Shown here in pieces: positions 1 through 48,696 of a stretch of DNA of 48,696 bases. The notes beneath the pieces were generated by a model. That model was not told the DNA's origin and searched no databases. It saw only the letters and a list, made by a program, of their open reading frames with translations. Source of the DNA: Bacteroidota bacterium (GTDB lineage: Bacteria > Bacteroidota > Bacteroidia > NS11-12g > UBA9320); NCBI GenBank assembly GCA_013359235.1, contig JABWCE010000023.1, positions 1 to 48,696 on the forward strand. The letters are read 5' to 3'. Positions within the stretch are counted from its first letter, which is position 1. Every line of letters starts with the position of its first letter. Made by a program: the position numbers and the translations under genes.

Positions 1-99
1 ACTTTTCTTTATAAAATGTGCAATAGTTTATCGCTTTTTTCTTCCAATACACATTGCCGCTTGAATATTTTAATTTTACTTTTGAGTTTTTAGACAAAC
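1..99. repeat. 3' part of cassette-type repeat, copy A
   Basis: These 99 bases recur at 18891-18998. The only difference is one 9-bp unit (tacttttga), present once here and twice there. The copy is cut by the window edge, so its 5' part is not visible. It ends 11 bases before the start codon of the small gene at 111, so the gene sits between two copies of the same repeat, as in a cassette array. Confidence 0.9.
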
Positions 100-110
100 A
101 TAATTTTATT

Positions 111-680
111 ATGAACAAAATTGAAAAACTTGTAAAGGACTACAGTTCCCAAAAACTAAAAGAAATTATTGGGCAGCAATCTTCTTCATTCAGCGAGACA
201 TTCATTGACTACGCTAAAGACGAGTTAATAAGACGAGGCGAAACATTTACTTTCAATGTAGAACTTGAGAAGGAGGTTGCAGCTATGACGGACACTGATT
301 TGAAAAATATTGTAGAGAAAAAATGGAACGACTTTCATTTGGAATATTTGGAAATAGCCCGGAAGGAATACTTAAAAAGAGGATTTAAAAACACAACAAC
401 TGACGAAGAGCAAGATGAAGATAAATGGGCTGATGAAAAAAGGTATCCTGCATTAAGAACAATTGCGGGAATTTATTATGCGTTTGCTTGGATTATTGGA
501 ATTGTTGCTGTAATCATCGTTTTCATCTCTTGGAGTAAGGGTGACGAAACTGGAAAACTTATGATTGCTATTCCAACATTGGTGGTTGGAGCACTTATTG
601 TTTTAGGATTATTAGCTACTTCAGAATCAATAAAAGTATTTATTGACATTGAGGAAAACACACGCAAGACAAATGAGTAA
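111..680 (+). CDS. Small two-helix membrane protein, cassette-borne
   Basis: A 189-aa protein that I cannot assign to a named family. I place the start at the ATG at 111; the open frame extends back to 54, but those residues are encoded by the repeat itself. Two tandem amphipathic motifs are visible, about residues 16-43 and 64-91, each ending in a pattern like A-K-x-E-L-x-R-R-G / A-R-K-E-Y-L-K-R-G. An acidic linker (98-110) follows, then two hydrophobic segments (about 117-140 and 151-170) and a short charged tail. The protein is probably an inner-membrane protein with a cytoplasmic helical domain. It lies alone between two copies of a long non-coding repeat and is transcribed like a cassette passenger. 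Function unknown. Confidence 0.7.
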   Translation: MNKIEKLVKDYSSQKLKEIIGQQSSSFSETFIDYAKDELIRRGETFTFNVELEKEVAAMTDTDLKNIVEKKWNDFHLEYLEIARKEYLKRGFKNTTTDEEQDEDKWADEKRYPALRTIAGIYYAFAWIIGIVAVIIVFISWSKGDETGKLMIAIPTLVVGALIVLGLLATSESIKVFIDIEENTRKTNE

Positions 681-719
681 CTTGACACGACACATCTTCG
701 GACAGACAGCACAGCAGCA

Positions 720-733
720 GCTAACAAGGTATT
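720..733. repeat. Left attachment core (attL)
   Basis: gctaacaaggtatt, identical to 18734-18747. It lies 40 bases after the stop of the cassette gene and about 60 bases before the left pair of gtacaaca arm-type repeats. Confidence 0.7.
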
Positions 734-794
734 ATCGTAAATAGCTATGGAATAGCCTATAAATAAAGGGTTTACAAGTGTTATACTTAAATTA

Positions 795-814
795 GTACAA
801 CATAAGTACAACAT
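795..814. repeat. Left integrase arm-type sites
   Basis: Two copies of gtacaacat (795-803 and 806-814), 11 bases apart. The same motif occurs twice at the right end (18604-18612 and 18616-18624, 12 bases apart), in the same orientation. A matched pair at both ends of an integrase-bounded element fits arm-type integrase binding sites. Binding is inferred. Confidence 0.55.
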
Positions 815-826
815 TTTACACCTACC

Positions 827-1318
827 CTATAACCTTGAAATGTATTTGAAAAGTCCTTGTTTTTTCTGCATTGCTCTAAGTTGTAAGGCTTGATATTTAG
901 GCAATTCAGCACAATAATAATCGCCTGTTGCTCTTGCATATCCATTGGCTACTATCGTTTCATTTAAGCAACTGCCATCAGGTAGAATAACATAGGCTAA
1001 ATGGCGTTTATAGTGGTCTAATTCGTTTCCTTTTTCAATTTGTAGTGTTACACTCGTTCCGACTGGTGCAACGCTTAAAACGAATTTATGTGCTTCTTGA
1101 CCTAAGCCCAAAAGAAGTTGTGCAGGTGTATGTAGTTTCTTTTCATCTTCTACCATTTTTCTATTATACTTATTCTCTGGGCAGTCTATCCCATAAAGTC
1201 GTATTTCTTTTTCATCTTTATTAAAGATTGAACTAACTTTTATACTGTCTCCGTCTATCACTTCTGTAATAATAAAATGAGTTTCTACCTGTATCGGTGC
1301 TTTTGCGTTGTTTTGCAT
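827..1318 (-). CDS. Thermonuclease family (SNase-like) protein
   Basis: A 163-aa staphylococcal-nuclease fold protein, predicted to be a Ca2+-dependent nuclease cutting DNA or RNA. The family signature is complete: VIDGDS (residues 20-25), then R40, D45 and E48 in R-L-Y-G-I-D-C-P-E with the same spacing as R35/D40/E43 of the S. aureus enzyme, and R105 in the K-R-H-L-A-Y segment matching R87. LNETIVANGYA follows as usual. I see no signal peptide, so it probably acts inside the cell. It is the left-most gene of the element and divergent from the gene at 1414. A -7-like box in the intergenic region (TAACTTTG, 1351-1358, minus strand) could drive it. Confidence 0.88.
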   Translation of the reverse strand: MQNNAKAPIQVETHFIITEVIDGDSIKVSSIFNKDEKEIRLYGIDCPENKYNRKMVEDEKKLHTPAQLLLGLGQEAHKFVLSVAPVGTSVTLQIEKGNELDHYKRHLAYVILPDGSCLNETIVANGYARATGDYYCAELPKYQALQLRAMQKKQGLFKYISRL

Positions 1319-1350
1319 TGATTATCAACTATTTATGTATTAAATATTTG

Positions 1351-1380
1351 CAAAGTTAGAGTTATTTTTGTATCGTAATA
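1351..1380. promoter_or_regulatory. Divergent promoter pair
   Basis: Two Bacteroidota -7 elements (TAnnTTTG) lie in the 95-base gap between the divergent genes: TAACTTTG on the minus strand (1351-1358) facing the thermonuclease, and TATTTTTG on the plus strand (1373-1380) facing the gene at 1414. I see no clear -33 element for either. Confidence 0.45.
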
Positions 1381-1413
1381 ATTTAATGTTTAACGCTTAA
1401 AAAATTTAATAAA

Positions 1414-2217
1414 ATGGCAAAACAAACAGGTCTATTAAGATACTCTGGCTCAATGGGTGGGGTAAGACATTTCAAAATCAAAGGACTGCAAGGCGACTTT
1501 GCAGGACTTGTAGGTGGTCCTACAGCAGAACAAATTTACAATGACAGTGCATTTGAGAGAACTCGTGAAAATATGAGTGAGTTCGGTGGGTGTGCATCAG
1601 CTGGTAAAGCTGTTCGTGTAGGGTTGTCGCAAATCATTAAGCAAATGAGTGATAGTCGTTTGACTGGTCGCTTAACTGCAATAATGAAGCAAATCAATTT
1701 AGAAGATACTGCAAACCCAAGAGGTCAAAGAAGTATTGAAATTTCAGCTTATCAAAATTTGATTGCTGGTATTAATTTCAATATCAATGTGAGCTTGTCA
1801 GGTATTTTCAATGCACCTTACACACTTACCAATAATACGGCAAGAGATAGTGCAACTTTTACAGTACCTGCATTTAATCCTGCAAGTTTGGTAAATGCTC
1901 CTGCCGGTGCTACACACTTCAGATTGGTAAATGCAATTGTGGGTATTTCTGACTGGGTTTATAATCCTGCCACAAGCAGTTATGAACCAACTGATCCAAC
2001 ACTAAATTCATTAAGTGATATTAGCTACTCTGCTTATTTGCCATTGAATGCTACTACTCCTGCAACAACTGTAACTACAAATTTACCTGGTACTCCTACA
2101 ATGACTGCAACAGTTAGCGTATTGAATTGTATCGGTATTGAGTTTTACCAACAAGTAGGTGGTAATTATTACCTATTTGCTCAAGGTAATGCACTTCGTT
2201 GCGATACTGTATTTTAA
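1414..2217 (+). CDS. Conserved Bacteroidota mobile-element protein, function unknown
   Basis: A 267-aa protein. The N-terminus (MAKQTGLLRYSGSMGGV, then GLVGGPTAEQIYNDSAFERTRENMSEFG) resembles a hypothetical family I recall from Bacteroidota genomes, with the layout M-A-K-Q-x-G-hh-x-h-x-G-(S/T)-h-G-G and then D-x-A-F-x-R-T-R-E-N-x-x-E-F-G-x-x-A-x-A-G-K. The C-terminal half is rich in T, N, A and P and looks like beta-rich repeats. There is no signal peptide or membrane segment. A strong intrinsic terminator lies 24 bases after the stop, so it is a single-gene transcript. It could be a structural, virion-like or surface protein; that is a guess from composition only. Confidence 0.75.
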   Translation: MAKQTGLLRYSGSMGGVRHFKIKGLQGDFAGLVGGPTAEQIYNDSAFERTRENMSEFGGCASAGKAVRVGLSQIIKQMSDSRLTGRLTAIMKQINLEDTANPRGQRSIEISAYQNLIAGINFNINVSLSGIFNAPYTLTNNTARDSATFTVPAFNPASLVNAPAGATHFRLVNAIVGISDWVYNPATSSYEPTDPTLNSLSDISYSAYLPLNATTPATTVTTNLPGTPTMTATVSVLNCIGIEFYQQVGGNYYLFAQGNALRCDTVF

Positions 2218-2240
2218 CATCTTTCTACTGCTTCAAAAAG

Positions 2241-2266
2241 CCCTGCCCTTGTTGGTGGGGTTTTTT
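2241..2266 (+). terminator. Rho-independent terminator
   Basis: A 7-bp GC-rich stem (2241-2247 with 2254-2260, including G-T pairs), a 6-base loop and a run of six T. It ends transcription of the gene at 1414. Confidence 0.85.
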
Positions 2267-2895
2267 GTTTTATGGCCGTGCCATAGCTAAAAAAATATTC
2301 GCCTTGTTATGCCTTGCATCCTATTTCTCAAATTTGTGTAGGGGGGTTAAATATATAGGGCTTATGTGTGCTTTATATTGCTTTCAAATAGCAATTAAAT
2401 CAAATTTAATATCGTGGTCTAAGTAGTCTAAATAGTCTAAGTAGTATAGTTAGTTTAAGTATAGGTTTGTGTTGGACTTGGGTCATAGTCTAATTGTAGT
2501 AAAGCCATTAAATAGTTAGACTGATTAGACTTGTTGGACTTTGTCAAGTCGTTAAGCTGTGGGGATAGGGTCGGTATGCTTTCCTTTTGGGTGCTTCGGT
2601 CTGTTTGGATTGTTTCAAAGTATCGCCAATGCCCTAAAAGGGCAAAGACGAAACGAAACGCTGACCTGAGGCATAAACCCAAAGAGAGCAACCACAAGCC
2701 AAATGATAAACACGGCAACCAAGAGAAGGCGACCAAGAGAAAAAACGCCTACGAACCCTACGCTGGTGGGCAAAAGGCGAAACGGCTACTAAAGAGCCTG
2801 AATGACAAGAGCCACAACGGCAAACTGCTGAACTGGTGGCTGACTGTGAAATGTGCTGAACTGACATAATAAAAAAAATTTAATATGCTTTTCAT
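2267..2895. other. Non-coding region with 9-bp repeats
   Basis: No gene is supported here. It holds a small inverted repeat (tatggc/gccata, 2271-2285), the 9-bp repeat array at 2416-2460, reversed copies of the same motif (ttagact, about 2515-2526) and a 6-bp perfect hairpin tgccct-aaa-agggca (2631-2645). Open frames at 2531-2869 (plus) and on the minus strand overlap heavily, are low complexity and lack a recognisable start region, so I do not call them. Confidence 0.6.
2416..2460 (+). repeat. 9-bp tandem repeat array 1 (AGTCTAAGT type)
   Basis: Five abutting 9-bp units: ggtctaagt, agtctaaat, agtctaagt, agtatagtt, agtttaagt. Related arrays lie at 13361-13378 and, on the minus strand, 17257-17290. 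Units 3-4 match the minus-strand copy at 17257-17274 except for one base over 18. The spacing and repetition suggest binding sites for a protein encoded by the element (operator or iteron). Confidence 0.75.
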
Positions 2896-3052
2896 AGCAA
2901 GGGTGATAAAAAAACCAAAAGGAAACGGAATAAGTCCCGAAGGGTGCAAAAAAATAGGTGCAAATTTGGCTTTGCCTTGCAACTATTTTTTTTGCATTAT
3001 GCCGTAGTCTTTTGGTTTTTTTTGGTTGGCTTTGTGCGTTGCCACCCTTGCT
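2896..3052. repeat. Large structured hairpin H1
   Basis: Nested inverted repeats: outer stem 2896-2905/3043-3052 (10 bp perfect), middle stem 2908-2921/3009-3022 (14 bp, aaaaaaaccaaaag and complement), cggaataa/ttatgccg (2926-2933/2997-3004, one mismatch), and an inner stem 2945-2963/2977-2996. The middle parts are shared with H2 (3627-3798); the outer and inner stems differ in sequence but are paired in both. This points to a conserved structure, RNA or folded single-stranded DNA. Confidence 0.75.
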
Positions 3053-3107
3053 ACTTTTGCATATTTATATTTTTTTTATGGCAGGGTTCAGCATCATCAG
3101 TCCACCT

Positions 3108-3545
3108 TTAGCGTTTGCTGTGGAAATGCCTATATATTAAGGCTCTTTTGACATCGTTTAGCAATGCCATTTGTTCGTAAATCTGTTTTTGCTTACGTTC
3201 TATTAGTTTGAACTTGTGTACATCTTCTATAAAATCTTGTGGCTTTATGCTTACTCGGTTTGCTTGTTCTTTTACTATTTGCTTAAAATCGGAAATTCTT
3301 ATAAATGGAATAACTGACCCTGTATGATATGGGTAAAAGTGCTTTATTTTCCATAAGCCAAAAAGTAAGGTAGTGTAAAAGTCTTTTTCCTCTTGATTTT
3401 TACAAGCTACTACAAAGGAATTAGGGCAAGGCTTTTCAAGTGGTTTACCACTATTTAAGCCCTTGCATAAAACGAATACATCAAATTCATTGATTTGATT
3501 TTTAGGATTGAAAGTGTAAATTTTTACTAACTGCATAAGAAACAT
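3108..3545 (-). CDS. DUF6943-like small protein
   Basis: About 145 aa from the ATG at 3545, or 142 from 3536. The frame stays open upstream to 3716, but those residues (F-rich, no plausible protein) are encoded by hairpin H2 and are probably not translated. Conserved-looking segments are IYTFNPKNQ, KGLNSGKPLEKPCPNSFVV, F-Y-x-x-x-x-x-L-W and GSVIPFIRISDFKQ. They match my memory of the DUF6943 family of Bacteroidota mobile elements; the family name is from recall, not a search. The C-terminus is helical and charged (KLIERKQKQIYEQMALL). The gene is bracketed by the two related hairpins H1 (downstream) and H2 (upstream). Function unknown. Confidence 0.6.
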   Translation of the reverse strand: MFLMQLVKIYTFNPKNQINEFDVFVLCKGLNSGKPLEKPCPNSFVVACKNQEEKDFYTTLLFGLWKIKHFYPYHTGSVIPFIRISDFKQIVKEQANRVSIKPQDFIEDVHKFKLIERKQKQIYEQMALLNDVKRALIYRHFHSKR

Positions 3546-3626
3546 TGCTTTAATTGTTACCTGCTTTGTTCCTTGCTGTGGCGAAAACCAACAAATATTT
3601 TTACAAAGAAAAAAACAGAAAAAAAA

Positions 3627-3798
3627 GAAAGCATTCAAAGAGGTGGCGAAGGAAAAAAACCAAAAGGAAACGGAATAAGTGCCGAAGGCTGAAAGCCAAA
3701 TACCAATAAAAAACAATAGATTATTTGGCTTTCATTATGCCGTAGTCTTTTGGTTTTTTTGTAGCGTTGGCTTGTGTGAGCCACCTAACTTTGCTTTC
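3627..3798. repeat. Large structured hairpin H2 (relative of H1)
   Basis: Outer stem gaaagca + aggtgg (3627-3646) with ccacct + tgctttc (3781-3798). Middle stem 3653-3666/3747-3760 is identical to that of H1, followed by cggaataa/ttatgccg (3671-3678/3735-3742, one mismatch). The inner stem 3691-3702/3722-3733 is 12 bp perfect and unrelated to the H1 inner stem. It lies in the presumed 5' leader of the DUF6943-like gene. Confidence 0.75.
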
Positions 3799-3919
3799 CT
3801 TTTTATTCCTGTTGTTTTTTTTCTTTGGAAACTAATTTTTACTTAAAAAACCTTTTCAATATTCTATTTAATCAAAATGAAAATCCATTAATGAAGCGTT
3901 GGATTGGGGGTAATATGAC

Positions 3920-4144
3920 GTAGAAAAAATAAAGCATACCTACAGTAGTGGCGTTGGTTGAAAGCAAGTGTATGAGGTACGAAATACTCTTGCTGTGGGG
4001 TGCTAAAAATAATGTGTGAAATTTATGTAGTGCAATGAAGTGAAGGCAAATTTGCGATAGCCTGCCGAAACGAAATGAAATGCAATAAATGAACACTTTA
4101 TTTAGCACATTGGCATCAATAGAAAATGCTTTATTTTTTACTAC
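3920..4144. repeat. Branched inverted-repeat structure H3
   Basis: An 18-bp outer arm at 3920-3937 pairs with 4126-4144 (one bulged base). Inside are further paired segments: gcaag/cttgc around 3964-3993, tgctaaaaataatgtgt with acactttatttagca (4001-4017/4093-4107), and the palindrome gcaaatttgc near 4046. The motif gcgttgg occurs just 5' of the stem (3897) and inside it (about 3951). No coding frame is convincing here. Confidence 0.65.
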
Positions 4145-4180
4145 ACGTTTGAAAGGGTGGTTGGGGTGTGTGGCATAGGG

Positions 4181-4269
4181 GGGTGAAGCGTTGGCAAAAA
4201 ATACGGCTTCACCCTTGCATTAAAAAGAACCTTTGAAAAATAACTACTACCCTTTTTAATGCAAGGGTG
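4181..4269. repeat. Alternative hairpins H4
   Basis: Perfect 18-bp inverted repeat 4210-4227/4252-4269 with a 24-base loop. A second perfect 9-bp stem, gggtgaagc/gcttcaccc (4181-4189/4206-4214), has gttggc in its loop and shares bases 4210-4214 with the first, so the two cannot form fully at the same time. This is an attenuator-like arrangement, though no gene follows it closely. Confidence 0.65.
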
Positions 4270-4280
4270 CTAAGGTATTG

Positions 4281-4380
4281 GCTATTTAACATAATGTTCT
4301 TATAGGACATTTTTTGCGTTGGCATAGTCGCCTATTAGCGTTGGTAAAATGTACTATAAGGCAACATTATGTTATTTAGC
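4281..4380. repeat. Hairpin H5 with twin GCGTTGG loop motif
   Basis: Stem 4287-4298/4363-4374 (12 bp perfect), extended by cttata/tataag (4299-4304/4355-4360) and acatttt/aaaatgt (4307-4313/4346-4352). The 32-base loop holds gcgttgg twice (4316-4322 and 4338-4344) around a small ggc/gcc turn. Confidence 0.7.
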
Positions 4381-4386
4381 TTCAGG

Positions 4387-4555
4387 CAGTTTTTATACTG
4401 GCATAAGCGAAGTGGTGGTGGTGGTTGGAACGAAGCGTTTTTTTGTTGCTATGCTGTGTGCTGGCTTGGCTCTTTGGCTGTGGAATGAAATGGAATAGGC
4501 AATGTGCCAAGTGCTTTGGTAGCATAGCCACAAAAAATATGACAGTTAAAAACTG
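4387..4555. repeat. Hairpin H6
   Basis: Outer imperfect stem 4387-4400/4543-4555 and a 17-bp inner stem 4439-4455/4521-4537 with one mismatch. A G-rich tract with repeated gtggtg lies between the two 5' arms (4411-4425), and cttggc/gccaag pairs further inside. Confidence 0.6.
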
Positions 4556-4571
4556 ACTGCAATACCTTAGA

Positions 4572-4608
4572 GGGCTTTGTGTGTTGGCTCTGTGTGTTGG
4601 CAAAGCCC
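4572..4608. repeat. Hairpin H7 with duplicated loop motif
   Basis: A 7-bp perfect stem gggcttt/aaagccc (4572-4578/4602-4608). Its 23-base loop is two exact copies of gtgtgttggc separated by tct. It lies about 40 bases past the Argonaute stop codon, read on the minus strand. No T-run follows on either strand, so it is not a standard terminator. Confidence 0.65.
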
Positions 4609-4648
4609 AAAGCCGTATTTTTTTGTGGGTTGGCTTGGGGGGTGTATT

Positions 4649-6691
4649 TTATAGAAACCACAAATTATCTAAGCCAAAAGGTGGTACATCCATATTCTCA
4701 AAGAAAGGTACTTTTTGGGCTACCATTTCAGGGTAAAGGATTGTTACTGGTATTCCGTTTTGCCTTACACTTTTCCAATACATTCTGCTGAATTGATATA
4801 CTTGGTCTATGAGTTCTTTTATTGTTTCGGTGTTGTCTATTATGCCTTCTTTGTTGGCACTAAATTTTAATTTGATTGGAAAGGGCAAACCGTCTGTTGC
4901 TCTTGGTTCTTTTTTAGGATAACGAGTATTATTGCATAGCAAATATTCATCATCGCCAATACTTAAATATGTACCACTTAATGGCATTAGTTTGTTGTAC
5001 GCTGTATCAAATATTACAAGGTCTTTACTTTCCGTTTTATTGATAGTGATAATGATTACAGGTATATCATCTTCTATTTTTTTTATTTCATCCTCTATTG
5101 GTTTGAGTTCTGCATAGGACATTGATTTGTAGAAGTGAATAATAAGTCTTTCTGCTTTTTCGTTTTTGGCTTTGAAAGTTCGTATTGCTTTAGCAATAGA
5201 ACCGCCCAAAAGGTCGGGTTGATTTGCTGGCAAACATTCAAAACCTTTGAAGTGTCCATCATTTGAAAAACAAAAGGCACTACCAATAAAACGCTGTCCT
5301 ATTTCTTGATTTTTGAATGCTCCTACACCTACTATTAGTTCTTTGTCAGGGTCTCTTTTTAAACGCCACGGCACACCACCTAATTTAGCAATTGTGGCTA
5401 CCGATATAGGTGGAAAGAAAAAGTTGAAATTGTATTGGTAGAATTTGTTACTATCCATAGCTTGGGAAGTAACTCTATGCCTTAGTAATTCTTGTTTTAC
5501 TAAATAGTATTGTAGCTTGTGTATTGGGTCTTTTTCATCACTGCCAAATGGCGTAATGTAAAAGGCAATGTAACGACTATCTTCATCTAATTTGGCATCA
5601 AAAAAATGGTCTCTTACTTCATCTATAATCGTATCTAAGGAATTAAATACAATATTGTTTGCTGTATCTTCTGAAAATAAAAGTCTAGCATAAGTAGTTA
5701 TCCCTTTAAAGCCCTTTTTCTCTCCTTGTAGCCATTGTTTAAGTAGCTTGTATTTTGGTTCATCGTCTTTGTGATAAATGAAAATGAATTTTATGTGCTT
5801 ACTGGTAGGCAGGGTACAAGGACCATATTCCTTTACACCCTCGTAAGGGTCTTCCCACGGCTTGTCTCCTCCAAAAATTAAGGTGTTCATTTCATCGGAA
5901 GTGTGTTTTTCTTCTCCTTCTTGTACTGAAATATAACTTTTAGAAGTAATAGGAATAACAGCCTTAAATTCGTCTGTATTTAGAAATTTAGTAAATAAGC
6001 CCTTAATATTTTTTAAATAAGTGTTGTATTTGTCATCGTCTTTGTTGGGTTTAAATTCTACGCCTAAAGGTGCATATAATTCATAACGCATTTTAGGATA
6101 TACATTTTCTAATTTATAGTATGCTTCATCAGGTAAGCTGTCGTATTTGTATAAACTGCCTTCATATACCACCCAATTGTATAGCTTGGTATCGCAACCT
6201 ATTTCGGTTACACTCTTTTTGGCTATTTTAGAAATGCCTTCATACGATATTACTAACTCTGGTGTTTGGGTAATTTTTGCAATTTGAACTTTGATTGTAA
6301 AAACAGAATAGCCGGTATAATTTTCATTATCAGATTTAGTGTGTGTAATCCATATTTCGTTATCGTGTATGAAGTTTGACTTTATTAAATCTACTTTGTC
6401 TTTAAAGTAATTGTAAATAAGATAGTTGTAATAGTGTTTTGCAATGCCTGGACTAATCTCAAAATCTATTTCAGTATTTAAGATTGGGTCTGCATCTTCT
6501 TGAAAATTAGTGTATAGTTTATACAGTTTTGCTCTCCTTTCAACAGGATATTTATTTAATAAATGTTCTGGTATTTCTTCTTTCTTAATAGGATAGTAAC
6601 CCTCTTTCTTTTCGGCTATGAAATGAAAAGATTTTTTAGTAACTGGGTGACTAAATTGTAAAACATTTAATATTAATTTCTGACTGCTCAC
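4649..6691 (-). CDS. Catalytically inactive prokaryotic Argonaute (pAgo)
   Basis: A 680-aa pAgo, expected to bind a nucleic-acid guide and a complementary target. Domains: N-terminal region about 1-285, then a MID domain starting near GPC (290-292) with the 5'-phosphate pocket pattern Y-Y-L-V-K-Q (395-400) and S-Q (409-410), then KLGGVPW (436-442) and PIWI to the C-terminus, which ends in the usual hydrophobic L-W-F-L. Slicer residues look absent: the first Asp position in I-V-G-V-x-A is Gly457, and the segment usually reading H-R-D-G is H519-F-Y-K. Start is GTG at 6691, 12 bases after the GIY-YIG stop; no in-frame ATG lies between. It is last in a six-gene operon. Length and inactivity suggest a long-B type, which in known cases works with a separate effector. 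Class is inferred. Confidence 0.87.
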   Translation of the reverse strand: MSSQKLILNVLQFSHPVTKKSFHFIAEKKEGYYPIKKEEIPEHLLNKYPVERRAKLYKLYTNFQEDADPILNTEIDFEISPGIAKHYYNYLIYNYFKDKVDLIKSNFIHDNEIWITHTKSDNENYTGYSVFTIKVQIAKITQTPELVISYEGISKIAKKSVTEIGCDTKLYNWVVYEGSLYKYDSLPDEAYYKLENVYPKMRYELYAPLGVEFKPNKDDDKYNTYLKNIKGLFTKFLNTDEFKAVIPITSKSYISVQEGEEKHTSDEMNTLIFGGDKPWEDPYEGVKEYGPCTLPTSKHIKFIFIYHKDDEPKYKLLKQWLQGEKKGFKGITTYARLLFSEDTANNIVFNSLDTIIDEVRDHFFDAKLDEDSRYIAFYITPFGSDEKDPIHKLQYYLVKQELLRHRVTSQAMDSNKFYQYNFNFFFPPISVATIAKLGGVPWRLKRDPDKELIVGVGAFKNQEIGQRFIGSAFCFSNDGHFKGFECLPANQPDLLGGSIAKAIRTFKAKNEKAERLIIHFYKSMSYAELKPIEDEIKKIEDDIPVIIITINKTESKDLVIFDTAYNKLMPLSGTYLSIGDDEYLLCNNTRYPKKEPRATDGLPFPIKLKFSANKEGIIDNTETIKELIDQVYQFSRMYWKSVRQNGIPVTILYPEMVAQKVPFFENMDVPPFGLDNLWFL

Positions 6692-6703
6692 TATGCTTTC
6701 ATT

Positions 6704-7534
6704 TTAACTGTTTAATTTATTTCTGTACACTTCATCTAAGGTTTGCCCTTTGGCTGTTTTCCATACTATCCACCCATTTTGACTACTGCCTGAACAAAAA
6801 TCGCAAGCTGTACTTGGGCTTGAAAAAGTATTGTCAATATGTAATACCAATTTATTGCCTTGCTGTTCGGTAAGTTCTTGCAATAGCTTGTTTCGCTTAT
6901 CAGGCCATATAAATGAGGGTACATTATCAGGATTTACGGTACTACCTTTTAACACTGTAAAACCGTTTTCATCATAAAAGCCTTTGGCTTCTATACCTCT
7001 GCTTTTTAGGTGAAATATTGTTTTGCCTTTTTGCTCTATTTTCTCAAAAATCAAGCATCCTACAAATGAGGTCAATAGTTTTACATCTTCAAAAAATTCT
7101 TCTGTACTGCTTTGTATATGCTCTGGCAAATTGGGTGCTTTGGGTATTTGTTTGTTTTCGTCAGTATTGTAGCGTTTGGTTTGGTGGGCTAAGGCTACAG
7201 CCAAATGCTCTAAGTATTGCACATTGGCTTTGTGTAAACTGCTATCATTACTTATAAATACCAATGCTCTTTGCCAAAAGTCTTTTTTATTGTCGTGGTG
7301 TTTAATTCTATCTGCAAAGTTTTCTGTTTCGCCTAAATAGGCTTTTGGTAGCTGGTTTTCATCTTCGCCCAAGAGTATATAAAATGCAGGGCTTTTGAGT
7401 TCTGCCCTTTTGTTTACTATATCTAACTCACTTCTTGGAATAAGTAACAGTTTACAGATTTTGTTATCTATAAAAATGCTTCTTACTCCTTGTGGGTTGC
7501 CATCTATGAGGTATGTTGTAATTGTTTTGCCCAT
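6704..7534 (-). CDS. GIY-YIG nuclease with C-terminal DUF4357
   Basis: A 276-aa protein. The GIY-YIG core is F51-Y-I-L then Y66-L-G, with R76 and E109 in the expected places (D-R-I-K-H-H; Y-L-E-H-L), so the nuclease should be active. The C-terminal part (about 225-270), with A-C-D-F-C-S-G-S-S-Q-N-G-W-I-V-W-K and G-Q-T-L-D-E-V-Y, fits DUF4357, which is often found next to type I-like restriction-modification genes. Its start codon overlaps the stop of the upstream ATPase gene (TAATG), implying coupled translation, and the Argonaute starts 12 bases after its stop. It is the best nuclease candidate to act with the inactive Argonaute; this is inferred from position only. Confidence 0.85.
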   Translation of the reverse strand: MGKTITTYLIDGNPQGVRSIFIDNKICKLLLIPRSELDIVNKRAELKSPAFYILLGEDENQLPKAYLGETENFADRIKHHDNKKDFWQRALVFISNDSSLHKANVQYLEHLAVALAHQTKRYNTDENKQIPKAPNLPEHIQSSTEEFFEDVKLLTSFVGCLIFEKIEQKGKTIFHLKSRGIEAKGFYDENGFTVLKGSTVNPDNVPSFIWPDKRNKLLQELTEQQGNKLVLHIDNTFSSPSTACDFCSGSSQNGWIVWKTAKGQTLDEVYRNKLNS

Positions 7535-9324
7535 TAATTGATTGCCTTTATTTGTAATAAAATATCAAAAAGTGGTTTAAATCCATCAAAATCAGACTTA
7601 ACGAATTTTGAAGTATTGTAAGCCAAGATATTTTTTGATTTTAGTTTTATGTCAGTTGCAACATCTTCAATTGGTTTAGCTTTAAAATATCCCTTTGTTT
7701 TGTCTAATGCTTCTATATATGCTTCCTCATATTTAGAACCATCATAAAAGTTCTCTACCGTAAAGTCTCCTTTCCAATTCTTTGGTACTGGATAGAGCAA
7801 CCCAAAAAATTCTTTTGAAGGTGGTGCATCATTATTTGATTTCAATTGCAAAATGGGGGCATTTGTTTTATCAAAATTTGCTTTTACAGCTTCTCTTCCT
7901 TCTTTATCTTCATCGTATAAACCAATTACCTTTTTATTTTTTATATAACCGCTATTTGATAAGCCAATGAGTAACTGTTTGATATTCGTAGCTCCATTCA
8001 TATCAAATATGTCAAATTTCAAAGTAGGGAAATCACTAGATAAGTGTTTCAATGCCTCCTTTATATGTGTTTTATCGTGCCAACCTTCAACTAATAAAAT
8101 ATCATTTTTTGCATTTAGAAATAAACTTTGCTCTTGATAGCTCCAAGTGCCATTTGTAAGCTTTTCAATTAATTCTATTTTATCATTCTTTTCAATAGAA
8201 ACTTGCCCTGCCTCTTTAACAACAGATATAATATGTTTAATATCAAAATTGTGTGTAAGAGTTGGACTATGTGTTGTTAATACATTTTTTCTCTTGCTGT
8301 ATTTATCTATCAAATCTTTGATTAATTCCTTTCTTGAAATATGTATATGACTATCAGGTTCATCTAATAAAATTAAACTTTCATCATCTGCCAATATTTC
8401 TAAAATGAACTGTAATAAGATAAGTTTCTTTTCTCCTTCACTAAAACAAGTGCTATCTATAGTGCCGTTAAAATCTATTCTTATTTCGGGCAGTATTTTT
8501 TCCTTAGCTGGCATATAAGCCGTAGTAAGCAGGTTGAAAAAATACTTATCTGTATTGTTGTCTAAAATATCTGTTAGCTCTGCAAGTGTAAGTGTGTTGC
8601 TTTTCTTTTTTTGTGGATTGAGTTTTGTTACTAATTGTATGGTTTCGGTTTGTGGGTACTTTTTGTATTTTACAGGATTAAATGAAAAATGAATATTATC
8701 TACAGTTTGGATATTTAAAACATCTTTTAAGAAGCTGTCTAACTCTTTATTTACTTGCCCTTGTCTATTGTTTAGCTCTTGGCGATAAAGCATAGTAAGC
8801 AAAGCTAAATCCCAATAGTATTTATTAACGAAAAACAGTTTTTGCGTAATGGAAGGCAGTTTGCCAATGGAAAGAAACTCGGCTGTGAAACTGCTGTAAA
8901 ATGGCCAATAAAAAATATCAAACAACCTGCCTTCTTCTCCACTATAATTGGCTATGACTTGAGAGGGCAATAATTCTTCTGACCTTTTAAAAAAATCGGA
9001 AGGTATCATATCTATATCATCTACTTTAAAACTAAAACTTGTAGCATTGGTGTATTCAGCTTTTATGTTTTTAGTACCTATGGTATATTCAATTTTATAA
9101 TCAAATGGCGACTGTGTGCCTTTGGGTTTATTGGCTTTACGAAATATTTTATGTGGGTCTTGTAGATACAAACCACCAAATATGCCACTAATTGCCTCTA
9201 CAATATTACTCTTACCACTTCCGTTATTACCAATAATCACCGATACATTTTCATTATCTGAAAAATCAATATCTAATTGATTGAGGTTTTTATATTGCTC
9301 TATGTATAATTTAACTAATTGCAT
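7534..9324 (-). CDS. OLD-like AAA ATPase with TOPRIM domain
   Basis: 596 aa from the ATG at 9324, 4 bases past the hsdS stop; a longer frame to 9357 would overlap hsdS. The N-terminus is an SMC/RecF-type ATPase: Walker A G-N-N-G-S-G-K-S (33-40), an S-E-G-E-K-K signature, and Walker B L-I-L-L-D-E-P-D with a following H-I-H. The C-terminal third has TOPRIM motifs: I-L-L-V-E-G-W-x-D (catalytic Glu) and G-L-Y-D-E-D (DxD). OLD-family proteins are ATP-regulated nucleases with several roles in phage defence (P2 Old, Gabija GajA, retron partners). Here it sits between hsdS and the GIY-YIG gene. It could replace the missing HsdR motor or be a second nuclease. Confidence 0.85.
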   Translation of the reverse strand: MQLVKLYIEQYKNLNQLDIDFSDNENVSVIIGNNGSGKSNIVEAISGIFGGLYLQDPHKIFRKANKPKGTQSPFDYKIEYTIGTKNIKAEYTNATSFSFKVDDIDMIPSDFFKRSEELLPSQVIANYSGEEGRLFDIFYWPFYSSFTAEFLSIGKLPSITQKLFFVNKYYWDLALLTMLYRQELNNRQGQVNKELDSFLKDVLNIQTVDNIHFSFNPVKYKKYPQTETIQLVTKLNPQKKKSNTLTLAELTDILDNNTDKYFFNLLTTAYMPAKEKILPEIRIDFNGTIDSTCFSEGEKKLILLQFILEILADDESLILLDEPDSHIHISRKELIKDLIDKYSKRKNVLTTHSPTLTHNFDIKHIISVVKEAGQVSIEKNDKIELIEKLTNGTWSYQEQSLFLNAKNDILLVEGWHDKTHIKEALKHLSSDFPTLKFDIFDMNGATNIKQLLIGLSNSGYIKNKKVIGLYDEDKEGREAVKANFDKTNAPILQLKSNNDAPPSKEFFGLLYPVPKNWKGDFTVENFYDGSKYEEAYIEALDKTKGYFKAKPIEDVATDIKLKSKNILAYNTSKFVKSDFDGFKPLFDILLQIKAIN

Positions 9325-9328
9325 AACA

Positions 9329-10693
9329 CTATAAAAAAATTGTTTCTTCAAATTCAAGAATAGCTTTTTCCTTATTGTTCTTAGAACTTTTATGTAGCTC
9401 CTTAATTTGGTTTTTTAAATTGCTTATGTATTTATTTATTTCATTTTGTTTTTTAATTGGTGGAATAGGAATTAAAAGTTCATCTAAAAAACTTTTTGGC
9501 ACTCTTTGCTGACCTGCTGAACCTGTGAAAGTTGAAGTTGCTTTTTCTCTTACTAATTTTGTTCTTAGAAGATTGTAAATAAACTCAATGCTTATTCTTT
9601 CACTTTGTGCTCTTAAAACGTGATATTCAGTAGAACCGTAACCATAACCATTAAGTAAATTATTCGTTATTGCACTCTTTCCATTTTCCATACAAGGTGT
9701 AATTTTTGCCCATAACAAATCACCATTTTTAAACTTTGTATATCCTTTAGATTTTTGTATTGTTCCTGTTTGTGTATAGCTAATTTCTCCATATTCATCA
9801 GATATACATTCCATAGGTATAAATGACAAATCGTTAAATGACAAATCGTTAAAATTGGTTGAAGGATTTATTTCTACATAATTCTTTAATAAATCATTAT
9901 TGTAAATTGAAGAGTGTAATATTTTATTAATTGCAATACCACCAATATTGTACTCAACACCCCACTTTGATAACTCTTTGTAACGAATAAAATTAATACC
10001 TTTTCTTTTTTGCTCTTTTTTAATTTCTATTCCAAGTTCTTTAAATAAAAATTTATCAATTTCTATTTGCAATTCACTTGCTTTATTGTTTTCAGCAATA
10101 CTCTTATTAAATAGGTTAAAATATCCATCGGATATTTTAGTTTGTTTTTTTAATGGTGGCAATGGTATTTCCAAATTCAAAAACTTTTCTTCGTGGAAAC
10201 GCTTTAATGCAGAACCTGTATTGAAGTCGGCTATTTTTTCATAAAATCGTTTTGAGGTTAAAACAAGGTTGAGGTATTGGGGCGACACTCTATCAGTATC
10301 AATAGTAAAAGCTGGAAACTCATTACTAACAAAGTAATTATCAAAATCTTTATTTATTAAGCCAAAAGAACCACTGGAAGCACCTAAACGAGAATAGACT
10401 AAATCACCTTCTTTTAATTCCCATAAATACTTGGCTTTAATATTGTTTCCTTTCTTTGTTTCTCTGTGAAATACACCCAAGCCATACGATTTTACCCCTA
10501 AAAGATTATAATCCTTTGTTGGTTGTAAAAACTCAACTCTTTTTACCTGTGTTAATACATCGGCTAACCTTACAAAATCGTAATCAGAATTTTCTTTGTT
10601 GTCAAAAATTCTATTCTTTTTAACATCCCAAAGTGATAGGCTTTTGAACCGAACAAACTGCAAATAATTGTATGTGGGAAGGTTTGCTGTCAT
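9329..10693 (-). CDS. hsdS: Type I restriction-modification specificity subunit (HsdS)
   Basis: 454 aa from the ATG at 10693, one base past the upstream stop; ATGs at 10705 and 10723 are also in frame. It has two target-recognition domains with the normal half-repeat layout: TRD1 (about 20-175) ends in L-E-I-P-L-P-P-L-K-K-Q followed by a helical spacer, and TRD2 (about 230-425) ends in L-L-I-P-I-P-P-I-K-K-Q followed by a second coiled-coil. It gives DNA sequence specificity to the methylase/nuclease subunit encoded just upstream. The start of TRD2 contains an exact 15-bp tandem duplication (9821-9850) that repeats the residues N-D-L-S-F. Confidence 0.93.
   Translation of the reverse strand: MTANLPTYNYLQFVRFKSLSLWDVKKNRIFDNKENSDYDFVRLADVLTQVKRVEFLQPTKDYNLLGVKSYGLGVFHRETKKGNNIKAKYLWELKEGDLVYSRLGASSGSFGLINKDFDNYFVSNEFPAFTIDTDRVSPQYLNLVLTSKRFYEKIADFNTGSALKRFHEEKFLNLEIPLPPLKKQTKISDGYFNLFNKSIAENNKASELQIEIDKFLFKELGIEIKKEQKRKGINFIRYKELSKWGVEYNIGGIAINKILHSSIYNNDLLKNYVEINPSTNFNDLSFNDLSFIPMECISDEYGEISYTQTGTIQKSKGYTKFKNGDLLWAKITPCMENGKSAITNNLLNGYGYGSTEYHVLRAQSERISIEFIYNLLRTKLVREKATSTFTGSAGQQRVPKSFLDELLIPIPPIKKQNEINKYISNLKNQIKELHKSSKNNKEKAILEFEETIFL
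9821..9850 (-). repeat. 15-bp tandem duplication inside hsdS
   Basis: aaatgacaaatcgtt occurs twice head to tail. It keeps the frame and adds five residues to the second target-recognition domain. Slippage between copies would give in-frame length variants. Confidence 0.9.
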
Positions 10694-10694
10694 A

Positions 10695-12980
10695 TTATTT
10701 TTCATAGATAGTTTCAGGTTCACAAACTACATTGCTAACTACTCTTGTTCTTTTCATTTCTCCATTTATTTCATCATACTTTACATAGCCATCCAAATGC
10801 TTCCATAAGTTGCTTTCTTTGGCATATACTTTAAATTCTTTGGCTACATCAATTAACTCATTCTCACATTCTGCACCTGTGCTAGTTATACCTGCTTTCT
10901 CTACTTCTACAATGGCAATTTCATAGTCAAATTTATCTTTGATAATCAACTTTAAATCTTCTTGTCTTTGAAGTTCTAATTTCTTTAATGCCTCTGTATA
11001 TTCTTTTTTATCGGCTTTCTTTTGTTCTTTGGCCTTGGCATTGTATTCTGTTTCTAAAGCTTCAATTAGTGGAAGATATTTTATATCTAATTCAGCATTG
11101 CCATTAGCCACAATTGTATTATACTGCTCTGTTTCGGTATCTGTAAACTTTTTAAGGAAAAGCAAACTTGGTTTTACAGTAGCACCACTGGCAATGAATA
11201 CATCTTGAGGTATGGAAGTAATATTTAAGATTTTTGCTTTGCCTTCTACATAATCTCTAATACTTTGTAAACTACTTGTATTTAGAACACCCTCTGGTAA
11301 TACTATGCCCATTCTGCCACCTGGCTTTAATAAATTAAGACATCTTTCAATAAATAAGACTTCTGTAAGACCTGTTCTTTTACCCACTTCAAATAGGTCT
11401 AATATTGGTTTTCCTTTTCCTTTACCATTGTCAAAATTTGCCCATTCTTTTAGTGGTGCTACTACATTATTTAAGTAGTCGTACTCTTTGTATTTTTCTG
11501 TATAGTATTTTACTTCCTCATCTGTTGGAATATCTAAAGGACTAACGACTAATGTTTTTTCCACTCTTGCACCAAATGGTGGATTGGTTAATATGACATC
11601 AAAACGGTTGTCAAAAATTCCGTTTACATTTAACAAACCATCGTGGTGGTGAACGCCACCGTGTCCATCACCGTGCATTATCATATTCATTTTTGCAGTT
11701 CTTGCCATACGAGGGTTGGCATCTGTACCGTAAATACAATTATAGCTTAGTGTTCTTAATCTACCTGTAGGATTTTGCAGGTCTAATTCGTAATTGATTT
11801 GGTTAAATAGTTCTTCTACTTTTTTTGTAATCGCTTCTTGCTTTTTCTCTGAAAGGTTTGCAAAATCATCGGTATAGTATTGCTCTCTTATGGCATCTTT
11901 AGACTTTTGAATTTCATTTTCTATTTTTTCTCTAACATATTCAAATGCTCTAATCAAAAATCCACCACTACCACAGCAAGGGTCGCAAATGGTTTCTCCT
12001 TCTTGTGGATCAAGTATATCAACAATATAATTAACTATTGTTCTTGGTGTAAAAAACTGCCCTAATTCACCTCTAAATGTTTTGCCTAAAAATTCTTCAA
12101 ATGCAATTCCTTTTATATCATCGCTGGTATCAGATAGGTTGTATTTTTCTAATTCCTTAACAATTTCTAAAAAGCTGTTTTCTCTGATTTTGATACTATC
12201 GTTTTCATCAAATATTTTATCGTTTTCAAATACTTTTTTTGTTCTATCAAACAACTCTTGATAAAAGGGTTTACCCACACCGCCTGTAATTTCATCGTGT
12301 GCTTTTTTAAGTTCAATAAACTTAGATTTTGAAAATAGTTGTCTTTTGGTTGCTTGTTCTCTTTCATACCGAATTTTCATAAAGAGAATTTTGCTGATTT
12401 CATCAAATGCACCCTCTGGACTTAGTTTATCATTATTACGAATAATATTGTGGCATCTAAAAAGTAGTTTTGAAAAATCATCTCTTGTAAAAGTCTTGGT
12501 TTGATTAGCTAATTCTTCAAGCCTTTTTTTATCAGTTAACTCATTTGCTTTGGGAATTTCAATAATTTCATCTAATTCATCAGGTAGCAATTCTTCATTA
12601 ACCCTAAAAAATTTTGTATTCTTTAGATTAGTTGTAACAAAGAATTTAGCTTTAGCCCAAGAAGCATAGTTTGCACCTTGATAGTAGTCGTCTTTACGGA
12701 TAGATACTTGTTCGGCTTTACACTCTATTACTATGATAGGTTTTTTTCTTCCTTTCTTATCTTCTGCCGAAGCCCATATTAAAATATCTGCCCTTGCTTT
12801 ACCTAGCCCTCTTTTGGAATTATTTACTTGCACTTCTTGAGCCATTTGGTCTAATGAATAGCCATAATATTCAACCAAGTGTTTGATATACTCCTGTCTT
12901 ACTGTTTCCTCTGGGGTTTCAATAAGATATTCATTTTTAAGTGGTGCAAATATTTTATTGCCTTTGCGTTGTATATCCAT
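10695..12980 (-). CDS. PD-(D/E)XK nuclease-N6-adenine methylase fusion (HsdM-like)
   Basis: A 761-aa subunit. Residues about 1-140 form an HSDR_N-type PD-(D/E)XK nuclease domain: E30, D65 in A-R-A-D-I-L, and E86-C-K88 after a hydrophobic strand. The rest is an HsdM-type methylase: helical N-terminal domain (about 165-300), G-Q-F-F-T-P (307-312), motif I D-P-C-C-G-S-G-G-F (333-341), catalytic motif IV N-P-P-F-G (466-470), and a lysine-rich helical C-terminal region. A single protein could thus modify and cut, with sequence recognition by HsdS. A conventional type I HsdR has the same nuclease domain joined to a DEAD-box translocase; no translocase is encoded here. Start and upstream stop overlap as TAATG. 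Confidence 0.9.
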   Translation of the reverse strand: MDIQRKGNKIFAPLKNEYLIETPEETVRQEYIKHLVEYYGYSLDQMAQEVQVNNSKRGLGKARADILIWASAEDKKGRKKPIIVIECKAEQVSIRKDDYYQGANYASWAKAKFFVTTNLKNTKFFRVNEELLPDELDEIIEIPKANELTDKKRLEELANQTKTFTRDDFSKLLFRCHNIIRNNDKLSPEGAFDEISKILFMKIRYEREQATKRQLFSKSKFIELKKAHDEITGGVGKPFYQELFDRTKKVFENDKIFDENDSIKIRENSFLEIVKELEKYNLSDTSDDIKGIAFEEFLGKTFRGELGQFFTPRTIVNYIVDILDPQEGETICDPCCGSGGFLIRAFEYVREKIENEIQKSKDAIREQYYTDDFANLSEKKQEAITKKVEELFNQINYELDLQNPTGRLRTLSYNCIYGTDANPRMARTAKMNMIMHGDGHGGVHHHDGLLNVNGIFDNRFDVILTNPPFGARVEKTLVVSPLDIPTDEEVKYYTEKYKEYDYLNNVVAPLKEWANFDNGKGKGKPILDLFEVGKRTGLTEVLFIERCLNLLKPGGRMGIVLPEGVLNTSSLQSIRDYVEGKAKILNITSIPQDVFIASGATVKPSLLFLKKFTDTETEQYNTIVANGNAELDIKYLPLIEALETEYNAKAKEQKKADKKEYTEALKKLELQRQEDLKLIIKDKFDYEIAIVEVEKAGITSTGAECENELIDVAKEFKVYAKESNLWKHLDGYVKYDEINGEMKRTRVVSNVVCEPETIYEK

Positions 12981-13273
12981 TAATCTTTCTTTTTTATTTT
13001 TTTAGTAAGTTGTTTAATTGCTTCATTCGCCAAAGGCTCGCCATCAATGACACTATACATTTGGTCGGCTAACCACAAGGTGGTTAACTCTTTTTCGTCA
13101 GTTTTTAGGATTTTGGCTAAATGAGGGATTTGCTCCTTTTTTAGTGTTCTTTCTCCTCTTTCAATTTTACTTAACAGAGGCGTATCAATATCTATAAATG
13201 GGGCAACCTGCCTAAGTAGCAGGTTGTTTTCCTCTCGTAATTGCCTTATTTTAGAACCAAAATGATTAGACAT
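12980..13273 (-). CDS. XRE-family HTH regulator of the operon
   Basis: 97 aa from the ATG at 13273. The frame is open to 13330, but a promoter -7 element lies in that extension, so the shorter start is preferred. The HTH domain is clear: I-R-Q-L-R-E-E-N-N-L-L-L-R-Q-V-A, then L-L-S-K-I-E-R-G-E-R-T-L-K-K-E-Q-I-P-x-L-A-K-I-L. The C-terminus is short and basic. As first gene of the operon it most likely acts as an autoregulator (C-protein-like), delaying nuclease expression until methylation is complete. Its stop overlaps the start of the next gene. Confidence 0.87.
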   Translation of the reverse strand: MSNHFGSKIRQLREENNLLLRQVAPFIDIDTPLLSKIERGERTLKKEQIPHLAKILKTDEKELTTLWLADQMYSVIDGEPLANEAIKQLTKKIKKKD

Positions 13274-13307
13274 ATTTAATTGCTTATTTTGACTTGCCAA
13301 ATTTTGA

Positions 13308-13336
13308 CAAATATAAGCATAAAAAAGCAAACCAAA
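13308..13336 (-). promoter_or_regulatory. Promoter of the Argonaute/RM operon
   Basis: On the minus strand: TTTG (13333-13336), 17 bases, then TATATTTG (13308-13315). This is an exact fit to the Bacteroidota TTTG-N17-19-TAnnTTTG promoter. The predicted start is near 13301, giving a leader of about 28 bases. Two 9-bp AGTCTAAGT repeats lie 24 bases upstream of the -33 element. Confidence 0.7.
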
Positions 13337-13360
13337 GTAATGAAGTGCAAAACTTTGAAA

Positions 13361-13378
13361 AGTCTAAGTAGTCTAAGT
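13361..13378 (+). repeat. 9-bp repeat array 2
   Basis: Two perfect tandem copies of agtctaagt, between the primase stop codon and the promoter of the Argonaute/RM operon. Same motif as 2416-2460 and 17257-17290. The position suggests an operator. Confidence 0.75.
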
Positions 13379-13394
13379 AAAATGGAAGTGGTGG

Positions 13395-15311
13395 TTATAG
13401 CTTGGACTTGTATTGTCCTTTTGCTGGCTTGGTGATTTTTTCGTCTTTCTGTAGCTTATTAAGACCGTTGTGTAATGTGGCTTTTGACATTACTTTGCCT
13501 GTAACGAAATGCTCAATTAAATCTTTCAGGTAGCAACCACCTTGCTCTGAGTTAGATTTTTCGTCAATGTATTCAAAAATAGCATCAGTATTGGTGCTGT
13601 CCTCTCTGCCGTCTGTTTCTTTGAGTAAAACTGTTTCAGGCAATTGTACTCCTTCTATCGCAAACTGATAGTTGTTCAATTCAAATGTTAGTACATTTTC
13701 GCTATCTTCTTGTTTGTAACGAAAGGCAACATCTTTGATATATCTTTTACCCTCTGGGCTTCTGCCTACGCCTATCATAAAATCGGCTTCTTGGGCTAAC
13801 ATACGACTACCTGCAAGGCTATCTATGGTAATGGGTCTGCCTATTTGCTTTGGTGTATGGTGTATGATAATAAGGGTTATAATTAGTCTATTTGTCAATT
13901 CTCGTAGCCTTAGAGCCAAGTTTTTTGCTAATCCGCTATCTTCTATGCCACCTGAATATAAACGGCTTAAACTGTCTATAATTACGATATTAGCACCATC
14001 TTGTTTTATCAACTTTTCTAATAATAGCCATTCTTCTTCTGTTGCAATTTGCCGTGGTACATTTTCATCAATACAATGGTAGTTATTTAGCCAATTATCA
14101 TTGCCTATACTTTCACTAAGGTATTGTACTTGTTTAGCATTTCGTTGGCTTCGTGGTTTCCAATACTCCTCTAAAGAAATGAACAATACTTTGTAATTAC
14201 CTTTTGTAATGGATTGACCCATAAACTCTGTAAGACCTGCAACCAATGACATAGCCAAGTTTTCGCAAATGGTAGTTTTACCACTTTTGGAAGGTCCAAA
14301 AATAAAACCAAAGGAATTTTCCTTAATGCCACTCCAAATAAAAGGTGTATCGGGTTCGGTGTTGGCTCTGTGAATGAGTTGTTTTAATGGTACTGCACCT
14401 GACTTTGAAAAGTCCTTGATTGGTGGTGTAGGTGTGGTATTCGTTGCAAACTTGCCGTGTTCTGCTGAATGGCTTTGATAGGCACTTTTGATTGTTTGGC
14501 TTACTTCTGCATCGTTGTAATTGTAGTGTGATTTTATGTATTGGGTGGCTGATAGTTCGGATAAGCCATTACGATTGCAGTTATTGGCTAATAGATTTAC
14601 ATAGTTGTTTCTGCTACCCTCTACATAAGCCATTTTGTTATTGGTAAGCTGTACACATTTTTGAAAAATACTTAGGTCGTCTGTAGTTTGTGTAAACTGT
14701 TGCACTGGTGCAATAGTAGTTTGTTTCACTTCTTCGTGTTGTACTAAATATTTTTGAGCTTCGTAATTGATAACAATACTGCTATCGCAACTAAAAAAAC
14801 ATAGTCGGTTTATATCCTTGCCTGACTTATCAATTTCTACACCTGTTGTCTTTTCGTAGATTGTTTTTAGCTGGTTGAATGCCTGTAAATGCTCGGCAGG
14901 ATTGGAACTAACTTTTACAATGATTTTTAAGCCTACACCTGAAGGACTGATAAAACAAGCAAACGTAAAAGGTACTTCGGCAATTTTTTGTTTGTAGTTT
15001 TTGATTTCATCTTTAGGCAATTTGTCTATATCCAAAATGATATATCCTGAATATTCTTTGAGGTTTTCGGCTTTTCTGCCACCCTCGTAAGTTCCTGAGA
15101 TAATGAATGAAGGAATTTTCTTTTTTAGTTCTGCATAAAGCTCTGTGTTGCCCTCTTGGAATGCCTTTGTAGCTGGGTCAACTAAATGCTTGTATGTACC
15201 GTTATTGATTTTGAATAAAACCTGTAATACTGGGTTTTGCTCAAATGCTGTGGTGTCCATTACTGTTTTGTATAATGACACTAAGGGATAATCTTTTATA
15301 TCTTTTGACAT
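13395..15311 (-). CDS. Primase-helicase (BT4734/VirE-N type plus RepA-like AAA)
   Basis: A 638-aa predicted replication protein of the element. The N-terminal part (about 1-190) resembles the BT4734/VirE-N primase-like domain: I-I-L-D-I-D (D94 and D96, a catalytic pair like that of AEP primases), then S-P-S-G-V-G-L-K (122-129). The C-terminal part is a RecA/RepA-type hexameric helicase ATPase: Walker A G-P-S-K-S-G-K-T-T (339-347), Walker B I-V-I-I-D-S-L-S-R (442-450) and a downstream I-I-I-H-H-T motif. A winged-helix-like tail follows (H-N-G-L-N-K-L-Q-K-D). Proteins of this layout are common in Bacteroidota integrative elements. No Rep nicking enzyme accompanies it. Confidence 0.85.
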   Translation of the reverse strand: MSKDIKDYPLVSLYKTVMDTTAFEQNPVLQVLFKINNGTYKHLVDPATKAFQEGNTELYAELKKKIPSFIISGTYEGGRKAENLKEYSGYIILDIDKLPKDEIKNYKQKIAEVPFTFACFISPSGVGLKIIVKVSSNPAEHLQAFNQLKTIYEKTTGVEIDKSGKDINRLCFFSCDSSIVINYEAQKYLVQHEEVKQTTIAPVQQFTQTTDDLSIFQKCVQLTNNKMAYVEGSRNNYVNLLANNCNRNGLSELSATQYIKSHYNYNDAEVSQTIKSAYQSHSAEHGKFATNTTPTPPIKDFSKSGAVPLKQLIHRANTEPDTPFIWSGIKENSFGFIFGPSKSGKTTICENLAMSLVAGLTEFMGQSITKGNYKVLFISLEEYWKPRSQRNAKQVQYLSESIGNDNWLNNYHCIDENVPRQIATEEEWLLLEKLIKQDGANIVIIDSLSRLYSGGIEDSGLAKNLALRLRELTNRLIITLIIIHHTPKQIGRPITIDSLAGSRMLAQEADFMIGVGRSPEGKRYIKDVAFRYKQEDSENVLTFELNNYQFAIEGVQLPETVLLKETDGREDSTNTDAIFEYIDEKSNSEQGGCYLKDLIEHFVTGKVMSKATLHNGLNKLQKDEKITKPAKGQYKSKL

Positions 15312-15360
15312 CTTTCTACTGCTTTTTAATAAGTGAATAATTCAAAGTATTTAAGGGTGC

Positions 15361-15639
15361 TTATTTCTTAAATGCTTTGTTGTAATGCTTTTTCAATAGT
15401 TCCTCTACATCGTTCATACGATAGTAAATTTTGCTACCTACTTGTGAGAAAGAAATCATCCCTGTATCTCGGTAATGCTGTGCAGTACGCTTTGAGATTT
15501 TGAGTAATTGAATGAACTCTTGATTGTCTAACCAAATTTCTTTTGGTTCTTTTTCCTTAGCTGTTAGTTTGGTTTGGATTTCGTCCATTTTCTTTACTAA
15601 CTCTTGGAAAGCTTCTGATTGGATTGTTATTACTTCCAT
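15361..15639 (-). CDS. Helix-turn-helix protein, likely excisionase
   Basis: 92 aa. A coiled N-terminus is followed by an HTH_17/MerR-like DNA-binding domain (W-L-D-N-Q-E-F-I-Q-L-L-K-I-S-K-R-T-A-Q-H-Y-R-D-T-G-M-I-x-F-x-Q-V-G-x-K-I-Y-Y-R). This type is found next to primase and integrase genes in nearly every Bacteroidota integrative element and usually acts as recombination directionality factor or regulator. It lies 49 bases upstream of the primase-helicase and is probably co-transcribed with it. Confidence 0.85.
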   Translation of the reverse strand: MEVITIQSEAFQELVKKMDEIQTKLTAKEKEPKEIWLDNQEFIQLLKISKRTAQHYRDTGMISFSQVGSKIYYRMNDVEELLKKHYNKAFKK

Positions 15640-15765
15640 TGCTTAATAAATTTTATTTTTTTGCGATATTGCAAGGCAAAAATGTGAATGGAAGTGCAGT
15701 AAAAGAGGTGGCATAGGGTGATACCACCCTAAGCAAAACCCTTGACTATAAAGGGTTTGAGAGGA

Positions 15766-17223
15766 TTAAAATTTGTTGAATTTCTTTTTATCGGTAAACC
15801 AATTAGCAATAATTCCGTACCAAAATGCTTGTGCATCTGGGTCAGGTTCGTTGAAATATTCAGCTAATTTTTTGATACTAATTCCTTTTTCTGTAGATTT
15901 TTTAGTAGCAAAATTTTGAGAAATAAAATTGTATAGTTCTGTCTTAGTTTTAGTTTCTATACCTATTTCGTTATGCTCTGATAGTATCTTAAATAGGAAA
16001 GCAATTTGAGGAACTGTAAGCCCTGTTTTGAGTGGATTGGTTTTAGGTTCTGTTATTTTTGAAAAATCAATACTTAGGTTGGCTTCAATAGATTTAGTTT
16101 TAATTTCTAAAAATAGATTTAATCTTCTTGGAATGGATTGTAAATAAGGTAGATTGTCAATTTCAATATCGTAATTTAGGAAACCTAATTTTTGAATTTC
16201 TTTAGTGATTATATTTAGCCTCTTATCTGCAAAGTTGTGTTTTTCTATGTCTTCTTCTATATCTTGGAAAGTATCGTTAAATATGGGTTCTACTATTTCA
16301 GCATCTAATAAATTAGTATAGGTAATATTTTCTAATTTGATTTTATAGTGTTGTACAAAGTATAAGTTTTCTAATGCTTGTATATCTTCCAATAGTATTT
16401 TCTTTCTCTTGGCTTCCTCTGTATTAGTGGTATCGTTTTGAAAATATTTAGCATAAGTTTCAAGGCTGTACAAAATCCATTCTAAGGTGGTTTCTTTCTT
16501 GTGTTTTGTTTGGTTGATATAATGGCTTACTTTGAAATGATTAAGCCCTACAGTGTCTTTTATATGGCTTTCTGTCGGTTGTGGTTTCTTTAGTATAGTG
16601 CTGTAAATTCCTGCTTCATCATATACATTTCCTGCTACATAGTTTTCAAAAAGCTCTTTTACTTCTAAATGCAAACGAATGAGTGTAATCTCTAAATAGT
16701 CAAGTATAAAATAATTATTAGGGTCTTGGTTGTAGGTACTGTTTTTAGATATTTGTTTCTTTTGTTGTTCCTTTCTCTGAATGAGTGCATTGATACGATT
16801 TACTGCACTGATTAAAGTATTTTTCTTTTCGCTTTCGTTAATCTTTAAGTATGAAAATTTATAGAGGTTGTTTATTAATCTTGTAGCTTCGTTCTTGATT
16901 AGATAATAGTAAAATGTAGCTTTGTTGTTGGTGGGTTCATCGCTTTTTACTTCAATTAAAGGGTATAAAATTTCATCTACAACTCCGTTAAATTGCAGTT
17001 GGTCGTCTGCTAATTCAAATAGGTAATCTTCTTCATTTAAAGTGCTTTTATAGTCAATTAGGGCTTTATTAATGGCATTATCAAAGTCGGTTGAGGATTG
17101 AGTAGGCTTTTTGAAATTAGGGGTTAATTTAGCCTTAAAACGATTGTCGTCTTTGTTAGTATCAAGCCACGGTCTTAAATCGTTGTGCAGGATACTTTGA
17201 TATATGCTTAAATCTATTTTCAT
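15766..17223 (-). CDS. Unknown 485-aa protein of the integrative element
   Basis: I do not recognise a named family. It is a soluble, mostly helical, charged protein with no membrane segment. The C-terminus (L-K-T-G-L-T-V-P-Q-I-A-F-L-F-K-I-L, ..., I-S-I-K-K-L-A-E-Y-F-N-E-P-D-P-D-A-Q-A-F-W-Y) may include a winged-helix or HTH-like region and resembles accessory proteins I recall beside Bacteroidota integrases. It could be a regulator (RteC-like role) or a recombination accessory factor; this is a guess. It has its own promoter element (TAAATTTG, 17242-17249, minus strand), directly preceded by repeat array 3. Confidence 0.75.
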   Translation of the reverse strand: MKIDLSIYQSILHNDLRPWLDTNKDDNRFKAKLTPNFKKPTQSSTDFDNAINKALIDYKSTLNEEDYLFELADDQLQFNGVVDEILYPLIEVKSDEPTNNKATFYYYLIKNEATRLINNLYKFSYLKINESEKKNTLISAVNRINALIQRKEQQKKQISKNSTYNQDPNNYFILDYLEITLIRLHLEVKELFENYVAGNVYDEAGIYSTILKKPQPTESHIKDTVGLNHFKVSHYINQTKHKKETTLEWILYSLETYAKYFQNDTTNTEEAKRKKILLEDIQALENLYFVQHYKIKLENITYTNLLDAEIVEPIFNDTFQDIEEDIEKHNFADKRLNIITKEIQKLGFLNYDIEIDNLPYLQSIPRRLNLFLEIKTKSIEANLSIDFSKITEPKTNPLKTGLTVPQIAFLFKILSEHNEIGIETKTKTELYNFISQNFATKKSTEKGISIKKLAEYFNEPDPDAQAFWYGIIANWFTDKKKFNKF

Positions 17224-17241
17224 CTATTAAAAATCAAAATG

Positions 17242-17249
17242 CAAATTTA
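17242..17249 (-). promoter_or_regulatory. -7 element of the 485-aa gene
   Basis: TAAATTTG on the minus strand, 18 bases before the start codon. The expected -33 position falls inside the 9-bp repeat array (17257-17290), and no TTTG is present there. This would fit an activator- or repressor-controlled promoter. Confidence 0.5.
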
Positions 17250-17256
17250 CCAATAT

Positions 17257-17290
17257 AACTATACTATTTAGACTATTTAGATTTTAGACT
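17257..17290 (-). repeat. 9-bp repeat array 3
   Basis: On the minus strand: agtctaaaat, a truncated ctaaat, agtctaaat (17266-17274), agtatagtt (17257-17265). The last two are in the same order as units 3-4 of array 1, in inverted orientation relative to it. The array lies between the integrase stop and the promoter of the 485-aa gene. Confidence 0.75.
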
Positions 17291-17292
17291 AC

Positions 17293-18510
17293 TTATTTGA
17301 TATATTGATCTACTGCCTTGTCTAATTCTTCACTAATAATTTTTGCGTAAATCTGTGTGATACCAATATCTGTATGGTCAAGCAATTTAGAAACGTGCTC
17401 AATTCTCATTCCATTGTTTAGAGCATTGGTAGCAAAAGTATGACGGCTTAAATGGAAACTTAATGTAAAGGGCAAACCAATTGCCTTACCAATACTTCTT
17501 AAATGCCAATTGGCTATATGTCCATTTCTTTCTGTTTCAGTGTACTGGTAACGAATATCTGCAAAATATCTTTCCTTGTCTGCTATCAATGGAAAAACCA
17601 AATCATCTGCCTTTGATAGTGGTGTTTTGTACTTTCTTAAAATGCCTAAAGCTGTTTCGCCTAATTTGAAACTATGCTGTCTGCCTGTTTTACGAATGGT
17701 TTTAGTTATTCTGTTTTCAACTTCATTAAATGATTTCCATTGAAGCTCCATCACATCGCCAAATCTTAAACCGCCTCCAAAGACAGAGAATAAAAACATA
17801 TCTCTACAAATTTCGCCTTTGCCCTCTGTAGTTATTTTGTAGCTTCTAAATTGTTCTAACTGTTGCTGGTTCAAAAATAATCGTGTGCCTTTTTCTTTCT
17901 TTACTTTCACACTTGCAAAAGGATAAACATTGGCTGGTATAATTTCCTCACGGATTGCCTCTTTGAACATTATGGATAAAATGAGCAACGAATAATGAAC
18001 AGAAGTATTGCTATTTTTCAAAGTAGTACTGCAATAGTTAGCATAGTCTTTTAGCATTGTAACTGTAATATCCTCAAAATCCAATTCTTTTGTGCCTGCA
18101 AATTTTTCAAATTTTTCTGTGTACCTTTTGTAATTCATTTGGGTTCTAAGGCTTAATGTGCCTTTGATTTTTTCGCAACGGTCATAAGCATAAGTAAAAA
18201 AATTAGTACGGTCTTTTCCCTTGATAGCTTCTTTCAACTTCTTAGCTGAAACTGATTTTTTCTTTCTTTCAAGGTCTGCAACTTGCCCTTCTGCATCTGC
18301 TACCTGTTGCGACAAAAAAGCATTCATCCTGGCACTATTGGGGTGGTTCTTTTTTATCTTCTGTTTTGCTTCGTCCCATTCGTTAGGTAATAGCTTTACG
18401 CCTGTAGTAATGAATTTAGTTTTACGGTCTTTGATAACTCGCAAATACAATGGACTATGCCCTGCCTTGTCTGTTTGGTGCTGTCTTAAAATTAGTTTTA
18501 CACTTGCCAT
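17293..18510 (-). CDS. Tyrosine recombinase / integrase
   Basis: 405 aa. It catalyses site-specific integration and excision of the element. Layout: arm-binding N-terminal domain (about 1-95), SAM-like core-binding domain (about 100-200) and catalytic domain (about 215-400). All six catalytic positions are visible: R249 (G-G-G-L-R-F-G-D), K274, H353 and R356 (H-L-S-R-H-T), H379 (L-D-H-T) and nucleophile Y388 (T-Q-I-Y-A). The family is that of Bacteroidota ICE integrases with an N-terminal Arm-DNA-bind_5/SAM_5 pair. It lies at the right end of the element, reading inward, 224 bases from the attachment core. A long leader contains an inverted repeat (18532-18550/18583-18597), and the promoter overlaps an arm-type site. 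Confidence 0.95.
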   Translation of the reverse strand: MASVKLILRQHQTDKAGHSPLYLRVIKDRKTKFITTGVKLLPNEWDEAKQKIKKNHPNSARMNAFLSQQVADAEGQVADLERKKKSVSAKKLKEAIKGKDRTNFFTYAYDRCEKIKGTLSLRTQMNYKRYTEKFEKFAGTKELDFEDITVTMLKDYANYCSTTLKNSNTSVHYSLLILSIMFKEAIREEIIPANVYPFASVKVKKEKGTRLFLNQQQLEQFRSYKITTEGKGEICRDMFLFSVFGGGLRFGDVMELQWKSFNEVENRITKTIRKTGRQHSFKLGETALGILRKYKTPLSKADDLVFPLIADKERYFADIRYQYTETERNGHIANWHLRSIGKAIGLPFTLSFHLSRHTFATNALNNGMRIEHVSKLLDHTDIGITQIYAKIISEELDKAVDQYIK

Positions 18511-18598
18511 ATATTGAACCTTTAGAAGTTAATCGGTATAACATCTTCCTAAATTTCGCCTTGATTTATTGGGCTATGCAATAGGAAGAAAACCGATA

Positions 18599-18624
18599 CA
18601 AAGGTACAACATTTAGTACAACAA
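18599..18624. promoter_or_regulatory. Integrase promoter overlapping right arm sites
   Basis: TACCTTTG on the minus strand (18599-18606) fits the TAnnTTTG -7 element and faces the integrase, leader about 82 bases. It shares bases with gtacaacat (18604-18612); a second copy, gtacaacaa, lies at 18616-18624. If these are integrase arm sites, integrase binding would shut off its own gene. Confidence 0.5.
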
Positions 18625-18733
18625 ATCAATATTTTGTGTGCTTTTATTTGCTTTATTTTGCAGTAGATATTTTTACAAATCCTTTATTTACAAGCATTTC
18701 AGAGAATTAAATTACACAAGGTTGATTATATAC

Positions 18734-18747
18734 GCTAACAAGGTATT
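18734..18747. repeat. Right attachment core (attR)
   Basis: gctaacaaggtatt, identical to 720-733. To its right the sequence continues as chromosomal cassette repeat. Confidence 0.7.
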
Positions 18748-18816
18748 GCCAAAAGCGGGGGTGAACGGCTTCGATTTGACATTTGTGCAAGGTTCAACAT
18801 TCGTTCTTCGATTGAA

Positions 18817-18832
18817 TCCCGAAGCTTCGGGA
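18817..18832. repeat. 16-bp perfect palindrome
   Basis: tcccgaagcttcggga, inside the cassette repeat. It may be the fold or recognition centre of the repeat. Confidence 0.85.
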
Positions 18833-19037
18833 TGCTAAAAATCCGTCACATCGTCAATACGCAAAACGTCAGACTGTCTAAAAACTCATCACTTTTCTTT
18901 ATAAAATGTGCAATAGTTTATCGCTTTTTTCTTCCAATACACATTGCCGCTTGAATATTTTAATTTTACTTTTGATACTTTTGAGTTTTTAGACAAACTG
19001 ACGTTTTTAAGTATTCTATATAATTATTGAAATTAAA

Positions 19038-19072
19038 ATAAAACCCCGAAAAAAATATTTCGGGGTTTTATT
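19038..19072. terminator. Bidirectional intrinsic terminator
   Basis: A 15-bp perfect stem, 19038-19052/19058-19072 (aataaaaccccgaaa and complement), with T-runs on both strands. It separates the cassette/element region from the chromosomal gene at 19143. Confidence 0.85.
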
Positions 19073-19113
19073 TTTCCGAAATTTTCAATTAGTAAAATGG
19101 GAGTAATAAATAC

Positions 19114-19121
19114 TAATTTTG
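19114..19121 (+). promoter_or_regulatory. -7 element of the PLP-enzyme gene
   Basis: TAATTTTG, 21 bases before the start codon at 19143. No clear -33 element. Confidence 0.5.
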
Positions 19122-19142
19122 CAATGAAAATATTCAATAAAA

Positions 19143-20381
19143 ATGAAACCGGAAAGTTTGATGATGTCTTATGGTTACAAGCCTCACCTTTCGGAAGGTG
19201 CAGTAAAATGTCCGATTTTTCAAACTTCAACATTTGTATTTAAAAGTGCTGAAGAAGGAAAATCATTTTTCGAAATTGCTTATGGCTTGCGTGAGAAAAA
19301 AGAAAAAGAAGAATTGGGTCTTATATACAGTCGTATAAACAACCCCGACCTCGAAATTCTGGAAAACCGCCTCACACTTTGGGACGAAGCCGAAGAATGT
19401 GCAGTTTTTGAAAGTGGTATGTCTGCCATAACAACTGTTTTATTCGAGTTTTTGAAACCCGGAGATTTGCTGCTTACAAGTTGCCCATTGTACGGAGGTA
19501 GCGATCATTTTATTAAAAAAATTCTACCAAAATTTGGAATTGATGTTGTAAGTTTTAAGGTAAATCAAACCAAAGAAGAAATTATAGAAATAGTAAAAAA
19601 TACCGGTAAAGCTGATAAACTTTCGCTTGTTTATCTCGAAACACCTGCCAATCCTACAAACGACCTCATTGATATAGAGATAGGGCGAGAAATAGCAGAT
19701 TATTTTTCGAAACCCGATAAAAAAATTATTGTAGCTGTTGATAATACCTACATGGGACCACTCTGGCAGCATCCTTTAAAACATGGAGCCGATTTAGTTT
19801 TATACTCAGCTACTAAATACATTGGCGGACACAGCGATGTAATTGCAGGTGCCTGTCTTGGAAACTCAGAACTTATGAAAAGGGTTAAGGTTTTAAGAAC
19901 TTTTTTGGGAAATATGGCCGGGCCTTGGACAGGATGGCTGCTTTTGCGAAGCCTAGAAACATTAAAGGCAAGAATGGACATTCAAGCATTTAATGCAAAA
20001 AGAGTTGTAGATTTTTTAAATAATCATCCAAAAATTGAAAAAGTATATTTTCCCGGAAATCTAAAAGAAAGCGATGGTAAACAATTTATAATAAAGCAAA
20101 AACAATGTAAAACCGATGGAGCAATGATTTCGTTTGATGTGAAAGGTGGCGAAAATGAAGCATTCAAGTTTTTGAATAGGTTAAAGTTAATAAAACTTGC
20201 TGTAAGTCTCGGAAGTACTGAAAGCCTTGCCGAACATCCCGATACAATGACTCATGCAGATGTTGATGCTCAATTGAAAAATGAAATGTCAATTACCGAA
20301 AAAATGATTAGATTATCTGTCGGAGTTGAATGTTATGAGGATATAATTGCAGATATTAGCCAAGCACTTGATTGCATATAA
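19143..20381 (+). CDS. Cys/Met-metabolism PLP enzyme (methionine gamma-lyase-like)
   Basis: A 412-aa trans-sulfuration-family enzyme (fold type I). Landmarks: Y62-S-R64 (phosphate contact from the neighbouring subunit), P-L-Y117-G-G, D200 in V-A-V-D-N-T, and Schiff-base lysine K225 in Y-S-A-T-K-Y-I-G-G-H-S-D. The substrate cannot be fixed from sequence: methionine gamma-lyase, cystathionine gamma-lyase/synthase and O-acetylhomoserine sulfhydrylase are all possible. The 9-residue insertion around residues 48-58 and the S-L-G-S-T-E-S-L-A-E-H-P tail fit the methionine gamma-lyase-like branch. It is monocistronic, between a strong upstream terminator and a convergent downstream gene. Confidence 0.85.
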   Translation: MKPESLMMSYGYKPHLSEGAVKCPIFQTSTFVFKSAEEGKSFFEIAYGLREKKEKEELGLIYSRINNPDLEILENRLTLWDEAEECAVFESGMSAITTVLFEFLKPGDLLLTSCPLYGGSDHFIKKILPKFGIDVVSFKVNQTKEEIIEIVKNTGKADKLSLVYLETPANPTNDLIDIEIGREIADYFSKPDKKIIVAVDNTYMGPLWQHPLKHGADLVLYSATKYIGGHSDVIAGACLGNSELMKRVKVLRTFLGNMAGPWTGWLLLRSLETLKARMDIQAFNAKRVVDFLNNHPKIEKVYFPGNLKESDGKQFIIKQKQCKTDGAMISFDVKGGENEAFKFLNRLKLIKLAVSLGSTESLAEHPDTMTHADVDAQLKNEMSITEKMIRLSVGVECYEDIIADISQALDCI

Positions 20382-20472
20382 TAAAACTTAAAAAATATAT
20401 AAATGTAGTTGAATTGGTTTGGTTACACCAATAATTTTAGGAATAAACTTTACTAATTGTTTTTTTTAAAAT

Positions 20473-21063
20473 TTAAAAATAATAGACAATAGCACATTCG
20501 TGAATTAATGGTTTACCATCAAAATTATTCAAGCGGCGTATGTTGTATTTTAAACTACCAATACCATTAAAATTTTCAGGATCAATTCTGAAACCAACTT
20601 CAAAAACAGGGTTCAACATTTTGCTTTTAATTGTTGAAACTTGATTTGTTCCTGTAACTCTGGGGTACCATGTAGTTATTAAATATGACAACCCTGTACC
20701 AACAAAGAATCCTTTTTTGTATTCAGTATCTTCGCTTGCCAAAGCACCAATTTGATATTGAAATATTAATCCAAGGTCTGTGTAAAGATTATATACTTCT
20801 GTAGTACCAATTGTTACAGGAATATCAATTGCAAAAGAAGATGGTATTGATGATTTTAATTTAATAATATTTTTTTTAAATGCACCTGTTATACCAGCAC
20901 CGCTTGTATAGCGATTGAGATTATTTTTTATTCCGAAAGAATCAACAAAATTTTGTTTTTTTGATTCTCCCCAAAACAAAGTTAAACCAATTCCAAAATT
21001 TGATTGTGAAAATACATGATTTCCTGAAAGAGTTAAGGCTAAAATTATTAATACTTTTTTCAT
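20473..21063 (-). CDS. Secreted/outer-membrane beta-barrel-like protein
   Basis: 196 aa with a classical signal peptide (MKKVLIILALTLSGNHVFSQ, cleavage after about residue 18-20). The rest alternates polar and hydrophobic residues and ends in an aromatic (A-I-V-Y-Y-F), as in small outer-membrane barrels. No specific family recognised. It lies downstream of an ABC exporter gene on the same strand, 53 bases apart, and may be expressed separately. Confidence 0.65.
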   Translation of the reverse strand: MKKVLIILALTLSGNHVFSQSNFGIGLTLFWGESKKQNFVDSFGIKNNLNRYTSGAGITGAFKKNIIKLKSSIPSSFAIDIPVTIGTTEVYNLYTDLGLIFQYQIGALASEDTEYKKGFFVGTGLSYLITTWYPRVTGTNQVSTIKSKMLNPVFEVGFRIDPENFNGIGSLKYNIRRLNNFDGKPLIHECAIVYYF

Positions 21064-21116
21064 AATTATAATATAAATTGAAGCAAACTTATAATGATTT
21101 TTTTAAAAAAAAAAAT

Positions 21117-22784
21117 TTACATACCAAATTTTATAACTCTATTACATTTATTCAAGATATAATCATCATGCGATACTATTACCGTTATTAAGTTTTCGTT
21201 TACAGTGAGTTTTTCTATCAATGATATAATTTCAATTTTATTTTCATTGTCAAGCGAGTTAGATGGCTCGTCTAAAATTAATAAATTAGCGTTTCTGTAA
21301 ATTGCACGAGCTATTGCAAGGCGTTGTTTTTGTCCACCACTGAGTTTATACCCCATATCCCCTATTTGAGTATTAATACCATCAGGTTGTGAGGCAACCC
21401 ATGAGTTCATGTTTACAGAGTTTATACTCCACATTAATATTTCTTTGCTTTCGGGTAAACCGAAAGAAATGTTTTGGGCTACTGTACCGTTAAAGAAAAA
21501 AGGCTCTTGAGTTACAAAAGCAGTTTTATGAATTATGTTGTTTCTTATTTTTTCAGTTATTAATTCTTTATTAACTAAAATACTGCCAGATTGTGGCTCT
21601 AATAATCCTGAAATGATATTTACCAAAGTACTTTTGCCGGTGCCAGAAGCACCTGTAATTCCCACAATTTCTGATTGCAAAAGTTTTAATGAAAAATCTT
21701 CAATTACTTTTAATGACGAATATGAAAAGCTAATGTTTTTAAGCTCTATGGATGAAATTGAAGTGCTGTTTTTTTCATTATTTTCTTCGTAAATGTAGTC
21801 GTGTTTTAATGCTTCATGAATAAAATCAATGTAATTTTTGTAAATTTTAAGATTGTTAATACTGCTAATTATCCTGTTTATAGATGGTACAATTCTGAAA
21901 GAAGCAGTAGCAAATGCTGCCACCAAGCTCGAAATATCCTGATAATTTTCAAGCTGATTTGAAATAAAAAATAAAACAGCAATGCCAAGAATTATTGCAA
22001 ATTCAAAAACTTTTTGAGGAAAAGAATTTTCGAGAACAATTACTTTTTTGGTTTGATGAAGTTGCGAAATTTTATTGTAAAATTCATTGTAAAAATGGTT
22101 GAAAGTTCCTGCAAGTTTTATATCAAAAATTCCGTTTATCAAATTGCTCACTGCTTGATGATAATCTACATTATTGTTCATTAAATTATCGCCTGTTTTT
22201 TTTAGTTTTATTCGGCTTTTGTGTAACAGAAAATAACTTATTGGCAACAAAATCACAATAAGTAACAGCAATATTTTATAATTGAAGACAAAAAGTGAAG
22301 TTAAAATTAAAATTGATAAAATTACCTCTGTAAAAAAAACAATTACAGGCTGCTGAATAAGTTCAGAAAAAAAGCCGCCAATTGTAAAAATTTTGTTTAA
22401 TGTATCAGAAATCTTACCCGATTTATAAACTTCAGGCTTTAACGAATAAAAGTATTTTATAAGATGAGATGTAATTTTGCGGTTTGATTCAAAGCAATAT
22501 TTTATCTGAAACCTTTGAGTGTAAATTGAAAAAAGGAATTTAAACAAAAACAATAAAAGTAGCAAAATAATGGCTTGCTGCATAGTAAAAATAACTCCTG
22601 TAAAAAACAAATGCACTGTTTCGCTGCTTTGCAAAAGGTTGTTTATTACTACAAAAAGAAAATAAAGCCCTGCTATTTCAACTATCATAGAAACAAACGA
22701 AATAAACAGAACAAGTAAAAAATTATTTTTCCCGGTAATGAAAAAAAATTTGACAACCTTATTTAAACTGTCAAAAAAGTCCAT
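21117..22784 (-). CDS. ABC exporter, fused permease-ATPase (PglK/MsbA-like)
   Basis: 555 aa: five to six transmembrane helices in the first about 315 residues, then a nucleotide-binding domain with Walker A G-A-S-G-T-G-K-S-T, a Q-loop (T-Q-E-P-F), signature L-S-G-G-Q-K-Q-R, Walker B L-L-I-L-D-E-P and the H-loop (V-S-H-D). It works as a homodimer in the inner membrane. It lies 11 bases downstream of rfbA, so a lipid-linked sugar or polysaccharide substrate is likely. The substrate is inferred from the neighbour only. Confidence 0.85.
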   Translation of the reverse strand: MDFFDSLNKVVKFFFITGKNNFLLVLFISFVSMIVEIAGLYFLFVVINNLLQSSETVHLFFTGVIFTMQQAIILLLLLFLFKFLFSIYTQRFQIKYCFESNRKITSHLIKYFYSLKPEVYKSGKISDTLNKIFTIGGFFSELIQQPVIVFFTEVILSILILTSLFVFNYKILLLLIVILLPISYFLLHKSRIKLKKTGDNLMNNNVDYHQAVSNLINGIFDIKLAGTFNHFYNEFYNKISQLHQTKKVIVLENSFPQKVFEFAIILGIAVLFFISNQLENYQDISSLVAAFATASFRIVPSINRIISSINNLKIYKNYIDFIHEALKHDYIYEENNEKNSTSISSIELKNISFSYSSLKVIEDFSLKLLQSEIVGITGASGTGKSTLVNIISGLLEPQSGSILVNKELITEKIRNNIIHKTAFVTQEPFFFNGTVAQNISFGLPESKEILMWSINSVNMNSWVASQPDGINTQIGDMGYKLSGGQKQRLAIARAIYRNANLLILDEPSNSLDNENKIEIISLIEKLTVNENLITVIVSHDDYILNKCNRVIKFGM

Positions 22785-22795
22785 CAGATATTATT

Positions 22796-23656
22796 TCAAC
22801 TTACAAGGTTTTTAAGATAAGTACCATAGCCGCTTTTCAATAGTGGCAAAGCAAGTTTGAGCAATTGCTCCTTATCAATGTATCCCATTAAATATGCAAT
22901 TTCTTCAATACATCCTATTTTCAATCCTTGTCGGTCTTCAATTGTTTGAACAAATTGCGAAGCCTGCATCAGCGAAGCAAATGTACCTGTATCAAGCCAT
23001 GCTGTACCCCGGTTTAAAACAGCCACTTTCATTTTGCCCATTTTCAGATATTCAATATTAATATCTGTAATTTCATATTCGCCACGTGCCGAAGGTTTTA
23101 GAGATTTTGCAATTTTTACTACATTATTATCATAAAAATACAAACCAGGCACTGCATAATTAGATTTGGGATTTTGTGGTTTTTCTTCAAAACTCAATAC
23201 TTTGTAATTTTTATCAAACTCTACAACACCATATCTTTCGGGGTCCGAAACATGGTATGCAAATACAATTCCACCATCAGGGTCATTACTTTGGCTTAGT
23301 AATTCGTTAAGATTGCTACCAAAAAAAATATTATCGCCAAGTATTAATGCAACCTTATCATTTCCTATAAATTCTTCGCCAATAACAAAAGCTTGTGCAA
23401 GCCCATTAGGAGTGTGTTGAACTTTGTATGAAAAACTGCAACCGAGTTGTTTTCCATCACCAAGCAATTTCTCAAATTTTGGCAAGTCATCGGGGGTGCT
23501 TATTATCAAAATATCTTTAATGCCGGCAGTCATAAGTACCGAAAGCGGATAATAAATCATAGGTTTGTCGTACACCGGCATCATTTGTTTGCTCATTGCA
23601 AGTGTAAGAGGATGCAATCGCGTACCCGAGCCACCGGCTAAAATAATTCCTTTCAT
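22796..23656 (-). CDS. rfbA: Glucose-1-phosphate thymidylyltransferase
   Basis: 286 aa, full length for RfbA. It makes dTDP-glucose from glucose-1-phosphate and dTTP, first step of dTDP-L-rhamnose synthesis for surface polysaccharide. Signature [11 protein letters not shown] (8-18), [22 protein letters not shown], and the C-terminal W-L-D-T-G-T. rfbBCD are not in the window. Minus-strand -7 element TAAGTTTG (23667-23674) lies 10 bases before the start, divergent from the polyprenyl synthase gene. Confidence 0.95.
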
Positions 23657-23732
23657 ATTAATTTAGCAAACTTACAACAATTCAAAAAATAAAAAACAGG
23701 CATTAACCATTATTAATTAATTTTGCCGTGTA

Positions 23733-24707
23733 ATGTCTGTTACACTCAACCAGATAAAAGCTCCAATAACTGCCGAACTTGAAATTTTCGAAAAAAAATT
23801 TCGTGAAAACATGAAAAGCCGGGTTGCCTTACTTGATGTGATTATGAATTACATTGTAAAGCGAAAAGGGAAACAGATGAGACCTGTATTGGTTTTACTT
23901 TCATCATATATATTTAATAGTATAAACGAAAAATCATACAGAGGAGCAGCTTTGGTAGAATTGCTTCATACAGCTACACTTGTACACGATGATGTTGTAG
24001 ATGTTTCTTATACACGGCGTGGTTTTTTTTCTATCAATGCTCTTTGGAAAAATAAAATTGCAGTACTTGTAGGAGATTATCTGCTGTCAAAAGGGTTGTT
24101 GCTTGCACTTAAAAACCATGATTACGATTTGCTTACAATACTTTCAGAAGCAGTAGAGGCAATGAGTGAAGGAGAATTGTCTCAAATAGAAAGAGCACGC
24201 AGACTTGATATAACTGAAGAAATTTACTTTGAAATAATTACCCAAAAAACAGCTTCGTTATTTGCAAGTTGTTGTGCTATAGGTGCTGCATCAACAGGTA
24301 CTTCGAATGAAAATATCGACAAAATGAAAAATTTTGGGCTAAATGCAGGTATTGCTTTTCAGATAAAAGATGATTTGTTTGACTATGGAAACGACAATAT
24401 TGGCAAGCCTACATCTATTGATATAAAAGAACGAAAAATGACCTTACCATTAATTTATTCGTTAAATAACTCTGACAAAACATCTAAGCAAAAAACTATG
24501 AGTATTATTAAAAACAACAGCAAAAACAAAACTGAAATAAAATATGTTCTCGATTTTGTTGAAAAAAATGGAGGGATAGAATATGCAATAAATAAAATGA
24601 ACGATTATAAAAACAAATCAGTTGAAATATTAAACTCGTTGCAAAAACCCGAAAAAACTCTTTATTTAAAACATCTTGTTGAATATGTAGTTGAAAGAAA
24701 ACTATAA
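23733..24707 (+). CDS. Long-chain polyprenyl diphosphate synthase
   Basis: A 324-aa trans-isoprenyl diphosphate synthase. The first Asp-rich motif is L-V-H-D-D-V-V-D, with a downstream R-R-G; the second is F-Q-I-K-D-D-L-F-D-Y. K-G-K-Q-M-R-P-V near residue 50 is the IPP site. It probably makes the octa- or heptaprenyl tail of menaquinone; chain length cannot be read reliably. A -7 element (TAATTTTG, 23718-23725) ends only 7 bases before the ATG, so the mRNA may be nearly leaderless. Confidence 0.92.
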   Translation: MSVTLNQIKAPITAELEIFEKKFRENMKSRVALLDVIMNYIVKRKGKQMRPVLVLLSSYIFNSINEKSYRGAALVELLHTATLVHDDVVDVSYTRRGFFSINALWKNKIAVLVGDYLLSKGLLLALKNHDYDLLTILSEAVEAMSEGELSQIERARRLDITEEIYFEIITQKTASLFASCCAIGAASTGTSNENIDKMKNFGLNAGIAFQIKDDLFDYGNDNIGKPTSIDIKERKMTLPLIYSLNNSDKTSKQKTMSIIKNNSKNKTEIKYVLDFVEKNGGIEYAINKMNDYKNKSVEILNSLQKPEKTLYLKHLVEYVVERKL

Positions 24708-24828
24708 AATTTCAGAAGTCCTTCAATTAATTAAATAATTTTTTTACATAAAATTTTACAATCTTTTTTCAATATTTAACCTACCTTAAAGCTAAAAATC
24801 AGTTTTACAATATATTTGCAACAAAAAT

Positions 24829-26049
24829 TTGAAAGGTACATTTATAGAAACAAAAATACAAACCGAACGAGCTGTTTTAGCAGGTGTAGATTTGCACAGT
24901 TATAAAAAAGGAAAAAGTGCCGAATACCTTGATGAACTTGCTTTCTTGGCTAAAACAGCCGGGGCAGATGCTCTTAAAATTTTTTCGCAAAAAATGGAAA
25001 TGCCCAATCCCAGAACATATATGGGCCAAGGCAAACTAAACGAAATGGCAGAATTTATAAAGGAAAATGAAATAGACCTCGCCATTTTTGACGATGAACT
25101 TAGCCCATCACAAACTCGTAATATTGAAAATATTTTAAAATGTAAAATCATAGACAGAAGTATGCTTATCTTAGACATTTTTGCAAAAAATGCCAGAACA
25201 GCCATTGCTAAAACACAAGTAGAACTTGCACGAAACGAATATCTGTTACCTCGATTAACCAGAATGTGGACACACCTTGACAGACTAAAAGGCGGTATAG
25301 GACAAAGAGGAGCAGGTGAAAAAGAAATTGAAACCGACCGTAGAGCAATTAGAAATTCTATATCATTATTAAAAGACAAATTGAAACATATAGGAAATCA
25401 AAGCGTAATAAGGAGAAAAAATCGCGATTCTATGTTCAAAGTAGCCATTGTAGGATATACTAACGTTGGAAAATCAACACTTATGAATTTATTAAGCAAA
25501 GCAGGTGTAGGAGCCGAAGACAAACTTTTTGCAACACTCGATTCCACATCGCGAAAAGTTGTAATACCACCTAAAAACCCAAATGAAAAACCCACAGTTT
25601 TTATTTTATCAGATACAGTAGGTTTTATAAGAAAACTACCTCATCAACTTGTAGAAAGTTTTAAATCAACCCTTGACGAAGTAGTAGAAGCCGATGTTTT
25701 GTTGCATGTTGTAGATATTTCGCATAATGGATTTGAAGAACAAATGGATGTTGTAAACAAAACTTTATTTGAAATAGGTGCGGCTCAAAAACCTGTAATA
25801 ATTGTATTTAATAAAATAGATAAATACAATCCCCTGCCAAGCAACGAAGATATTTTTGAAGATGAAACAATTTACGATTTAAACCTATTGAAAAAAAGCT
25901 GGATGGCAAAAGAAAACAATCCGGTTGTTTTTATTTCATCATTGAATAAAACAAATATTAACGAACTAAAAGAAAAAATCACTCAACAATTAAAATTATT
26001 TGAAAATCAAAAAATAAATCAATTTAAAAACTCGAATCAAATAAATTAA
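24829..26049 (+). CDS. hflX: Ribosome-associated GTPase HflX
   Basis: A 406-aa GTPase that splits stalled ribosomes. It has an N-terminal HflX domain with the glycine-rich linker (L-K-G-G-I-G-Q-R-G-A-G-E-K-E-I-E-T-D-R-R) and a G domain: G1 G-Y-T-N-V-G-K-S-T, G3 D-T-V-G-F, G4 N-K-I-D. Start codon is TTG. A -7 element (TATATTTG, 24811-24818) lies 10 bases upstream of it, leaving a very short leader. Followed by thrS on the same strand, 25 bases away, which has its own -7 element. Confidence 0.95.
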   Translation: MKGTFIETKIQTERAVLAGVDLHSYKKGKSAEYLDELAFLAKTAGADALKIFSQKMEMPNPRTYMGQGKLNEMAEFIKENEIDLAIFDDELSPSQTRNIENILKCKIIDRSMLILDIFAKNARTAIAKTQVELARNEYLLPRLTRMWTHLDRLKGGIGQRGAGEKEIETDRRAIRNSISLLKDKLKHIGNQSVIRRKNRDSMFKVAIVGYTNVGKSTLMNLLSKAGVGAEDKLFATLDSTSRKVVIPPKNPNEKPTVFILSDTVGFIRKLPHQLVESFKSTLDEVVEADVLLHVVDISHNGFEEQMDVVNKTLFEIGAAQKPVIIVFNKIDKYNPLPSNEDIFEDETIYDLNLLKKSWMAKENNPVVFISSLNKTNINELKEKITQQLKLFENQKINQFKNSNQIN

Positions 26050-26054
26050 ATTTG
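26047..26054 (+). promoter_or_regulatory. -7 element of the thrS operon
   Basis: TAAATTTG, overlapping the hflX stop codon and 20 bases before the thrS ATG. It probably drives thrS-infC-rpmI-rplT. Confidence 0.5.
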
Positions 26055-26074
26055 CACTTTTTTATTAAAGATTA

Positions 26075-27997
26075 ATGATTAATGTAACACTTCCTGATGG
26101 TTCGGTGAGGCAATATTCCGAAGGTACAACATCACTCGATATTGCCCTCCAGATAAGTGAAGGGCTGGCACGCAATGTTCTTGCAGCTCTTGTAGATGGC
26201 GAGGTTTGGGATAGTTTCAGACCTTTGAAAAAAGATGTAACATTAAAACTGCTCACGTGGGACGATAAAGAGGGAAAATCTACTTTTTGGCATAGTTCGG
26301 CTCACTTAATGGCTGAAGCCTTAGAATCATTATACCCGGGTGTAAAATTTGGAATAGGCCCACCAATTGAAAATGGTTTTTATTACGATGTTGATTTTGG
26401 CGGAAAACCATTTACAGCAGACCAATTAGAAGCTGTAGAAAACAAAATGAAAGAACTTGCTTCGGCTGATAATACATATAAAAGACAAGAAATATCAAAA
26501 AAAGAAGCATTAGAATATTTTACAAAAAAAGGCGATGAGTACAAACTCGACCTTATTGATGGGCTTGAAGACGGACAAATTACATTTTATCATCAAGGAA
26601 ACTTTACCGATTTGTGTAAAGGACCACATATTCCTTCAACAGGAAAAATTAAAGCAATAAAACTTTTAAATATTGCAGGAGCTTATTGGCGAGGTGATGA
26701 AAAAAACAAGCAGCTAACACGCATTTATGGAATTACATTCCCAAAAGCAAAAGAACTTAGTGATTATCTTTTTATGCTCGAAGAAGCAAAAAAACGCGAC
26801 CACCGCAAGCTCGGAAAAGAACTTGAACTTTTTATGTTTTCTGATAAAGTTGGTCAAGGTTTGCCAATTTGGCTACCTCGTGGTGCAATGATAAGAGAAA
26901 GACTTGAACGCTTTATGAGAAAAGAACAAACAGATAGAGGATACGTGCAGGTTGTAACTCCTCATATTGGCAAAAAAGACCTATATGTTACATCAGGGCA
27001 TTACGAAAAATACGGCAAAGATTCATTTCAGCCAATTCATACTCCCGAAGAAGACGAAGAATTTTATCTAAAACCGATGAACTGCCCACATCATTGTGAG
27101 ATTTATGGTAATAAGCCCAGATCGTATAAAGAATTACCATTGAGAATTGCAGAATTTGGTACAGTTTACAGATACGAACAATCAGGCGAACTTAACGGGC
27201 TTACAAGAGTAAGAGGATTTACACAAGATGATGCACATATTTTTTGTACTGACGACCAGATAAAAGACGAATTCAAATCTGTAATAGACCTTGTTATGGA
27301 AGTTTTTGTAAAATTAGGATTTGAAAATTATACTGCACAAATTTCGCTAAGAGACAAAACAAACTGCGAAAAGTATATTGGAAGTGATGAAAATTGGAAT
27401 AAAGCCGAAAAAGCCATTACCGAAGCAGCAGAAGAAAAAGGCTTGAAAACTGTTACAGAATATGGCGAAGCAGCCTTTTATGGACCAAAACTCGATTTTA
27501 TGGTAAAAGATGCAATTGGACGTTCTTGGCAACTTGGAACTATTCAGGTAGATTACAATCTACCGGAAAGATTTGAACTCGAATACATAACAGCCGAAAA
27601 TACAAAAGCCCGCCCTGTAATGATTCATAGAGCTCCGTTTGGCTCACTCGAAAGATTTATAGGTGTTCTAATTGAACATTGCAATGGGAATTTTCCAATT
27701 TGGTTAACACCCGATCAAGTTGCAATATTGCCAATAAGTGAAAAATATGAAGAATTTGCAAAAAATATTTTAAAATATATCGAAAAATACGATATTCGCG
27801 GACTTATTGATAACCGAAGCGAAAAAATCGGTAGAAAAATAAGAGATGCAGAGATGAAAAAAATCCCGATAATGCTTATAATCGGTGAAAAGGAGCAAGA
27901 AAACAACGAACTTTCAGTAAGAGAACACGGGCAAGGCGATATTGGAACAATGAAAACTGACGAATTTGTTGAATATTTTAAAAAGAAGCTAATTTAA
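26075..27997 (+). CDS. thrS: Threonyl-tRNA synthetase
   Basis: 640 aa, full length. Order: TGS domain (1-60), editing domain with H-S-S-A-H-L-M, class II catalytic core with M-N-C-P-H-H (zinc/substrate site) and R-x-x-E-F-G-x-V-Y-R-Y-E, and a C-terminal anticodon-binding domain from about residue 535. It charges tRNA-Thr and edits Ser-tRNA-Thr. First gene of the conserved thrS-infC-rpmI-rplT translation cluster. Confidence 0.98.
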
Positions 27998-28004
27998 AAA
28001 CAGT

Positions 28005-28631
28005 ATAGAAAATTTAGAAAAAAATAAAAGTCCTGAAATCGTAAAATCAGAACAAAGTGAGAACAAACAAGCACCCGTTGTTCAAAATAGATTTTTAGGA
28101 TTTAGAAGGCCCCCGATAAAAGAGGTACTTCACAAAATAAATGATAAGATAACCGCTGACCCTGTGAGATTGGTAGGAGAAAATGTAGAACAGGGCATAA
28201 TTAGCTTACAAGAGGCTATTGAAATTGCAGAAGAAAAGGGTCTTGATTTGGTAGAAATTTCGCCAAAAGCTACTCCTCCTGTTTGTAGAATTGTTGATTA
28301 CAACAAATTTCTTTACGACCAGAAGAAAAAAGCTAAAGAACTTAAAGCCAATTCAACAAAAACCGAAATAAAAGAAATCAGGTTTGGTCCCAATACTGAT
28401 GAGCATGACATTGATTTTAAAACAAAACATGCAATGAAATTTTTGGGTGATGGTCATAAGGTTAGAGCCTACGTGTTTTTTAAAGGACGTACAATAATAT
28501 ATCAGGACAGAGGATTTAAGTTGCTTAACGACTTTTCCGAAAGACTGACAAATGTTGCAAAAGTTGAAATGGAACCAAAATTAGAAGGCAAAAAATTGTA
28601 TATTTTGCTTTCACCAAAAGTTAAAAAATAA
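28005..28631 (+). CDS. infC: Translation initiation factor IF-3 (start codon not AUG)
   Basis: IF-3 prevents subunit joining and checks the initiator tRNA. The conserved core begins [18 protein letters not shown] (28134 onward), followed by the linker helix and C-domain to 28631. The frame is open from just after 27992 and holds no ATG before the core; a GTG at 28164 would cut into conserved IF-3 sequence. Rare starts in frame are ATA at 28005 (7 bases after the thrS stop) and ATC at 28038. I give the earliest; the true start is uncertain. A rare start is known in E. coli infC (AUU), where it allows self-regulation. Confidence 0.9.
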
Positions 28632-28647
28632 AAAAGAGAAAAAAATT

Positions 28648-28842
28648 ATGCCAAAATTAAAGACAAATTCAAGTGCTAAGAAGAGATTTAAGCTTACAGC
28701 AACAGGAAAAGTTAAATACAAGCACGCTTTTAAAAATCATATTTTAACAAAAAAAGAACACAAACGAAAAAAAGGTTTAGGTTCGCCGGCTTATGTTGAT
28801 AAAACTAATATGCCTAACGTTAAATTTATGTTAAATATATAA
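28648..28842 (+). CDS. rpmI: 50S ribosomal protein L35
   Basis: 64 aa, full length, with the usual [14 protein letters not shown] opening and a basic body ([10 protein letters not shown]). It lies 16 bases after infC. Confidence 0.97.
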
Positions 28843-28923
28843 TAATTAAAGACTAACACGGCGGGCAACTAAGATTGTTTACAACAAACAACGCCTGTCA
28901 TTAATCAATAATAATAATAAAAA

Positions 28924-29454
28924 ATGCCAAGATCAGTAAATCATGTAGCCTCAAGGGCAAGAAGAAAAAAAATCCTCAGTTTTGCAAAAGGATACTGGGG
29001 TAGAAGAAAAAATGTTTGGACAGTAGCCAAAAATGCAGTTGAAAAAGGTTGGACTTATGCCTACCGCGATCGCAGAACTAAAAAACGCAATTTCAGAGCA
29101 TTGTGGATTCAGAGAATTAATGCAGCAACACGCACTCATGGAATGTCTTATTCAAAATTTATGGATTTATTCCACAAAGCAAATTTACAACTCAACAGAA
29201 AAGTTTTAGCCGATTTGGCAATGAACCATCCCGAAGCATTTAAATCTGTAGTTGATTTTGTACAAAACCCTTCAACTCAAACAAAAAAAGCTAATAAAGC
29301 CACCAAAAAAGAAGTTTTGAGTAATGAAGAAACTCCAAAAAAGAAGGTTGCTGTTAAAAAATCAACTCTTACTGCTTCTGCTGACGAAACAGCAACAAGT
29401 AATGCTGAAATTAAAACAGAAGACACTTCAGAAAACACAAAAACAGAAGAATAA
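28924..29454 (+). CDS. rplT: 50S ribosomal protein L20 with long C-terminal extension
   Basis: 176 aa. Residues 1-115 are a normal L20 ([16 protein letters not shown], then [12 protein letters not shown][16 protein letters not shown]). About 60 further residues, rich in K, T, E and S, first basic and then acidic, are additional to the usual length and look disordered. An 81-base gap before it holds a short inverted repeat (ttgttt/aaacaa near 28875-28890) that could serve L20 autoregulation. Last gene of the thrS cluster. Confidence 0.96.
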
Positions 29455-29480
29455 AAAAAGTTTAAAATATAATTAAAGTA

Positions 29481-29516
29481 AAAAGCCATGTTGAAATTTC
29501 AACATGGCTTTTTTGT
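29481..29516 (+). terminator. Intrinsic terminator after rplT
   Basis: Perfect palindromic stem 29481-29496/29497-29512 (aaaagccatgttgaaa and complement) followed by T-rich sequence. It lies between rplT and the convergent tRNA-Cys. Confidence 0.9.
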
Positions 29517-29518
29517 TG

Positions 29519-29589
29519 AGGTCCCGAGCGGATTTGAACCGCTGTAGAAGCTTTTGCAGAGCCTTGCCTAACCCCTCGGCCACAGGACC
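29519..29589 (-). tRNA. tRNA-Cys (GCA)
   Basis: A complete 71-nt cloverleaf. Acceptor GGTCCTG with CGGGACC, D-arm GCC/GGC, anticodon loop CTGCAAA (anticodon GCA), T-arm AGCGG/CCGCT with TTCAAAT, discriminator U73 as expected for Cys. CCA is not encoded. Confidence 0.95.
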
Positions 29590-29679
29590 TTATTTTTTTT
29601 CAATTAAGGTGCAAAAATATTATATTCAAATGGCATTTTCAAATTATTAAACCAATTAAAATTAATATTAATTTGTAAT

Positions 29680-31617
29680 ATGTATTTTTTCAGAATTTTT
29701 ATTACACAATTGTTTTTTTTATCAGCTTTTGATGCATTTTCTCAAAACAATTCTGAACAAATTATTAATAATGAAAAGAAACAATTAGAAAGTAAAATTC
29801 AATATAAAAAATCTTTACTTACAGAAAGCTATGAAGTGGTTTACAACAAATTAGAGTTCGATTTGCAACTTCACAACCATTATCTTTATGGAAAAATCAC
29901 AACCTGTTTTAAGCCATTGATGCCCGCTTTTAATATAATTCAGTTTGATGCCGAAGATTATTTGAAAGTAGATTCTGTAATTTACAAAAACAAAAAAATG
30001 AATTTTTACCACAGCAATAAGCAACTCACCGTTCAACTTACAAATAGTATTGCAATAGGAAAATTAGACACAGTGATTGTTTTTTATCAAGCAAACCCAG
30101 GTTTGAATAACCCTTATAAAAGTTTTGTTTTTGATGCTCACAATATAAATAATACGCAGCCTATTGCCTGGACACTTTCGCAACCTTACGGAGCTAAGGG
30201 ATGGTGGATATGTAAAGAGTCTCTTTCTGACAAAATAGATTCATTAGATGTGTTTATTAAAGTTAAAAAAGGATTTACAGCTGTTTCAAATGGTATTTTA
30301 ATATCGAAAGAAAGTGTGAATGATTCGCAAATTGTTTTTCATTGGAAACACCGCTACCCCATTGCTACTTATCTTATAGCTTTGGCAGCAACAAATTATA
30401 TATTATATAAAGATTACGTAATTTACCCCAATGGCGATTCGTTGGTAATTGAAAACTATGTATATCCCGAAAGTGAAGCCGATGCAAGGGCAAAAACACT
30501 CCAAACAGTAAAAATTATTAAACTTTTTGATAGCCTTTTTGGAAAATACCCTTTTAGTAAAGAAAAATACGGACATGCACAGTTTGGTGTAAGCGGAGGT
30601 ATGGAACATCAAACAATAAGTTTTATGGGGAGTTTTAATTTTGACTTGATTGCTCATGAACTTGCACACCAGTGGTTTGGCGATGCAACTACTTGCGGCT
30701 CCTGGCACGATCTATGGCTAAACGAAGGGTTTGCTACTTATTCAAATATGTTGTGTTACGAAAATTTTAACTCAAAAAAAGATTTTATAAGCAAAATGGA
30801 TGATTTGAATATACAAATTACAGGTTTGCCTTATGGCTCGGTTTATGCGAAGGATACAGTAAATACTTCAAAACTTTTTGATGGGCGTATGAGGTATTCA
30901 AAAGGTGCTTTTTTATTACATCTGCTGCGTTGGAAAACAGGAGATAAAGCGTTTTTTGAAGGAATCAGAAATTATTTGAATAATCCTCAATGTAAATTTG
31001 GTTTTGGTACTACTGAAATTTTAAAAAATGAACTTGAAAAAAGTTCAGGATTTAATCTAAATGAATTTTTTAATGATTGGTTTTTAGGCGAAGGACATCC
31101 CGAATACGATATAATTTGGAGTTACAAAAGTGGAATTTTATCAATTAGAATTAAACAGAAACCAAGCCACGAAAGCGTTTCTTTTTTCAATATACCTCTT
31201 CAGTTTTTGGTAAGTGGCATAAATGGTGATACTGTTTTGGTTTTTGAACCGATAAGCAGAGATAACACTTTTACTGCAAAGATTGATTTTTTGCCAACAA
31301 AATTAAATTTTGACCCAAATAAATGGGTTTTGTGCAGATATAATGTTACACAACAAATAAATGATAACTTGCCTGAAGTATCAATTTTTCCTAACCCTAC
31401 ATTAGATTTATTAAATGTTTACAATTACAAATCTGTGATTTTAAAAATAGAAGTGTATGATATTGAAGGGAAAAAAATATTAAATTCAGATTTTGAACAA
31501 GATAATAATAAGCAAAGCTTTCAGTCTTTAGATGTTAGTTTTTTGAAAAGCGGTTTATATTTTTCTAAAATAAAGACTTCTAATGGATTGTTTACACTAA
31601 AATTTATTAAAAAATAA
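29680..31617 (+). CDS. Secreted M1-family metallopeptidase with T9SS tail
   Basis: 645 aa. A signal peptide (about 1-21, ending F-D-A-F-S-Q) is followed by an aminopeptidase N-type N-domain and a gluzincin catalytic domain: G-G-M-E-H substrate motif and zinc site H-E-L-A-H-Q-W-F-G-D with the third ligand in L-W-L-N-E-G-F-A-T-Y. The C-terminal about 80 residues (V-S-I-F-P-N-P-T, ..., G-L-Y-F-S-K-I, ..., L-K-F-I-K-K) are a type A T9SS sorting domain, so the enzyme is exported and released or anchored at the cell surface. Convergent with the next gene, two bases apart. Confidence 0.92.
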   Translation: MYFFRIFITQLFFLSAFDAFSQNNSEQIINNEKKQLESKIQYKKSLLTESYEVVYNKLEFDLQLHNHYLYGKITTCFKPLMPAFNIIQFDAEDYLKVDSVIYKNKKMNFYHSNKQLTVQLTNSIAIGKLDTVIVFYQANPGLNNPYKSFVFDAHNINNTQPIAWTLSQPYGAKGWWICKESLSDKIDSLDVFIKVKKGFTAVSNGILISKESVNDSQIVFHWKHRYPIATYLIALAATNYILYKDYVIYPNGDSLVIENYVYPESEADARAKTLQTVKIIKLFDSLFGKYPFSKEKYGHAQFGVSGGMEHQTISFMGSFNFDLIAHELAHQWFGDATTCGSWHDLWLNEGFATYSNMLCYENFNSKKDFISKMDDLNIQITGLPYGSVYAKDTVNTSKLFDGRMRYSKGAFLLHLLRWKTGDKAFFEGIRNYLNNPQCKFGFGTTEILKNELEKSSGFNLNEFFNDWFLGEGHPEYDIIWSYKSGILSIRIKQKPSHESVSFFNIPLQFLVSGINGDTVLVFEPISRDNTFTAKIDFLPTKLNFDPNKWVLCRYNVTQQINDNLPEVSIFPNPTLDLLNVYNYKSVILKIEVYDIEGKKILNSDFEQDNNKQSFQSLDVSFLKSGLYFSKIKTSNGLFTLKFIKK

Positions 31618-31619
31618 AA

Positions 31620-32603
31620 TTATTCATACTCTACAGAATCTAATTTATCATCACTATCAAATATTAAATAAAACCCACGGTTTGAATAAAAGTGTTTACC
31701 ATTTTCAATTTTATCTGCTTTTCCTATGAGTTCTACTATAATTTTTTTTGAAATTCCAAGACTATAAACTCCCCAAAAATAACCCTTGTAACTGTTCCAA
31801 ATCAAATCGTTTGAGTTTTCATTTTTTCCAACCAATACAACAGAAACAATTGTATCGTTTTTAAGAGTATAACGAATACCTGTAATCGGGCAAAAATATT
31901 CATCAAAAGCAATGGTTTTGTAATTTTCATTATATTCAACTTTAAAGTTGATACAAGTTCCTTGAATATATTTTTTAAAAATAGATACAGATTTGTCAAA
32001 AATAGTTTTCCCGGTAATATCAAAAGTTATAGGATACATTGGTAAAGGCACAACAGATTGCAATTGCCAGGCAGCTTCGGCAATAAGCGAAACAATCACC
32101 GGAAATTCGGCATTATCAATAAAACTAATAGAATATCGCTTGTCTGTTGATGTTACAGTTATTAGTTTAAACTTGAATTCGGCTCCTGAAACCGGGAAAA
32201 TATAATCTTCGGTTTTGCTGTGTGAAAAAACTGCTTTACTATTATCTATTATTGCATTAATCTTCTTTTTTGATTTGAATAGTTTAAACGATTCTTTCGA
32301 TAAATAAATAAAGTTGCAATTTTTATTTATTGTAGAATCATCAAGGGCAGTCGAAAAACATACAATATTCTTATCACTTAAATTCGCTTTTCCCCATTTT
32401 GTATCTTCATTTCCCAGTTTCCAGTAAAAAGTTGTTGAATTTTCATTATTATCATAAATAAAAACTGCTTCGTTAATCTTATTGTTTTTTGAAATTCTAT
32501 ATGTAAACTTATCACCAGGCTTGGGCTTGTAAATATAAAGAGCAAAGCAATTGTGCATCAAAATACTAAAAATAAAAAATAATATTAAACTCTGTCGCTT
32601 CAT
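31620..32603 (-). CDS. Secreted protein of unknown function
   Basis: 327 aa with an N-terminal signal peptide (about 1-21, hydrophobic, ending N-C-F-A). The mature part is beta-rich, with no motif I recognise. The C22-like cysteine is not in a proper lipobox. It overlaps no other gene and ends two bases from the convergent M1 peptidase gene. Confidence 0.7.
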   Translation of the reverse strand: MKRQSLILFFIFSILMHNCFALYIYKPKPGDKFTYRISKNNKINEAVFIYDNNENSTTFYWKLGNEDTKWGKANLSDKNIVCFSTALDDSTINKNCNFIYLSKESFKLFKSKKKINAIIDNSKAVFSHSKTEDYIFPVSGAEFKFKLITVTSTDKRYSISFIDNAEFPVIVSLIAEAAWQLQSVVPLPMYPITFDITGKTIFDKSVSIFKKYIQGTCINFKVEYNENYKTIAFDEYFCPITGIRYTLKNDTIVSVVLVGKNENSNDLIWNSYKGYFWGVYSLGISKKIIVELIGKADKIENGKHFYSNRGFYLIFDSDDKLDSVEYE

Positions 32604-32686
32604 TTAATAATTGCAATATACAAAAATAAGTTTCGAATTGAAACAGGGCTTTAAATTTTAACAAAAAACCTTGTTTTATTATTTGA

Positions 32687-34240
<1,554 letters not shown>

Positions 34241-34246
34241 TAATTT

Positions 34247-34477
34247 ATGTATATCGAAATTATAACACCCGATACCAATCTATTTTCAGGCGAAGCATTA
34301 TCAGTAAAGTTTCCCGGCTCAGGAGGAAAATTTGAAACTCTTAAAAATCACGCAAATATTATTTCAAGTCTCGAAAAAGGAAAAATAATTGTTAAAACAA
34401 GCGAAGGGAACAAAGAATTCAATGTAAGCGGAGGAATTGTAGAGTTTTTGAAAAACAAGATTATAGTATTAGTTTAA
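34247..34477 (+). CDS. atpC: ATP synthase F1 subunit epsilon (short form)
   Basis: 76 aa: only the N-terminal beta-sandwich (M-Y-I-E-I-I-T-P-D-T-N-L-F-S-G-E, G-G-I-V-E-F). The inhibitory C-terminal helical hairpin of longer epsilons (about 130 aa) is absent, as in many Bacteroidota. Followed by a strong terminator. Confidence 0.95.
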   Translation: MYIEIITPDTNLFSGEALSVKFPGSGGKFETLKNHANIISSLEKGKIIVKTSEGNKEFNVSGGIVEFLKNKIIVLV

Positions 34478-34505
34478 AAATTTTATTTAAGTTTTTAGAT
34501 AGATT

Positions 34506-34537
34506 AAAACCCCTTACTAAAATTAAGGGGTTTTTTA
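34506..34537 (+). terminator. Intrinsic terminator after atpC
   Basis: 11-bp perfect stem, 34506-34516/34524-34534 (aaaacccctta and complement), then T-rich. Confidence 0.92.
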
Positions 34538-34574
34538 GTTTTAAAAATATTTCTAAAAATATAATATTTGAAAA

Positions 34575-35627
34575 ATGAGAAAAAACAAAGCGATTATATA
34601 CGGAGCCTATGGATATACTGGAAAACTCATAGCTTATGAATTTAGAAAGCGAAAAATTGATATTGTGCTTTCGGGCAAAAATGAAGAAAAACTCAAAGCA
34701 CTATCAGCCGAAACAGGTTATGATTATGCAGTTGTAAATATTGATAATCACCAAAAACTCGTTGAAATATTTTCCGATGCAATATTAGTTATTAATGCTG
34801 CCGGACCTTTTATTAATACTTGTATTCAGTTAATTGAAGCATGTCTTCAATCAAAAACTCATTACATTGACATAAATGGTGACATAAAAGTATTTGAATT
34901 GATAAAAACTTTTGAAACAAAAGCAGTTGAAGCAGAAATTATGCTTTTGCCAGGTACCGGATTTGATATAGTACCAACTGATTGCCTCGCAAATAAATTA
35001 AAAAAAATAATGCCCGATGCCACACAACTTAAAATAGCATTTGCAACCATTGGTGGTGGAGTATCGCATGGCACAGCGGCAACCGTAGCAAGCAGGCTTG
35101 GCGAAAAGGCTTTCAAACGAGAAAATGGCAAATTAATACCAATACCATTAGGTAAAAACTCTATGGAAATTGATTTTGGTCTAAAGAAAATGTTTGTAAT
35201 GAGCATTCCATGGGGCGATATAAGCACTGCATGGACAAGTACAGGTATTCCAAACATAGAATGTTTTATGGCTGTAAAACCAAAAGTTTACAAGTTTTTA
35301 AAGTTACAGTTTGCAATAAATTGGCTATTAAAAACAAATCTTGTAAAATCATATATTAGAAAAATAATTGATAAAAAAATTACCGGACCTGATGAAAATA
35401 AACGTTTTAATTCTTATTCACTTGTATGGGCAGAAGTGAAAAACGATAAAGATGAAACTAAAGTAGCAAGACTTAAAACCCATGATGGATATACACTTAC
35501 CGCAATAGCCACAGTAACAATTGCAGAAAAGATATTTAGCGGAAATTACAAAAAAGGGTATCAAACACCTGCTTCGGCTTATGATTATAATTTAATTGAA
35601 GAAATTGAAGGCATAGAACCTCTGTAA
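34575..35627 (+). CDS. Saccharopine-dehydrogenase-like NAD(P)-binding protein
   Basis: A 350-aa oxidoreductase-like protein. The N-terminal Rossmann motif is I-I-Y-G-A-Y-G-Y-T-G-K-L-I, then L-S-G-K-N and V-I-N-A-A-G-P-F, typical of the saccharopine dehydrogenase/trans-acting enoyl reductase family. The C-terminal half has P-G-T-G-F-D-I-V-P-T-D-C-L. The substrate is unknown; family members often have no saccharopine activity. Single gene between two terminators. Confidence 0.85.
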   Translation: MRKNKAIIYGAYGYTGKLIAYEFRKRKIDIVLSGKNEEKLKALSAETGYDYAVVNIDNHQKLVEIFSDAILVINAAGPFINTCIQLIEACLQSKTHYIDINGDIKVFELIKTFETKAVEAEIMLLPGTGFDIVPTDCLANKLKKIMPDATQLKIAFATIGGGVSHGTAATVASRLGEKAFKRENGKLIPIPLGKNSMEIDFGLKKMFVMSIPWGDISTAWTSTGIPNIECFMAVKPKVYKFLKLQFAINWLLKTNLVKSYIRKIIDKKITGPDENKRFNSYSLVWAEVKNDKDETKVARLKTHDGYTLTAIATVTIAEKIFSGNYKKGYQTPASAYDYNLIEEIEGIEPL

Positions 35628-35697
35628 CTCATTTCGTTTTTATAAAAAATGATGATTAACTAAATTGTATTATGTTTTTTTAGTTCAAAAAATTCTC

Positions 35698-36942
35698 TTA
35701 TTTGAAATTAAACATTAAAGGGAAAAAGAAAGTAACAAACACTGTCCATAAACAATAAATTGGTAGAAAAGCTGCAATACTTTTTTCAACATTTTCTATT
35801 TTGTAATTATCTTTAATAGCTTTTAAAAACCAGTATGTTACAATACATAGATTAGTTAAAATTAAAATGTTTCCACCCAATACAGCAAGCCTGTTTGGAG
35901 TAAGTCCCCATTCCGAAATTCTAAATAAAATGGCAGTTAAAGCTATCCCATTTACTAAAATTGTTACAATTGATAATACAAATAAGAGCAATATTGCAAA
36001 TTTACTTTCTGATTTTTTTGAAGTTTCTGCAATAGAGAAAAGTATTATTGCCATTACGCCAATAAGCAGCATATTGAAAATTAAAAGAAATTCTCTGTCA
36101 TTGTAAGGGTCTTTTCCTGTTACCATTACAGCGATAAGATATATTACAAGTGTAATTAACACTAATGGAGTAAATACCTTTGCTATTACAGGCGAAACTC
36201 TATTTACTAAATGTGGGTTTGTTTGTACAAGATATGTACCTACAATTGGTGAGGCTGCAAGCCCCCAAACTACAATATATTTAAAATAAAATTCTTGAAT
36301 TTCTATTTTTATAAGTGAAAACAATCCAATAGTTATACCGGTTAAAATTCCGCCTGCTATAAGAATAATTGTAGTCATAACTACCAAATCACCATTATAT
36401 CTGAGAAAATCCAATCGTTTGTTGTAATTTTTTAAATTATTCCCCATAAATGAGAAACCCAAAATAGCCCATTGTAACAAAGGCAAATGAATGCAAGCAA
36501 GTAAAAGAGTATCGCTTTTTGAGTAATTTGGAAGAAAATTAATATATATAGCCGAAATAATTACAGCAACTGAAATTACAAGTGTTTTCATTATTTGAAA
36601 ATTTTGTTTCCACAAAAAATAACTTGCCAATGCAGGAAATACAATAAATGCAATATTTCTTTGGTAAAAAAAATCTTCTTTAATTGAAGTAAATTCGGGT
36701 ATTTTAGCAATAAGCCCAGCAATGAAAGCTGCAACAATTACAAATATCAATTCTTTGCTTGTACCCCATGAAATATCTTCATTTTTATAGTTTAATCGTT
36801 CATTCCAAACTTGAGCAGTTAGATTCTCTTTAACATCAGGGTAAATTAAATTGAATTCTGTTTTAAAAGTTGTTTTGTTTTCACGATACAACCTTTCAAG
36901 TTGATTCGGTTTATCTAAGTTCTTTAAGATTTCTTCTTTCAT
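35698..36942 (-). CDS. Multi-pass membrane protein (DUF4153-like)
   Basis: 414 aa with about 10-12 transmembrane helices after an 80-residue soluble N-terminus. The segment G-L-T-P-N-R-L-A-V-L-G-G-N-I-L-I-L-T-N-L near the C-terminus matches my memory of DUF4153-type proteins of Bacteroidota. Function unknown; inner membrane. Confidence 0.7.
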   Translation of the reverse strand: MKEEILKNLDKPNQLERLYRENKTTFKTEFNLIYPDVKENLTAQVWNERLNYKNEDISWGTSKELIFVIVAAFIAGLIAKIPEFTSIKEDFFYQRNIAFIVFPALASYFLWKQNFQIMKTLVISVAVIISAIYINFLPNYSKSDTLLLACIHLPLLQWAILGFSFMGNNLKNYNKRLDFLRYNGDLVVMTTIILIAGGILTGITIGLFSLIKIEIQEFYFKYIVVWGLAASPIVGTYLVQTNPHLVNRVSPVIAKVFTPLVLITLVIYLIAVMVTGKDPYNDREFLLIFNMLLIGVMAIILFSIAETSKKSESKFAILLLFVLSIVTILVNGIALTAILFRISEWGLTPNRLAVLGGNILILTNLCIVTYWFLKAIKDNYKIENVEKSIAAFLPIYCLWTVFVTFFFPLMFNFK

Positions 36943-37094
36943 GATGTGATTTTTTTACTCTTTATTTGGGATTTTTCTTTACAGAATCTTTTTTTTGATT
37001 TTTTTAAGTTAAAAAAACTCTATTTTGAAACAAAAATAATCAAGATTTGAAATAACAGAATAAATAAAAAATGAGAATAAATGTTTGGGCAAAT

Positions 37095-37130
37095 AAAAGC
37101 CTCTTAGCAAAATAACTAAGAGGCTTTTTA
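37095..37130 (+). terminator. Intrinsic terminator
   Basis: 13-bp perfect stem, 37095-37107/37116-37128 (aaaagcctcttag and complement), with T/A-rich sequence on both sides. It lies between the divergent start of the gene at 36942 and the 3' end of the tRNA, so it most likely ends the tRNA transcript on the minus strand. Confidence 0.85.
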
Positions 37131-37138
37131 AAATTTGG

Positions 37139-37212
37139 TGGGCCCACCTGGGCTCGAACCAGGGACCACCTGATTATGAGTCAGGTGCTCTAACCGACTG
37201 AGCTATAGGCCC
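37139..37212 (-). tRNA. tRNA-Ile2 (CAU, lysidine-modified)
   Basis: A complete 74-nt cloverleaf. Acceptor GGGCCTA with TGGGCCC, discriminator A73, anticodon loop CTCATAA (CAT). Among CAU tRNAs, the C4-G69 and C5-G68 pairs are those used by TilS for tRNA-Ile2, and the GACTCATAATC loop context fits. Elongator Met is the alternative. Confidence 0.85.
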
Positions 37213-37414
37213 AATTTTTTACCTATTTCAGCAGGTTGTTTATTGAAGTTGCAAAATTATATTTTTAGTATTTAAAATAAAAATAGAATAGCTTAATATT
37301 ATTTAAAATTAATTTACAAAGGGTTTTGCCTTTTAAAATAATTTGCATTTAAAATGTAAATAAGTTGAATTATAAGGTAATATTAACCATCTTTGCATCG
37401 TTTTCATAAAGAAA

Positions 37415-37561
37415 ATGAAATTAAATAAAGTAAAATTTTTCTCAATTATTATAATTTTTTTGGTGTCAGCATTTTTTTCTTCATGCAGCAGCACACGTCA
37501 TCATAAAAAACCCAAAGGATACTTGAAAAGCAATAGTTGCAATTGCCCTTTAAAATTTTAA
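37415..37561 (+). CDS. Small lipoprotein (48 aa)
   Basis: A basic N-terminus, hydrophobic stretch and lipobox-like A-F-F-S-S-C24, then a 24-residue tail rich in His/Lys/Cys (R-H-H-K-K-P-K-G-Y, N-C-P). Start ATG at 37415, and a -7-like CATCTTTG lies 22 bases upstream. Its stop overlaps the stop of the convergent M28 gene. Short lipoproteins with a K-P-K-G-Y type tail are known to me as hypotheticals from Bacteroidota. Confidence 0.65.
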   Translation: MKLNKVKFFSIIIIFLVSAFFSSCSSTRHHKKPKGYLKSNSCNCPLKF

Positions 37562-38799
37562 ATTGAGAGAATAAAATCTTTAATCAACAAAAAAGATTTA
37601 TCGTAATATTCGCCAAGTTTCAGGTTTTCTGCAGTGTCATTTATATCGTGGTAATGGCTGTAAGAACCCATTAAATAAAAGAAAAAACATTTAACTCCTC
37701 TTTCTGTAAACCAGTAATGGTCGCTGTTTGCAGCTTTTCCACGCACTTTAAAACCTGAAAGGTAATTTTTATCTTTATTAATACTTTGAATTTTATTGAA
37801 ATAATCGGGAAAAATTGTGGCATTTACTACAGCCATACCTTTTTCGCCCGAACCCATCAAATCTAAATTTATCAGAAATTTAATTTTCGAAAGTGGTAAT
37901 TTTTCCAATGGATTATCTGTATAGTGTTTGCTTCCAATCAAGCCGGCTTCTTCGCCGGCAAAAGCCATAAAAACAATTGAATATTTTGGTGGATTTTTGG
38001 CAAAATATACAGCGAGGTCAAGCATCATTGAGGTTCCGCTTGCATTGTCGTTTGCACCCGGAAATATTACATTTCCCATCATTCCCAAATGATCGTAATG
38101 AGCGGTAATTGCAATAAAAGTATCTTTTACCTCATGCCCTTCAATATAGCCGATAACATTTGAAGCTGAATGTTGTTTAATTCTCGATTTTATTTTAACT
38201 CTTATTTTTTTATGTTTTTCGGGAAATGAAGTATTTAAAATTTCTATTCCTGCAACATCATCATAACCTTTGGCAACACTCCAAGTAAGTTTTTTTTGTA
38301 ATGTAATTTTTAATTTGTATTTATTTGATTGATTAATATGATTTTTGTCTTGCCTGAAAGAAGTATCGTAAAACAAGGCTCTTCTGTTTTTCGAAGGATA
38401 ATCGTTTAAAGTTTTAATTTGAGTTAGTTTAAGCCGTTTGTTTATTGACTTACAACCGGGATTTACTATAAAATCTTTGCCCGCAATTAGTTTGTGATTG
38501 TCTATTTTTACTTTGCATTTTTTATCAAAAACCACAACCGGAAATTTGAATTCGTATAAAAAACCTGTTTTTTTAAAAGATTTTAACCCAATTTTTGAAT
38601 ATTGATGAGCTAAAAATTCTGCTGCTTTTTTATCTCCATTATTTACATATCCCCTTCCGTAAAATGCTTTTGAAGAAAGTGTATCAATCAATGATTGAGC
38701 AAAGGGTCTGTTTTGAGAAAAAGATATTTTTGCAATAAGACAGAATATTGCAATTGACGTAATTTTATAAAATACCCGAATAAAGTAAAATTTAATCAT
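37558..38799 (-). CDS. Secreted M28-family zinc peptidase
   Basis: 413 aa from the ATG at 38799, which overlaps the pyrF stop by 8 bases; a longer frame to 38820 would put seven residues before the signal peptide. Signal peptide about 1-28 (hydrophobic, ending I-S-F-S-Q). M28 metal-site motifs: I-T-A-H-Y-D-H-L-G, G-A-N-D-N-A-S-G-T, F-A-G-E-E-A-G-L-I-G-S, N-L-D-L-M-G and the C-terminal Y-S-H-Y-H-D-I-N-D. Probably a periplasmic or outer-surface aminopeptidase. Translation is coupled to pyrF. Confidence 0.9.
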   Translation of the reverse strand: MIKFYFIRVFYKITSIAIFCLIAKISFSQNRPFAQSLIDTLSSKAFYGRGYVNNGDKKAAEFLAHQYSKIGLKSFKKTGFLYEFKFPVVVFDKKCKVKIDNHKLIAGKDFIVNPGCKSINKRLKLTQIKTLNDYPSKNRRALFYDTSFRQDKNHINQSNKYKLKITLQKKLTWSVAKGYDDVAGIEILNTSFPEKHKKIRVKIKSRIKQHSASNVIGYIEGHEVKDTFIAITAHYDHLGMMGNVIFPGANDNASGTSMMLDLAVYFAKNPPKYSIVFMAFAGEEAGLIGSKHYTDNPLEKLPLSKIKFLINLDLMGSGEKGMAVVNATIFPDYFNKIQSINKDKNYLSGFKVRGKAANSDHYWFTERGVKCFFFYLMGSYSHYHDINDTAENLKLGEYYDKSFLLIKDFILSI

Positions 38800-39616
38800 T
38801 AACAATGTACTTCTTTGCAAGATAATTCTGCATTTGTGTTTTCAACTTTAATGCTTCTGCTTGGGCTGCATCAGCAAAGTTTTCATTATTTGAAGCGTAA
38901 ATTATACTACGCGATGAATTTATAAGTATTCCACAGGTTTCATTCAATCCAAAATCAGAAACTGCCTCTAAATCGCCCCCTTGTGCACCAATACCTGGCA
39001 CTAATAAAAAATGTTGGGGAACTATTTTTCTTATTTCGATTAGTTCAGAAGCATTTGTGGCGCCGGCAACAAACATCAAATTTTCAGGGTTGGCAAGTAT
39101 TGATATTTTTCTTAAAACATTTTGGTAAAGAAATTCATTGCCAATTTTCAGCATTTGAAAATCTCTGCTTCCATTATTGCTTGTAAGAGCAAGTACAATC
39201 GAAAATTTATTTTTATACTCTAAAAAAGGCATTATAGTATCAGCCCCCATATAAGGCGAAAGAGTAACTGCATCAAATTTGTAAGTTTCGAAAAAAGTAC
39301 GTGCATACATTCTTGCTGTATTGCCAATGTCGCCGCGTTTTGCATCGGCAATTTTCAAAAAATTATCAGGTATGTGTTCTAAAGTTTTTTTGATAGTATC
39401 CCATCCGGTGCTCCCATATTGCTCATAAAAAGCAATATTTATTTTATATGCTACACAATATTTTTTTGTAGCTTCAATTATTGCTTTATTAAATTCGAGA
39501 ACAGGATTTTCAGAATTTCGTAAATGATTCGGAATTTTATCAATTTCGGTATCAAGCCCTACACACAGATAAGTTTTCTTTTGTTTTATTTCGTTTATAA
39601 GTTCTGCTAAATTCAC
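38792..39616 (-). CDS. pyrF: Orotidine 5'-phosphate decarboxylase (type 2)
   Basis: 274 aa, last step of UMP synthesis. The active-site motif is D-A-K-R-G-D-I-G-N-T-A; the length and the A-D-A-K-R-G spacing fit the longer type 2 enzymes. G-I-G-A-Q-G-G-D is the phosphate loop. It is followed by an overlapping M28 peptidase gene. Confidence 0.95.
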   Translation of the reverse strand: MNLAELINEIKQKKTYLCVGLDTEIDKIPNHLRNSENPVLEFNKAIIEATKKYCVAYKINIAFYEQYGSTGWDTIKKTLEHIPDNFLKIADAKRGDIGNTARMYARTFFETYKFDAVTLSPYMGADTIMPFLEYKNKFSIVLALTSNNGSRDFQMLKIGNEFLYQNVLRKISILANPENLMFVAGATNASELIEIRKIVPQHFLLVPGIGAQGGDLEAVSDFGLNETCGILINSSRSIIYASNNENFADAAQAEALKLKTQMQNYLAKKYIVND

Positions 39617-39808
39617 CTGTAAAATGAATGCAAAAATGCTTAAATTTTAGCAATTATTTTAAGTTTTTTTATCCCGCCCAGTTGATTTATCGGCTTATGT
39701 CATCACAAACCGTCTCTTTAATGATTTTTCTGTTTCGTCAGGTGAAGACAACTGACGATAAAAAAAGGTATTCAATGAAAAGATTTATATTTGTGTGTAA
39801 TAAATTAA

Positions 39809-42061
39809 GTGAAATTATTACTTAAAATTTTAATTTTTGTTTTCTTTTCTGATTGTTTCGCCCAAGGAGAAACATGGAATTGGTATGTTGGTAACAATGA
39901 TGGGATAGCTTTTGTAAACGGGAAATACCCTCAACAGAAATATTTTAAAGCCGTTGGTTTTTGGGAATCTACAGCAACCTTGAGTGATTCTGTAGGAAAT
40001 TTACTTCTATATTCTTCCGGAAATATGATTTTGGACAAAAATGGTAAAACAATTATTGATACACTTAAGACACATATTTCATCAACACAAGGCAATCTGT
40101 TTCTAAAACATCCCAAGTCTGCTGATTTATTCTTTGTTTCAACCTCTGCACATGAATCATATCAGTTTGGCACAAGATTTACTATCTTTTCCTTGAAAGA
40201 TGACACGGTAACACTTAAAAAGATTAATATTCTCATATATCCTAATACTGCAGAAAAAATGAGTGCAGTCAATCATAGGAATAATAATGATATATGGATA
40301 CTAAATCATTCAGAAAATGAAGATACTTTTTATCTTTTTCTTTTGAAGAAAGATGGGATGATTTGCTGTCCCATAAAAAATAAGTGTGGGTTAGTATATA
40401 CTGGCAATGGATTAGAGGGAGCCGCTGATGTTATTTTTTCTCCTTCTGGTACAAAAATACTTAATACCACATGGTATAAGAATAAAACAGAAGTTTTTGA
40501 ATTTGACAATCAGACGGGCAGAATGACTCTTAAAGTGTCAATTCCTTCTTTATTTTCATTGAATTCAGCTTTTGCTAAAAATGAGAAAATCTTTTATGTA
40601 AATGAAAATACCTCATCTATTGTACAATATACAATAGACAATAACTATAAGTATAAATCTTTCGTCATCAAGGAAAGTGATCATGAGTTTTATTCTCTCG
40701 AAACCGGTCCTGATAAAAGGATTTATATAGTTGATATAAGTAAGGGAAATTATTTGTCTGCCATTCTATATCCTGACAGTAGTGGTTCAAAGTGCGGATA
40801 TAAAGATTCTTTCCTCAGACTATCTAAACCAAAGGAAACACCTGGCTTACCTAACTTTAATCAAAGCTATTTTTACACTCCTTCCATAGATTATTCTTAT
40901 GAACAAGACTGTCGAACAAACACTATAGCTTTTGAGGGAAAAGATACCATTAAAGCAACAAGCTTTAAATGGATATTCAGCAAAGGAGCTAAAGCAGAAA
41001 CCCAAACAGGAAAAGATGCCAGCTATACTTTTGCCGATACAGGGAAATGGAAGGTAAGTTATATAGCTGTTAATGGAAGCAGAAGCGATACGGTTATAAA
41101 AACGATTACCATACATCCCAAACTGGAACCAGGTTTTTTAGGTAAAGATATTGAGTACTGCCAAACTATTCCGGCTATTCACGCCCCAAAGAACTTACAT
41201 TGTATTCATTGGTACAATGATACTCTTAAAGAATTAGGGAAAACGGATTCTTTAAAACCAGTAAAGGAAGGAATCTACTATGCCAAAGCCACTAATCGTA
41301 GCTTTTGTATCGAATGGGATACCATAAAAATATTGAAAACAAATCCTAAAGCTAATTTTGAAACAAAGGATGTTTGCGAAGGCGATAGTGCAGTATTTGT
41401 AAATACATCGGCCAACGCCAATAGTTATACATGGAAATTTGGTGATGGGAAAACATCCCAACTTAAGCATCCAAGCCATAAATATCCAATCACAACATCT
41501 ACTACGTTTAATGTTACTTTGATTGCTCAAACAGACGTATGCAACGATTCAGTAATTAAAACGGTTACGGTGAATCAAAATCCCGATGCAGATTTTACTT
41601 ATAAATTGGTTGGTTCTGATATTGAATTGAAAGCTAAGTCAGGCGGAATAAAGTATGAATGGAAATTTGGAATGACTGATAGTGTTGCTACAAGTTTGCC
41701 CGATTACAACAGAACGATAAATATTTCCACACAAAAGAATGTATGCCTTAAAGTAACGAACCTGGCAGGATGCGTATCGGAAAAGTGCAAGGATGTAACT
41801 GTGGGAATTGCTAAGGTGATAAAGGAAAGTGATTTTAAAATTTATCCCAATCCTACAAAAGGCAAGTTGACAATTGAAATAAACAGAGTCGGGAATTATA
41901 ATTTGAAAATATATAATGAAACCGGGCAATTGGTATTAGAACAATATATTAAAGGATATCAAACAAATTCTATAATATTAAATCAAGCAAAGGGTATTTT
42001 TATAATTGAAATTACAGAAAGCTCAGGTATTAATGTGAGTAAAAAAATAGTATTTGAATAA
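39809..42061 (+). CDS. T9SS-exported protein with PKD domain
   Basis: 750 aa. Start is GTG at 39809; a -7 element TATATTTG lies at 39786-39793. Signal peptide about 1-19 (ends F-A-Q). The N-terminal about 330 residues look like a beta-propeller-like domain of the kind seen in gliding-motility-associated proteins. Ig/PKD-like domains follow, the clearest around residues 510-580 (V-F-V-N-T-S-A-N-A, ..., W-K-F-G-D-G-K-T-S). The last about 75 residues are a type A T9SS sorting domain (F-K-I-Y-P-N-P-T-K-G, ..., I-V-F-E). A cell-surface or secreted adhesin-like protein; role unknown. Confidence 0.85.
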   Translation: MKLLLKILIFVFFSDCFAQGETWNWYVGNNDGIAFVNGKYPQQKYFKAVGFWESTATLSDSVGNLLLYSSGNMILDKNGKTIIDTLKTHISSTQGNLFLKHPKSADLFFVSTSAHESYQFGTRFTIFSLKDDTVTLKKINILIYPNTAEKMSAVNHRNNNDIWILNHSENEDTFYLFLLKKDGMICCPIKNKCGLVYTGNGLEGAADVIFSPSGTKILNTTWYKNKTEVFEFDNQTGRMTLKVSIPSLFSLNSAFAKNEKIFYVNENTSSIVQYTIDNNYKYKSFVIKESDHEFYSLETGPDKRIYIVDISKGNYLSAILYPDSSGSKCGYKDSFLRLSKPKETPGLPNFNQSYFYTPSIDYSYEQDCRTNTIAFEGKDTIKATSFKWIFSKGAKAETQTGKDASYTFADTGKWKVSYIAVNGSRSDTVIKTITIHPKLEPGFLGKDIEYCQTIPAIHAPKNLHCIHWYNDTLKELGKTDSLKPVKEGIYYAKATNRSFCIEWDTIKILKTNPKANFETKDVCEGDSAVFVNTSANANSYTWKFGDGKTSQLKHPSHKYPITTSTTFNVTLIAQTDVCNDSVIKTVTVNQNPDADFTYKLVGSDIELKAKSGGIKYEWKFGMTDSVATSLPDYNRTINISTQKNVCLKVTNLAGCVSEKCKDVTVGIAKVIKESDFKIYPNPTKGKLTIEINRVGNYNLKIYNETGQLVLEQYIKGYQTNSIILNQAKGIFIIEITESSGINVSKKIVFE

Positions 42062-42074
42062 ACATTATAAAAAT

Positions 42075-43619
42075 TTATCCCGCCCAGTTTTCGCGGTCAA
42101 GACTACGGTACTGTATGGCTTCGGCAAGGTGTTCTATTTTTATTTCTTCACTTTGTGCAAGATCGGCAATGGTGCGGCTAACTTTCAAAATGCGGTTATA
42201 AGCTCTGGCACTAAGATTGAGCCTTTGCATAGCAGTTTTTAAAAGACTTTGTCCCGCCTGATTTATTTTACACACTTCCATTACCATATTTGAAGGCATC
42301 ATTGCATTATTGAAAATTCCTTCGGTTTTTTCAAATCTCTTTTTCTGAAACTCTCTTGCCAATAGTACTCTTTGTCTTACATCGTTACTTGTTTCGTTTT
42401 TAACCTTTCTGTTTGATAGTTCGTCAAACGAAACCGGTGTTACTTCTATATGAATATCTATGCGGTCTAACAATGGTCCTGATATTTTGCTTAAATATTT
42501 CTGAACAACTCCTGCTCCGCAAACACAGTCTTTTTCGGGATGGTTGTAATATCCACAAGGGCAAGGATTCATGCTTGCTACAAGCATAAAATTTGCAGGA
42601 TACTCAACGGCAAATTTAGCACGTGCAATAGTAACTTTTCTCTCTTCAAGCGGTTGCCGCATTACTTCGAGTACTGTTCTTTTAAATTCTGGCAATTCGT
42701 CTAAAAACAAAACTCCGTTGTGTGCCATTGAGATTTCGCCTGGCTGTGGAATTCCTCCACCTCCAACTAAAGCTACATCGCTTATTGTATGATGAGGACT
42801 TCTAAAAGGCCTGTTTCCGACAAGCGAAGCATTATTGCCCAATTTGCCTGCAACAGAGTGAATTTTTGTGGTTTCAAGTGCTTCGTAAATTGACATTGGT
42901 GGCAATATAGTTGGAAGTCGCTTTGCAAGCATGGTTTTTCCTGCACCCGGCGGTCCAATTAAAATTATGTTATGTGAACCTGCAGCAGCTATTTCCATAG
43001 CACGTTTTATGTTTTCCTGACCCTGTACATCAGAAAAATCTACTTCAAAAACTCCGTTTTGTTCATTAAAATCTTTGCGTGGTTCGGCAATTGTTCTTAA
43101 AATATTTTTTTCACCATTCAAAAAATCTACAAGTTGCATTAGATTTTCTACACCATACACTTCCAAATCCTTTACTATTGCAGCTTCTTTAGCATTTTGC
43201 ATTGGCAGTATCATACCTTTAAACCCGTCTTTTGCAGCTTGTATTGCTATTGGCAAAGCACCTTTTACGGGCAATACTCCCCCGTCTAATGACAATTCGC
43301 CCATTATCAAAAATTGCTCGATTTTATCGGTTTTAACTTGTGATGATGATGCCAGAATACCCGCTGCTATAGGCAAATCATAAGCTGAACCTTCTTTTCT
43401 GATATCTGCCGGAGCCATATTTACCACAACCCTTTGACGCGGCATTTTAAAACCATTGTTTTTTAATGCGGTTTCTATTCTTAGCTGGCTTTCTTTTACA
43501 GCATTATCAGGCAAACCAACCATAAAATATTTAATTTGGCCAGGTCCTATATTTACTTCAATGGTAATTTTATGAGCATTTACACCATATACAGCACTTC
43601 CATAGGTTTTTACAAGCAT
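42075..43619 (-). CDS. yifB: YifB/ComM-family Mg-chelatase-like AAA ATPase
   Basis: 514 aa. Walker A G-P-P-G-A-G-K-T-M-L-A, then F-R-S-P-H-H-T-I-S, L-F-L-D-E-L-P-E-F and S-M-N-P-C-P-C-G, with an N-terminal Lon-like domain and a C-terminal Mg_chelatase_C (R-A-Y-N-R-I-L-K-V-S-R-T-I-A-D-L). The related ComM is a branch-migration helicase for incoming DNA in transformation. The gene is named here by family; a role in DNA uptake in this host is not shown. Confidence 0.93.
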   Translation of the reverse strand: MLVKTYGSAVYGVNAHKITIEVNIGPGQIKYFMVGLPDNAVKESQLRIETALKNNGFKMPRQRVVVNMAPADIRKEGSAYDLPIAAGILASSSQVKTDKIEQFLIMGELSLDGGVLPVKGALPIAIQAAKDGFKGMILPMQNAKEAAIVKDLEVYGVENLMQLVDFLNGEKNILRTIAEPRKDFNEQNGVFEVDFSDVQGQENIKRAMEIAAAGSHNIILIGPPGAGKTMLAKRLPTILPPMSIYEALETTKIHSVAGKLGNNASLVGNRPFRSPHHTISDVALVGGGGIPQPGEISMAHNGVLFLDELPEFKRTVLEVMRQPLEERKVTIARAKFAVEYPANFMLVASMNPCPCGYYNHPEKDCVCGAGVVQKYLSKISGPLLDRIDIHIEVTPVSFDELSNRKVKNETSNDVRQRVLLAREFQKKRFEKTEGIFNNAMMPSNMVMEVCKINQAGQSLLKTAMQRLNLSARAYNRILKVSRTIADLAQSEEIKIEHLAEAIQYRSLDRENWAG

Positions 43620-43658
43620 AGAGACAAAAATATGTAATTATATATTTTGTTATAATAT

Positions 43659-44309
43659 TTATTTTTTTATGGAAAGAGATATGCCGTCTCTTATAGGCAA
43701 AATAACAGTTTCAAATGATTTATCATTTTTAAGCATTTCATTAAAGTTGTGTATGGCTTTTGTAAAAATGTCGTTTTTAATTTCGTTTTCATCAAGCACC
43801 TTTCCGCTCCACAACACATTATCGGCTATAATTAAACCTCCATTGTTTATTTTATTTTTAAGTAAATTAAAATATATTGGATAGTTTTCTTTATCTGCAT
43901 CTATAAATACCATGTCAAATTTATTTTCTTTAAATTTTTTTGAAATTATTTCAACTGCATTGCCCATTATAAGTTTTATTATGTCACTTACATTGGCTTT
44001 TTCAAAATTTGCAATAATTGTATCTTCAAGTTCATCATCAATTTCAATTGTATAAAATTCCGATTTTTTTTCGAGAGCCAATGCAATACAAATAGCCGAA
44101 TAGCCAGTAAAAGTGCCTATTTCCAATATTTTTTCAGGTTTGTGCAATTTTGTTATCATTTTCAAAAAATCACCTTGCAAATGCCCTGATAACATACGTG
44201 GATTTATTTGTTTCAGATAAGTTTGCCTTTCTATTTCCTGCAAAACTTTTTGTTGCTCAGTGCTGTGTTCTGAGCAGTATTTCATTATTTTTTCATCTAC
44301 AAAATTCAT
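43659..44309 (-). CDS. Class I SAM-dependent O-methyltransferase
   Basis: 216 aa of the catechol/caffeoyl-CoA O-methyltransferase family. SAM motif L-E-I-G-T-F-T-G-Y-S-A-I and metal-site D-M-V-F-I-D-A-D-K-E-N-Y, then I-I-A-D-N-V-L-W-S-G-K-V. Substrate unknown. Last but one gene of a tight minus-strand operon (7 bases after the upstream gene). Confidence 0.93.
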   Translation of the reverse strand: MNFVDEKIMKYCSEHSTEQQKVLQEIERQTYLKQINPRMLSGHLQGDFLKMITKLHKPEKILEIGTFTGYSAICIALALEKKSEFYTIEIDDELEDTIIANFEKANVSDIIKLIMGNAVEIISKKFKENKFDMVFIDADKENYPIYFNLLKNKINNGGLIIADNVLWSGKVLDENEIKNDIFTKAIHNFNEMLKNDKSFETVILPIRDGISLSIKK

Positions 44310-44316
44310 TTTAATT

Positions 44317-45390
44317 TTAGTTTAATTTTATAAGAGTTTCAACCATTTTGTGGTCTGATTTAAAATTTTCACCAGTATGGTAATTGTACGAATTCATTGA
44401 TTTGTCATGCAAAATATAATCTATCCTCAGTGATGGCAATGGACCGGTATAAGTACCACCAAATCCATTTCCACTTTCAATAAAACAATCATTCAAATCA
44501 TCGCTTATTGTACGATATGAGTAAGATTGAGGAGTATCGTTAAAATCACCGCAAACAATTAATGGGTATTTGCAATTCTTAATATTATCGTTGAGCATTT
44601 CGGCTTGTTTGCCTCTTTGAATAAAGGCAAATTTTAATCTTCCAAAAATATTTTTTGAAACTAAAAAAGTAGAGTCTTTATCTTCTCCTATTTTTTTTAA
44701 CAGTTGATAATCTGATCGGGCTAATTTGAGCGACTGGAGATGCGTATTGTAAACTCTGAAAATTTTATTATTATAATTAATATCGGCATATATACACAGG
44801 TTTACGGTATTATTTCCAAAATCAAGGTCGCCGTAGTTTAAAATTTTATATTTTGAAAAAACTATTATTCCGTATTTTGATTTTCCTTTTTTTCGTTTCA
44901 ACGAATGGAAATAATGGTATTTGAATCCGGCATTTTTCTTTATTTCATTAATTGCATCAGAACCATTAATACCAATATTGTAAAACTCTTGAATGCACAG
45001 TATGTCATAATTTTTTTCCTTTATTGTTTGTAAAAAATCATCGAAAAAATTTTGGTCATCATACACACCAAATAATTTTGAATTGAACGAAACTACTTTT
45101 AAAGTTCCTTCGCGTACAGGTGAAGTTTTCGAATCAAAAGTTACTATTTTTTTTATACTTCCCAATCCCATAATCAGCACAAGCAGATTAATGATAAATC
45201 TTAGTTTTACTTTTATAAGCCAAATTATAAGAAATAAAATATTTAAAATAACGAGAACAGGGTGAAGAAGCCCGCTAAAAGCAAAGGGCCAAAAAATTTC
45301 GGGACTTATATATGGAGCAGCGTAAGACGATAGCAAAGCTATGATTACAATGTAATTTAATAATTTTAATATGATGTTAAAGAAAATCAA
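44317..45390 (-). CDS. Membrane-anchored endonuclease/exonuclease/phosphatase protein
   Basis: 357 aa. Three transmembrane helices in the first about 85 residues, then an EEP domain: I-Q-E-F-Y near the start, N-T-H-L-Q-S, C-G-D-F-N-D-T-P and the final S-D-H-K-M-V with catalytic His. The substrate may be a phosphodiester in lipid or nucleic acid; the family is broad. It overlaps nothing and lies between the rhomboid and O-methyltransferase genes, 7 bases each side. Confidence 0.9.
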   Translation of the reverse strand: MIFFNIILKLLNYIVIIALLSSYAAPYISPEIFWPFAFSGLLHPVLVILNILFLIIWLIKVKLRFIINLLVLIMGLGSIKKIVTFDSKTSPVREGTLKVVSFNSKLFGVYDDQNFFDDFLQTIKEKNYDILCIQEFYNIGINGSDAINEIKKNAGFKYHYFHSLKRKKGKSKYGIIVFSKYKILNYGDLDFGNNTVNLCIYADINYNNKIFRVYNTHLQSLKLARSDYQLLKKIGEDKDSTFLVSKNIFGRLKFAFIQRGKQAEMLNDNIKNCKYPLIVCGDFNDTPQSYSYRTISDDLNDCFIESGNGFGGTYTGPLPSLRIDYILHDKSMNSYNYHTGENFKSDHKMVETLIKLN

Positions 45391-45397
45391 ATTCTAA

Positions 45398-46294
45398 TTA
45401 TTCACTTGCTCTGAAAAGTGTATCTTTTTCGCTTTTGGTAAGACTATCGTATCCCGATTGTGATATTTTATCTAAAATAGCATCAATTTCTAACTGGTTG
45501 GGCTTTGTATTTTTATTGTTCTTAGCGTTTGAATTTGGTTGATGTGGTTGGTTTACATATACCTTCTTTCTAAAAATTTTCTTTTCATCAACTTTAGTTT
45601 TTTGAGCAAAATATTTGTTGAAATTTTTAAAATACAAATTAAAATATCCTTTGTAATTGAGCATATAAACAAAACCAAACAATGTACCTCCCAAATGTGC
45701 AAGACCGCCACCTGGGTTGGAAGTAGGAATACCCGAAATATCAATTAATATAAGAGCAAAGGCAAGCCACTTAAGTTTTATACGAAACAAACCAAAAAGA
45801 AATACTTCAAAATCGGGCACCAAAGTGGCAGTAGCCGCTACAACAGCCATAACACTTGCCGAAGCCCCGACTAAATAGCCCAAATTGGCTGTATTTCTGA
45901 AAACCGGAAAAAAATTAAAACTCAATAAAAATACTATTGCTCCGCTAATTCCACCCCATAGATATATTTTCCATAGTCCTTGTGATTTTAAAAAATTGTT
46001 GTAAATAATTGCCATGTAATAAAACATAAGCATATTAAACAATATATGAAAAAAATCAACATGCATAAATTGATAGGTGAGTAGTGTCCATGGGCGATAG
46101 ATTAAAAGTTTTGCATTGCCTGGTACATATAAATAACTAATAATTTGTTCGGAAAAACCTTTGAGATTGAACAAATACATTATTAATTTAAATACTGAAA
46201 AACTTATGAAAAGCCCAATATTTATAAGTAAAATACGATTTACAACTGAACTGCTGGCGATAAATCTTTTAAAAATAAATTTAAAATCTTTCAT
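45398..46294 (-). CDS. Rhomboid-family intramembrane serine protease
   Basis: 298 aa, six transmembrane helices. Catalytic serine in G-A-S-A-S (family G-x-S-x) and histidine in L-A-H-L-G-G-T-L-F-G; H-I-L-F-N-M-L is the L2-helix motif. The soluble C-terminus ends I-D-A-I-L-D-K-I-S-Q-S-G-Y-D-S-L-T-K-S-E-K-D-T-L-F, a short tail I recall from Bacteroidota rhomboids. Second of two adjacent rhomboid genes, 3 bases apart. Confidence 0.93.
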   Translation of the reverse strand: MKDFKFIFKRFIASSSVVNRILLINIGLFISFSVFKLIMYLFNLKGFSEQIISYLYVPGNAKLLIYRPWTLLTYQFMHVDFFHILFNMLMFYYMAIIYNNFLKSQGLWKIYLWGGISGAIVFLLSFNFFPVFRNTANLGYLVGASASVMAVVAATATLVPDFEVFLFGLFRIKLKWLAFALILIDISGIPTSNPGGGLAHLGGTLFGFVYMLNYKGYFNLYFKNFNKYFAQKTKVDEKKIFRKKVYVNQPHQPNSNAKNNKNTKPNQLEIDAILDKISQSGYDSLTKSEKDTLFRASE

Positions 46295-46297
46295 TTT

Positions 46298-46987
46298 TTA
46301 ATAAAACGTATTCCTATTTGTTTTATTCCAATACAAAACTAATAAAAAACCAAAAAGCAAGCCCCCAACATGTGCAAAATGTGCAATATTATCGCCCGAA
46401 CGGTTTGCGATTCCCTGATAAAGTTCAATCAAACCATACCCAATAGCAAGATATTTTGCTTTTACAGGAAAAGGAATAAATAAAATAAACATTTCGGTAT
46501 TGGGAAAAAGCATTGCAAATGCAGCAAGTAAACCCATAATAGCACCCGATGAACCTATTGTTACTTTTAAATAAATTTCTATAATGCTTTCGGGCAAAAC
46601 ATCAGAATAGCTCAATGGATTAATACTGCCTGTAATTCTATAAATACTTATTGCATCGGTAATAAACAAAAATATTGCAGAACCTGCTACACAAATAAGA
46701 TAAAAAAGCAAATAGCGTTTTTCGCCCCAAACCCGTTCTAACTGGCTGCCAAAAATGTACAACCCAAACATATTGAAGAGCAGATGAAAAAAACTACCAT
46801 GTATAAATTGATAGGTAAATATTTGAAAAGGTTTAAAATACGGACTACTTATGTAATGCAAACCAAGAATATTTGTCAGCTCGATGCCACGCATTTTCAA
46901 AAACCAAATAATTATAAAAAAACCTGTATTTATTATCAATATATTTTTGGTTATTGGCGGAATTGATGGCATATATGAGGCTCTCAT
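46298..46987 (-). CDS. Rhomboid-family intramembrane serine protease
   Basis: 229 aa, six transmembrane helices. Catalytic G-S-S-G-A-I-M-G and A-H-F-A-H-V-G-G-L-L-F-G, plus H-L-L-F-N-M-F-G-L-Y. No long C-terminal tail, unlike its neighbour. An alternative start lies at 46972. The pair probably arose by duplication and could act on different substrates. Confidence 0.93.
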   Translation of the reverse strand: MRASYMPSIPPITKNILIINTGFFIIIWFLKMRGIELTNILGLHYISSPYFKPFQIFTYQFIHGSFFHLLFNMFGLYIFGSQLERVWGEKRYLLFYLICVAGSAIFLFITDAISIYRITGSINPLSYSDVLPESIIEIYLKVTIGSSGAIMGLLAAFAMLFPNTEMFILFIPFPVKAKYLAIGYGLIELYQGIANRSGDNIAHFAHVGGLLFGFLLVLYWNKTNRNTFY

Positions 46988-46999
46988 GTACTTAAAAAA

Positions 47000-48073
47000 T
47001 TAAATTTTTGCCAAACTGTTTTTACTATTTTGTATCGAAATTTGCCTTGCAAATTCTTCTGTGATTTTTATTAATTGCTCAGATGCTGCATTGTTTTGCA
47101 TAATAGGGTTCAAACCTTCGTCGGCATTTGAACGGAGATTTTCAAAAATTGGAATTTCTCCAATTACAGGTACATTGTACTCTTTCGAAAGCTTTTCTGC
47201 TCCACCCTTTCCAAAAATAAAGTATTTTTTTTGAGGTGCATCATCAGGTGTAAACCAACTCATATTTTCTATAATTCCAATAACCGGCGCTTTTATATTT
47301 TCTGACAAATACATACTCAAAGCTCTGCGACAGTCTGCAATTGCTACATCTTGCGGAGTTGTTACTATAATTATTCCGGTTAAATTTATATGTTGAACCA
47401 TTGTAAGATGTATATCTCCTGTGCCAGGCGGCAAATCAATTATTAAGTAATCGAGTTCGCCCCATTCTGCATCGTTTATCAATTGCTTGAATGCTGATGA
47501 AATCATTGGTCCACGCCAAATTACCGGTTGATTTTCTTTAATCATAAAACCTATTGAAAGCACTTTTATTTTGTCTTTTTCAAGAGGTATCATTTTTCCT
47601 TGCTCGTTTATTTGAGCATGACTACCTTTTAATCCCATAATTATTGGCACAGAAGGTCCGTAAATATCAGCATCAAGCAAACCTACTTTTGCACCAAGAT
47701 GCGATAAACCATAAGCAAGATTAGCAGCTACAAGGCTTTTTCCCACACCGCCTTTGCCCGAAGCTATTGCTATAATATTTTTAACTTGTGGTAATATTTC
47801 TGATTTGTTTCTTACACTGCTAACTCTTGAACTCATGTTAATTTTAATATTTTCTGCTTCTTTTACAAAATGTTTTACAGCATTGCGGCAAGCTCTTTCT
47901 ATTTCATCTTTCAATGGGCAAGCGGGTGTAGTTAACTCTACGGTAAATGAAATATCATTTCCAGAAACTTCAATTTCTTTTACCATTCCAAGAGATACTA
48001 TATCTTTTTTAAGGTCGGGGTCATCAACATGGCTCAATGCCTGTAATATTTGTTTGATTGTAATTGTAGTCAT
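47000..48073 (-). CDS. Mrp/NBP35-family iron-sulfur carrier ATPase
   Basis: 357 aa. N-terminal MIP18/DUF59 domain (about 1-85), then a deviant P-loop G-K-G-G-V-G-K-S and L-I-I-D-L-P-P-G-T-G-D-I-H-L. Scaffold or carrier for Fe-S clusters. Unlike many Mrp proteins I see no C-x-x-C near the C-terminus. The start overlaps the stop of the upstream gene (ATGA). Confidence 0.93.
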   Translation of the reverse strand: MTTITIKQILQALSHVDDPDLKKDIVSLGMVKEIEVSGNDISFTVELTTPACPLKDEIERACRNAVKHFVKEAENIKINMSSRVSSVRNKSEILPQVKNIIAIASGKGGVGKSLVAANLAYGLSHLGAKVGLLDADIYGPSVPIIMGLKGSHAQINEQGKMIPLEKDKIKVLSIGFMIKENQPVIWRGPMISSAFKQLINDAEWGELDYLIIDLPPGTGDIHLTMVQHINLTGIIIVTTPQDVAIADCRRALSMYLSENIKAPVIGIIENMSWFTPDDAPQKKYFIFGKGGAEKLSKEYNVPVIGEIPIFENLRSNADEGLNPIMQNNAASEQLIKITEEFARQISIQNSKNSLAKI

Positions 48074-48384
48074 TTTTCTTTTCGTTTAAATATATAAATA
48101 ATTTTGCCGAAAAAACGTTTTTCAAAATCGAGAAAAAAACTGAATTTTCCGAACAAAAACCCAAAAATCAATAACAATATATTGTAAAAAACCAAAACAC
48201 TAAAAATGTAAACAATTACATTCAGCCATTGAGGTTCAATTTTATTAATTCCTAAAAAATGAAATATTGGTTTTTTAACAATCAAAGATGAAATGCCTGT
48301 AAAAGTGAAAACTATTAATATAATAGCTACATCTTTTACCGAATTTACATTCCACCGTGCTTTAAGTTTTCCAAAAAAATTCAT
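48070..48384 (-). CDS. Small membrane protein (DUF6787-like)
   Basis: 104 aa with two transmembrane segments. K-A-R-W-N-V-N-S-V-K-D, F-x-x-T-G-I-S-S-L-I-V-K-K-P-I-F, and L-L-L-I-F-G-F-L-F-G-K-F-x-F-F-x-x-F-E-K fit my memory of DUF6787, a Bacteroidota family. It overlaps the Mrp gene by 4 bases and heads a six-gene operon down to 43659. A minus-strand -7 element TAATTTTG (48390-48397) lies just 5 bases before the ATG. Confidence 0.8.
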   Translation of the reverse strand: MNFFGKLKARWNVNSVKDVAIILIVFTFTGISSLIVKKPIFHFLGINKIEPQWLNVIVYIFSVLVFYNILLLIFGFLFGKFSFFLDFEKRFFGKIIYIFKRKEK

Positions 48385-48389
48385 AGTGA

Positions 48390-48397
48390 CAAAATTA
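48390..48397 (-). promoter_or_regulatory. -7 element of the DUF6787-mrp-rhomboid operon
   Basis: TAATTTTG on the minus strand. With only 5 bases to the ATG, the transcript would be leaderless or initiate at the start codon. Confidence 0.45.
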
Positions 48398-48535
48398 AGC
48401 TAAATAAAACTAAGAGCCTTTAAATTTTTGAAGTTAAAATTAATGTAATTTCACAATAAATTTCCATTTTCAAACTACAAAAAATGTCTAAAACTGAATT
48501 TATTGAAATAATAAAAGAATAAATTTTAATTACAT

Positions 48536-48568
48536 ACCCATTCCAAAGTTTAAAACTTTGGAATGGGT
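48536..48568 (-). terminator. Intrinsic terminator-like hairpin
   Basis: 16-bp perfect inverted repeat 48536-48551/48553-48568 (acccattccaaagttt and complement), just past the stop of the partial T9SS gene on the minus strand. The T-run is poor, so it may also be a transcript-stabilising hairpin. Confidence 0.65.
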
Positions 48569-48578
48569 TAAAACTCCC

Positions 48579-48696
48579 TCAAAAAACCAAAACCCTCTGC
48601 ACAAAAACATCATTGCCGGCTTTTATTTTTACAAAGTAAATACCTTTACTTGTGTGGATTTGGATAGTTTTTGTGTTTTGATTTATTTGTGTTAAA
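48579..48696 (-). CDS. T9SS-sorted protein, C-terminal fragment (cut by window edge)
   Basis: 39 codons and a stop on the minus strand. The sequence ends I-Q-I-H-T-S-K-G-I-Y-F-V-K-I-K-A-G-N-D-V-F-V-Q-R-V-L-V-F, the last strands of a type A T9SS sorting domain. The rest of the gene lies beyond the right edge. Confidence 0.8.
   Translation of the reverse strand, partial: LTQINQNTKTIQIHTSKGIYFVKIKAGNDVFVQRVLVF

Follow-up and report, generated by a model that had tools for sequence, protein, structure and literature searches.

A hairpin shared by Bacteroidota mobile elements, a candidate single-strand initiation site, and a larger neighbouring fold with DNA-like pairing

The left part of the window (the whole stretch of 48,696 nt analysed here) raises the question of why a mostly non-coding region of about 1.7 kb should carry seven large hairpins, H1 to H7. 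Their arms were found at or near the positions given in the original prediction. When 243 segments of 200 nt were ranked using DNA energy parameters and 12 shuffles each, the three most over-folded fell in this region, with starts at 4201, 3601 and 2801 (ranks 1–3). Regional folding z-scores, from DNA energies and 30–40 dinucleotide shuffles per region, were −8.7 for H1, −8.5 for H2, −4.3 for H3 (the weakest fold of the set) and −13.6 for H4–H7, and −1.3 for a control at 3100–3580 in the DUF6943 gene. The hairpins had been taken for a single array; two different elements are present instead (Table 1). H1 and H2 are homologous, with compensatory changes in H2 relative to H1, and are best read as two copies of a Bacteroidota-wide hairpin carried on conjugative and mobilizable elements. 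H3–H7 form a larger fold, in which an outer stem surrounds H4–H7 (AAAAAATACGGCTT at 4196–4209 with AAGCCGTATTTTTT at 4610–4623, 14 of 14 paired) and a second stem (4270–4280/4560–4570) also encloses hairpins. The original prediction counted one small gene among the hairpins; besides the DUF6943 gene, a second small conserved ORF abuts H1.

Table 1. Positions of the hairpins, the larger fold and associated features in the window
Feature	Position	Strand	Remarks
Left copy of GCTAACAAGGTATT	720..733	+	Likely left att end
SNase-domain gene	827..1318	-	Left gene of the module
'MAKQ' protein (name coined here)	1414..2217	+	267 aa; module member
Conserved 77-aa ORF	2634..2867	-	Starts just left of H1; homologous ORFs at other hairpins
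H1 with outer stem	2897..3051	+	Outer stem 2897-2905/3043-3051
H1 core hairpin	2915..3015	+	CCAAAAGGAAACGGAATAAGT..variable stem..TTATGCCGTAGTCTTTTGG; R1 model match, E 2.9e-19; itself among 60 model members
DUF6943 gene	3108..3545	-	PF22105, E 3.4e-44; ATG 114 nt from H2
A-rich box	3604..3632	+	CAAAGAAAAAAACAGAAAAAAAAGAAAGC; in relatives 22-29 nt left of hairpin
H2 with outer stem	3641..3786	+	Outer stem 3641-3647/3780-3786
H2 core, second copy of conserved hairpin	3660..3753	+	R1 match, E 5.1e-21; itself among 60 model members
H3, first part of larger conserved region	3924..4139	+	Arms 3924-3937/4126-4139, 14/14 bp
H4-H7 in one outer stem	4196..4623	+	Main body of larger fold
H4	4210..4269	+	Arms 4210-4227/4252-4269, 18/18; long form in window, short or different hairpin in relatives
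H5	4281..4380	+	Arms 4281-4298/4363-4380, 89%
H6	4387..4558	+	As in the original prediction
H6 loop	4414..4428	+	GGTGGTGGTGGTTGG; identical in 20/20 aligned sequences
H7	4571..4608	+	As in the original prediction
Tyrosine integrase of element	17293..18510	-	phrog_1, E 1.8e-40
Right copy of GCTAACAAGGTATT	18734..18747	+	Likely right att end

The GCTAACAAGGTATT repeats are likely to be the att ends of an integrated element. Counting the window, 24 loci have a plus-strand member of the MAKQ cluster to the left of the hairpin; the protein has no Pfam, PHROG or NCBIfam match.

Comparison of the whole 1.77-kb region with 97 genomes returned, besides the window itself, only matches of about 30–40 nt, in seven of them, and a pattern built on H1 and H2 was therefore used instead. 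This pattern, describing a hairpin of about 95 nt, is present in at least 119 genome stretches, 112 of which have both flanking arms. Filtering on the arms removed seven of 130 sites (L044, L075, L078, L095, L119, L130 and L139). Two Spirochaetes records, one from Lachnospiraceae and one from Chlorobiota account for four of these armless sites. Six matches were found in viral contigs, two of them with both arms (L015 and L017). Members carry AAACGGAATAA..TTATGCCGTA by construction, which makes the constancy of that stem circular in part. A survey with a covariance model, R1, is independent of the exact pattern, yet the model was built from pattern members; it matched 28 of 395 genomes of the class (the window's own included), in 23 of 196 genera, and 17 of 296 genomes drawn from the phylum, a sample that shares some members with the class set. 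In both surveys there were one to three matches per matching genome.

Pairing in this hairpin is supported by covariation. In an alignment of 60 of the 110 distinct members, 93.6% of cells are paired (82.6% in shuffled alignments) and 175 both-side changes are seen, as against 53, the cells being sequences rather than events and kinship between rows uncorrected; none of 500 shuffles scored as high as the real alignment. According to the original prediction, homologous elements with unpaired arms, or stems that showed no compensatory changes, would count against the hairpins; the arms survived this test both here and in the large fold described below. An internal bubble is conserved, in which GAA faces AGT or AAG, and beside it lies a nearly invariant stem, ACGG.AATAA/TTAT.CCGT. 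The motif AAAAGAAAGC occurs within 160 nt of the hairpin in 98 of 116 distinct members, compared with six of 2031 control windows, although the A-rich box is absent at H1.

With somewhat better than even confidence, we propose that this is a single-strand initiation hairpin of Bacteroidota mobile elements, which starts RNA on the entering strand. By analogy, it is best read as the Bacteroidota counterpart of Frpo, ssi and sso sites. On transfer, the plus strand of the window would reach the recipient single-stranded, and each hairpin would fold into a short duplex with the internal bubble beside the near-invariant stem. Enzymes of the host, of which RNA polymerase is the likeliest, may then begin RNA at the hairpin. 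This RNA would head leftwards, across the A-rich box in most members, prime the complementary strand and express the adjoining gene before the element is double-stranded. Genes expressed in this way would be the 77-aa ORF (from H1) and the DUF6943 gene (from H2), and in relatives ssb, DUF932/TIGR03299, parB and radC. H3–H7 would together make up a single, larger element of folded DNA, located at the same island end as the two hairpins.

Several systems offer comparisons. The ssiA and ssiB hairpins of RSF1010 are recognised by a primase, and need the plasmid's own. The hairpin described here would similarly be a primer start site on single strands, but no single protein was seen to accompany all of its copies. 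Integron attC sites work as folded single-stranded DNA, with structure conserved more than sequence; the hairpin may share this mode of action, yet its core sequence is near-invariant and is not found at the likely att repeats but at some distance from them. Earlier work on the Frpo and ssi single-stranded promoters is reportedly that of Masai and Arai in 1997. In F-type plasmids these promoters are folded hairpins that precede ssb and further establishment genes in the leading region (PMC11541004). The present hairpin resembles them as a folded hairpin, in what is probably the leading region, before ssb or other establishment genes, in several copies per element and on a fixed strand. It is here a candidate promoter, and differs in having no recognised −35/−10 consensus, in its Bacteroidota hosts and in its extra conserved A-rich box. 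It would also be like the sso of rolling-circle plasmids and sso1 of the Bacillus element ICEBs1, which are orientation-specific folded single-strand sites shared by plasmids and an ICE. In ICEBs1 the relaxase gene nicK is upstream of sso1 (PMC4595007); the hairpin is usually found before other genes.

Genes with a hairpin about 50–170 nt ahead of them include ssb, DUF932, parB, DUF6943 and radC. The 54 hairpin-to-ATG intervals, which cover six gene clusters only (DUF6943, SSB, DUF932, RadC, YubB and one unnamed family), measure 51–168 nt. The names SSB, DUF932, RadC, YubB, MobA, relaxase and DUF3408 were mostly assigned to clusters from reading the sequences; family scans confirmed DUF6943, the genes of locus L235, and SSB at four hairpins (G294, G321, G381 and G252), where the SSB domain (PF00436) begins 82–151 nt away on the opposite strand. 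ORFs of the 77-aa type were found at 27 places, 25 of them distinct, and in 23 of these 25 the ATG is 50–53 nt from the core motif; the ending LPF was a search condition, and the coding signal is modest (codon-position differences 8559/7425/11138). The Bacteroidota −33/−7 promoter is TTTG..TAnnTTTG. No match to it occurs in the hairpin consensus, in which the nearest likeness, TA(GTC/AGC)TTTTG, has the wrong spacing, and TAnnTTTG is present in none of the 54 intervals, against a mean of 4.7 in shuffles that kept base rather than dinucleotide composition.

These intervals bear on the possibility that the hairpin is a complementary-strand origin only, either an sso or a primase assembly site, and that its siting reflects operon borders. 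Such a restricted role is unlikely in our view. It would suit 21 members that have DUF3408 next to them on the left, encoded on the same strand as the hairpin, so that there is no gene to be expressed leftwards; these are the exception to the siting before ssb or other establishment genes. It would also suit two 2.7-kb plasmids that match the A-rich flank (70 nt, 84.5%) and have a fold there, with no annotated establishment gene next to it; the core hairpin sequence is absent from both, and in one the fold lies between annotated mobV and repL. The flank and fold of these plasmids are suggestive of an sso-type role; a plasmid search with the hairpin of an IME (L047) gave no match. Operon borders, however, account poorly for similar intervals before several unrelated genes with no TAnnTTTG between, or for the probable leading region of L235, where the order, with other ORFs between, is MobB relaxase, BfmA, SSB, hairpin, a weak TIGR03299 match, hairpin, ParB, hairpin, and two of the three hairpins stand directly before a gene of their own.

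The strand of the hairpin is consistent relative to relaxases. All 16 hairpins (in 12 elements) with a relaxase within 70 kb, a limit chosen after the positions were seen and with farther hairpins outside the 16, have it on the opposite strand, and in 15 it lies to the left. The search covered PF03432 in 28 genomes (G631, G635, G643, G658 and G718 left out) and MobB in 33. In a set of mostly 8-kb loci, relaxase genes lie on the opposite strand in 18 of 20 cases and MobA genes in 22 of 25; the contrary cases, two relaxases and three MobA, share the strand of the hairpin (L062, L076 and L124).

The role of the large fold is less certain: it may be the main single-strand origin, or a mimic of a transfer origin. 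If it were an oriT, or an oriT mimic, for a relaxase supplied in trans, H1 and H2 would be its leading-region companions. No PF03432 or NF041495 relaxase was found in the genome of the window, which also weighs against the role proposed for the small hairpin, and the fold is near one end of several islands, as an oriT served in trans would predict. We nevertheless consider it improbable, since no nick motif was identified and no relaxase was recognised by eye beside the fold in 11 stretches. In three of these stretches (L228, L229 and L231) neither module nor cargo lies directly beside the match, which may reflect chance or other uses.

Base pairing within the large fold appears to distinguish DNA from RNA. 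The large-fold alignment left out three of 23 sequences (L066, L058 and L144), and 20 of the 22 in alignment A3 were used (without L066 and L144). Among pairs predicted on both strands, 2030 are Watson–Crick, seven GT and eight AC; the corresponding counts for RNase P, the control, in 25 Bacteroidia genomes are 683, 33 and nine. The pairs are thus almost purely Watson–Crick, unlike those of RNase P, and from these sequence counts the fold evolves as DNA rather than RNA. Predictions on one strand gave 46 GT and eight AC on the plus strand and eight GT and 40 AC on the minus strand, each set being biased to its strand and the common set alone free of bias. In H6, 25 of 50 predicted pairs show a change of both partners in one or more of the 20 sequences. 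The (GGT)4 of its loop we take to be a possible two-tier G-quadruplex motif. For the small hairpin the test is weaker: GT and AC number 30 and nine in the 60-member alignment, with shifted-small-hairpin rows left out, and 18 and 15 in 110 members.

An RNA reading of the large fold was rejected on the RNase P control. The broader suggestion that the hairpins are RNA leaders of the minus-strand genes (riboswitch-like or attenuators), or structured RNAs, is very unlikely. It would explain the constant distance before genes, a small loop that is UNCG-like on the minus strand (TTCG, TCCG, TGCG) and the GT excess in the first of the two hairpin counts. It does not agree with the equal rarity of GT and AC in the large fold, with near-equal folding of that fold on both strands, with the absence of any cell changed on one side only among the 20 H6 sequences, or with the DUF3408 members. 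Nor did the hairpins match Rfam at the gathering score in the window, in 12 loci or in 17 loci, where the only matches were tRNA and, beside the large fold, Flavo-1. The version first suggested, an RNA from read-through of the Argonaute operon, fares no better: when the window's Argonaute was searched against 126 oriented loci, mostly of 8 kb, it was found in just three (window included), and the large fold has no G–U excess among the pairs predicted on both strands.

Terminators that work in both directions, or quasi-palindromes that template switching during replication keeps perfect, in either case with no selected function, are less probable still; they would fit stems flanked by A-runs and T-runs and near-perfect Watson–Crick symmetry, but the sequences of the core stem, bubble and A-box are near-invariant in distant hosts, which neither process calls for, and the strand is consistent relative to relaxases. 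That the hairpins are folded recombination sites (attC-like), as had also been suggested, or REP-type transposon ends is scarcely credible: hairpin arrays do occur in mobile DNA, but the likely att repeats are elsewhere (720–733 and 18734–18747) and positions before genes are fixed, and a REP/RAYT element, for which many dispersed copies per genome are expected, was rejected on the one to three matches per genome. Among the three options of the original prediction, single-strand replication or transfer origins fit best, given the relaxase-relative strand, the conjugation-type neighbours, the DNA-like covariation of the large fold and the siting before ssb/parB-type genes.

No description of the hairpins or of the large fold was found among the open-licence PMC papers listed. 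Second-strand synthesis and first-gene expression of conjugative DNA are known mainly from Proteobacteria and some Firmicutes elements. We suggest tentatively, as a possibility short of an even chance, that both structures are phylum-wide folded-DNA regulators: the small hairpin would be a single-strand promoter from which conjugative elements of Bacteroidota express their establishment genes, and the fold of 0.4–0.75 kb, with its invariant (GGT)4 loop, would be selected as a DNA structure with which defence-carrying islands start life in the recipient. If the fold has been so selected, it would be a rare example of a long structure maintained as DNA. If the proposed role of the hairpin is correct, a conserved, searchable signal would allow early genes, DUF6943 and the 77-aa ORF among them, to be recognised from sequence, together with leading regions and the strand that is transferred, in Bacteroidota, a phylum of major importance in the gut and in the environment.

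The strong inverted repeats originally predicted at H1–H7 are borne out by folding with DNA energies (Table), and the three best-folding of 243 windows all lie in this region. H1 and H2 share a common core with compensatory changes (CCCGAAGGG and GCCGAAGGC) and have differing variable stems; one outer stem encloses H4–H7.

Table. Features of the hairpin-bearing element
Feature	Position	Strand	Remarks
14-bp direct repeat GCTAACAAGGTATT	720 and 18734		Likely ends of the integrated element carrying the hairpins
MAKQ (267 aa, our label)	1414–2217	+	Matches no Pfam, PHROGs or NCBIfam family
Folding segment	2870–3085		z = -8.7 (DNA energies)
Folding segment	3590–3850		z = -8.5 (DNA energies)
Folding segment	3905–4150		z = -4.3 (DNA energies)
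Folding segment	4180–4640		z = -13.6 (DNA energies)
Argonaute	4649–6691		Between the repeats; PADLOC pAgo, E 1.1e-241
Defence cargo	4649–13330	-	pAgo, PDC-S14 protein, ATPase, type I specificity and methyltransferase subunits
Integrase	17293–18510		Within the element

The window is contig 5 of its genome, and its hairpin region has no match in the six same-genus genomes searched. The left module runs in the order SNase gene, MAKQ, 77-aa ORF, H1, DUF6943, H2 and H3–H7, and the Argonaute ORF ends 26 bp past 4623, the last base of the H3–H7 outer stem. Type I restriction–modification genes also lie between the 14-bp repeats; the best match of the cargo ATPase is to PtuA models. MAKQ relatives occur in 24 hairpin loci, window included. 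The contig start (1–100) lies inside an 85-bp repeat of sequence from just right of the element (region 18891–18998), so 1–719 may represent another insertion or an assembly break. In another locus, L143, a tRNA gene (5302–5374) adjoins the SNase gene of the module on its left side, suggesting that some such islands may integrate at tRNA genes.

The sequence ACGGAATAAGTNCCGAAGG occurs in 4/394 other genomes of the class, and a reversed-pattern control matches in 1/395. The pattern AAACGGAATAAN{38,68}TTATGCCGTA is present in at least 119 genome stretches; those listed, with the window and other loci, give 130 sites. Both flanking arms are present in 123/130 sites (112 of the 119 pattern stretches listed). 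Covariation was tested in 60 of 110 distinct members against a structure drawn by us from H1 and H2. Both-side changes affect 14/28 pairs (175 cells), against a mean of 53 cells in shuffles (0/500 as high) and at most 70 in slid versions of the structure. For H1 and H2, the homologues keep the paired arms and compensatory changes on which the original prediction had been made to hang. Eight core-stem pairs are invariant in the 60-member set because the search pattern fixed them; they are nearly constant in the pattern-free covariance model survey too, where rare changes look paired in three loci (L156, L174 and L175). That model matches 28/395 class genomes, own included (23/196 genera), and 17/296 genomes of a phylum draw partly overlapping the class set. 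At locus L112, three family hairpins are packed into 1.4 kb close to DUF6943.

A matching A-rich flank and a fold also occur on two plasmids of 2.7 kb, neither of which has the core hairpin sequence; mobV and repL are annotated on one of them and repL alone on the other. A 68-nt stretch of another locus (L147, 1737–1804), 97% shared with six Riemerella plasmids, is a candidate mobV oriT beside the plasmid fold.

An A-rich box ending AAAAGAAAGC lies 22–29 nt left of the hairpin in 98/116 distinct members (6/2031 control windows); H1 of the window is without it. Of 123 members, 74 have a minus-strand gene as their closest neighbour on the left, 35 have a plus-strand gene and 14 have none; DUF3408, 106–112 nt from the hairpin, accounts for 21 of the 35. 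For six chosen gene clusters, the hairpin-to-ATG distance is 51–168 nt in 54 distinct intervals (DUF6943, 20; SSB, 13; DUF932, 11; RadC, 4; YubB, 2; an unnamed family, 4). TAnnTTTG is absent from all 54 (mean 4.7 in base shuffles). H1-type hairpins also precede a 70–78-aa ORF ending LPF, with a core-to-ATG distance of 50–53 nt in 23/25 distinct cases. At four hairpins, SSB domain PF00436 starts 82–151 nt off on the opposite strand. In locus L235 the order, with other ORFs interspersed, is a weak MobC/VirD4-type match, MobB relaxase, BfmA, SSB, hairpin, a TIGR03299-matching protein (below the model's cut-off), hairpin, ParB and hairpin; L236, with two hairpins, is similar (read partly by eye).

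The H3–H7 region matches 24 of the other loci compared. Among 105 pairs predicted on both strands in 20 aligned sequences, Watson–Crick pairs number 2030, GT 7, AC 8 and others 46, and at least two Watson–Crick types occur at 47/105. Both strands fold about equally well (-94.0/-90.1). Where a pair is predicted from a single strand, the counts are biased to that strand (GT 46/AC 8; GT 8/AC 40). In contrast, RNase P, taken through the same pipeline (25/26 genomes searched), has common pairs of WC 683, GT 33, AC 9 and other 32, and unequal folding (-45.5/-21.8). H6 has both-side changes at 25/50 pairs and one-side-only changes in 0 cells. The purity of the common pairs, the nearly equal strands, the RNase P contrast and the H6 changes indicate that the large fold is kept as DNA. 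The sequence GGTGGTGGTGGTTGG is identical in 20/20 aligned sequences. An H6 model matches 22/395 class genomes, own included, eight strongly (E 1.8e-35 or better) and the others more weakly and distantly. Module or island-type cargo (restriction-like, recombinase and Argonaute-like genes, named by eye) adjoins the fold in 8/11 stretches around these matches; L228, L229 and L231 have neither. In L065 and L069 the fold is followed by Argonautes related to that of the window, and in L232 and L234 by ORFs judged Argonaute-like by eye. Rfam Flavo-1 (RF01705) adjoins the fold on the same strand in 6/17 loci scanned, just to its right (L100, L032, L064, L017, L090 and L144); it may be part of the same module, or itself a DNA fold filed as RNA.

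Where a hairpin shares its contig with a relaxase (PF03432 or MobB NF041495) no more than 70 kb away, the relaxase is on the opposite strand for 16/16 hairpins in 12 elements, and to the left of the hairpin for 15/16. In mostly 8-kb loci, 18/20 relaxases and 22/25 MobA genes are opposite, the contrary genes being in L062, L076 and L124. In most systems relaxase genes enter last. If that holds here, the hairpin plus strand would be the transferred one and would template the genes to the left of the hairpin, resembling F-type leading regions.

The hairpins have no Rfam match at gathering score, and no description of them was found among the open-licence papers that the literature searches listed; 'bacteroid' is absent from the main text of PMC11541004. 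Following the logic set out for Frpo (PMC11541004) and for sso1 of ICEBs1 (PMC4595007), a mechanism may be proposed. Several observations speak against it: the stem has no promoter consensus, members beside DUF3408 have no gene running leftwards, a few relaxases are contrary in strand, and the GT/AC counts of the hairpin alone are mixed (30/9 in one count, 18/15 in another). By this proposal, the hairpin strand would be transferred single-stranded and the hairpin would start an RNA on it; this RNA would prime the second strand and also express the next gene early. The hairpin would then work like Frpo, ssi and sso, although no claim of membership is made.
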